A stretch of DNA of 34,791 nt from a virus, in the IMG/VR virus record IMGVR_UViG_3300017917_000704, positions 1-34,791 of that record, one strand, 5' to 3'. The notes under the pieces are model-generated. The model had not been told where the DNA came from and did not search any database. It saw nothing but the letters and a program-made list of their open reading frames with translations. This document shows positions 1 to 34,791 of this stretch, one piece after another. Made by a program: the position numbers and the translations under genes. How positions within the stretch are numbered: position 1 is the stretch's first letter; the number at the start of each line of letters is the position of its first letter.

Positions 1-99
1 GCGAAAAATAAAACTGGAATAAGTACGTTCAAAAGTGTTTCGTTAATCTGTTTCATAATTGGTTTGATTTATTTGTTTGTCATATTGACTACACAAATA
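1..99. repeat. Left copy of the 99-bp terminal direct repeat
   Basis: Bases 1-99 are identical to 34693-34791. An exact short repeat at the two ends of a contig is the usual mark of a circular assembly, so the unique genome is 34,692 bp. A true short direct terminal repeat of the virion DNA is possible but less likely, because a small minus-strand ORF reads straight through the junction. Confidence 0.95.
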
Positions 100-123
100 T
101 AGTAACATTTTTAACTAAACAAA
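94..123 (-). promoter_or_regulatory. Leftward Bacteroidota-type promoter
   Basis: On the minus strand a -33 TTTG (123-120) is followed, 18 nt later, by TATATTTG (101-94), an exact match to the Bacteroidota -7 consensus TAnnTTTG. Transcription would start near base 88, about 30 nt before the minus-strand ATG at 56-54. It would run leftward across the circle junction into the genes at 34748-33420. Confidence 0.6.
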
Positions 124-153
124 AATATTTATACCTTTTTTTTATTAACAAAG

Positions 154-162
154 TTATTCACA
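154..162 (+). promoter_or_regulatory. DnaA-box-like 9-mer
   Basis: TTATTCACA matches the bacterial DnaA box consensus TTATNCACA. It lies in the non-coding stretch between the leftward promoter and the first rightward gene. The phage encodes its own DnaA domain IV protein (32834-33226), so the site may matter, but a single 9-mer in AT-rich DNA can occur by chance. Confidence 0.35.
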
Positions 163-218
163 TTGTGTTTATTCATGCTTAGAATAAAGCGTAAAACATT
201 GGTATTTTGTTACTTATA

Positions 219-428
219 ATGAAGCGTAAAGGGTTTTACATAAAGAAAGGCAAAGAAGGATCTATTTATTTGCATCTTTATGTTATTGATTTTCAACAAT
301 ATATCAAGGATCTAGAAGGTCAGGACGGTTGGGTAACATTTAGATTATTCGAACGTGATAAACTAGATAAGAAAGGACATACCCATAATCTTGAGGCCAT
401 AAAACAAAACAAACACACGAATGATTGA
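219..428 (+). CDS. Small hypothetical protein upstream of the terminase genes
   Basis: The frame is open from a TTG at 207, but the ATG at 219 gives the more natural start (MKRKGFYIKKGKEGSIYLHL). The product is about 69 residues, basic at the N-terminus, with alternating hydrophobic residues that suggest a small beta-rich fold, and ends in a polar tail. Its stop codon lies inside the start of the next gene (8-bp overlap), so the two are probably translated together. I do not recognise a family. Its position as the first rightward gene, just before the terminase genes, suggests a role in packaging or late control, but that is inference. Confidence 0.6.
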   Translation: MKRKGFYIKKGKEGSIYLHLYVIDFQQYIKDLEGQDGWVTFRLFERDKLDKKGHTHNLEAIKQNKHTND

Positions 429-774
429 CCTGAATAAACAAATCGAATTCAAGACGGAACCAGTCAAACGCATCAACAAAAAGACTGGTAAACCAATAGA
501 GAATTGGGGAGGAAAGCGTGAAGGTGCTGGTCGTAAAAGCCGCATGACAGAACATGAGATCATCGAACGCCTCGAGCCAATGGCCGAGACTGCATTTCGT
601 GTTCTACATGAGAAGCTAGCTCAAGGAGATGCCAGAGCGTTACAACTGTATATGCAGTACTTCATTGGCTTGCCAACACAGAAAATCGAAAGCAAGATCG
701 AAGGCCAATTGAGCCAGGTACAAGTTGAGGTGATTAAACCGAATGTGCAGATGCTTGAGGAGGCGACAAACTAG
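421..774 (+). CDS. Terminase small subunit candidate
   Basis: This is a 117-residue protein with a basic N-terminal segment that contains the motif GGKREGAGRK (about residues 30-39), followed by a helical region. That motif is common at the start of small terminase-like, DNA-binding proteins in Bacteroidota phages. The next gene is the large terminase, the usual order. The small subunit binds the packaging site and delivers DNA to the large subunit. There is no catalytic motif to confirm it, and a 273-bp non-coding gap separates it from the large subunit gene, which is larger than usual. Another DNA-binding role is possible. Confidence 0.6.
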   Translation: MIDLNKQIEFKTEPVKRINKKTGKPIENWGGKREGAGRKSRMTEHEIIERLEPMAETAFRVLHEKLAQGDARALQLYMQYFIGLPTQKIESKIEGQLSQVQVEVIKPNVQMLEEATN

Positions 775-1047
775 CAGTTTGTTTAACTATTTCTATTTAA
801 CATAATACTAGTTATCATGCAAACGGTATTTTGTTTAACGTTGAAGCATGACAATACGACAAAATTGTCTATACTTAATGGGGGGAACTTAAAGTTTAAA
901 CATTGAACGGCGGCTGGGGTAAAAACAGATTTCTGACAACAATAAAACAACTGTCTAAACAAAAATATTAATGACCCCCTTTTTATACCTACTTTTCAAC
1001 TTGGTTTACCTTTACTAAATTTTTAGAAATTCTATAAAACTCGGACT
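775..1047. other. Non-coding gap between small and large terminase genes
   Basis: I see no convincing gene here. A 29-codon frame at 817-906 is the longest candidate and has no other support. The stretch holds a 10-bp direct repeat TTTGTTTAAC (778-787 and 830-839), a run of six Gs near 880, the 8-bp IR-like CAGA/TCTG, a CCCCC-TTTTT tract near 975-984, and CTAAACAAAAATATT (955-969), which also occurs at 115-129. It may hold the packaging site or a late promoter. Confidence 0.4.
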
Positions 1048-2190
1048 ATGAACGCTAAACTTCAAACTAACAAGGTCTTTGAAATATTGCAAGACTCAAA
1101 AAAGCGCATTACGGTAATGCAAGGAGGTTCTCGTAGTGGTAAAACCTATAATATTCTTATTTGGTTTATCGTAAAACTTCTACAAGAAAACGGAAAAACA
1201 TTAACGATAGTAAGGCAATCTCTTCCAAGTATAAAAGGTTCGGTCCTACGCGACTTTGTGGACATTCTTTCTAAGTTGGGTATATATTCTGAAGACAATC
1301 ATAATAAAACGGAGCAAATTTATCAGCTTAATGGTAACGTGGTCGAGTTCGTTAGTGCTGATCAACCACAAAAGATTCGTGGTAGGGCCAGGACCTATTT
1401 ATTCTGCAACGAGGCCAATGAACTTACTTATGAGGCATGGATGCAACTTATCATGCGTACTGAAGGTAAGATAGTTATTGACTATAACCCATCAGATTTA
1501 TCATCTTGGATTTATGACGATGTAATACCACGTGATGATGCTGACTTTTACATTACAACATTTAAAGACAATCCATTTCTACCAAAAGAATTAGTGGACG
1601 AATTAGAACGTTTAAAAGATGCAGATCCAAACTATTGGCAAATCTACGGCCTTGGTGAACGTGGACTTAGCCAAGACTTGATCTACCTACATTACCGAAC
1701 AACAGATACAATGCCAGAAGGTGAGATAGTATATGGTTGCGACTTTGGATTCAATGTACCTTCTACACTTGTCAAATGTATATTCCATGAAAATGCGGTG
1801 TATGTACAAGAGATGCTATACGAAACAAAACTTACTACAAATGACTTAGTTGAAAAAATTGTAGCTTTGGGATTAGACAGATACGATGAATTGTATTGCG
1901 ATGCCGCAGAGCCAAAAACGATTGAAGAGTTGGTAAGACAAGGACTAAATGCAAAGCCAGCAAATAAGGATGTTGTGGAGGGAATTCGCACCGTTAAGGG
2001 TACGCCACTATACATTCACCAAGATTCCGTAAATTTACTCAAAGAGATAAAAAATTATCGTTGGAAAACGGATCGAAATGGCAATAAGCTAGATCAACCC
2101 GTTAAGTTCAACGATCACGCTCTTGATGCTATGAGATATGCAATATATTCTAAATTAACAATCCCAAGTGTTACTTGGGGTGCAATATAA
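1048..2190 (+). CDS. terL: Terminase large subunit
   Basis: This 380-residue protein is the motor that pumps DNA into the prohead and cuts it. The ATPase half has a Walker A motif GGSRSGKT at residues 26-33 and a Walker B-like strand YLFCNEAN at 117-124. The nuclease half (from about 205) carries the acidic residues expected of the RNase H-like fold: D232 in GCDFGF, D285 in YCDAAEPK, and D356/D360 in NDHALDAMRY. This arrangement fits the PBSX/Terminase_3 group. The gene is followed by the portal gene after 4 bp, as in most tailed phages. The length is at the short end for the family, but both domains are complete. Confidence 0.95.
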   Translation: MNAKLQTNKVFEILQDSKKRITVMQGGSRSGKTYNILIWFIVKLLQENGKTLTIVRQSLPSIKGSVLRDFVDILSKLGIYSEDNHNKTEQIYQLNGNVVEFVSADQPQKIRGRARTYLFCNEANELTYEAWMQLIMRTEGKIVIDYNPSDLSSWIYDDVIPRDDADFYITTFKDNPFLPKELVDELERLKDADPNYWQIYGLGERGLSQDLIYLHYRTTDTMPEGEIVYGCDFGFNVPSTLVKCIFHENAVYVQEMLYETKLTTNDLVEKIVALGLDRYDELYCDAAEPKTIEELVRQGLNAKPANKDVVEGIRTVKGTPLYIHQDSVNLLKEIKNYRWKTDRNGNKLDQPVKFNDHALDAMRYAIYSKLTIPSVTWGAI

Positions 2191-2194
2191 CAAT

Positions 2195-3706
2195 ATGGGA
2201 TTATTTGATTTTTTCAAAAAGAAGGGCATCAATCCTTATCCGACCAATCAAATGCAAATGGTTGGAACTTCATCTTCGGCAGTTCAGAATTATACGGGAA
2301 TAAGTTATATCAACGAAGGATACTTAGGCAATGCCGATGTTTATTCTATCGTGAGTTTCTTGGCACGCAAGAGTGCGTCTATTCCTTGGTATGTTTATCA
2401 AATGAACCCAGGTGAGAAAGCAAGAACAAATTTAATTCGCTATAAGCAATTATCAAAAGGCATTGCAAATCAAGGAGCATACGAGCAAGCATTACTTGCA
2501 CGTAAAAACGCATATAGCGAGAATATTGTGATGGGTACTCCACTTGCTACACTTTTGGAAAGGCCAAACAATTACCAAGCGCAAGATCAATTTTTTGAGA
2601 ACTTATTTGGATATAGATTTTTAAGTGGTGAAGGAAATGTGTATGGCAATGACGGGCAACTGGGTGGCACTTTTTCAGAATTAAATATTTTGCCAACTCA
2701 ATATTTGGACATTTATCCTGACCCGAAAGATGTTTACAATATTTTAGGATATAAACTTTTGGTAGGAGGTGGAGTAAACTTGCCAAAAGAAAACGTGATG
2801 ATGTGGAAGAGCTGGAATCCAGACTTTAATGTTACAACAAGAACGCATCTTCGTGGTCTATCTCCACTTCGTGCTGCATATAAAACACTTCGCATGAGCA
2901 ACAACGCTGCGGATGCAAGTGCTACAATGACTGGCAACGGTGGTGCAAAAGGTGCAATTACTCCTAGACCACTTAATAATGTTGTACCAAGTTATACAAT
3001 TGAGCAAGCGGAGAATATTAAGCGTGCGGTAAATGAGTACATCAATGGAGTGGATAATAAGGGTAGAGTAGCCGTTTTGCAGACTCCATGGGATTATATG
3101 AATTTTGGATTGAGTAGTGTGGATATGGAGCTAGTAAACACTCTAAGAATGAGTATGCATCAATGGTGTAGAGTGTTTGGCCTTCCAGCAGTTCTGTTTG
3201 ATGTTGATACATCATCATACAACAACTATCAAAACGCAATGCGTGATTTGATTACCAACACAATTATTCCAATGTGTTGCCAATTGCGTGATGAGTTGAA
3301 TAAATTTTTAGTTCCTAGATATGGAGAGGATGTATTTATTGACTTTGACATTACGGCACTTCCAGAGATGCAGCAAGATATGGAGCGCATGGTTCGTTCA
3401 CTTCGTGATGCAAACTGGTTGACATTTGATGAAAAGCGTATTGCAATGAATTACCAAGAAAAATCGGGTGCATTTGAGTATGCATTTATTAACCAAGGTT
3501 TGATACCGATCGAGCAAGCGGTAATGGACCTAACTGTACCACCAAGCGAAGATATACAAGATGGCATGGACAACGGAATGGATAACATCGCAAACAACAG
3601 ACGAGGAGATAACGCAACAAGTGATGGAGAAATATCCCAAGCTGAAGAGCGAGCGCAATTGCGCAGTAGAGCAGAGAATGATGCAATCATTGAGGATAGC
3701 TTATAA
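2195..3706 (+). CDS. Portal protein
   Basis: The product forms the dodecameric ring at the head vertex through which DNA enters. I chose the ATG at 2195 because it gives the typical portal start MGLFDFFKKKG and lies just after the terminase stop; the frame is open from 2168. The 503-residue protein has the HK97-type portal layout: an N-terminal wing (VYSIVSFLARKSASIPWYVY), a central stem region, and a crown region around the stretch MSMHQWCRVFGLPAVLF that is typical of Phage_portal. The C-terminal 50 residues are acidic and low in complexity, with many Asn, Asp and Glu residues. Confidence 0.93.
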   Translation: MGLFDFFKKKGINPYPTNQMQMVGTSSSAVQNYTGISYINEGYLGNADVYSIVSFLARKSASIPWYVYQMNPGEKARTNLIRYKQLSKGIANQGAYEQALLARKNAYSENIVMGTPLATLLERPNNYQAQDQFFENLFGYRFLSGEGNVYGNDGQLGGTFSELNILPTQYLDIYPDPKDVYNILGYKLLVGGGVNLPKENVMMWKSWNPDFNVTTRTHLRGLSPLRAAYKTLRMSNNAADASATMTGNGGAKGAITPRPLNNVVPSYTIEQAENIKRAVNEYINGVDNKGRVAVLQTPWDYMNFGLSSVDMELVNTLRMSMHQWCRVFGLPAVLFDVDTSSYNNYQNAMRDLITNTIIPMCCQLRDELNKFLVPRYGEDVFIDFDITALPEMQQDMERMVRSLRDANWLTFDEKRIAMNYQEKSGAFEYAFINQGLIPIEQAVMDLTVPPSEDIQDGMDNGMDNIANNRRGDNATSDGEISQAEERAQLRSRAENDAIIEDSL

Positions 3707-3720
3707 ACAAAAGTGTATCG

Positions 3721-4551
3721 ATGAACGCGAGGCAAAGAAGCGAATATTGGGTGAAAGTGGAGAGGTTGCGTAGGCAACTCGATGAAAAATATAGTTCTTT
3801 ATTTAGTGCAGCGATTAGCAAAGATGTGAATAAAGTTGCTAGTGATATACGCAAGTATGGAACGGGTGCGGCTAGAACGCTTATGGGTGCTTATGCTTGG
3901 AATGATGAGATGATGAAAATAATGATGCAGCTTTATAGAGAAGCAGCAATATTATTTGGAAACGCATCTTTTCGTGCAGTTAGAAATGCTGGGCAAAAAG
4001 CAGCCGATCCGTATGGCATCAACAATGACTTTATAACTACTATTTTGCAATTTTTGGCGCAGTATGGATTTATGCTTGTTGCAGATATGACGCAAACAAC
4101 CAAAAAGCAATTATTAAACATAATTAGCCAAGGCGTGCAAGATGGGTTAGGCATTGATGAGATTGCTAGACAAATTACACAAAGTGATGAGCTTGGGTAT
4201 GCAATGATGAGAGCCAGAAGGATTGCTAGAACGGAAGTAATGAGAGCTAGCAATTATGCAGCAATGCAAGGCGCAAAATTGCATAACTTTGAAGTGGATA
4301 AGGTTTGGATTGCTAGTCGTGATTTAAGAACTCGTAGGATTCCAAGAGATTCATACGATCACTTTCACATGGATGGCGCAACTGTTCCGTATAATGAGCC
4401 ATTTACCTCAACTGGTAAAAAAGGAGATACGGTGCTTGCAGCGCAACCAGGCGATCCAACTGCACCAGCAGGATTCACGATCAATTGTAGATGTACGGTT
4501 GGTTTTGTTCCGAAAAGAGATGAAAACGGAAGATTAATAATGAAAAGATAA
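3721..4551 (+). CDS. MuF-like head morphogenesis protein
   Basis: This 276-residue protein belongs to the Mu gpF / SPP1 gp7 family of minor head proteins, which associate with the portal during head assembly. The N-terminal half is helical. From about residue 150 the sequence shows the MuF core: ARRIARTEVMRASNYAAMQGA, a segment with HFHMDGATVP, and the hallmark C-terminal pattern AGFTINCRCTV (NCRC at 255-258). It sits directly after the portal gene, as is usual. No extra toxin domain is fused to its C-terminus, which ends about 20 residues after the NCRC motif. Confidence 0.9.
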   Translation: MNARQRSEYWVKVERLRRQLDEKYSSLFSAAISKDVNKVASDIRKYGTGAARTLMGAYAWNDEMMKIMMQLYREAAILFGNASFRAVRNAGQKAADPYGINNDFITTILQFLAQYGFMLVADMTQTTKKQLLNIISQGVQDGLGIDEIARQITQSDELGYAMMRARRIARTEVMRASNYAAMQGAKLHNFEVDKVWIASRDLRTRRIPRDSYDHFHMDGATVPYNEPFTSTGKKGDTVLAAQPGDPTAPAGFTINCRCTVGFVPKRDENGRLIMKR

Positions 4552-4554
4552 ACT

Positions 4555-5715
4555 ATGCCAATATACGCTTGTTCAAATGGGAAATACAGAATTTCTGATG
4601 GTGAATGTATGTACACTACTCGTGAACACGCAGTAAGCGCATATCAAGCATATTTGGCACAACATCCAGAGGCCGAAAAAGAATTTAAATCGGTTGATAT
4701 GAATAAGGTAAGTTTTGACTTTGACGGCACAATAAGCAAAGAGCAATGGCAACAAAAAGCCATGCAATTAAAAGATCAAGGAAAAACTTTGTATATTGTA
4801 ACTAGAAGGCAAGAAAGTGATAGTGAGCCAGTGTATGCAGTTGCCGACAAAGTTGGTATTCCGCATTCGAGAGTTTACTTTACAAATGGTAAACTTAAAT
4901 GGGAAACAATAAAAAGATTAGGCATTGGAACGCATTATGACAATAATCCAGATGAGATTAAAGCCATCAATGAAAATACCGATGCAAACGGAAAATTAGT
5001 AGTAAGTAAAAATAATTCAATGATATACAATTACAAATCACTTAGCTTAGAAGTTAAGGATGTAGATACAAAGCAAGGAATCGTAACTGGATATTTTTCC
5101 GCTTTTGGAAACGTAGATAGCGATGGCGACATTATGATGCCTGGTGCATTTAAGCGTTCCATTCAAGATTGGGGTCCAGAAGGAAAAGGAAGAATTAAGC
5201 ATCTATTAAATCATGATCCATCTAAACCACTTGGTAAAATCCAAACTTTGAAAGAAGATGAGTATGGACTTTATTATGAAAGTAAGGTTGGTACACATAC
5301 TCTTGGAAAAGATTATATAAAGATGATTGAAAGTGGACTTATTGCAGAACATTCAATCGGATTTAAAACATTGAGAGAGCAAAAAAGTGGAGATGCAAAT
5401 CAAATCCATGAAGTAATGCTTTTTGAAGGATCAAGCCTTACTGCATGGGGTGCAAATGAAGCAACTCCATTACTAGGTATGAAGAATATGAATAGCATTG
5501 AACAAATACAAGATCAGATCAAATCATTTGAGAAATTCATTCGTAATAGCGATGTTACAGATGAAACAATTGATTTGTGTATTTTAAAAGTTAAACAACT
5601 CGCGGAACTTGTTGAACGTATGAGTAGCACAAAGGCAGTCGTTGAGACACCAGCGCAGCAAAAAGAAGAAGAAGTTCCAGTAGAGTCATTTATAAATATT
5701 ATCAATAAATTTTAA
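4555..5715 (+). CDS. HAD-like phosphatase / prohead protease fusion
   Basis: Three parts can be read in 386 residues. Residues 1-38 form a short module (GKYRISDGECMYTTREHA). Residues 50-140 look like a compact HAD phosphatase: DFDGTI with D55 and D57 (motif I), YIVTRRQ at 80-86 (motif II), lysines 113-120 (motif III) and HYDNNPDE with D129 and D133 (motif IV). Residues 165-310 are an HK97-type prohead protease (family S78/U35): GYFSAFGNVDSDGDIMMPGA, HLLNHDP (H216, H220), EHSIGF (S267) and FEGSSLTAWGANEATP. The last 75 residues resemble a helical scaffolding tail. The protease would mature the capsid. The job of the phosphatase part is unknown. Confidence 0.85.
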   Translation: MPIYACSNGKYRISDGECMYTTREHAVSAYQAYLAQHPEAEKEFKSVDMNKVSFDFDGTISKEQWQQKAMQLKDQGKTLYIVTRRQESDSEPVYAVADKVGIPHSRVYFTNGKLKWETIKRLGIGTHYDNNPDEIKAINENTDANGKLVVSKNNSMIYNYKSLSLEVKDVDTKQGIVTGYFSAFGNVDSDGDIMMPGAFKRSIQDWGPEGKGRIKHLLNHDPSKPLGKIQTLKEDEYGLYYESKVGTHTLGKDYIKMIESGLIAEHSIGFKTLREQKSGDANQIHEVMLFEGSSLTAWGANEATPLLGMKNMNSIEQIQDQIKSFEKFIRNSDVTDETIDLCILKVKQLAELVERMSSTKAVVETPAQQKEEEVPVESFINIINKF

Positions 5716-5725
5716 AAAATTAAAA

Positions 5726-6901
5726 ATGAGCGACATTAAATCATTTGAAGCTGCTCTTGAGGCTAAAATGGCCGAGCAGAAAGCTGAAGTAGCTCTCGCA
5801 ACTGAGAAAGCTGCTAAAGCATTTGAAAGCAAGGTTGAGGCTATTAACGAGCAACTTGCTAAAAACAACAAAACCGTAGCTGAAGCAAGAGAAGAAGTTC
5901 TTGCTGCTAAAGCTGCTCTTGGTAAAATTGGTGCTACTGAATCTAAAAAAGTTGCACAATCTTACAACGAACACATTAACGAGATCAAATCTGCAATCGG
6001 TGAAGCTATCGTAAAAGGTTACGATTCTATCAAAGAAGCAGTTAGATCAAACGGCAAAGGTTTCAATTTCGAATTGGATCTTAAAACAGTTGGCGTAATG
6101 ACTGAAGCGGCTAACCTTACTGGTAACCCTTATGTTTCTTACATCAACTCTCCAGCACTTCGTGCATTTGTAAATCCACACCTTCGTTCTATCTTCAACA
6201 TTATCCCAGTTTCAACTGGTTCTGTAAGTTTTCCAAGAGGAAACTCTCCAGTTGGTGAAGGTTCTTTCGGTAAGCAAACTGAAGGTTCTGCTAAAGCACA
6301 ATTGGATTACGATGTAACAGTTGTAAACAAAGTGTTGCAATTCATCGCTGGTTATGTAAAGGTATCTCGCCAAATGGTTGATGATCTTCCTTTCTTGAAT
6401 AGCTATTTGCAACAATCTTTGATTGAAGATTTCCAAAGAGCTGAAGATACATATTACTTGAATGACTTGGCGTCTAGCGCAACTGCTGGTTCTTCTAGTG
6501 GTGCTAACACTGCCGAGAAATTCGTAGATTATGTAGCTCAATTGGGTGCTGCTAACTGGCAAGCAAACTTGATCCTTACCACATTCGCTGGTTGGGCTAA
6601 CGTTTTGAAAACCGTTCCTTCTGGTGGTTCTTACTCTGTACCTGGTGGTATCACAATTGATAACCAAGGTAACATCAGAATGATGGGTATTCCAGTTATT
6701 CCTCATAGCTTGGTTACTGCGTCTAAGGCTTATGTTCTTGACACAACTAAGTTCTCTATTGCTCAACAAAGCGGACTTGCAGTTCGTTCAACTGAATTCG
6801 ATCAAGATGATTTCGTAAAGAATTTGATCACTTTCCGTTGCGAAGCTCGTTGCGATTTGATGCAATTCCAGCCTTCAGCTTGTATCTATGGTGCAATCTA
6901 A
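5726..6901 (+). CDS. Major capsid protein (HK97 fold)
   Basis: The product has 391 residues. Residues 1-75 are a charged, Ala/Glu/Lys-rich coiled coil that matches the cleavable scaffolding delta domain of HK97-type capsid proteins. The rest matches the Phage_capsid family, for example in ANLTGNPYVSYINSPALRAF and the C-terminal VRSTEFDQDDFVKNLITFRC. The gene follows the protease gene and is closed by a strong terminator. Its codons are richer in C-ending forms and more uniform than those of the tail genes, which fits very high expression. The leader is A-rich (aaaaaattaaaaATG) and has no Shine-Dalgarno motif. Confidence 0.93.
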   Translation: MSDIKSFEAALEAKMAEQKAEVALATEKAAKAFESKVEAINEQLAKNNKTVAEAREEVLAAKAALGKIGATESKKVAQSYNEHINEIKSAIGEAIVKGYDSIKEAVRSNGKGFNFELDLKTVGVMTEAANLTGNPYVSYINSPALRAFVNPHLRSIFNIIPVSTGSVSFPRGNSPVGEGSFGKQTEGSAKAQLDYDVTVVNKVLQFIAGYVKVSRQMVDDLPFLNSYLQQSLIEDFQRAEDTYYLNDLASSATAGSSSGANTAEKFVDYVAQLGAANWQANLILTTFAGWANVLKTVPSGGSYSVPGGITIDNQGNIRMMGIPVIPHSLVTASKAYVLDTTKFSIAQQSGLAVRSTEFDQDDFVKNLITFRCEARCDLMQFQPSACIYGAI

Positions 6902-6922
6902 GGTTAGTTAATCTTAAATATT

Positions 6923-6950
6923 GGGAGACCCGTAAGTCTCCCTTTTTTTT
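6923..6950 (+). terminator. Rho-independent terminator after the capsid gene
   Basis: A perfect 7-bp stem, GGGAGAC (6923-6929) with GTCTCCC (6936-6942), has a 6-nt loop and is followed by eight Ts. It lies 22 bp after the capsid stop. The next ATG is only 4 bp beyond the T run, so the methyltransferase gene has no room for its own promoter there and probably depends on read-through. Confidence 0.92.
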
Positions 6951-6953
6951 ACT

Positions 6954-7463
6954 ATGCCATATTCATATCACTATTTTAAAGACAACTTCAAAAGTCATTT
7001 ACAAAAGAATTTTGCATCTGATATTAAGATATTGGATGTAGGCCCAGGATCAGGCGGTTATTTTGATCTACTTTGCAAAGATTTTACAAACATAGATGCA
7101 GTTGAGGCATTTGAGCCTTATATAGATCAATTCAATTTACGAGATAAATATAAAAACGTTTATGTTCAAGATGTTCTTGACTTTAATTACAACGATTACA
7201 AATACATGATATTTGGTGATGTTATTGAGCATTTAAGCATTGAAGATGCTTATAATTTGCTTGATGATATTACATCGAAAGGAATATATTGCATGGTGGC
7301 AGTTCCATATTTATTGGAACAAGATGCAGTTGGAGGCAATGTTTATGAGATACATAAACAACCAGATTTAACAATAATGAATTTTAAAGATCGGTTTCCA
7401 ATGATGGAAACTTTTAGATATAATGGACAATACGGAATGTATTTTAACTATCAATATTTATAA
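6954..7463 (+). CDS. Class I SAM-dependent methyltransferase
   Basis: This 169-residue protein has the SAM-binding motif I ILDVGPGSGGY (residues 26-36), an acidic end of strand 2 (VEAFEPY), and a motif IV-like GDVIEHL at 88-94. These fit small-molecule or glycan methyltransferases more than DNA methyltransferases, since no DPPY/NPPY motif is present. It is paired with a glycosyltransferase gene and both lie between capsid and connector genes, a place where accessory genes are often inserted. A role in decorating a virion or host glycan is inference. The protein is short for the family and its C-terminal part is not recognisable. Confidence 0.8.
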   Translation: MPYSYHYFKDNFKSHLQKNFASDIKILDVGPGSGGYFDLLCKDFTNIDAVEAFEPYIDQFNLRDKYKNVYVQDVLDFNYNDYKYMIFGDVIEHLSIEDAYNLLDDITSKGIYCMVAVPYLLEQDAVGGNVYEIHKQPDLTIMNFKDRFPMMETFRYNGQYGMYFNYQYL

Positions 7464-7481
7464 CATTAAAAAAATAGAAGT

Positions 7482-7553
7482 ATGAATATAGTTTGTTCTA
7501 TACATCTATACCCTCCACAACACAATTGCCTCTTGGGGGTGTGTCTTAATTGA
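7482..7553 (+). pseudogene. 5' end of the glycosyltransferase gene, upstream of the hairpin
   Basis: An ATG at 7482, 18 nt after the methyltransferase stop and preceded by an A-rich leader, opens a frame that encodes MNIVCSIHLYPPQHNC. This is the first beta strand and PPxHN segment typical of GT4 enzymes. The frame then enters a hairpin and stops at TGA (7551-7553). The rest of the enzyme continues in another frame from TGC at 7574 (CGAEWMLHH). It is either the first part of a gene read by programmed bypassing or the 5' part of a broken gene. Confidence 0.7.
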
Positions 7554-7568
7554 TGCACCCTCAAGAGG
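7529..7568 (+). other. Hairpin element splitting the glycosyltransferase frame (bypass candidate)
   Basis: Bases 7529-7545 pair with 7552-7568 to give a 17-bp stem (three G-U pairs, no mismatch as RNA) with the loop TTAATT. The stem starts at the last base of a TGC codon (7527-7529). A second TGC lies at 7574-7576, five bases after the stem, preceded by AAGAGG (7563-7568). Skipping 7530-7576 (47 nt) joins PPQHNC to GAEWM in frame. The fold and the frame relation are read directly from the sequence. The bypass mechanism is an inference by analogy with T4 gene 60. Confidence 0.75.
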
Positions 7569-8500
7569 TCGTATGCGGAGCTGAATGGATGTTACACCAT
7601 ATCAATAAACACTTAATTAGCAAAGGACATCACGTTAGAATTTTATTGCATCAAGCCAATCAATACAAGATTAAAAATAATTATGTTTTTGATGGCGTGG
7701 ATGTTTTCCCTCCAAATGAAAATGTAGTTGATAATTTAATGCGTTGGGGAGATGCAATTATTACGCATTTGGACTATACAAGATGGACAATTGGTGCTGC
7801 CAAATTATATAAAAAACCAGTATTTCATCTTATCCATAATAGCCATCCATATCCCGAAATCATTAACTCAGATAGAAATCAACACATTGTGTATAACTCT
7901 TTTTGGCTTAGAGATAAATTGCAATATAAATGGGATAACTTTATATTGACGCCTCCCGTTGATTATCGTTACTACGACCTCAAGATTGATCTAGCGAAGA
8001 ACGAATATATTACTCTGATAAACACAAACGAGAACAAAGGCGGTAAGATATTTGAACAAATTGCTCGTGCATTGCCAAATAAGCGATTTTTAGGCGTTTT
8101 AGGAAGCTATGATCCTCAAATTGATACAAATCTTCCAAATTTAAAATTAGTGCCTAATTCGCCAGATATTACGCAATATTACAAGCAAACTAGGATACTA
8201 CTAATGCCAAGTGAATATGAGAGTTGGGGCAGAACGGCAACGGAGGCTTATTGCTCTGGGATTCCAGTTATAAGCTCAATGGCCGAAGGACTTGTAGAGA
8301 ATTGTGGGAAGGCTGGCATTTACATAAAAGATAGGAATGATATTAAAAGCTGGGTTAAAGCAATTACTGAACTGGATGATGCCAAAAAATATAGTGAGGC
8401 ATCCAAAAAAGCAAAAGAGAGATCAAGAGAGCATGATCCGAGAGAAGCGCTTGATCAATTTGAGACCTGGTTCAGAGAAATGGTTAATAAATATAAGTAA
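7553..8500 (+). CDS. GT4-type glycosyltransferase, main open frame
   Basis: The open frame runs from a TTG at 7550 (ATG at 7553) to 8500. Recognisable enzyme sequence begins only at TGC 7574 (CGAEWMLHHINKHLISKGHHV), the end of the N-terminal Rossmann motif. The C-terminal half has the GT-B signature LLMPSEYESWGRTATEAYCSGIPVISS, with the glutamates that bind the nucleotide-sugar donor. Joined to the 16 codons at 7482-7529 it would make 323 residues, a normal size. On its own it lacks the first beta strand and is unlikely to fold well. The likely role is adding a sugar to a virion or host surface component, with the methyltransferase next to it; the substrate is unknown. Confidence 0.8.
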   Translation: MHPQEVVCGAEWMLHHINKHLISKGHHVRILLHQANQYKIKNNYVFDGVDVFPPNENVVDNLMRWGDAIITHLDYTRWTIGAAKLYKKPVFHLIHNSHPYPEIINSDRNQHIVYNSFWLRDKLQYKWDNFILTPPVDYRYYDLKIDLAKNEYITLINTNENKGGKIFEQIARALPNKRFLGVLGSYDPQIDTNLPNLKLVPNSPDITQYYKQTRILLMPSEYESWGRTATEAYCSGIPVISSMAEGLVENCGKAGIYIKDRNDIKSWVKAITELDDAKKYSEASKKAKERSREHDPREALDQFETWFREMVNKYK

Positions 8501-8502
8501 GT

Positions 8503-9063
8503 ATGGCGATATATATAAACGGGGTAACGATATTGGCTGACGGTGTAGTTGAGCCAGTTTCATTACCAGATGCGAAAAATTGGATGAAGATTGACTATGA
8601 TTTTGAAGATTCAGTTATTAAAGATTTAATTAGTGCTGCTAGGGTACATTTGGAGAAAGTGAGTGGGATAGCACTTGTAAACAAATTAGTCAAAACAAAT
8701 CTTCAAACAACTGGTATTGCGCCTCAAGTTTGGATGGTAGATTTGCCATACGGACCATTAATTTGCGTGGATAGTGTTAAAAGAAAAGTTGGGATGAATT
8801 CATGGGATTTATTGGTAAAAAACGTAGATTACGAAATAATAGGAGGCAAATTGTGGCTTTATTCACAAAGTACCTATGAAGTTCAATATCAATGTGGTTA
8901 TGGCTCAATTCCAGAGGATTTGGCAACTGATATTTTGGCTTTGACTTCATGGCAGTTTGAAAATAGGGGTAAAAAGATGAATGCGGATAAAAGTGCTTTG
9001 CTTAGTCAATATCCTAATTGGGATGGGCTTAATTATCATCAATATAAAAAAGTAGTATTCTAA
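8503..9063 (+). CDS. Head-tail connector protein (gp6-like)
   Basis: This 186-residue protein has the opening typical of HK97 gp6-like connectors: VEPVSLPDAKNWMKIDYDFE, followed by DDxI-type helical segments (DSVIKDLISAARVHLEKVSG). In this family the N-terminal part packs as a ring under the portal. The C-terminal part has a Tyr/Gly-rich strand pattern (YEVQYQCGYGSIPEDLATDIL) that is also typical. It is the first connector gene after the inserted methyltransferase and glycosyltransferase genes. Its start lies 3 bp after the glycosyltransferase stop, so they are co-transcribed. Confidence 0.85.
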   Translation: MAIYINGVTILADGVVEPVSLPDAKNWMKIDYDFEDSVIKDLISAARVHLEKVSGIALVNKLVKTNLQTTGIAPQVWMVDLPYGPLICVDSVKRKVGMNSWDLLVKNVDYEIIGGKLWLYSQSTYEVQYQCGYGSIPEDLATDILALTSWQFENRGKKMNADKSALLSQYPNWDGLNYHQYKKVVF

Positions 9064-9506
9064 TGGCTAAACCATTAAAAATACATATATCTGGCATTGA
9101 AGAAACTTTATCTAAACTTAAAAAAAGTACAGATAAAATCAAAAATGAGATTGATGCAGAAATGGGAGCATCTGTTGAACTTATGTCAACAAACGCTAAA
9201 CGAAAATTGCCAGCACAATATGGACCATTAAGAGCATCTATTTCAGCAAGAAAGTTATCTAATTTTAGATATTTACTTTCTGCAAATAAAGATTATGCGC
9301 CTTATATAGAATTTGGAACTGGTGATTTTGCCGCAACTTATGTACCTTCTTTGGAAAAAGAATGGCAAAAATTAGCAGAACAATTTATAAAAAATAAACA
9401 AGGAACTACACCTCAAATACCATATTTTTATCCATCTGTAACTGAAGGATATAAATGGTTGTATGCAAAAATTAAAAGCATTTTAGAAAGAAATGAAAGA
9501 TTGTAG
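9063..9506 (+). CDS. HK97 gp10-like tail/connector protein
   Basis: The 147-residue product fits the HK97-gp10_like family of neck or tail completion proteins. The key features are a basic, helical N-terminus, the segment AKRKLPAQYGPLRASISARK, and the highly typical DYAPYIEFGTG, which marks this family. The start codon overlaps the last base of the previous stop, and the gene overlaps the next one by 14 bp, so the three are a tight unit. Codons become strongly AT-rich from here on compared with the head genes. Confidence 0.85.
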   Translation: MAKPLKIHISGIEETLSKLKKSTDKIKNEIDAEMGASVELMSTNAKRKLPAQYGPLRASISARKLSNFRYLLSANKDYAPYIEFGTGDFAATYVPSLEKEWQKLAEQFIKNKQGTTPQIPYFYPSVTEGYKWLYAKIKSILERNERL

Positions 9507-9924
9507 TAATAATGTAAGAGTTATATATGTAAATGCTTTAAATGGCAATATTACATGGAGTGGAAGAAATGTTCCAGTTTATGGTCAACAACCATTTGTT
9601 ACTGTTCCAGAACAATATGCAATTATTACAAATATTTCAGAATCAAATAGAAATACTAATAATAATTTTAGCAGTAGTGTTGATGTAACTATTGAAATAT
9701 ATAGTGAACAAAATAAAAATAATAATATGAGTCAAGTTGATAATATATCTAATCAAATTTTAGATATATTAATACCAACTACTGGCATAAACGGATTTGA
9801 TGATGCTGATTTTGAAGTCTTCCCAATGGCTAGGACAAGTTCAAACTATGTACCTTTGTGGGATGGTGATAATTATGTCGCTCGTAAAATAATAACTATA
9901 AACAATTTAGTAAACCAAAAATAA
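9493..9924 (+). CDS. Tail terminator / tail completion protein candidate
   Basis: This 143-residue protein lies in the position of the tail terminator (gpU-like / DUF3168-like), after the gp10-like gene and before the tail tube gene. Its sequence has the loose pattern expected there: a central strand SSSVDVTIEIYSEQNKN and a C-terminal strand VARKIITINNLVNQK. Identification rests mainly on gene order, since no sharp motif exists. The family caps the tail tube and fixes its length. Confidence 0.6.
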   Translation: MKDCSNNVRVIYVNALNGNITWSGRNVPVYGQQPFVTVPEQYAIITNISESNRNTNNNFSSSVDVTIEIYSEQNKNNNMSQVDNISNQILDILIPTTGINGFDDADFEVFPMARTSSNYVPLWDGDNYVARKIITINNLVNQK

Positions 9925-9931
9925 AACAACA

Positions 9932-10363
9932 ATGGGACAAATTCAAGGTTCTTTACAAAACATCGAGATTGACGTAGCTGGTGGTTCGTCATATAAAAAC
10001 CTCGTTTGTTTGCGTACATCTAGCGTAAATTCTACAGTAGATTCTACCACCGATGATACAAACTGCGGAGTTCTTACTGCCGTTGGTTCTCCAAAAATGA
10101 GTTTAGATTTTGATGCAATTTGTGAGGTAGCACCCACAGTTTCTCAAGTATCTTATACCTCATTATTGAGTGCATGGCAAGCAAAAACTCTTGTATCTGT
10201 AAGAGTGCAAAATCCAGTTGTAACTGGTTCAAGTGCTGGTGCTGCATATTACCATCAATTTTATGGTTATATTACATCACTTACAATGAATCAATCTACT
10301 ACTGAATTTATCAATTTTTCAGGAACAATCGCATCTACTGGAACAATTGATGTAACTGCTTAA
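9932..10363 (+). CDS. Major tail tube protein candidate
   Basis: The 143-residue product is rich in Thr, Ser, Val and Gly and alternates strands, as tail tube proteins do. It lies between the tail terminator candidate and the tail chaperone genes, the standard site. The segment TDDTNCGVLTAVGSPKMSLDFDA resembles the TP901-1 type of tail tube proteins, which use a similar strand pattern. The codons are less AT-rich than those of its neighbours, which fits high expression. A second tube-like protein occurs at 15096-15716, so which of the two builds most of the tube is not settled by sequence. Confidence 0.7.
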   Translation: MGQIQGSLQNIEIDVAGGSSYKNLVCLRTSSVNSTVDSTTDDTNCGVLTAVGSPKMSLDFDAICEVAPTVSQVSYTSLLSAWQAKTLVSVRVQNPVVTGSSAGAAYYHQFYGYITSLTMNQSTTEFINFSGTIASTGTIDVTA

Positions 10364-10365
10364 TT

Positions 10366-10725
10366 ATGAATTATACTACTATTACTATTAATGGAGAAAA
10401 GATTGGACTTAAATTTGGAATGGCATCTTTTAGATATTTATCTGAAGGAAAATTTGTAGAAGGAAAATCATTCTCCAATAATCAATTAACTGAAATTGGC
10501 ATTGCACATATTATTTATAGTGGTTACTATAATAATTGCTTAGTAAAAGACATAGATCAAAAGTTATCTTTTGAAGATATTGTTGATTTCATTGAACTGA
10601 ATTTTAGCAATGAAGCATTTTTCAATGAACTAAAATCAATAATAGATATTTGGTCAAAATCTGATTTTATTCAAAATAATAAACCAGATGAGCCAAAAAA
10701 AAAGATTACTCGTGGGAAGAAATAG
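10366..10725 (+). CDS. Tail assembly chaperone, short form (gpG-like)
   Basis: This 119-residue protein sits just before the tape measure gene, where long-tailed phages encode a pair of tail assembly chaperones. It has the typical features: an N-terminal strand pair with INGEKIGLKFGM, followed by helices, and a basic C-terminus made by the slippery run (PKKKITRGKK). Chaperones of this kind coat the tape measure protein before the tail tube forms. Most ribosomes should stop at TAG 10723-10725. A minority should shift frame at 10695-10704. Confidence 0.8.
   Translation: MNYTTITINGEKIGLKFGMASFRYLSEGKFVEGKSFSNNQLTEIGIAHIIYSGYYNNCLVKDIDQKLSFEDIVDFIELNFSNEAFFNELKSIIDIWSKSDFIQNNKPDEPKKKITRGKK
10695..10704 (+). 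promoter_or_regulatory. Programmed -1 frameshift site (A AAA AAG)
   Basis: Nine As and a G follow CC. In the reading frame the codons are CCA AAA AAA AAG, so two slippery heptamers exist: A AAA AAA and A AAA AAG. A -1 slip enters an open frame that encodes DYSWEEIESFAFGQLCLRPR and continues to 11006. The position, direction and neighbours are those of the conserved gpG/gpGT frameshift of long-tailed phages. Confidence 0.85.
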
Positions 10726-11006
10726 AATCATTTGCGTTTGGACAACTATGCTTGAGACCTCGTGAGTTTTATGAAATGAGTCCAAGACATTTGTCCCTAA
10801 TGATAAAAGGATTTGAGGATAGGAAAGTCGATACATACAAACAAACGCGATTATTGATGTTTACAATGGTGCGGTTAATGGGTGATCCTAAAACTGCACC
10901 AAAAACACCAGAGCAACTTTGGGAACTTCCAGGTGATGAAGATTTGACAAAAATAGATGAGGAAGAATATAAGAAAATATTTAAACGTTTAGGAAATGAG
11001 TCTTAA
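10704..11006 (+). CDS. Tail assembly chaperone, frameshift extension (gpT-like)
   Basis: The frame reached after the -1 slip is open from 10704 to 11006 and has no good independent start (a TTG at 10752 is the first candidate). Fused to the upstream frame it gives a gpGT-type protein of about 213 residues. Its sequence WEEIESFAFGQLCLRPREFY-EMSPRHLSLMIKG has the pattern W...A.G.L.L.P.EFY.M.P..L, which is typical for the second tail chaperone. The long form bridges the tape measure protein to tail tube subunits. The end overlaps the tape measure start by 11 bp. Confidence 0.8.
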   Translation, partial: DYSWEEIESFAFGQLCLRPREFYEMSPRHLSLMIKGFEDRKVDTYKQTRLLMFTMVRLMGDPKTAPKTPEQLWELPGDEDLTKIDEEEYKKIFKRLGNES

Positions 11007-12645
11007 TATTGAAGTAACAACTGATTTAAGTCAAGCTACTAAAGATATAGATGATTTTTCCAAAAAGTCAAGGATTGCACTTACGCAATTAAGTTTAGTT
11101 GCACAAGATTTACCATACGGTTTTATTGGAATTCAGAATAACGTTCCTTTCCTTGTAAAATCATTTTCAGATTTAACAAAAGAAAGTGGAGGCGTTAGTG
11201 GTGCATTAAAAGCATTAGGAGCTGAATTAATTGGGCCAACTGGAGTTTTATTTGCAGTAAGTGCAGTAACTGCTGGATTAACTACATTAATTCAAAAATA
11301 CGGAAGTTTAACTGGTGCATTAAATGCTATAACTGGAAGTATTTCAAAATTTGATTTAAAAATACAAGATGGTAAAAAATCTTATGATGAATTTAATAAA
11401 ACATTAAAATCAAATGATGATATTATAATTGAGGCAACTTCAAATACTCAAGCACAAATAATTAAAGTTCAAGCATTAACTGGAGCAGTAAATGATAATA
11501 AAACTAGCCAAATAGATAAAAGAAAGGCAATACAAGAATTAAAAAAAGTTAGTGATGAATATTTTGGTGGTTTAAGTGATAAAAAAATTGAATTAGATAA
11601 ATTAAATAAAGCAACTCAACAATATACTGAATCAATTATAAATCAAGCTATTGCTAGAGGATATTCTGAAGAAATAACTGCGATTGTAAAAGAACAAGCT
11701 AAACAAGAAACAATTTTATTGGACATTGTTTCTAAATTACCTAATGAGTATGCTAAAATTAAACAAAATGCAAAAGATGCATTAAATGTTGGAGATGCAG
11801 AAGCATACGCACTTGCAATTCAAGCAATCCCTATTGGTCAACAAAAAGATTTAGATAAAGTTAATGCTAAATATTTTGAACAAGCTAATAGAGTTACAGA
11901 TTTAAGAAATAAATTTGAATCATTAAAAAAATTATTATCTGATATAACTCTTAAAGAATTATCATTAACTCCATTAGGAGGAAAACCACCAAAGCCAGAT
12001 AAGCAAGAAATTCAAGGATATATAACTTTAAGAAAACAAGAATCATATATTGATGAAAAGTCTGCAAAAAATTTAAGAAAATTAAACGATGAATTAGAAT
12101 TAAATAATAAATTATTTAAAGGTAAGCCAGCACCTGGTATAAAAGAAGTTATTGATCCAAAAATATTTGAACAACAAAAAAAATGGCAAGAATATATTAA
12201 ACAATTAGAAAAAGATATTCAATCTGCTGCATCAATAATTGGGCAAGTTTTTTTAGATCCATTAACAAATATGTTTAATGAATTTTTAACTACTGGTAAA
12301 TTAACATTTAAAGAATTTGGAAAAATAGTTTTAGAAAATTTAAAGAAATTAACTGCACAAATAATAGCAACTGGAATTATACAATTACTTGCTACATTAG
12401 TAACTGGTGGATTTGGTACTGCTGCTGGTCAAGCAAGTGGAACTACTGGATTTCAAGCTGGTTTAAAATTATTTGGGAAAGCCTTTGGTTCTGCTTTAGG
12501 ATTTAAATCAGTTGCAGCACCATCATTTGGTGGAGTAGGTCCAGGTGGACTCGCAATGCAAGGTGCAGTTAGTTTAAGTTTAAGAGGATCGGATTTGGTA
12601 GGAGCAATAAATAGAACAAACACTAATATTAGTAGAATTGGCTAA
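10996..12645 (+). CDS. Tail tape measure protein
   Basis: This 549-residue protein follows the frameshifted chaperone pair, the fixed place of the tape measure gene. The N-terminal 60 residues resemble the usual start of the family in Bacteroidota phages (VTTDLSQATKDIDDFSKKSR). It has a hydrophobic stretch at about 80-95 (GPTGVLFAVSAVTAGLTTLI), long Lys/Glu/Gln-rich helices in the middle, and a Gly/Ala-rich C-terminal hydrophobic part. Tail length scales with this protein at about 1.5 angstrom per residue, so a tail near 80 nm is expected. Its codons are very AT-rich. Confidence 0.88.
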   Translation: MSLNIEVTTDLSQATKDIDDFSKKSRIALTQLSLVAQDLPYGFIGIQNNVPFLVKSFSDLTKESGGVSGALKALGAELIGPTGVLFAVSAVTAGLTTLIQKYGSLTGALNAITGSISKFDLKIQDGKKSYDEFNKTLKSNDDIIIEATSNTQAQIIKVQALTGAVNDNKTSQIDKRKAIQELKKVSDEYFGGLSDKKIELDKLNKATQQYTESIINQAIARGYSEEITAIVKEQAKQETILLDIVSKLPNEYAKIKQNAKDALNVGDAEAYALAIQAIPIGQQKDLDKVNAKYFEQANRVTDLRNKFESLKKLLSDITLKELSLTPLGGKPPKPDKQEIQGYITLRKQESYIDEKSAKNLRKLNDELELNNKLFKGKPAPGIKEVIDPKIFEQQKKWQEYIKQLEKDIQSAASIIGQVFLDPLTNMFNEFLTTGKLTFKEFGKIVLENLKKLTAQIIATGIIQLLATLVTGGFGTAAGQASGTTGFQAGLKLFGKAFGSALGFKSVAAPSFGGVGPGGLAMQGAVSLSLRGSDLVGAINRTNTNISRIG

Positions 12646-15094
12646 ACAAGAAAAATATAGGATGGAGTTTATTAACCGACAAGGTGATACTTGTCAGGTT
12701 CAATTCCATTATGAAGGTTGGACTGGTGGTGTTACATATTTAACGCCAGCAGCAAGACCATTTGTACTTTCCGAATATAATACTGATGAAAACTTATTTA
12801 AAGGATATAGACCACAACAAGCTATAATTAATATAATAGCAAGTGATTCATCGGTTACAATAGATAATTTTGTTGCTGATAACGATGATGATATTCTTGT
12901 AATATTTTCATTTGGATCATTTAGTCCATATTGGTATGGATATATTTTACAAGACAATTTCCAAGAAACATGGCTATCCACAGATCATATTTTGACATTG
13001 ACTGCAACAGAAGGAATTGGTCAATTATCAGAAAAGCAATTTAGTGATGATGGTGATGAGGTTGTAGGTAGAATAACACCTTGGAGTGCTATTGGCTATT
13101 GTTTACAAGATACTGTACAAAATTTAATACAATCAAGAGTTTATAATAGCTTATATCATTCATCAATGAATGATACTAACACAGATATGTGTTTAGATCA
13201 ATGCTATTTTGATGCTAGAACATTTGCAATTGAGCCAAAACAATACGAAAGCAAATTAGATGTACTTAATAAAATAAATACATCGTTTTGCCAAACCATG
13301 TTCCAATATAAAGGACAATGGTATTTTTTAAGATTAGAAGATTTATATATACCTACTAATACTGATTTAAGAGGTTTTAGAAATCAAATAGGAGGAACAA
13401 GAGCAACAATAAATAAAAGATATGACGCAAATATTGGAGTGGGTGAAAATATGCAGCCTATAACTCCTGAAATGTTGCGTTATATAATTCGTAGAACAAA
13501 ACGTGATAGAGTTATTAGAGATTATGAGATGTTTGCAGAATGTGTGCCAAATTCATCTTTTACAAGGGGAACACTTATTAGTGAAAACGCATCATTAAGA
13601 GAAACGACATTAGCAAATTGGAATTTTTATTATGGAACATGGCTAAGCAAAAATAATAATTCAGGTATTTATGCAGTTTCAGAATTATTTGTTGATACTA
13701 TTTTAAGTGAAAGATATGCGTTTTTTAGATTAAGAGATAGTGAATTTTCATGGATCGAGTCTGAATATTGTTATATTAGAACTTTTGACACCATCAAATT
13801 AACATTTGATGTAAAGTATAAAGATTTTAATATTGCTACATACGCAACAAATTATTGGATAAATAAAAATGTTGTAAGTTTTAAAGATAAAGATATTCTT
13901 ATTGCATCTTTATACTTGGAAACTGCTTATGGAAATTATTGGCTAAATAAAGATGGAAGATGGATTTTGAATGATCCATTAGAAGAATACCCTACTGGAC
14001 AATTAAGAATTGTTGTTGACCCAGATAAAGATATTTTAGCTACTGAATGGCAAACAGTTAGTGTTACTTCTGATCCAATGCCTTATGCTGGTAAATTTAA
14101 AGTTCAGTTTTGGGGATTTTTAAGAGACGGATATGTTGATAATCAATTAGAAGTAAAAAACTTCTCACTTGAAACAATACCAGTTTTTAATACAGATGAA
14201 AGAAGATCGAATATAACTGGACATGAGTTTTATTATGAAAAAACTGAAAATTTACGCAATGTAAATGAATATGCAATATATCTTGAGGATAATGTATCGT
14301 ATAATTTTAAAGGAACATTATTCCAGCCAGATGCAACAACATTAACAAATGCAGAATGGTTTAGATATAGATATAATACAGAAAGTTTTCCATTTATTCA
14401 AGAAGCATTAATTGCTTATTGGGAACATAATAAATACAATCGTAACAAGATTGATGTAAGTTGTTATGGCTTAAAATTTAATAATAATACAGAGCCAATA
14501 GGCCTTATAAATACATTTATATTTGTGGATGATGATCCAGATAAAATATATTATGTATTAAACATGAAAGAAATTGATTTTGATTCTGCAACATGGACTG
14601 CGACTTTGATAGAAGTTTATGATACTCAAAAAGACCCAGGATCAAATATTACAAAGAATTTCCAAGCTGACGTAACAACTGGATCATATAGTTCAACAAC
14701 TTATGTTCCATGGACAATTGTAATTCCAGCAGATTTTACACTTGGCGGTACATCAAATATCACATACAATGCAGCAAATACAATTAATGTTAATATAAGT
14801 TGTAATGTTTCAGGAGCTATTAATAGTGCTGGTGCGTCAAGTGTTGATTTTAAATTAGAAAAAAATGGAATAGCTATTAATACACAAACTGTGTATATAA
14901 ATAATAGTCCAGAATATTTTAATGTAGATTTAAGTACTAGCGGAGTAACGCTTAATAATGGAGATATTTTAACAGTATGGATGGATACTAATATTTACTC
15001 AATTGACTTGACTGGAGGAAGCATGACATTTAGTTATGTAACAAATACTGCACAAGTTTTTGATACGTATGTTGACAGATATTTAACAAATTAA
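12638..15094 (+). CDS. Large tail tip / baseplate protein
   Basis: The 818-residue product follows the tape measure gene, where distal tail and tail-hub proteins are encoded. It is rich in aromatic residues and beta structure, with repeated patterns such as WYGYILQDNFQETW. I chose the TTG at 12638, which overlaps the tape measure stop, because it keeps MAKQEKYRMEFINRQGD; the first ATG (12662) would cut into the first beta strand. The last 120 residues (after the segment GSNITKNFQADVTTGSYSST) look like a separate jelly-roll-like carbohydrate-binding or fibre-docking module. The exact tip role is not resolved. Confidence 0.7.
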   Translation: MAKQEKYRMEFINRQGDTCQVQFHYEGWTGGVTYLTPAARPFVLSEYNTDENLFKGYRPQQAIINIIASDSSVTIDNFVADNDDDILVIFSFGSFSPYWYGYILQDNFQETWLSTDHILTLTATEGIGQLSEKQFSDDGDEVVGRITPWSAIGYCLQDTVQNLIQSRVYNSLYHSSMNDTNTDMCLDQCYFDARTFAIEPKQYESKLDVLNKINTSFCQTMFQYKGQWYFLRLEDLYIPTNTDLRGFRNQIGGTRATINKRYDANIGVGENMQPITPEMLRYIIRRTKRDRVIRDYEMFAECVPNSSFTRGTLISENASLRETTLANWNFYYGTWLSKNNNSGIYAVSELFVDTILSERYAFFRLRDSEFSWIESEYCYIRTFDTIKLTFDVKYKDFNIATYATNYWINKNVVSFKDKDILIASLYLETAYGNYWLNKDGRWILNDPLEEYPTGQLRIVVDPDKDILATEWQTVSVTSDPMPYAGKFKVQFWGFLRDGYVDNQLEVKNFSLETIPVFNTDERRSNITGHEFYYEKTENLRNVNEYAIYLEDNVSYNFKGTLFQPDATTLTNAEWFRYRYNTESFPFIQEALIAYWEHNKYNRNKIDVSCYGLKFNNNTEPIGLINTFIFVDDDPDKIYYVLNMKEIDFDSATWTATLIEVYDTQKDPGSNITKNFQADVTTGSYSSTTYVPWTIVIPADFTLGGTSNITYNAANTINVNISCNVSGAINSAGASSVDFKLEKNGIAINTQTVYINNSPEYFNVDLSTSGVTLNNGDILTVWMDTNIYSIDLTGGSMTFSYVTNTAQVFDTYVDRYLTN

Positions 15095-15095
15095 T

Positions 15096-15716
15096 ATGGC
15101 AGAAGTAGTAACGGCACAAGGATTAGTTTTAGCATTCACAAACGCAAGTGGTGGAGTTTATCCTTTTGCTTGTACTAAGGATGCTCAAATAAGTATTACT
15201 AGGGATTTTTTAGAATTAGCACCTAGAACAAATGGCATTTTTAGAGAATATTTGCCAAATAGAACAAGTTTTAGCATTTCTGGCAGCGGTCTAGTTAAAA
15301 TGGTGCAATCAAATTTGCAACCAATAACTTTTTTCGATAATTTTATTGAAGGTAGTGATCAAGAATTTGTGGGGTATTTGGATATGATTGATGCGAGTGG
15401 GAACTATAAAGTTTATCAGTTTAATTGTATTATACAAGATTTGTCATTAAACTCAACTACTAGCCAAAACGCTGGCTACTCATTTACTCTTCAAGGAACT
15501 GGCCCTTTAACTGAAATTACTGAAGTAGATAGCTACACCGTAACAAGTGGCTCAATTACGGGTCGTGATACGGCAACTTATAAACTTGTTGCGGTAGGAA
15601 TAGAAGGCGTATGGTATTATAACTATACGGTTACGGGTACTACACCAACTTTTACTATAAATATTGGCACTTCTTATAATGGAAAAGTAGTAAAAGCGGT
15701 ATATATCGCATTATAA
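15096..15716 (+). CDS. Tail tube-like or tail tip structural protein
   Basis: This 206-residue protein starts 1 bp after the tip protein gene. The first 145 residues (ITRDFLELAPRTNGIFREYL, then SFSISGSGLVKM) resemble tail tube-fold proteins found in Bacteroidota phages. The last 60 residues are a Ser/Thr/Gly-rich extension that looks like a small Ig-like or fibre-docking domain. It may be a minor tube or tip subunit, since another tube candidate lies at 9932-10363. Function is inferred from fold likeness and place only. Confidence 0.55.
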   Translation: MAEVVTAQGLVLAFTNASGGVYPFACTKDAQISITRDFLELAPRTNGIFREYLPNRTSFSISGSGLVKMVQSNLQPITFFDNFIEGSDQEFVGYLDMIDASGNYKVYQFNCIIQDLSLNSTTSQNAGYSFTLQGTGPLTEITEVDSYTVTSGSITGRDTATYKLVAVGIEGVWYYNYTVTGTTPTFTINIGTSYNGKVVKAVYIAL

Positions 15717-15738
15717 AAAATGTTGTAATTTTAAGCAA

Positions 15739-15960
15739 ATGGAATCGAATTTCTGGGTAATTATTGGGTTTCAAACGATTGGTTTAGCTGGTATTGGCAT
15801 TAAGATATATACCGATATGAAAGTAAAGTTTCGTGAACATGATTTAAGGCTCAAAACTTTAGAGAAAAAAGAGGATGAAACTGCCCATCAATTCAAGGAT
15901 ATTATGCAAGCTCTTAATGAAATCAAATTAGAATTAAAAGATAAAGCAGATAGATTATGA
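15739..15960 (+). CDS. Small membrane protein with coiled coil (XhlA-like)
   Basis: The 73-residue product has one hydrophobic segment near its N-terminus (about residues 5-24, FWVIIGFQTIGLAGIGIKIY) and a charged coiled coil after it (LRLKTLEKKEDETAHQFKDI). This layout occurs in small phage proteins linked to holins such as XhlA-type accessory proteins, although in XhlA the order of parts is reversed. It lies among tail genes, away from the lysis genes at 21702. A structural trimeric coiled-coil role is an alternative. Confidence 0.55.
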   Translation: MESNFWVIIGFQTIGLAGIGIKIYTDMKVKFREHDLRLKTLEKKEDETAHQFKDIMQALNEIKLELKDKADRL

Positions 15961-16295
15961 TAGGTGAATTAAACATGAAGCCAATAAAAAAGGGAGATAC
16001 TTATGTTATCACCTATTCGTTTTATGAAGATGAGTGCGAAGATACTCCACTTGATGTTAGTACTTATTCATTTAAGTTACAAGCTAAAAATAGCAGCGGA
16101 ACGGTGATGATTGAATGGCTTGATGCTAGCTTTGTGCAAATTGACAATCACACTAGAAAAGTAAGTTTAACTCCCGTTCAAACGGCAACTTATACGGCTG
16201 GTGAATATACATACGAGCTTGAAGTAACGATCTCAACTAATAAATATACTTGGATGCAAGGATTCGTTGAAGTTCAAAATCAAGTTACATCATAA
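15957..16295 (+). CDS. Beta-sandwich baseplate/fibre adaptor candidate
   Basis: This 112-residue protein overlaps the previous stop by ATGA. An ATG at 15972 (MKPIKKGDTYVITYSF) is an equally good start. The sequence has the pattern of BppU-like N-terminal adaptor domains: KKGDTY..TYSF, then LDVSTYSFKLQAKNSSGTV, then LTPVQTATYTAGEYTYELEV. These small Ig-like domains join receptor-binding proteins to the tail tip. It lies just before the two fibre genes, which fits. The match is a pattern judgement, not a firm family assignment. Confidence 0.55.
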   Translation: MIGELNMKPIKKGDTYVITYSFYEDECEDTPLDVSTYSFKLQAKNSSGTVMIEWLDASFVQIDNHTRKVSLTPVQTATYTAGEYTYELEVTISTNKYTWMQGFVEVQNQVTS

Positions 16296-17977
16296 TGATA
16301 GTTATTAAAGTAACATATAGCTCAACACAACCAGTCATAAAGGTTACTTACGATGTAACCAATATTACGGTTAGTGGTGGCAATCCGAGTCCAGTTTATG
16401 TTAACTTGGATTATAGTGCAAGTGGAGCTGCAACCAATTTGACATCAGTTGGCCTTACAATGCCTACTGGGTTTGATGTTGCAAATAGTCCACTTACGCA
16501 AAGCGGAACTTTAGCAGTAACGTATGCAAGTGGATATAGTTTGCCTAGCGATGGGGAGCAAGCGCAGTGGGATACTTCATACGATAGGAGCTTGACTGCG
16601 GCCAATGTAAGCGGTACGACAACCAAGACACTTACTCTTACAAAGCAAGACGGCTCTACCTTACAAGCATCATGGAGTGATTATGACACCGCACCCGTAA
16701 CAAGTGTATTTGGAAGAACGGGTAATGTGGTTGCTACGGAAGGTGATTATAATTTGACGCAACTTGGTGATGTTACAATCACTTCACCTACCACAAACCA
16801 GGTTCTTAAATACAATGGATCGGCTTGGGTAAATGGAACGGATACCGATACGGGTTTAACTTCAGTAGGGATTAGTGTTCCAACTGGATTAACCGTTAGC
16901 AATTCACCATTAACTTCAAATGGTACAATTGCAATAAGTTATGGTAGTGGATATTCTATTCCTACCGATATTAAACAAGGACAATGGGATGAGGCATATA
17001 ATGATAAAATTAATAGTGCTACCGTAACTGGTACAAGCACAAAAACATTAACGCTTACGCAGCAAGATGGCGGAACTATTCAAGCATCTTGGAGTGATAT
17101 TGATACGGGACTTACAAGCGTTGGTTTAACAATGCCATCTGCATTCAATGTTGCAAATTCACCACTTACAAGTAATGGTACTTTGGCCGTAACTGGTGCT
17201 GGTGCTGCTAATCAATATGTAAGGGGAGATGGAAGTCTTGCTGATTTTCCTACCGTTCCAGGTGGAGGCGGAGGTGGTAGAATTTATTATTTTAATGGTG
17301 GTACATCTCAAGGTACTATTGATGGCATAACAATGTATGAACTTGGTGAATTGGCTGAAGTTGGAACGGCTGCCAATTTTACTAGATCAACAACTGGATC
17401 AATTGCAAATTTTATTACGGATGCTGGAGTGCCTAATTTAACTTCTATTCCAGCGGGGGTTTGGACAGTAGATACATATTTAAGTGAAACTGGTGGGGGA
17501 TCAAATCATGCAGAACTTTATGCAAAATTAGAGGTATGGAATGGTAGTACTTTAACTACTATTGCAACATCACCACTTGAACAAATTACGGAAGGAAGTT
17601 TTCCTAATTTATATAGTTTTGATATATCTGTTCCAACAACTGCAATTTCAACAACAGATAGAATTGTTATACAATTTTATATACAAAATACTAATGGAAA
17701 GACTGTAACTTTATATACTCAAGATGGGAAAATTGCTGAAGTACATACTACTTTTACAACTGGTATAGGTACATTAAATGGATTGACAGCAGCTACACAA
17801 TATTTTGCAACTGGAACAAGTGGAAGTGATTTTAATATAAATAGTGTAACTGATACTCATACTTTTAACTTGCCTACTGCAAGTTCTACAAATAGGGGTG
17901 CTTTAAGTAGTGCAGATTGGACTACATTTAATAACAAAATCGGTGTCAATGACACAATTGATTGCGGAACTTGGTAA
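16295..17977 (+). CDS. Repeat-bearing tail fibre protein 1
   Basis: The 560-residue product is rich in Thr, Ser, Gly and Asn. An internal repeat of about 80 residues occurs at least twice in full and once in part: TSVGLTMPTGF.V.NSPLT..GT, then a stretch ending in QWD..Y, then TKTLTLTKQDGSTLQASWSD. A Gly6 linker (PGGGGGGR) at about 325 separates this part from a jelly-roll-like region. The end matches a module in the next fibre gene (LNGLTAATQ...FNLPTAS.TNRGALSSADWTTFN). Base use changes at the linker (near 17275), with more A/T-ending codons after it. This is probably a receptor-binding fibre or its adaptor. Confidence 0.8.
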   Translation: MIVIKVTYSSTQPVIKVTYDVTNITVSGGNPSPVYVNLDYSASGAATNLTSVGLTMPTGFDVANSPLTQSGTLAVTYASGYSLPSDGEQAQWDTSYDRSLTAANVSGTTTKTLTLTKQDGSTLQASWSDYDTAPVTSVFGRTGNVVATEGDYNLTQLGDVTITSPTTNQVLKYNGSAWVNGTDTDTGLTSVGISVPTGLTVSNSPLTSNGTIAISYGSGYSIPTDIKQGQWDEAYNDKINSATVTGTSTKTLTLTQQDGGTIQASWSDIDTGLTSVGLTMPSAFNVANSPLTSNGTLAVTGAGAANQYVRGDGSLADFPTVPGGGGGGRIYYFNGGTSQGTIDGITMYELGELAEVGTAANFTRSTTGSIANFITDAGVPNLTSIPAGVWTVDTYLSETGGGSNHAELYAKLEVWNGSTLTTIATSPLEQITEGSFPNLYSFDISVPTTAISTTDRIVIQFYIQNTNGKTVTLYTQDGKIAEVHTTFTTGIGTLNGLTAATQYFATGTSGSDFNINSVTDTHTFNLPTASSTNRGALSSADWTTFNNKIGVNDTIDCGTW

Positions 17978-17987
17978 AAATATATAA

Positions 17988-20930
17988 ATGGCAAATACAT
18001 TAAAGATAAAAAGAGGTTTAGCGTCAGGTATTCCGCAAGGACAACTTGCAGAACCTCTATTCACTACTGATACATACGATCTTTATATTGGTAAGGGAAG
18101 CGGTGGAAATCAACGCTTTCAGAAATACATTGCTAGTGGTACAAGTTCACAGTTTTTAAAAGGTGATGGATCGCTTGATAGCAATACTTATCAAACTGCT
18201 TTGACTTTTAGTTCTCCACTTGTAAATACAAGCGGAACGGTTAGCATTCCAGCGGCTACGGGTAGTGTTAATGGATATTTAACAAGTACTGATTGGACAA
18301 CATTTAATAGCAAAGAGCCAGCAATTACGGCTAGCACAACGGCAAAATATTTTAGGGGAGATAAGACATTCCAAACTCTTGATACAAGTGTAGTGCCTGA
18401 AAATGGGCCAGTATATTTTACAGAGCCAAGAGTTCTTGCAACCGTTCTTACGGGATTAAATTTAAGTGGAGGTGGCACAATTGCTGCAACGGATAGCGTT
18501 TTGACGGCATTTGGTAAAGTGCAGAATCAAATATCGGCTCTTGTTGGTGGAGTTTATTATAAAGGCACATGGAACGCAAATACAAATAGTCCGACTTTAA
18601 CAAGCTCAAGTGGAACAAAAGGTTGGTATTATATCGTTACGGTTGCTGGTAGCACTAATCTTGATGGCATTACGGATTGGAAAGTTGGAGACTGGGCCAT
18701 ATTTAACGGAACAACTTGGGATAAAGTTGACAATACGGATGCGGTAAGTAGTGTAAATGGATTTACGGGTGCGGTAAATTTGGGACTTGGTGATATTAGC
18801 AATGTAACACTTACATCTCCTACAAACGCACAATTGCTGCGTTTTAATGGGACAAGCAGCAAGTGGGAGAACTGGACGCCGACTTATATAAGTGCGGCTA
18901 TAACAAGTTTAAATGGATTAACTGGCGCAACACAAACCTTTGCAACGGGAACAACTGGGACTGATTTTGCGATTAGTTCGGCGGGTACTACACATACATT
19001 TAATTTGCCTACGGCTAGTGCGACAAATAGAGGTGCTTTGAGTAGTGCGGATTGGACAACATTTAACTCAAAAGAGCCAGCACTTACAAAAGGTAATTTA
19101 ACTGAAGCAACAAGCTCTGTATTGACAATAACTGGTGGTAGTGGTTCGGTAATTGGTAGTGGAACGACAATACAAGTAAAAAGTGCAAGTGCTACGCAAG
19201 ATGGTGTAGTAACAACTGGAACACAGACAATAGCTGGTGCAAAAACATTTAGCTCAAATGTAACTGGATTAGCGTTTTTAACTTCAGCTAATAGCTATTA
19301 TCAGTTAGGATATGGAGCTGATGTAAATTCAAGAAGCTGGCAGATTAAAAACGATGAGCTTGATCCAGGTGATTTGAATATTATGCAGTCAACAACAAGG
19401 ACTGGAACTACATATTCAACAAAATTTCGCATTAAACCAACTGGTGAAGTTGTTGCTGGTACTGGTACTAATGCTATAATGCTTACAATTAATGGTCAAG
19501 GTTATTTTAGTTATCAACTTGAAGCTGGGTCATTTGTAAAAACAAGTGGAACAAGTTCACAATTCTTAAAAGCTGATGGTAGTGTAGATAGCAATACTTA
19601 TTTAACAACATCAAGTGCATCTTCATCTTATGTACCCTATACTGGTGCAACATCAAGTGTTAATATTGGAAATTATAGCATAACTGCTGCTGGCGGTTTT
19701 TATGTAAATAGTAAAAGTTATTTATATGAAGGTCAATTAAGAATAACTGATATTGTAAATAAGTATAATTACTTAGATTTTAATGCAACTGCAGCTGGTC
19801 ATTATATTACAAGTGGTTTTTATACTGGTGGCGCACAAAGAGCAATCTATATAAGTGCTAAATCAACGTCTGGTCAAAATGTTATTTTCAATACTGATGG
19901 AACTACTACATTATCTGGTGCATTATCTGGTACAAGTGCTACTTTCAGTTCGAGTGTTACGGCAACATCATTAGCTTTAAATGGTTCAATAGCTAATAGT
20001 GGAGATGCAGCTACATTAACTTTAAAGCAATCAAGCACAACATATACTAACGGTATATACTTAGAAAGAGGTGGAGAAAGGAATGGTTACTATATGTATA
20101 TCGGAGGTTCTCTTGATGCTCTAACATTTAGAAGAAACTATTTCGGCACTCAATCCGATGTAATGTCATTAACAAGAGATGGCAATGTGGGTATTGGGAC
20201 GAGCAGTCCACAAGAAAGATTTGAGATAGCTGGACTGAATGGTAATATTAGGTTATATGGCAGAAGCGGTATATCTGAAAACCAAATAAGTGCAAACGTA
20301 TATTATAATGGTACTTCATGGGTCAGAGATAATGCAAGTGGTGCAGTTGCAATAACATTAGATTCAACTAATGGTCAGTTATTGTTTTATACAACATCTG
20401 CAACAAGTGGATTTCCTAGCGAAAGAATGCGTATAACGAGTGGTGGGGATGTTTTTGTAAATACTTTAACATCGTATGCTAAATTTAATGTTGCATATAG
20501 TGATACAAATAATAACGGTATATCTATAAATGAAACAACAGGTGCAGCAAATAGTTATTTAATGCTTTTTAAATCTAATACTGTAACAAAAGGTAGTATT
20601 CAAACTAATAGTGGTAATACAGGTATTAACTATAATGCAACATCTGATTATAGATTAAAAGAAGATTTAAAAGATTATTGTGGTTTAGATATAGTCTCTA
20701 AAATAAACACATACGATTTCAAATGGAAAAATACTAATTATAGGTCTTATGGTGTTTTAGCACATGAATTACAAGAAATACTACCAGATATTGTAGGTGG
20801 TATTAAAGATGCTATTGATAAAGATGGACAAATAATACCACAAGGTGTAGATTATGGTAAATTAACTCCAGTACTTGTTAAAGCTATACAAGAACTTAAA
20901 GCAGAATTAGATATTTTAAAGAATAATTAA
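17988..20930 (+). CDS. Tail fibre protein 2 with S74 chaperone domain
   Basis: This 980-residue fibre starts MANTLKIKRGLASGIPQGQL, a common opening of phage fibres in this host group. Repeats such as SSQFLKGDGSLDSNTY (near 60 and 530) and a module shared with fibre 1 fill the shaft. The C-terminal 110 residues form a Peptidase_S74 intramolecular chaperone: SDYRLKEDLKDYCGLDIVSK, then YGVLAHELQEILPDIV, then the final coiled coil IQELKAELDILKNN. This domain trimerises the fibre and cleaves itself off, usually at the Ser of SDYRLK. The host-binding part should be just upstream (residues about 600-880). Confidence 0.88.
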   Translation: MANTLKIKRGLASGIPQGQLAEPLFTTDTYDLYIGKGSGGNQRFQKYIASGTSSQFLKGDGSLDSNTYQTALTFSSPLVNTSGTVSIPAATGSVNGYLTSTDWTTFNSKEPAITASTTAKYFRGDKTFQTLDTSVVPENGPVYFTEPRVLATVLTGLNLSGGGTIAATDSVLTAFGKVQNQISALVGGVYYKGTWNANTNSPTLTSSSGTKGWYYIVTVAGSTNLDGITDWKVGDWAIFNGTTWDKVDNTDAVSSVNGFTGAVNLGLGDISNVTLTSPTNAQLLRFNGTSSKWENWTPTYISAAITSLNGLTGATQTFATGTTGTDFAISSAGTTHTFNLPTASATNRGALSSADWTTFNSKEPALTKGNLTEATSSVLTITGGSGSVIGSGTTIQVKSASATQDGVVTTGTQTIAGAKTFSSNVTGLAFLTSANSYYQLGYGADVNSRSWQIKNDELDPGDLNIMQSTTRTGTTYSTKFRIKPTGEVVAGTGTNAIMLTINGQGYFSYQLEAGSFVKTSGTSSQFLKADGSVDSNTYLTTSSASSSYVPYTGATSSVNIGNYSITAAGGFYVNSKSYLYEGQLRITDIVNKYNYLDFNATAAGHYITSGFYTGGAQRAIYISAKSTSGQNVIFNTDGTTTLSGALSGTSATFSSSVTATSLALNGSIANSGDAATLTLKQSSTTYTNGIYLERGGERNGYYMYIGGSLDALTFRRNYFGTQSDVMSLTRDGNVGIGTSSPQERFEIAGLNGNIRLYGRSGISENQISANVYYNGTSWVRDNASGAVAITLDSTNGQLLFYTTSATSGFPSERMRITSGGDVFVNTLTSYAKFNVAYSDTNNNGISINETTGAANSYLMLFKSNTVTKGSIQTNSGNTGINYNATSDYRLKEDLKDYCGLDIVSKINTYDFKWKNTNYRSYGVLAHELQEILPDIVGGIKDAIDKDGQIIPQGVDYGKLTPVLVKAIQELKAELDILKNN

Positions 20931-20954
20931 CTAAATTAGCTAAAAATTAACACT

Positions 20955-21350
20955 ATGACTTACAGAGATTTATTCGTTTTAATCGAGAACATTAAACTAA
21001 ACATTGGACAACAAGAGACAAAAGGACAAAAAAAGCTCTTCAAAATCTACGAAAAATTAAAGCCATCAATTGATGAATTTCAAGCAAAGATTGATGATGC
21101 AAGGCTTGATAATGCTGCGGTAGATGAGAAAGGAAATTTGATCCTAAACGATAAAGGAGAATACAATTTTAATAAAGAAGGATTAAAGAAGCTAAAAGCG
21201 GATATTAAGAAAATTGAAGATAGTGAGTTTGAGTTCAAAAAGATAGAAGTGCTTAATCCACAAGGGTTAGAGCCTTATTTCTTTTTGAAAGACTGGATTA
21301 ATGGAGTTAAATTACAAGAAGCACCTAAACAAGAAGAAGAAGAACTTTGA
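20955..21350 (+). CDS. Hypothetical protein after the tail fibre
   Basis: This 131-residue protein is highly charged and mostly helical, with Lys/Glu-rich segments (IKKIEDSEFEFKKIEVLNPQ) and an acidic C-terminus of six Glu in the last seven residues. It has no signal peptide or membrane segment. I do not recognise a domain with certainty; similar small charged proteins lie after fibre genes in other Bacteroidota phages and could be fibre assembly helpers. Its stop overlaps the TTG start of the next gene, so translation is probably coupled. Confidence 0.6.
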   Translation: MTYRDLFVLIENIKLNIGQQETKGQKKLFKIYEKLKPSIDEFQAKIDDARLDNAAVDEKGNLILNDKGEYNFNKEGLKKLKADIKKIEDSEFEFKKIEVLNPQGLEPYFFLKDWINGVKLQEAPKQEEEEL

Positions 21351-21718
21351 GAATAAATAGATCGTATATAACAAATTTTGACCAAATACTCGATGCGAGT
21401 AATTTGGCATTTACATCTAGTACTGTATCTTCTAATATTACTTTAACCGATACTGACGGCATCAATGTAAAGCTAATAAATGCTGCATCTGGTGCCGTTA
21501 CCGTAACACTACCAACTGCCGTAGCAAACGCTGCGTGCTTTATTATTAAAAAGACAGACTCAAGTACCAATACTGTAACAATTGATGGATACAGTACCGA
21601 AACAATAGACGGTGCAACAACATACGTATTATACGATCAATATAATTACGTAGAATTAGTGAGTAATGGTACGAATTGGGTTGTAACAAATGAATACCAT
21701 AATGAAGTTTGGACTTAA
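21347..21718 (+). CDS. Small structural or fibre-tip protein with TTG start
   Basis: The 123-residue product contains no internal methionine at all, so translation must start at a non-ATG codon. The TTG at 21347 overlaps the previous stop (TTGA), which fits coupled re-initiation. The sequence has strands rich in Thr, Val and Ser with a pattern often seen in phage fibre-tip or decoration domains: GINVKLINAASGAVTVTLPT, then FIIKKTDSSTNTVTIDGYST, then YNYVELVSNGTNWVV. A virion surface role is an inference from this pattern and place. Confidence 0.6.
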   Translation: MRINRSYITNFDQILDASNLAFTSSTVSSNITLTDTDGINVKLINAASGAVTVTLPTAVANAACFIIKKTDSSTNTVTIDGYSTETIDGATTYVLYDQYNYVELVSNGTNWVVTNEYHNEVWT

Positions 21719-21932
21719 ATATTATTGGCATCCTACTCCTAAGAAAATTAGGCTTTTGGGAGACTCTTTGGCAGCAGCAAGTGTTTTCGCATCTACTATG
21801 ACTATGCTTGATGGGCAAAAAGAGTTTGCAATTGCAGTTTTTATTAGCGGATGGGTTGGCAAATTCCTATCAAATATGTTCGCTGATGATAACCAAAAAG
21901 CTGATAACAACTCTTCCCAAGCAAGTAATTGA
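21702..21932 (+). CDS. Holin candidate
   Basis: I chose the ATG at 21702 (MKFGLKYYWHPTPKKIR); another in-frame ATG lies at 21690. The product has about 76 residues with a basic N-terminus, two hydrophobic segments (LLGDSLAAASVFASTMTM and FAIAVFISGWVGKFLSNMF) and a polar, Asn/Asp-rich tail. This is the layout of a class II holin, which forms lesions in the inner membrane and frees the endolysin. The gene overlaps the endolysin gene by 47 bp in another frame, a common arrangement. Confidence 0.75.
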   Translation: MKFGLKYYWHPTPKKIRLLGDSLAAASVFASTMTMLDGQKEFAIAVFISGWVGKFLSNMFADDNQKADNNSSQASN

Positions 21933-22482
21933 TGAGCTTCCGAGTGTTATAGATACGTTTAAAATTACTTCACCGCAAGTTTTAGCACACTTTTTAGCGC
22001 AATGCGCACATGAGAGCGGTAATTTTCGTTATACAAGAGAGAATCTAAATTATAGTGCTGACGCACTTCTCAAAACATTTCCAAAATATTTTAGTAAAGA
22101 CACCGCACAAACGGTTGAACGTAAACCAGAGCTGATTGCAAATATTGTCTATTCTAACCGCATGGGGAATGGCGATAAACAAAGCGGTGATGGATGGAAA
22201 TACAGAGGCAGAGGATATATTCAACTAACTGGAAAAAGCAATTATGTTTCATTTGGTAAATATATTTCGGTAGATTTGTTAAACAATCCAGACTTAGTTG
22301 CTACAAAATATCCATTATTATCAGCCGCATGGTTTTTTGAGATTAAAAAGCTATGGGATATTGCAGCAAAAGATAGCAGCAATGATACTATTAAATTTTT
22401 AACTATGCGCATTAATGGAGGATTTCACGGATTGGAAGAACGAATTAAAAAAACAAATTTTTTTATTACAATTTTGACATGA
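21886..22482 (+). CDS. Endolysin, GH19 chitinase-like muramidase
   Basis: The frame is open from 21808, but the ATG at 21886 (MITKKLITTLPKQVIDELPS) matches the usual start of this family. The 198-residue enzyme has the GH19 pattern: LAQCAHESGNFRYTRENLNY with the likely catalytic E43 and E52, then YRGRGYIQLTGKSNY at 106-120, and the C-terminal TMRINGGFHGLEERIKK. Enzymes of this type cut the peptidoglycan sugar chain. No signal peptide is seen, so it depends on the holin. The C-terminus ends soon after the RINGG motif and runs directly into a homing endonuclease gene, but it looks complete. Confidence 0.88.
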   Translation: MITKKLITTLPKQVIDELPSVIDTFKITSPQVLAHFLAQCAHESGNFRYTRENLNYSADALLKTFPKYFSKDTAQTVERKPELIANIVYSNRMGNGDKQSGDGWKYRGRGYIQLTGKSNYVSFGKYISVDLLNNPDLVATKYPLLSAAWFFEIKKLWDIAAKDSSNDTIKFLTMRINGGFHGLEERIKKTNFFITILT

Positions 22483-23177
22483 ATTATTTAAAACATTATA
22501 ATAATTTAATTAATAGTAGATTGCTTTTAAAAAAAGATCGTTATACTAAAAGAAAAAATGGAGAATATTTTGAAGGTCATCATATTATTCCAAAATATAA
22601 AGGAGGTACTGGAACAAGTTCTCAAGGATTAAAAAATAATAATATTGTTTATCTAACTGCTAGAGAGCATTTTATAGCACATTGGTTATTATGGTTAATT
22701 AATAGAGATCGTCAATCAGCACTTGCTTTTCATAAAATGCTTTCTTGTAATAAAAATCAAAATAGAATAATTAGTTCTTATGGGTATGAAGAAGCTAGAT
22801 TAGCATATAGATTAACAAATATTGGTAATAAATTTGGTATAGGATCAAAAAGAATATATACAGATAAACAAAGAGAACATCATTCAAAAATAATGAAAGG
22901 AATGTGGTCTGGAGAAAAAAACCCATTTTATAATAAAAAACATACAATTGAATCTAAGAAAAAAATATCTGAAAAAGCTAAATTAAGATCAGTTGAAACA
23001 AGACATAATTATAAAGGATTAAGATTATTATTTAAAAATAATATTTTAATAGCTGAATTTAAAACTACAAAAGAACTTGCTAAATATATTTCGTCATCTG
23101 AAAGTAATGTAAGACACGCTTTATCTGGATTACAAAAATCTGTAAAAGGTTATCAAGTAAAATATAAATACAATTAA
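22479..23177 (+). CDS. HNH homing endonuclease with NUMOD modules
   Basis: This 232-residue protein has an HNH core (GHHIIPKYKGG at 33-43, then NNIVYLTAREHFIAHWLL), a NUMOD3-like DNA-binding stretch (GEKNPFYNKKHTIESKKKIS) and a C-terminal NUMOD1-like helix-turn-helix (FKTTKELAKYISSSESNVRH). Such enzymes spread by cutting alleles that lack them. It overlaps the endolysin stop by ATGA and separates endolysin from spanin. Its codons are far more AT-rich than those of its neighbours, a sign of recent arrival. No intron boundaries are visible, so it is a free-standing homing endonuclease. Confidence 0.9.
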   Translation: MNYLKHYNNLINSRLLLKKDRYTKRKNGEYFEGHHIIPKYKGGTGTSSQGLKNNNIVYLTAREHFIAHWLLWLINRDRQSALAFHKMLSCNKNQNRIISSYGYEEARLAYRLTNIGNKFGIGSKRIYTDKQREHHSKIMKGMWSGEKNPFYNKKHTIESKKKISEKAKLRSVETRHNYKGLRLLFKNNILIAEFKTTKELAKYISSSESNVRHALSGLQKSVKGYQVKYKYN

Positions 23178-23179
23178 AT

Positions 23180-23632
23180 ATGCTAAAATACTTACTTACC
23201 ATCTTACTCTTTTCATCTTGCGTTACTACAAACAAGATAAAACGATATATGATCGAACACCGTGATAAAGCGGCGGAGATTTGCCTTGAGCAATTCCCTC
23301 AAACAATGGAGACCGATACCGTTGTAATGATCAAGGATTCCTTGATAGTTCAAAAGATTAGCGACACGATTTATAATTGGATTACAGAGAATCATTATTC
23401 AGAGCCAATTATAAAAGAAAAAATTAAGAAAATTGTCAGTTCCTACCATGACACAGTTATAATAAAAGTCAAGGTATGGGATGACAGATATAAGGTATTG
23501 TACGAAAAAAAGGATAAGGAATTTGCAATACTCGAAGATAAATACAACCGCAAAAGCAAAACATTATTTTACACATGGCTATGGATAGGGATTATAGGAG
23601 TTGGAGCATACGCCTATAAAAAGTATCTATGA
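23180..23632 (+). CDS. Unimolecular spanin candidate
   Basis: The 150-residue product starts with a lipoprotein signal (MLKYLLTILLFSSC, lipid Cys at 14), has a long charged periplasmic part, and ends in one membrane segment (residues about 128-147, TLFYTWLWIGIIGVGAYAYK). An outer-membrane lipid anchor at one end and an inner-membrane segment at the other is the layout of u-spanins such as T1 gp11, which fuse the two membranes in the last step of lysis. Its place after holin and endolysin supports this. Similarity of sequence to T1 gp11 is not claimed. Confidence 0.75.
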   Translation: MLKYLLTILLFSSCVTTNKIKRYMIEHRDKAAEICLEQFPQTMETDTVVMIKDSLIVQKISDTIYNWITENHYSEPIIKEKIKKIVSSYHDTVIIKVKVWDDRYKVLYEKKDKEFAILEDKYNRKSKTLFYTWLWIGIIGVGAYAYKKYL

Positions 23633-24351
23633 GAAAACGTTTATTTTTTGACTGCGAAGTATCTAGCAATATTGCTATGGTATGGCAGCCAGGCCATAAA
23701 GTATCAATTGGAGTTGAGTCCATCATTAAGGAGCGTGCCATTATTTGCATTTGCTATAAATGGGAAGGGGAAAAGGAAACGCACGCACTTACTTGGGATC
23801 ATAAGCAATGCGATAAAAAAATGCTTGCTGCATTTGTTAAAATAGCCAATAAAGCCGATGAGATCATAGGCCATAATGGGGATAAATTTGATTTGGCATG
23901 GGTAAGAACCAGGTGCTTATACCATGGCATAGATATGTTTCCAAAATACACTACAATTGATACGCTTAAAATTGCTCGCAGCAAGTTTAGGTTTAATAGC
24001 AATAAACTGAATTATATAGCTAAATTCTTAGGCATTGGCCAAAAGATTCATACAGACCTTGATCTTTGGAAAAATATTATGTTAAATAAGGACAAGGCGG
24101 CACTAGATAAAATGGTCAAATACTGCAAAAATGATGTGATTTTACTTGAGAAGGTTTTTAGCCATTTAAACACGCATATAGAACCTAAAACACATTATGG
24201 AGTAATTAATAACAATGATAGGGGATCATGCCCAGAATGCGGTTCAGATTATCTTATACGATATTTACGCAAAGTTTCTGCTACTGGAGTTAAAAAAATA
24301 ATATATCAATGTAAAGATTGCGGTAAATTCCATTCAAAAATTGACAAATGA
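23629..24351 (+). CDS. DnaQ-like 3'-5' exonuclease with zinc ribbon
   Basis: This 240-residue protein has the three Exo motifs of the DEDDy family: FFDCE (D8, E10), GHNGDKFDLAW (D88), and YCKNDV (Y165, D169). The last 40 residues carry a zinc ribbon, CPEC at 201-204 and CKDC at 228-231, which may bind nucleic acid. It would trim single-stranded ends during replication or recombination, or break down host DNA. It overlaps the spanin gene by 4 bp and the next gene by 4 bp. Confidence 0.85.
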   Translation: MRKRLFFDCEVSSNIAMVWQPGHKVSIGVESIIKERAIICICYKWEGEKETHALTWDHKQCDKKMLAAFVKIANKADEIIGHNGDKFDLAWVRTRCLYHGIDMFPKYTTIDTLKIARSKFRFNSNKLNYIAKFLGIGQKIHTDLDLWKNIMLNKDKAALDKMVKYCKNDVILLEKVFSHLNTHIEPKTHYGVINNNDRGSCPECGSDYLIRYLRKVSATGVKKIIYQCKDCGKFHSKIDK

Positions 24352-24617
24352 GAATTCGTATAAAATATCGCAAATTGGGAAAGGAAAAAGTGTATGGGGT
24401 AGCACATTCTGACGGATTAATCGAAATAGACGAAAGATTAAAAGGGAAAAAGCATCTTGAGATAATAACACATGAGGTATTGCATTTATTATGGCCAGAA
24501 GCCGAAGAGGAAGAAATCGAGAAAAAGGCCATAACTTTGACAAAGATTCTTTGGAAGGAGAATTATAGACGGATTGATCCGCACGAAGATATACCGTTAC
24601 AAGACGGAACGATTTAG
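24348..24617 (+). CDS. Mini-zincin metalloprotease-like protein
   Basis: The 89-residue product contains HEVLH (H42, E43, H46) in the helix EIITHEVLHLLWPEAEEEEI, matching the HExxH zinc motif with acidic residues following that could give a third ligand. Small phage proteins of this kind (ImmA/IrrE-like or WLM-like minimal zincins) are often found and poorly studied. It overlaps the exonuclease gene and is followed by a terminator, so it ends the late transcript. Protease activity is inferred from the motif only. Confidence 0.6.
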   Translation: MRIRIKYRKLGKEKVYGVAHSDGLIEIDERLKGKKHLEIITHEVLHLLWPEAEEEEIEKKAITLTKILWKENYRRIDPHEDIPLQDGTI

Positions 24618-24648
24618 AGTGTTTTTTTTCATAGCAGTTGGTTTGGAC

Positions 24649-24680
24649 GGCCTTGGTTTCCACCGAGGCCTTTTATTTTA
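24649..24680 (+). terminator. Rho-independent terminator at the end of the late genes
   Basis: GGCCTTGGT (24649-24657) pairs with ACCGAGGCC (24662-24670), with one G-U pair and the loop TTCC, followed by TTTTATTTTA. It lies about 30 bp after the mini-zincin stop and marks the end of the large rightward late transcript. Confidence 0.88.
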
Positions 24681-24833
24681 TAAAAGTTCTTATGTGTACT
24701 AGGGGCTTTTTATTGCACTAAGTACCGATTTTAGGTACTATTAGCAAATATTTACTTTATAATGTGTCATAAAAGGCACTTTTTGATGCGCATTTGTTTA
24801 ATATAAGACACTTTAACGGCTATGATCGCCGTC

Positions 24834-24866
24834 AATGAGCCGATTATTAAACTTAATTGGCTCATT
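24834..24866. repeat. Long inverted repeat (13-bp arms)
   Basis: AATGAGCCGATTA (24834-24846) faces TAATTGGCTCATT (24854-24866) across the spacer TTAAACT, with one position that is a mismatch as DNA and a G-U pair as RNA. There is no T run after it, so it is not a terminator. It may be an operator or an RNA hairpin upstream of the early promoter. Confidence 0.75.
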
Positions 24867-24884
24867 ACGAAAACGATTTCGTAA
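24865..24884. promoter_or_regulatory. Palindromic operator candidate
   Basis: TTACGAAA and TTTCGTAA are perfect inverted 8-bp arms separated by ACGA. The site lies 6 bp before the -33 element of the early promoter, where a bound dimer could repress or activate. The adjacent XRE gene is the natural candidate for the binding protein, though that is inference. Confidence 0.5.
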
Positions 24885-24890
24885 CTAAAT

Positions 24891-24922
24891 TTTGTTTATT
24901 AAATATTGTCATATTAACTTTG
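24891..24922 (+). promoter_or_regulatory. Early rightward promoter, Bacteroidota type
   Basis: TTTG (24891-24894) is followed after 20 bp by TAACTTTG (24915-24922), an exact TAnnTTTG match. Both spacing and sequence match the -33/-7 consensus used by Bacteroidota sigma factor. Transcription would start near 24929, about 10 nt before the XRE gene start at 24939. It should drive the early and replication genes. Confidence 0.8.
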
Positions 24923-24938
24923 TCTAAAATTAAATGAT

Positions 24939-25133
24939 ATGAATGTACAAGAAGAAATTAAGAAACTAAGATCGGAGCGAGGCATCTCAAGAGAGAAGCT
25001 GGCTCAAAAATGCGGCCTTACCGCACAAACTATTTACCGTGCCGAGAAAACTGGCAAAATAACTCTTTCCAACTATTTGAAAATAACTAATACTCTAAAA
25101 AATGAAAGTACTATTCATTCTGCTTCTTTGTAG
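24939..25133 (+). CDS. XRE-family helix-turn-helix regulator
   Basis: This 64-residue protein is a single HTH_3 domain: IKKLRSERGISREKLAQKCG (first helices), then LTAQTIYRAEKTGKITLSNY (recognition helix and after). It has no separate dimerisation or peptidase domain. It is the first gene behind the early promoter and is flanked upstream by palindromes, so it may act as a Cro-like or repressor-like switch. The C-terminal end overlaps the next gene by 32 bp in a different frame. Confidence 0.85.
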   Translation: MNVQEEIKKLRSERGISREKLAQKCGLTAQTIYRAEKTGKITLSNYLKITNTLKNESTIHSASL

Positions 25134-25452
25134 CATTATTTGTGCTTTGTTAATTGTTCCAGTAAAAAAGTCCAAAAAGGAAATTAAGATTAGAAAAGAT
25201 CATAACAATAAATACAAAATACCACCCGTATTTTGGGATGATTACAATTGGCTTTCAATGAAAATTATGCGAATGACTAGAAGTGATGCAGACAATGTGC
25301 AGCATCATATTAATCAGTTCATGTATAAATACGAGCAATTAATAGAGTACAAAGTGTACAATGAAAGAGTGAGTATGCTACTTTCCGACTATCAAAATCG
25401 TGTTCAACTATTATTAACAAATAAACATTTAGAAAATGGGACTTCAGTCTAA
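25102..25452 (+). CDS. Hypothetical protein with N-terminal membrane anchor
   Basis: The 116-residue product begins with a hydrophobic stretch (VLFILLLCSIICALLIVPVK) that would be a signal anchor, followed by a basic segment (KKSKKEIKIRKDHNNKYK) and a helical domain of about 75 residues. The basic segment directly after the hydrophobic one suggests that the domain stays in the cytoplasm. A Cys at residue 10 is not in a good lipobox. I do not recognise a family. It may be an early membrane protein acting on the host. Confidence 0.6.
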   Translation: MKVLFILLLCSIICALLIVPVKKSKKEIKIRKDHNNKYKIPPVFWDDYNWLSMKIMRMTRSDADNVQHHINQFMYKYEQLIEYKVYNERVSMLLSDYQNRVQLLLTNKHLENGTSV

Positions 25453-26020
25453 TTCAAACGGTAATGGAGTATTTCTCTCTATTACAAACGGCAAACTTGT
25501 AAGACAATTCAAGCAGCCTACTGACAAAAGCGTATCAAGAGTAAACAAAATGGGTCGTGAAGTACACGAAGAATTTTACGATTCTTTGAGTGGTTACATT
25601 ACAGACATCAAAACAAAAGAAAGCGACTATGGTAAGTTTTGGGTTGTATCAGTAAAAGATCAAGAATTTACTTATTTTATTGAGCTAAAATACTCAAGTG
25701 GTTATGCAGTTAGCTTTCTAAAAGCATTGCCAAATGTTAGTTTCAGCAATGTTGTTACGCTTACTCCTAAACTCACAATTGATGGCGATAAAAAATCATC
25801 TGTATTATTTATCAATCAAAATGGAGTTGGACTCAAGCATTATTGGAATAAAGCCAATCCTGGTGAATTACCACAACTCAAGCAAATTAAAGTTAAAGGA
25901 GTTACAACTTGGGATGATACGGATAGAATGGAATATTTGGAGGAATATGTAAAAAATAATATCTTACCAATGATAAAGCCAGTTCTCCAAGATTATAACG
26001 AGGACTCTACACCTTTTTAG
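25436..26020 (+). CDS. Single-stranded DNA-binding protein candidate
   Basis: This 194-residue protein lies in the early replication block. The sequence has an OB-fold-like run of strands (SGYITDIKTKESDYGKFWVV, then EFTYFIELKYSSGYAVSFLK) and ends in an acidic tail with terminal Pro-Phe (DYNEDSTPF), like the tails through which SSB proteins contact partners. Proteins of this size with such tails are common SSB or gp2.5-like proteins in phages of this host group. The start overlaps the previous gene by 17 bp. Identification rests on fold pattern, tail and place. Confidence 0.6.
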   Translation: MGLQSNSNGNGVFLSITNGKLVRQFKQPTDKSVSRVNKMGREVHEEFYDSLSGYITDIKTKESDYGKFWVVSVKDQEFTYFIELKYSSGYAVSFLKALPNVSFSNVVTLTPKLTIDGDKKSSVLFINQNGVGLKHYWNKANPGELPQLKQIKVKGVTTWDDTDRMEYLEEYVKNNILPMIKPVLQDYNEDSTPF

Positions 26021-26039
26021 GGGTTTGGTTATATGGTTA

Positions 26040-26092
26040 GTCGCTATCGCTACGGAGCGCAAGAGATCGGTTCGATTCCGATATAGCGACCA
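26040..26092 (+). ncRNA. tRNA-like structure lacking a normal anticodon arm
   Basis: GTCGCTAT (26040-26047) pairs with ATAGCGAC (26083-26090). Between them lie a small hairpin CGCT-ACGG-AGCG (26048-26059) and a perfect T-arm, ATCGG-TTCGATT-CCGAT (26066-26082), which holds the tRNA B-box GGTTCGATTCC. CCA occurs at 26090-26092. Only 18 nt separate the acceptor and T stems, so there is no room for D and anticodon arms. It may be a tRNA mimic, a remnant of a host tRNA (attachment site) or an RNA leader of the nuclease gene. Confidence 0.5.
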
Positions 26093-26112
26093 AAAACTCA
26101 ACTACAACTATT

Positions 26113-26877
26113 ATGAAAAATTACAAACTAGACTTAGACAAGCAGCGCATTCAATTCATCGACAACCGCTTTTACCTTTCTCCAAAAGAAAATTATCTCC
26201 CAAGCGTTACCACAATTTTAGAAGCTTACCCGAAGGACGCTAGCTATTTTAAATGGCTAAAAGATGTTGGCTCTGATGCTGATGCCATTCGTGATGAGGC
26301 GGGTAAACGTGGATCAATAGTGCATGAGCTTACGGAAAGATATGATTGTAATGAAGAGATTAGTTTAATTAATGACTACGGAACTCCACAATACAAAATG
26401 CTTGAATGGTCCATGTTTGAGCGTTATGTTGAGTTCTCAACCATGTATAAGCCTACTATCGACATGATGGAAGTGCATTTGATGAGTGATAAGTTAGGCT
26501 TTGCTGGGACTCTTGATAGGGTTATTAGACTTGGATCAATAACGATGCTACTCGACATCAAAACCTCCAATAGCATTTATTCATCTTATTGGCTACAACT
26601 TGCTGCATATCATCAACTCCTTAAAGAGCATCATAAAAAGTTAGGCATAGATAGCGTAGGCATATTATGGCTTAATGCAAAGACTCGCACTAGCGGCAAA
26701 AATGGAGCTATTCAAGGCCTTGGATGGCAACTTGTTACACGCACTATGACGGAGCTTAAAAAAGATTGGGAGCTATTTAAAAGCACGCATAAATTATGGC
26801 TCGCAATGAATGAAGGAGTAACTCCACGCAATATTTCTTACCAACTAAAATATAAAAAAGATGATAGTATTTGTTAA
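26113..26877 (+). CDS. PD-(D/E)XK exonuclease (RecB/Cas4-like)
   Basis: The 254-residue product has the core of the RecB-type nuclease family: GSIVHELTERY (67-77), GFAGTLDRVI with D135, LLDIKTS with D148 and K150, and the QxxxY motif LQLAAYHQL (Q162, Y166). It would resect double-stranded DNA for recombination, working with the SSB-like protein encoded just upstream. There are no cysteines arranged for a Cas4-type iron-sulphur cluster. It is preceded by the tRNA-like element and overlaps the next small gene by 17 bp. Confidence 0.85.
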   Translation: MKNYKLDLDKQRIQFIDNRFYLSPKENYLPSVTTILEAYPKDASYFKWLKDVGSDADAIRDEAGKRGSIVHELTERYDCNEEISLINDYGTPQYKMLEWSMFERYVEFSTMYKPTIDMMEVHLMSDKLGFAGTLDRVIRLGSITMLLDIKTSNSIYSSYWLQLAAYHQLLKEHHKKLGIDSVGILWLNAKTRTSGKNGAIQGLGWQLVTRTMTELKKDWELFKSTHKLWLAMNEGVTPRNISYQLKYKKDDSIC

Positions 26878-27022
26878 AGATTTAAAAGGTAATCGTATCG
26901 CTGATATACCGTGTGATGATTATAGTATAAACAATGGAGTTGTATTTTTTTATAATGAACATAAATTATTTGCAACTTTACCAATAAATAATTTTATAAT
27001 AACTTTTTCTTATGAAATGTAA
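26861..27022 (+). CDS. Small hypothetical protein (53 residues)
   Basis: A 53-codon frame starts at ATG 26861 inside the end of the nuclease gene and stops at 27020-27022 inside the start of the next gene. It fills the gap between them exactly. The product (MIVFVKDLKGNRIADIPCDD at its start) looks like a small all-beta domain. Overlaps at both ends are typical of phage early operons. No function is suggested by the sequence. Confidence 0.6.
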   Translation: MIVFVKDLKGNRIADIPCDDYSINNGVVFFYNEHKLFATLPINNFIITFSYEM

Positions 27023-27350
27023 AAAATGCCAACAAGATGTAATGCAGACATTTAACGATGAATGTATTGAATGCTATGATGTACCAGATGATAAGATAGT
27101 AAACACAGTAATTGACAAATACAAGCATCGCATGAAAATGGGTTATTTAAAATATAAAACCAATTTAATGCGCCAAGATTTAAACACATTTGATTGGATC
27201 AATCATTTGCAAGAAGAATTGATGGATGCAACTTTATATATTGAAAGATTAAAGATGCAAATTGATGCAATGGATGTGGAAGACGATTTGCATTTTAAAT
27301 TAAGTGAACAAGGATATTTTGAACAATCAAATAATGATGACAATGAGTAA
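27012..27350 (+). CDS. Zinc-finger protein with MazG-like helical domain
   Basis: The 112-residue product starts with a four-cysteine zinc-binding module (CKKCQQDV, then DECIECYD). The next part, KYKHRMKMGYLKYKTNLMRQ then WINHLQEELMDATLYIERLK, has the pattern of a widespread phage family related to MazG/dUTPase-type all-alpha NTP pyrophosphohydrolases (EExxD metal motif as EELMD). It could clean up nucleotide pools, but key residues are few and the domain is short. The last 20 residues are acidic. Confidence 0.55.
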   Translation: MKCKKCQQDVMQTFNDECIECYDVPDDKIVNTVIDKYKHRMKMGYLKYKTNLMRQDLNTFDWINHLQEELMDATLYIERLKMQIDAMDVEDDLHFKLSEQGYFEQSNNDDNE

Positions 27351-27432
27351 TACAATAATATTAATATGTTTATTTTTTAATTTGATCGTATTTGTATTTG
27401 TTATTAGTAGATTATTATATAAAAATAAATAA
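27337..27432 (+). CDS. Small single-span membrane peptide
   Basis: A short frame of 31 codons (ATG at 27337, or 29 codons from ATG at 27343) fills the gap between two genes. The product is MSNTIILICLFFNLIVFVFV followed by the basic tail ISRLLYKNK: one membrane segment with positive residues inside. It overlaps the previous gene end by 14 bp. Other short single-span peptides are encoded at 29123-29278, 33420-33509 and 34659-34748. Confidence 0.5.
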   Translation: MTMSNTIILICLFFNLIVFVFVISRLLYKNK

Positions 27433-27441
27433 TGATTAATT

Positions 27442-27657
27442 ATGACACCAAAAGAAAAAGCAGAAGATTTATATTTTAAATATAGAAATTATGCAAAAGA
27501 AGAAAGTAGAGTTGAAGGCCCACATAGATATGCAAAAATATGTGCGTCAAGATGTGTAGATGAAATAATTTTTATTCTTCAAAATATGGAATGGGTATTT
27601 GCTGATAGAAAAGCTATCTATTGGTTAGAAGTTAAAAAAGAAATAGAAAATTTATGA
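27442..27657 (+). CDS. Small hypothetical early protein
   Basis: This 71-residue protein starts MTPKEKAEDLYFKYRNYAKE and has a central CASRCVDEII segment, then a C-terminal Trp-containing helix. The pattern MTPKEKA..L..K......K.CA...VDEII is seen in many small proteins of Bacteroidota phages, none with known function as far as I know. The protein is probably a helical bundle. It overlaps the next gene by 4 bp (ATGA). Confidence 0.6.
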   Translation: MTPKEKAEDLYFKYRNYAKEESRVEGPHRYAKICASRCVDEIIFILQNMEWVFADRKAIYWLEVKKEIENL

Positions 27658-27884
27658 AAAAACAAACTGCACTAGATTGGTATATAGATAAATTATTTAA
27701 TGTATTAGGAGATGATTTTATTAATAATTTAAGTATAGAAAATACTAATAAAATTAGAGATTTATCAATACAAGCTAGAAAAATGGAGAAACAGCAGATA
27801 ATGGATGCCTTTAATGATGGTGACCATCAACAAGGTTTTAAAGGTGAAGCAGAACAATATTATAAAGAAACTTATGAATCTTAG
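27654..27884 (+). CDS. Small hypothetical early protein
   Basis: This 76-residue protein has a start (KKQTALDWYIDKLFNVLGDD) and end (QARKMEKQQIMDAFNDGDHQ) often seen in small early proteins of Bacteroidota phages. It is likely helical and acidic near its C-terminus. It overlaps both neighbours, 4 bp at the start and 11 bp at the end, in one tight unit with the helicase gene. No function can be read from it. Confidence 0.6.
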   Translation: MKKQTALDWYIDKLFNVLGDDFINNLSIENTNKIRDLSIQARKMEKQQIMDAFNDGDHQQGFKGEAEQYYKETYES

Positions 27885-29112
27885 AGATTACCAAATAGAA
27901 ATATCGGATAAGGCAGCGAAATTGCTAAAGTATCATAAAATTGCATATTTAGCAATGGAAGTACGGACGGGCAAGACTTTGACTGCACTAGCATCTGCAT
28001 ATAAGTTTGGAGCGCAGAAGGTGTTGTTTTGCACAAAGAAAAAGGCCATTGATGACATCATTGAACAAGCCAAAAAGATGGGTTATAATATGGAGATTTA
28101 CATAACCAATTTTGAGCAATTGCATAAAGTAGAGTATGGATGGGATGTGGTTATTGTTGATGAGGCACATGGATTAGGTGCTTTTCCAAGGCCCAGCAAA
28201 AGAGCAAAAGAATTTAAACGGATATGTGCTGCGACGCCAATTATATTTTTAAGTGGAACTCCTACGCCTGAATCGTATTCTCAAATTTATCATCAGTTAT
28301 GGATCAGTAGCTATTCACCATACAAAGCATATAAGAATTTTTACGCATGGGCAAAGGACTATGTTAGCATTCATCACAAATATATTTTTAATAGACAAAT
28401 CAACGATTATTCACTTGCAAATGAAAAGCAAATTATGGAAGATATTAATCCAATTATGATCACATACACTCAAGCCCAAGCTGGTTTTGAAGGCTTAATT
28501 GAAGAGAATATTTTATATGTTAAAATGGAGGATAGTACGTATAAATTGGCAGATAGGTTACGTAAGGATAAAATGGTGTCGAATAAAGATGGCGAGACTG
28601 TTATGGGAGATACGGCAGTAAAACTCATGAATAAATTACACCAGATTTATAGTGGATCAGTTATTGTGGATGAGCCTAAACGAGTAGCAAAGGCATTTGA
28701 CTATACAAAAGCGGAGTTTATACGAGATAAGTTTGCGGGTAAAAAGATTGCTATATTTTATAAGTTTCAAGCGGAGTATGCAGCACTTTTATGGGTCTTT
28801 GGATCAAGATTGGAGTTAGATGCGGCGGCATTTAATAAGGCTGGTTCGGATGCGGTTTTTGTATCTCAAATCGTGAGTGGGAGAGAGGGGCTTAATTTAA
28901 GTAGTGCCGATGCGTTAGTATTTTATAATATAGATTTTTCGGCTACAAGTTATTGGCAAAGTAGAGCTAGAATTCAAACAAAAGATCGGACGGAGACTGC
29001 ACAGATTTATTGGGTATTTAGTTACAATGGAATAGAGGATAAGATATATAAAGCAGTTATGGATAAACGGGATTTCACACTTGCACATTTTCGTAAAGAA
29101 TATAATGTTTAA
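27874..29112 (+). CDS. SNF2-like superfamily 2 helicase
   Basis: The frame is open from 27805, but ATG 27874 gives the normal helicase start MNLRDYQIEISDKAAKLLKY (Q motif region) and 412 residues. Motifs follow in order: Walker A MEVRTGKT (28-35), DEAH (96-99), SGTPTP (127-132), and in the second lobe AVFVSQIVSGREGLNLSSAD (motif V) and YWQSRARIQTKDR (motif VI). Phage proteins of this kind remodel or unwind DNA at forks or during recombination. The protein is compact and has no extra domains. It is located upstream of a VRR-NUC gene, a frequent pairing. Confidence 0.9.
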   Translation: MNLRDYQIEISDKAAKLLKYHKIAYLAMEVRTGKTLTALASAYKFGAQKVLFCTKKKAIDDIIEQAKKMGYNMEIYITNFEQLHKVEYGWDVVIVDEAHGLGAFPRPSKRAKEFKRICAATPIIFLSGTPTPESYSQIYHQLWISSYSPYKAYKNFYAWAKDYVSIHHKYIFNRQINDYSLANEKQIMEDINPIMITYTQAQAGFEGLIEENILYVKMEDSTYKLADRLRKDKMVSNKDGETVMGDTAVKLMNKLHQIYSGSVIVDEPKRVAKAFDYTKAEFIRDKFAGKKIAIFYKFQAEYAALLWVFGSRLELDAAAFNKAGSDAVFVSQIVSGREGLNLSSADALVFYNIDFSATSYWQSRARIQTKDRTETAQIYWVFSYNGIEDKIYKAVMDKRDFTLAHFRKEYNV

Positions 29113-29122
29113 AACTAGAATT

Positions 29123-29278
29123 ATGATAGCACTATTAAAAATTAGCCTATGGATGGCTTATTGGCTACTATTTTGTGTACCATTTACACTATGCTTTATG
29201 CTTATTCTTACCATAAATTACCTAATAAAAAAACTTTACAATGACACAAAAAATTACCTCGACGCTATTCACTATTGA
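29123..29278 (+). CDS. Small membrane protein (51 residues)
   Basis: ATG 29123, 10 bp after the helicase stop, opens a 51-codon frame. The product is mostly hydrophobic (ISLWMAYWLLFCVPFTLCFM) and ends in a polar, Lys/Tyr-rich tail, so it should span the membrane once or twice. The gene overlaps the following one by 38 bp in another frame. Unknown function; an early host-membrane effect is possible. Confidence 0.5.
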   Translation: MIALLKISLWMAYWLLFCVPFTLCFMLILTINYLIKKLYNDTKNYLDAIHY

Positions 29279-29666
29279 ATGCGAGCATTTGTACTATGCT
29301 CTTGGACTTCCACCGCAGACGGACATAGATTGGTGGGAAAATAAGAAAGAGAATAAGATTTGGTGGAGTGCAGAAATATTTTTTTCTGGCGAAGGCATTA
29401 GCTATATTCGTGGCTTGGTCGAAAGAGCAAGTTGCATTATTACATTCCGTATACATGAAGATGATCTTAGGGCAAAAGACATTGTTAGGCTTGGTGAAAA
29501 TAATCAACTCTACAAAACGGGTGATTTTTATGAGGGATTGATTTTTGTGAACACCATGACGGATAAGGAATGGAATGTAGCATTTGAAGTGGAGTGCGAG
29601 AATGGCGTAATGATGCCGACTAAAATGATAATAAATTTTATGGATAAAAATATACTTATACTATGA
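29241..29666 (+). CDS. Hypothetical protein in the replication block
   Basis: The 141-residue product has many Trp residues near its N-terminus (IDWWENKKENKIWWSAEIFF) and alternating strands. It lacks membrane segments and recognisable motifs. It sits between a helicase and a VRR-NUC nuclease gene and overlaps the nuclease start by 4 bp, so it may belong to DNA metabolism. Beyond that I cannot assign it. Confidence 0.6.
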   Translation: MTQKITSTLFTIECEHLYYALGLPPQTDIDWWENKKENKIWWSAEIFFSGEGISYIRGLVERASCIITFRIHEDDLRAKDIVRLGENNQLYKTGDFYEGLIFVNTMTDKEWNVAFEVECENGVMMPTKMIINFMDKNILIL

Positions 29667-29935
29667 GAGAAAGTGAATTGCAAAAGAAGATCGTTGATAG
29701 ACTTAATAGACATGGATGGAGTTGCGTTAAGTTGATCCAAACTAATATGAACGGCATACCAGACTTGATGTGCATACGCAAAGGAACGGTGATGTTTCTA
29801 GAAGTGAAAACGGAGACGGGAGTTGTTGCTCCTTTGCAGCAAAAAAGAATTGATGATTTAAATAAACATGGAGTGTTTGCGAAAGTGGTTAGATCGCTAG
29901 AGGATATTGATATATTTTGTTATAAGGGAATTTAA
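29663..29935 (+). CDS. VRR-NUC domain nuclease
   Basis: This 90-residue protein is one complete VRR-NUC (PD-(D/E)XK) domain. The motif residues are E5 in the first helix (MRESELQKKIVDRL), GIPDLM with D34, FLEVKTE with E47 and K49, and the Gln-rich helix VVAPLQQKRIDDL. Free-standing phage VRR-NUC proteins cut branched DNA and are often paired with SNF2-like helicases, as here. The length is normal for the phage form. Confidence 0.88.
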   Translation: MRESELQKKIVDRLNRHGWSCVKLIQTNMNGIPDLMCIRKGTVMFLEVKTETGVVAPLQQKRIDDLNKHGVFAKVVRSLEDIDIFCYKGI

Positions 29936-29943
29936 ACTTTACT

Positions 29944-32451
29944 ATGAACTATCTCGAACTAGGACTAAACGTAATTGCTATCAATGAAAACAAAGCAGCC
30001 ATCTTTCCTTGGAAAAAATATCAGACGGAAAAGATTACGAAAAATGAGTATGATCTACAAATGGCAGATCCAAGAGCCAAGGGATGTGCTATCATTTGTG
30101 GATCAATTAGTAATGGACTTGAAGTTATTGATATCGACACAAAGTATCAAACATTTGATATTTACGAGGAGATACGAAGAAGAATTAGAGAAGATTTATA
30201 TAAAAGATTGCATATCGTCAGAACGAGGAGTGGAGGTTACCACCTTTACTACTACTGCGAGGAGATCGAGGGGAATCAAAAATTGGCTTCTCGCTTACCT
30301 ACAAGCAATGAAGCTAAAGAGAATCCTCACATCAAATCTTATTGCATCATCGAAACAAGGGGCGAAGGTGGTTATGTGGCAGCGCCGCCTACACCTGGCT
30401 ACACTTTCTTGCAAGAAGGCATCCATGTTATTACAGTCGAGGAGCGGCAAGAGCTACTCACGATTATGCGATCCTTCAATGAAGTGGTCGAAGAATATAT
30501 CATTGAAGCACATAACAAACCTAGTGCAAAGGACTACGGACTTTCGCCATTTGATGACTACAATAAGCGAGTCGACTTTGTGGGGCTTATGGAAGAATGC
30601 GGATGGAAAAAAGTTAAAAACGGAGGCACTCGAATTTATTTCCTACGGCCAGGGGGTACGAGTGAACATAGTGGGTCGTATAATACCGAAATGGGATTAT
30701 TTTCCGTATTCTCAACGAATACACCGTTTCAAGTTGGACGGGGCTATAAACCAGCAGCAGTCTATACAATACTCAAATGCAACTCGGACTTCAAGATGGC
30801 GGCCCGAACTTTACTTGATGCGGGGTTCGGAGAAAGAAAGCAAAAGTACGGTTTAGCAATAGAGAAGGAAGTATTTGAGAAAAAAAAAGGAGGATTGAGT
30901 AAGGATGAAATTGTAACGTATCTTGTACGCAAGCATGATAAAAGTGTTGAAGAGGCTTCGGAGATAGTAGAGAAGTTGGATGTTGAGTTTGGAGATGAAA
31001 TAAAAGAATTTTGGGAGACTCGGGAAAAGAATGGGGTAATTATGCCTATCATTCAACTAGATAAGCTGGAAAGGTTTTTGCATGATAAAGGTGGGTTTTC
31101 ACTATATTTTTACGAGCCGAATAGCGTGTTTTATAGATTGGTACGCATTCAAGACGGAATGGTAGAGGAAAGCTCTACTGAACAAATAAAAAAGTTTATT
31201 AAAAATTATATTAATAGGTTGCCGAGTTCGTTTGATATGGGGCTGGATCCGCAGACACTAATGGAGACCATTTATAAGGGATCAAACACTTATTTCTCTG
31301 ATAACTTTTTTGAGTTTTTTGATCGGGCCGAGATTTCGTTTTTGGAGGACACAAAAGATGTTTGCTATTTCCCGTTTACCAATGGAGTAGTTAAAGTAAC
31401 AAAAGATGCGGTGCGGTTGGTAACGTATGGAGATATTGGAAAGGTTATTTGGAAATCGCAAGTAATTGATCATAAGATTTACATTGAAGATGATTTTAAG
31501 ATAGAGAATTGCGAATATTTAAAATTTTTGGATAAGATAAGCGGAGGAGATAATGAGAAGCTAGTATATTGTCTGTCGTTGATTGGTTATTTGCTGCATA
31601 AGTATAAAGATCCAGCAAGGCCGTTTGCGGTGATATTAGCCGAAGAAACGGAAAATGAAGCAAAAGGTGGAGGAACTGGTAAGGGGATTTTTGTAAAGGC
31701 ATTGGGGTATATCAATAACTTGGTGGTGGTGGATGGTAAGAATTTTAAGATAGATAAAAATTTTGCCTTTCAACGGGTGGATTTGGATACGAGGCTTATA
31801 GCCATTGAGGACACCCGTAAGAACGTTGATTTTGAGGGTTTTTATTCGATAATAACGGAAGGTATTACAGTAGAAAAAAAGAACAAGGATGAGCTTAGAA
31901 TACCTTATAAGGACTCACCAAAAGTGATCTTTACAACTAATTATACTATACCTAACTCGGGAAACCATGCGAAGCGGAGGCAAAAGATATTTGAATTTGC
32001 GCCCTATTTTAGTCCTAAGCATACTCCTGAAGATGAATTTGGACATAAATTATTTGATGATTGGGATAAGGATGAATGGAATAGGTACTTTAATTTGATG
32101 TTTCATTGCGTATCGGATTACTTGGAAAATGGGGTTACTGAAATGGCTATGTCGGATAAGTTGAGCAGAAAGCAAGTGCGAGTACAATTTGGGGAGGAAT
32201 TTTTGGACTATTTTATGACGCTGGAATCGGAAAGTGGGTTAACCATAACACTTGAAAGATTATATAACGATTTTTTGAGTTTCACTGGATATGATAAAAA
32301 AGATTACTCATTAAAAAGGTTCAATAAGGCGATTGAAGAGACGTGTGCGATCTTGAAAATGGACTACAGAATTGTGCGAGATCGGGGTCAAAACAACAAA
32401 AAATGTTATGTTATTAACTTTACGAAGGAATTGTCTAATGATTATTTTTAA
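29944..32451 (+). CDS. Primase-polymerase / superfamily 3 helicase
   Basis: The 835-residue product joins two engines of replication. The N-terminal 180 residues are a prim-pol domain: EVIDIDTK (D63, D65), RTRSGGYHLYYY with H100, and IETRGEGGYVAAPPT (137-150). The C-terminal half is a D5/DUF5906-type SF3 helicase: Walker A GGGTGKG (about 576-582), Walker B RLIAIEDTRKN (about 616-626) and sensor KVIFTTNYT. A winged-helix-like end follows. It would prime and unwind the phage DNA. It is directly followed by iterons at 32477-32567, so the enzyme is encoded next to the likely origin. Confidence 0.9.
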   Translation: MNYLELGLNVIAINENKAAIFPWKKYQTEKITKNEYDLQMADPRAKGCAIICGSISNGLEVIDIDTKYQTFDIYEEIRRRIREDLYKRLHIVRTRSGGYHLYYYCEEIEGNQKLASRLPTSNEAKENPHIKSYCIIETRGEGGYVAAPPTPGYTFLQEGIHVITVEERQELLTIMRSFNEVVEEYIIEAHNKPSAKDYGLSPFDDYNKRVDFVGLMEECGWKKVKNGGTRIYFLRPGGTSEHSGSYNTEMGLFSVFSTNTPFQVGRGYKPAAVYTILKCNSDFKMAARTLLDAGFGERKQKYGLAIEKEVFEKKKGGLSKDEIVTYLVRKHDKSVEEASEIVEKLDVEFGDEIKEFWETREKNGVIMPIIQLDKLERFLHDKGGFSLYFYEPNSVFYRLVRIQDGMVEESSTEQIKKFIKNYINRLPSSFDMGLDPQTLMETIYKGSNTYFSDNFFEFFDRAEISFLEDTKDVCYFPFTNGVVKVTKDAVRLVTYGDIGKVIWKSQVIDHKIYIEDDFKIENCEYLKFLDKISGGDNEKLVYCLSLIGYLLHKYKDPARPFAVILAEETENEAKGGGTGKGIFVKALGYINNLVVVDGKNFKIDKNFAFQRVDLDTRLIAIEDTRKNVDFEGFYSIITEGITVEKKNKDELRIPYKDSPKVIFTTNYTIPNSGNHAKRRQKIFEFAPYFSPKHTPEDEFGHKLFDDWDKDEWNRYFNLMFHCVSDYLENGVTEMAMSDKLSRKQVRVQFGEEFLDYFMTLESESGLTITLERLYNDFLSFTGYDKKDYSLKRFNKAIEETCAILKMDYRIVRDRGQNNKKCYVINFTKELSNDYF

Positions 32452-32476
32452 GACACTAAAGTTTTTGTCTAACAAA

Positions 32477-32567
32477 TGTAGTCCATTTTGGCAAAATGTA
32501 GCGCATTGTAGTGCATTTTGTAGCGCAGATCTCTCTGATAATCAGTCTTGTAGTCCATGTAGTCCAT
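32477..32567. repeat. Iteron array, six TGTAG(T/C)(C/G)CA units
   Basis: Six 10-bp units start at 32477, 32497, 32507, 32519, 32549 and 32558. Three read TGTAGTCCAT, and the others are TGTAGCGCAT, TGTAGTGCAT and TGTAGCGCAG. The second and third abut and the last two share one base. The array lies 25 bp after the primase-helicase stop and before a DnaA domain IV gene, as expected for initiator-binding sites of a replication origin. Confidence 0.8.
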
Positions 32568-32833
32568 TTTTTTAAAATTTTAAGAAGGGGGTATTTATTT
32601 TTAAGTTTTTTAATAGGGTGGGGTATATAGAGAATTGCGGGAAAATGGGAAAATGCTTTTTTGATTGAGAGTTTTTGGTGGGGATTTTTGTTGGGGTTTT
32701 TGGATAGTGGTAAACCTAGGAAGCAAATAGAAAACGAAAAGATTTTTGGCAAACGAGAAACCGAAACGGTTCCTCGGAAGGTTTTTGGCGGTTGGGAGTT
32801 TTTGGGGTTTTTGGAACTATAAATTTTAACTAT
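32568..32833 (+). other. G/T-skewed origin candidate
   Basis: No gene is visible. The plus strand is strongly G and T rich, with seven TTTTTG(G/T) units between about 32671 and 32813, several followed by GG or GGGG, which could form a G-quadruplex. Within it is an inverted repeat, CGAGAAACCG (32754-32763) and CGGTTCCTCG (32767-32776), with one mismatch and an AAA loop. Iterons lie on one side and the DnaA-like gene on the other. A replication origin is the best guess. Confidence 0.55.
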
Positions 32834-33226
32834 ATGAATTTGGTAAACGTTTTGGAAGCAGTATGCTTTATCATGGGGCAAGATGTTGAACGGGTTAAAT
32901 CCAAACAACGATATCGGCATCTGGTTATATGCAGGCATTTATTCTATTATTTATCGAAATATTACTACGGGGCTAAATTAAAAGAGATTGGCAGCGTAAC
33001 TGGTAATTCCGATCATACTAGCGTAATTCATGGGATACAAGTAATAAATGATCTAATTAGCATCAATGATGAACAAATAATAAAGGCCGTGGCCGAAATT
33101 CAGGAATATATAAGCAAACGATATCAGGCAGACAAAAAAGTTAGTGTTTTTGTGCCATATAACGTGAACTTATCCGAATTGGCGCAATTACTTCAAAATA
33201 ACTACGGGTGTCGTGTTATTTTATAG
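32834..33226 (+). CDS. Stand-alone DnaA domain IV protein (origin binder)
   Basis: I chose the ATG at 32834 (MNLVNVLEAVCFIMGQDVER); the frame is open from 32792. Residues 15-90 match the Bac_DnaA_C domain, including the basic loop RHLVICRHLFYYLSKYYYGA, the segment LKEIGSVTGNSDHTSVIHG with the DnaA signature DHTSVIHG, and the last helices. There is no AAA+ ATPase part, so it is a binding module only. The last 35 residues are an extension of unknown role. The protein probably binds the iterons or DnaA-like sites and recruits the primase-helicase or host DnaA. Its end overlaps a convergent minus-strand ORF by 11 bp. Confidence 0.85.
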   Translation: MNLVNVLEAVCFIMGQDVERVKSKQRYRHLVICRHLFYYLSKYYYGAKLKEIGSVTGNSDHTSVIHGIQVINDLISINDEQIIKAVAEIQEYISKRYQADKKVSVFVPYNVNLSELAQLLQNNYGCRVIL

Positions 33227-33392
33227 TTTGATGTTTTGCATACATAGCTACACAGTATAAAGCGAATTTTATGTTTTTAGGGTTATCCCAATTGGCATAA
33301 CTTTCGGCCAATGCAGTGTAATTTTGTTCGATCCATATATATAGATCGTTTAAAATGTCGTTATTAGTCATTTTAAGACGTTTTAAGGCCAT
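33216..33392 (-). CDS. Small hypothetical protein (51-58 residues)
   Basis: A minus-strand frame runs from ATG 33392 (58 codons) or ATG 33371 (51 codons, MTNNDILNDLYIWIEQNYTA). The first ATG lies right at the end of the terminator T run, so the second is more likely. The product looks helical and mildly acidic, with WIEQNYTALAESYANWDN in the middle. It overlaps the end of the DnaA-like gene tail to tail. Its transcription would need read-through or its own promoter, so it is uncertain. Confidence 0.45.
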   Translation of the reverse strand: MALKRLKMTNNDILNDLYIWIEQNYTALAESYANWDNPKNIKFALYCVAMYAKHQTIK

Positions 33393-33414
33393 AAAAAACG
33401 GCCCGAAGGCCGTT
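33393..33414 (-). terminator. Leftward terminator with UUCG loop
   Basis: On the minus strand AACGGCC (33414-33408) pairs with GGCCGTT (33403-33397) across a TTCG tetraloop and is followed by a run of six Ts (33398-33393, partly shared with the stem). It lies 6 bp after the stop of the 29-residue peptide and closes the leftward operon. Confidence 0.88.
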
Positions 33415-33419
33415 AACCA

Positions 33420-33509
33420 CTATTTGCAAAATTGATCTTGTAAGAGGCCTAAAATAAGGCCCGCAATAATTAACCAGATTAATAAGTTCAAAAATGCTTT
33501 ACTTCTCAT
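33420..33509 (-). CDS. 29-residue single-span membrane peptide
   Basis: A minus-strand frame from ATG 33509 encodes MRSKAFLNLLIWLIIAGLIL followed by GLLQDQFCK. It is one hydrophobic helix with a basic N-terminus. It lies 11 bp after the stop of the Gp88-like gene and just before the terminator, so it is the last gene of the leftward operon. The first gene of the same operon is also a 29-residue membrane peptide. Function unknown. Confidence 0.55.
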   Translation of the reverse strand: MRSKAFLNLLIWLIIAGLILGLLQDQFCK

Positions 33510-33520
33510 AATATTTTAAT

Positions 33521-34249
33521 TTAATTTAATACAAAACCGCTAGTATCTTTTTTAGCCTTTCCTTTGGCCTTTAATCCTACAACAACATTACAAGGATCAA
33601 AATATCGAAGGTCGCTTAGATCGCCATTAATTACTTTTTTATCTAAAAATGTTTCGGGTAATTCATTGCGAAATACAATTGCAACGTTTCCGCCAATGTC
33701 CAAAATATCTTTAACCTGGTCGAAATTAGTTTCACTCATTGAAAACGTCAATTTGTAGTTAGTGCCAAAATATTTTTTGTATACATTCGCATTTTTAGTG
33801 TAGTCGTAAAAAAGTAAATTTTTTGAAGTTAACCAGTTATGGCCAGTATACTTTTGTAAAAGGCTTAAATGGTCAACGTCGCTAGTTCCATTCAAACGAA
33901 TGGCAATTTTTTTGTTTTGTGCAGATGCTAAAAAATCAATTTGTAATAATTCAGAATAAAGTTGATAATAAAAACCTTCACGGTTATATGCCCAAAATTT
34001 AGTCTTATTTATTCTTGCATTTTGTACATTTGTAAAGGCCCCGCGTCCTGCTGAATAAAGGCATGAAGCTTTACAACCTTCTGAGGCGAAAGGACAAACA
34101 TTATGAGTGCCAATTGTATTAGCTGGGGCTAGATATAAAATATACGTTTCAAGTTCATTTTTAGCCGTTTTGGCGTTACTGTTACCAGGTGATAATAAAT
34201 TTTTAACCGTTTTGTAACTAGGTTGGGTTAATACTTTTGTTTTTTGCAT
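33521..34249 (-). CDS. Gp88-family protein
   Basis: The 242-residue product matches the phage 'gene product 88' family (PF17338). The hallmark is NVCPFASEGCKASCLYSAGRG (about 50-70), with C52, C59 and C63 followed by AGRG. The rest includes a conserved-looking RLNGTSDVDHL segment and a C-terminal block near LPETFLDKKVINGDLSDLRY. The family is widespread in phages and, as far as I know, has no established function. The cysteine cluster suggests metal or iron-sulphur binding. It is the largest gene of the leftward operon. Confidence 0.85.
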   Translation of the reverse strand: MQKTKVLTQPSYKTVKNLLSPGNSNAKTAKNELETYILYLAPANTIGTHNVCPFASEGCKASCLYSAGRGAFTNVQNARINKTKFWAYNREGFYYQLYSELLQIDFLASAQNKKIAIRLNGTSDVDHLSLLQKYTGHNWLTSKNLLFYDYTKNANVYKKYFGTNYKLTFSMSETNFDQVKDILDIGGNVAIVFRNELPETFLDKKVINGDLSDLRYFDPCNVVVGLKAKGKAKKDTSGFVLN

Positions 34250-34276
34250 AATAGTTAGTTTTTGTGGTTTATTATA

Positions 34277-34546
34277 TTATTCGCAAGCTAATTGCCATGT
34301 ATGTAAATGTTTAGCAGTTGATCTATCTAAATTCAATGAGTTACAAATAAAACGTGCCAATTTAGTATTAATTGTTTTTTTACCTATGTCATTGGATCCA
34401 ATAACTTTAATAACGTCACGCGGCCCCATACCTAAAATACGATGACATACTTTGACATCCTGGCCTAAATAAAATGTTTTACCATATACTTTTAGACTCC
34501 AATAACTTAGCCATGGCATTGATGATTTTGTTACTATAATTTCCAT
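34277..34546 (-). CDS. Hypothetical protein in the leftward operon
   Basis: The 89-residue product starts MEIIVTKSSMPWLSYWSLKV and contains a segment like a small DNA-binding or wing domain, GPRDVIKVIGSNDIGKKTIN, followed by helices with several basic residues. The ATG follows the previous small frame by 2 bp and the stop lies 27 bp before the Gp88-like gene. Function unknown; DNA binding is a weak inference from charge and size. Confidence 0.6.
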   Translation of the reverse strand: MEIIVTKSSMPWLSYWSLKVYGKTFYLGQDVKVCHRILGMGPRDVIKVIGSNDIGKKTINTKLARFICNSLNLDRSTAKHLHTWQLACE

Positions 34547-34548
34547 GA

Positions 34549-34656
34549 TTATAAAATTTGTAAGATTATATAAATGTTTTTATCAATTGCTGAAATGCTT
34601 GATACTTTAATACATTTTACTTCGTTAGTAATTTTGTTTAATGTTAATACTGACAT
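34549..34656 (-). CDS. Small hypothetical protein (35 residues)
   Basis: A minus-strand frame from ATG 34656 to TAA 34549 encodes 35 residues (MSVLTLNKITNEVKCIKVSS at the start). Its ATG lies 2 bp after the stop of the upstream peptide and its stop lies 2 bp before the next ATG, so it fits exactly into the operon. No function can be read from it. Confidence 0.45.
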   Translation of the reverse strand: MSVLTLNKITNEVKCIKVSSISAIDKNIYIILQIL

Positions 34657-34658
34657 AA

Positions 34659-34748
34659 TTAATAGTTTAAAAAGTTAATAATAAAAATAGCAGCGAAAAA
34701 TAAAACTGGAATAAGTACGTTCAAAAGTGTTTCGTTAATCTGTTTCAT
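34659..34748 (-). CDS. Junction-spanning 29-residue membrane peptide
   Basis: A minus-strand frame from ATG 34748 (also ATG 56-54 in the left copy) encodes MKQINETLLNVLIPVLFFAA then IFIINFLNY. It has one hydrophobic segment. It reads across the point where the terminal repeat begins, which supports a circular genome. It is the first gene after the leftward promoter at 94-123 of the left copy. Function unknown. Confidence 0.55.
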   Translation of the reverse strand: MKQINETLLNVLIPVLFFAAIFIINFLNY

Positions 34749-34791
34749 AATTGGTTTGATTTATTTGTTTGTCATATTGACTACACAAATA
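34693..34791. repeat. Right copy of the 99-bp terminal direct repeat
   Basis: This copy is identical to bases 1-99. See the left copy. It carries the 5' part of the junction-spanning peptide gene and part of the -7 region of the leftward promoter. Confidence 0.95.

Follow-up and report, generated by a model that had tools for sequence, protein, structure and literature searches.

Long programmed bypassing in bacterial systems has so far rested on one accepted example, gene 60 of bacteriophage T4. Its message contains a 50-nt gap between matched codons, with a hairpin at the take-off site and a GAG located 6 nt ahead of the landing site (PMC3014915, PMC5009743), and ribosomal sliding on it is processive to 56 nt (PMC11194080). 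In the T4 record (NC_000866), the HNH gene mobA lies upstream of gene 60, and the mobA/gene 60 cassette has been described by Bonocora et al. (2011 PNAS, as cited in PMC10236363). A 2010 review called the bypass apparently unique (PMC3014915); a 2016 review noted that counterparts had long been presumed, and mentions an older report of a 29-nt hop in Prevotella loescheii (PMC5009743). Two further systems are relevant. The byps of Magnusiomyces capitatus mitochondria are short coding inserts that are skipped in translation, the proteins being functional (PMC5009743), and the free-standing mob and seg homing endonucleases of T-even phages spread by break repair with co-conversion of the flanks (PMC2988022).

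Here we describe an interrupted glycosyltransferase gene of uncultured phages that, in our opinion, most likely belongs to a homing-endonuclease and translational-bypass cassette analogous to T4 mobA/gene 60 but of different anatomy. It should be noted that this reading relies on analogy, and that the ribosomal skip, the cleavage specificity and the protection of carriers are inferred. No such cassette in a glycosyltransferase gene is reported in the open-access literature that we searched, subscription papers being mostly outside that search.

An interrupted GT4 gene

The stretch analyzed (hereafter, the window) is an IMG/VR phage contig of 34,791 nt (IMGVR_UViG_3300017917_000704); all carriers and relatives discussed below are likewise uncultured contigs. 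All features of the gene lie on the plus strand. The 5' part of a GT4 glycosyltransferase (GT) gene, positions 7482–7529, consists of 16 codons, MNIVCSIHLYPPQHNC, corresponding to strand β1 of the fold. Read onward, the frame of ATG 7482 yields MNIVCSIHLYPPQHNC-LLGVCLN and ends at TGA 7551–7553, an in-frame stop for non-skipping ribosomes located 21 nt after the TGC codon of Cys16. The GT frame restarts at TGC 7574–7576 (CGAEWMLHH) and is open to position 8500. The 3' part proper, 7577–8500, starts with GGA 7577, comprises 307 codons plus the stop, and matches Pfam Glycos_transf_1 (4.7e-13) and phrog_26352 (6e-61). The enzyme is split between Cys16 and Gly17 by 47 nt (7530–7576, counting the second TGC) that are missing in most relatives; their status as an insertion follows from uninterrupted relatives such as L004, MNIVCSIHLYPPEHNCGAEWMLHH.

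The presumed take-off codon, TGC 7527–7529, contributes its third base to the first pair of a 40-nt hairpin (7529–7568), in which 7529–7545 pairs with 7552–7568 to form a 17-bp stem, including three G-U pairs, closed by the loop TTAATT (7546–7551). The RNA fold predicted for 7482–7620 has an energy of -47.9 kcal/mol (z -4.75; 0 of 200 shuffles). The 3' strand of the stem ends in a Shine-Dalgarno-like AAGAGG (7563–7568), the GAG of which lies 6 nt before the presumed landing codon, TGC 7574–7576. The function of this element is doubtful in a phage without Shine-Dalgarno signals: an SD-like 4-mer precedes none of the 33 plus-strand ORFs of at least 100 codons in the window. The missing signals suggest, by inference only, a host among the Bacteroidota, the group of the Prevotella hop mentioned above; a lack of such signals is expected in Bacteroidota and their phages. 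The first-pass annotation, made from sequence alone, had proposed the 47-nt interruption, the 17-bp stem with its loop, the matching TGC codons at 7527 and 7574, and an AAGAGG five bases before the second of them. Each of these claims, with all coordinates rechecked, held for the window; the matching codons are, however, not universal among carriers.

Carriers and uninterrupted relatives

IMG/VR was queried with the GT protein, with the hairpin core, and with the pattern SIHLYPPxHNC followed by a non-Gly residue. An insert at exactly the same bond, HNC^GAE, is present in the window and in 21 further contigs, from 20 metagenomes. Another 89 distinct GT proteins have no interruption, so that both kinds of homologue for which the first-pass annotation had proposed to look, gapped and gapless, exist. 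Searches of GTDB genomes, GenBank phages and PLSDB plasmids returned zero carriers. An assembly fault, another suggestion of that annotation, or a sequencing fault could be argued from contigs that break off at the hairpin (L100) or within about 400 nt of it (L086, L089, L090 and L095). This explanation is all but excluded, since 22 contigs from independent metagenomes share the site and the architecture while differing in sequence.

The inserts are of two types. Type A inserts have stems beginning CCTCTTGGGGGTG and end in TGC; they measure 47 nt in the window, L085, L083, L082, L062, L087 and L086, 48 nt in L084, L088 and L101, 49 nt in L094 and L108, and 50 nt in L097, L098, L103 and L104. 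Type B inserts have unrelated stems and end in AAGA before GGN; they measure 50 nt in L089, L090 and L234, and 51 nt in L092, L095 and L096. That type B interrupts the same bond as type A is indicated by its gapless relatives L222, L223 and L225, which run uninterrupted over the site and read HNC followed by GGE. The presumed landing TGC is found in every type A carrier. In type B, a second Cys codon is absent from L089, L090, L095 and L234, while L092 and L096 have one TGC that, lying 9 nt before the resume point, is unusable. Matched CAA codons, considered as a substitute for type B, occur in L089 and L090 only. Most carriers have their first in-frame stop 21 nt after take-off; the exceptions are L089, L096 and L234 (+3 nt) and L097 (+39 nt).

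At lengths of 47, 48, 49, 50 and 51 nt, the inserts place the 3' part in every possible frame with respect to the 5' part. For this reason, neither frameshifting, readthrough nor a fixed restart can serve all carriers. Recoding of the TGA would suit only the 48- and 51-nt inserts, which alone are in frame, and not the 47-nt ones; -1 or +1 frameshifting is additionally contradicted by the stops in the loop. With every frame represented among the gaps, and with no conserved in-frame start close to the junction, skipping is the general solution.

Split expression, in which a leader peptide ends at the loop stop and the remaining GT is started separately, deserves separate consideration. In the window, TGATG 7551–7555 forms a classic stop-start overlap that would yield MHPQEVVCGAEW, an in-frame ATG lies within the hairpin in the window, L085, L082, L086 and L103, and split proteins beside homing endonucleases are known, as for Aeh1 NrdA (PMC2988022). 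Against this, the hairpin ATG is missing in the 48-, 49- and 51-nt carriers and in some of the 50-nt carriers, whose first in-frame ATG lies 9–24 nt past the GGN, with loss of the conserved GAE; L095 offers just a TTG at -12. Split expression would also drop strand β1 and the loop before the first helix, and Shine-Dalgarno signals are not in use. We therefore consider it unlikely, and re-initiation at TGATG was rejected as a general solution, the start codon being unconserved.

One additional contig, L100, stops exactly at the hairpin (5003–5031; ...HLYPPQHLC-CT) and is a possible 23rd carrier. Such breaks, like those near the hairpin in four carriers, might reflect coexisting gapped and gapless alleles or hindrance of sequencing by the hairpin; both are possibilities only.

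A conserved and covarying hairpin

The core of the insert is 40 nt long, with a 17-bp stem whose first pair includes the last base of the Cys codon, a 6-nt loop, and a short tail after it. Ten distinct hairpins all have this geometry, and their pairs comprise 148 Watson-Crick, 22 G-U, zero A-C and zero other combinations. The stems of types A and B, although unrelated in sequence, are both fully paired. Nine of the ten inserts have the loop TTAA[TCG]T, and wobble pairs concentrate at stem positions 13–15 in nine of ten. In an eleventh insert, that of L234, the Cys codon is TGT and the partner base has changed with it (T-A); its 40-nt span is unchanged, but the stem has 16 pairs and the loop is larger. 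Across nine aligned hairpins, 153 of 153 cells are paired and both sides are altered in 11 of the 17 pairs, for a covariation score of 0.722, compared with 0.254 for shuffled alignments (0 of 500) and at most 0.126 for slid ones. The hairpin has thus been kept through compensatory changes, an outcome that the first-pass annotation had proposed to look for.

The presence of G-U pairs together with the absence of A-C pairs indicates that selection acts on the sense RNA and not on a palindrome in the DNA. A palindrome or insertion-sequence end was rejected on these grounds, as well as on the unrelated stem sequences; a transcription terminator was rejected because the T-run after the stem is missing. 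A scan for 17-bp/6-nt hairpins over both strands of 3.41 Mb of fetched DNA returned the GT inserts and only a few other matches, namely TG-repeat tracts at two loci and one AT-rich hairpin in a tail-fibre ORF of the window. Such hairpins being almost absent elsewhere, that of the GT gene is not a chance occurrence. At loci other than GT recovered in the endonuclease scan, no comparable gap-like hairpin was found.

Conservation is stronger in the gap than in the coding sequence on either side. In L084 and L088, it is identical at 48 of 48 positions, compared with 40 of 48 in the 5' 48 nt, while dS reaches 0.63 for the endonuclease gene and 0.74 for GT. In L101 and L108, the hairpins are identical at 38 of 39 positions, GT being saturated at synonymous sites.

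Selection on the sense RNA is also expected if the gap is excised from the mRNA, either as a minimal hairpin intron or by endonuclease-ligase processing, so that ribosomes meet a continuous message. Under RNA removal the frame would be irrelevant, and all carriers could be accommodated, type B among them, with a join at TGC^GGN. Nevertheless, self-splicing RNAs are not known to be this small, and at the gathering threshold Rfam has zero matches in the window. Moreover, the 3' border differs between types, type A having TGC^GG and type B AGA^GG, and the predicted folds lack a bulge-helix-bulge geometry. RNA removal is, in our judgment, improbable.

The interrupted enzyme is maintained

Purifying selection acts on the coding sequence that flanks the gap. 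The 3' ORFs are full-length wherever the contig permits, that is, in each of the nine type A representatives and in two of type B. For the 3' part, dN is 0.031 and dS 0.536 between L092 and L096, and 0.063 and 0.739, respectively, between L084 and L088. The ratio of nonsynonymous to synonymous changes is 52:141 on carrier branches and 33:129 on noncarrier branches, which is no difference (p=0.17); it should be noted that the carrier branches also span time before insertion. The inserts of L108 and L085 look recent, so intact ORFs in these contigs are little proof.

In the AlphaFold model of gapless L004 (pLDDT 84), strand β1 is formed by residues 2–8 and the first long helix by residues 17–31, placing the join between the two. 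The top Foldseek matches of this model are GT4/GT-B enzymes, for example, MshA and BshA. The 16 N-terminal residues are thus predicted by the model to be integral to the fold, since they supply β1 and the loop before the helix.

A homing endonuclease accompanies the gap

Of the 22 carrier contigs, 13 have a NUMOD4+HNH_3 endonuclease gene directly 5' of GT, whereas this gene adjoins GT at 0 of 116 noncarrier loci. The gene has about 165–180 codons. The overlap between its stop and the GT start is 4 nt in type A and L089, and 11 nt in L090, L092, L095 and L096; in L234, the stop lies 9 nt ahead of the GT start. Full cassettes, with the hairpin and its tail located 48–54 nt into GT, are exemplified by L084, L085, L108, L101 and L092.

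The gap persists after loss of the endonuclease gene in five carriers (the window, L086, L082, L097 and L103), and three lineages retain it without that gene. Compared with gapless L002 and L004, the window contains a 22-nt insertion just 5' of the GT start (7459–7480) that resembles the 3'-terminal part of the endonuclease gene in L085; it is probably the stub of a decayed endonuclease copy, and L086 looks alike. The endonuclease gene of L096 (8844–9077) has a large internal deletion that leaves 77 codons and both ends, beside an intact type B gap. This truncated gene is likely to be an intermediate of cassette decay.

The cassette spreads horizontally, with co-conversion-like tracts that end at the gap. 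Carriers are scattered over the GT tree, on which carrier state requires at least 10 changes. L108 and gapless L177 are identical at 38 of 48 positions in the 5' 48 nt, whereas 3' of the gap they are identical for hundreds of bases, save for GGA/GGT at the junction; L103/L175 and L085/L071 show related patterns. Tracts of this kind are probably the product of homing with co-conversion from a break at the gap site, the cleavage itself being inferred. Co-conversion also accounts for the fact that carriers nearly always have GGA or GGG at the join. A basal helix that would pair CCNCC (Pro-Pro codons) with GGAG, although visible in folds, was rejected, as it is non-complementary by inspection in 5 of 15 carriers; co-conversion better explains the GGA preference.

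These data bear on the possibility that the insert simply kills GT, being a protective scar of the endonuclease that has spread recently, with a 3' part too young to decay. The patchy, mobile distribution, the near-identity of type A inserts, and the fact that the L108/L177 and L085/L071 insertions look very recent would be consistent with a dead scar. On the other hand, the 3' ORFs are full-length with dN well below dS, carrier branches are not more relaxed, and the five carriers lacking the endonuclease gene have outlasted its loss; compensatory stem changes and a gap more conserved than its flanks would be unexpected. A dead scar is therefore unlikely. Decay of the hairpin together with loss-of-function changes in the rest of the gene, named by the first-pass annotation as what would refute bypass, is not observed. 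Its alternative of a small insertion also holds, the insert being a small mobile insertion.

Comparison with T4 gene 60 and other systems

The parallel with T4 gene 60, drawn already in the first-pass annotation, is made closer by the endonuclease of other carriers, which is invisible from the window alone. In both cases, a free-standing HNH-type endonuclease gene lies upstream of a phage gene interrupted near its 5' end by a single non-coding gap of about 50 nt (47–51 nt here, which is below the limit of processive sliding cited above). In both, omission of the gap restores a protein that is continuous in relatives (here, the 89 uninterrupted homologues), gapless relatives exist, and there is evidence of cassette mobility. 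The hairpin opens from the take-off codon, here at the third position of the Cys codon. Matched flanking codons are shared by the window and all type A carriers, but not by type B. A GAG also lies 6 nt before landing in the window and in the other 47-nt carriers, and 7–9 nt before it in other type A carriers; its role is doubtful, the phage generally lacking Shine-Dalgarno signals.

The differences are also substantial. The host gene encodes a GT4 enzyme rather than a topoisomerase, the endonuclease is of the NUMOD4-HNH_3 family, and the flanking codon is Cys TGC rather than Gly GGA. The 17-bp stem with its TTAANT loop fills the gap, whereas the gene 60 stem has 10 bp and a UUCG loop, and no stable hairpin forms in the roughly 30 nt after it. 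The first ORF has 16–18 codons compared with 46 and lacks KKYK; a nascent-peptide stimulator located 25–30 residues before the P site is impossible with 16 residues. No stop adjoins the take-off codon, the distance being 21 nt in the window and at least 3 nt (L089, L096 and L234). The short first ORF and the non-adjacent stop had been noted as caveats in the first-pass annotation, and both hold. Finally, GT remains beside its endonuclease rather than being split off, and the cassette occurs in many lineages rather than one. By analogy, the GT cassette probably works like the gene 60 cassette, yet it is not a strict member of the gene 60 type.

Like the GT gap, the Magnusiomyces byps interrupt coding sequence, but they are found at 81 sites of a single mitochondrial genome, in which decoding is relaxed, whereas the GT gap has one fixed site in a phage gene, linkage to an endonuclease, and a strict 17-bp architecture. 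The T-even mob and seg endonucleases resemble the GT endonuclease in their mode of spread; unlike the GT cassette, they need leave no coding gap that must be skipped.

A proposed homing and bypass mechanism

In the proposed mechanism, the endonuclease would cut or nick the GT genes of gapless phages infecting the same cell, either at HNC^GAE or close to it, and repair would transfer the endonuclease gene, the GT 5' end and the gap into the cut phage. The gap would abolish the target, protecting the carrier from cleavage, and would be tolerated because ribosomes skip it. The hairpin is envisaged to fold in or before the A site at the Cys codon, upon which the peptidyl-tRNA-Cys would release; in type A, translation would restart after the second TGC, 47–50 nt on, joining HNC to GAEW. 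The window would then represent the non-coding half of such a homing cassette, in which the endonuclease has been worn down to the 22-nt stub and the bypassed hairpin alone remains.

That the gap is skipped is likely and well supported. That ribosomes are the skipping agent is inferred, there being no product, cDNA or ribosome data; the bypass proposed in the first-pass annotation is thus supported but not shown biochemically. The following points speak against bypass. First, 16–18 codons before the gap are too few for a nascent-peptide signal of the gene 60 type, although some other, shorter signal is possible. Second, without a usable second Cys codon in type B, gene 60-style re-pairing cannot explain all carriers; by inference, type B requires either landing with minimal pairing or RNA removal. 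Third, a 17-bp hairpin is far stronger than the 10-bp one of T4 and might conceivably block ribosomes.

A bolder version of the bypass reading, which in our opinion could as well be wrong as right, is that of a widespread mobile bypass family in which a rigid, gap-filling 17-bp hairpin suffices and ribosomes hop over the folded stem. It would dispense with a long nascent peptide, an adjacent stop, Shine-Dalgarno help and, in type B, a matched landing codon, and would involve no sliding along unfolded RNA.

With at least a dozen natural variants, including covarying stems, variable gap lengths, matched and unmatched landing codons, endonucleases and gapless alleles, these loci constitute a comparative set for establishing which elements are required for RNA to be skipped by a ribosome. 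They also suggest that selfish DNA repeatedly employs a ribosome-skipped scar to spread without killing its target gene. Gene callers will split genes gapped in this manner.

Other elements in the window and its relatives

The window contains a second, unrelated homing endonuclease gene at 22479–23177 (phrog_655, NUMOD3). It was rejected as the partner of the gap, being of the NUMOD3 type, unlinked, and absent from the 23 related phage records searched. The sole non-repetitive match of the hairpin scan outside GT, an AT-rich hairpin of 18 bp with seven G-U pairs at 19695–19734, lies inside the uninterrupted tail-fibre ORF and is probably due to chance. L073, a gapless relative of carrier L082, has an endonuclease gene (1391–1867) 45% identical to that of the cassette. 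It does not adjoin GT but is located about 550 nt 5' of the GT start; the same holds for L123, and this endonuclease may represent a separate homing element of the same region.
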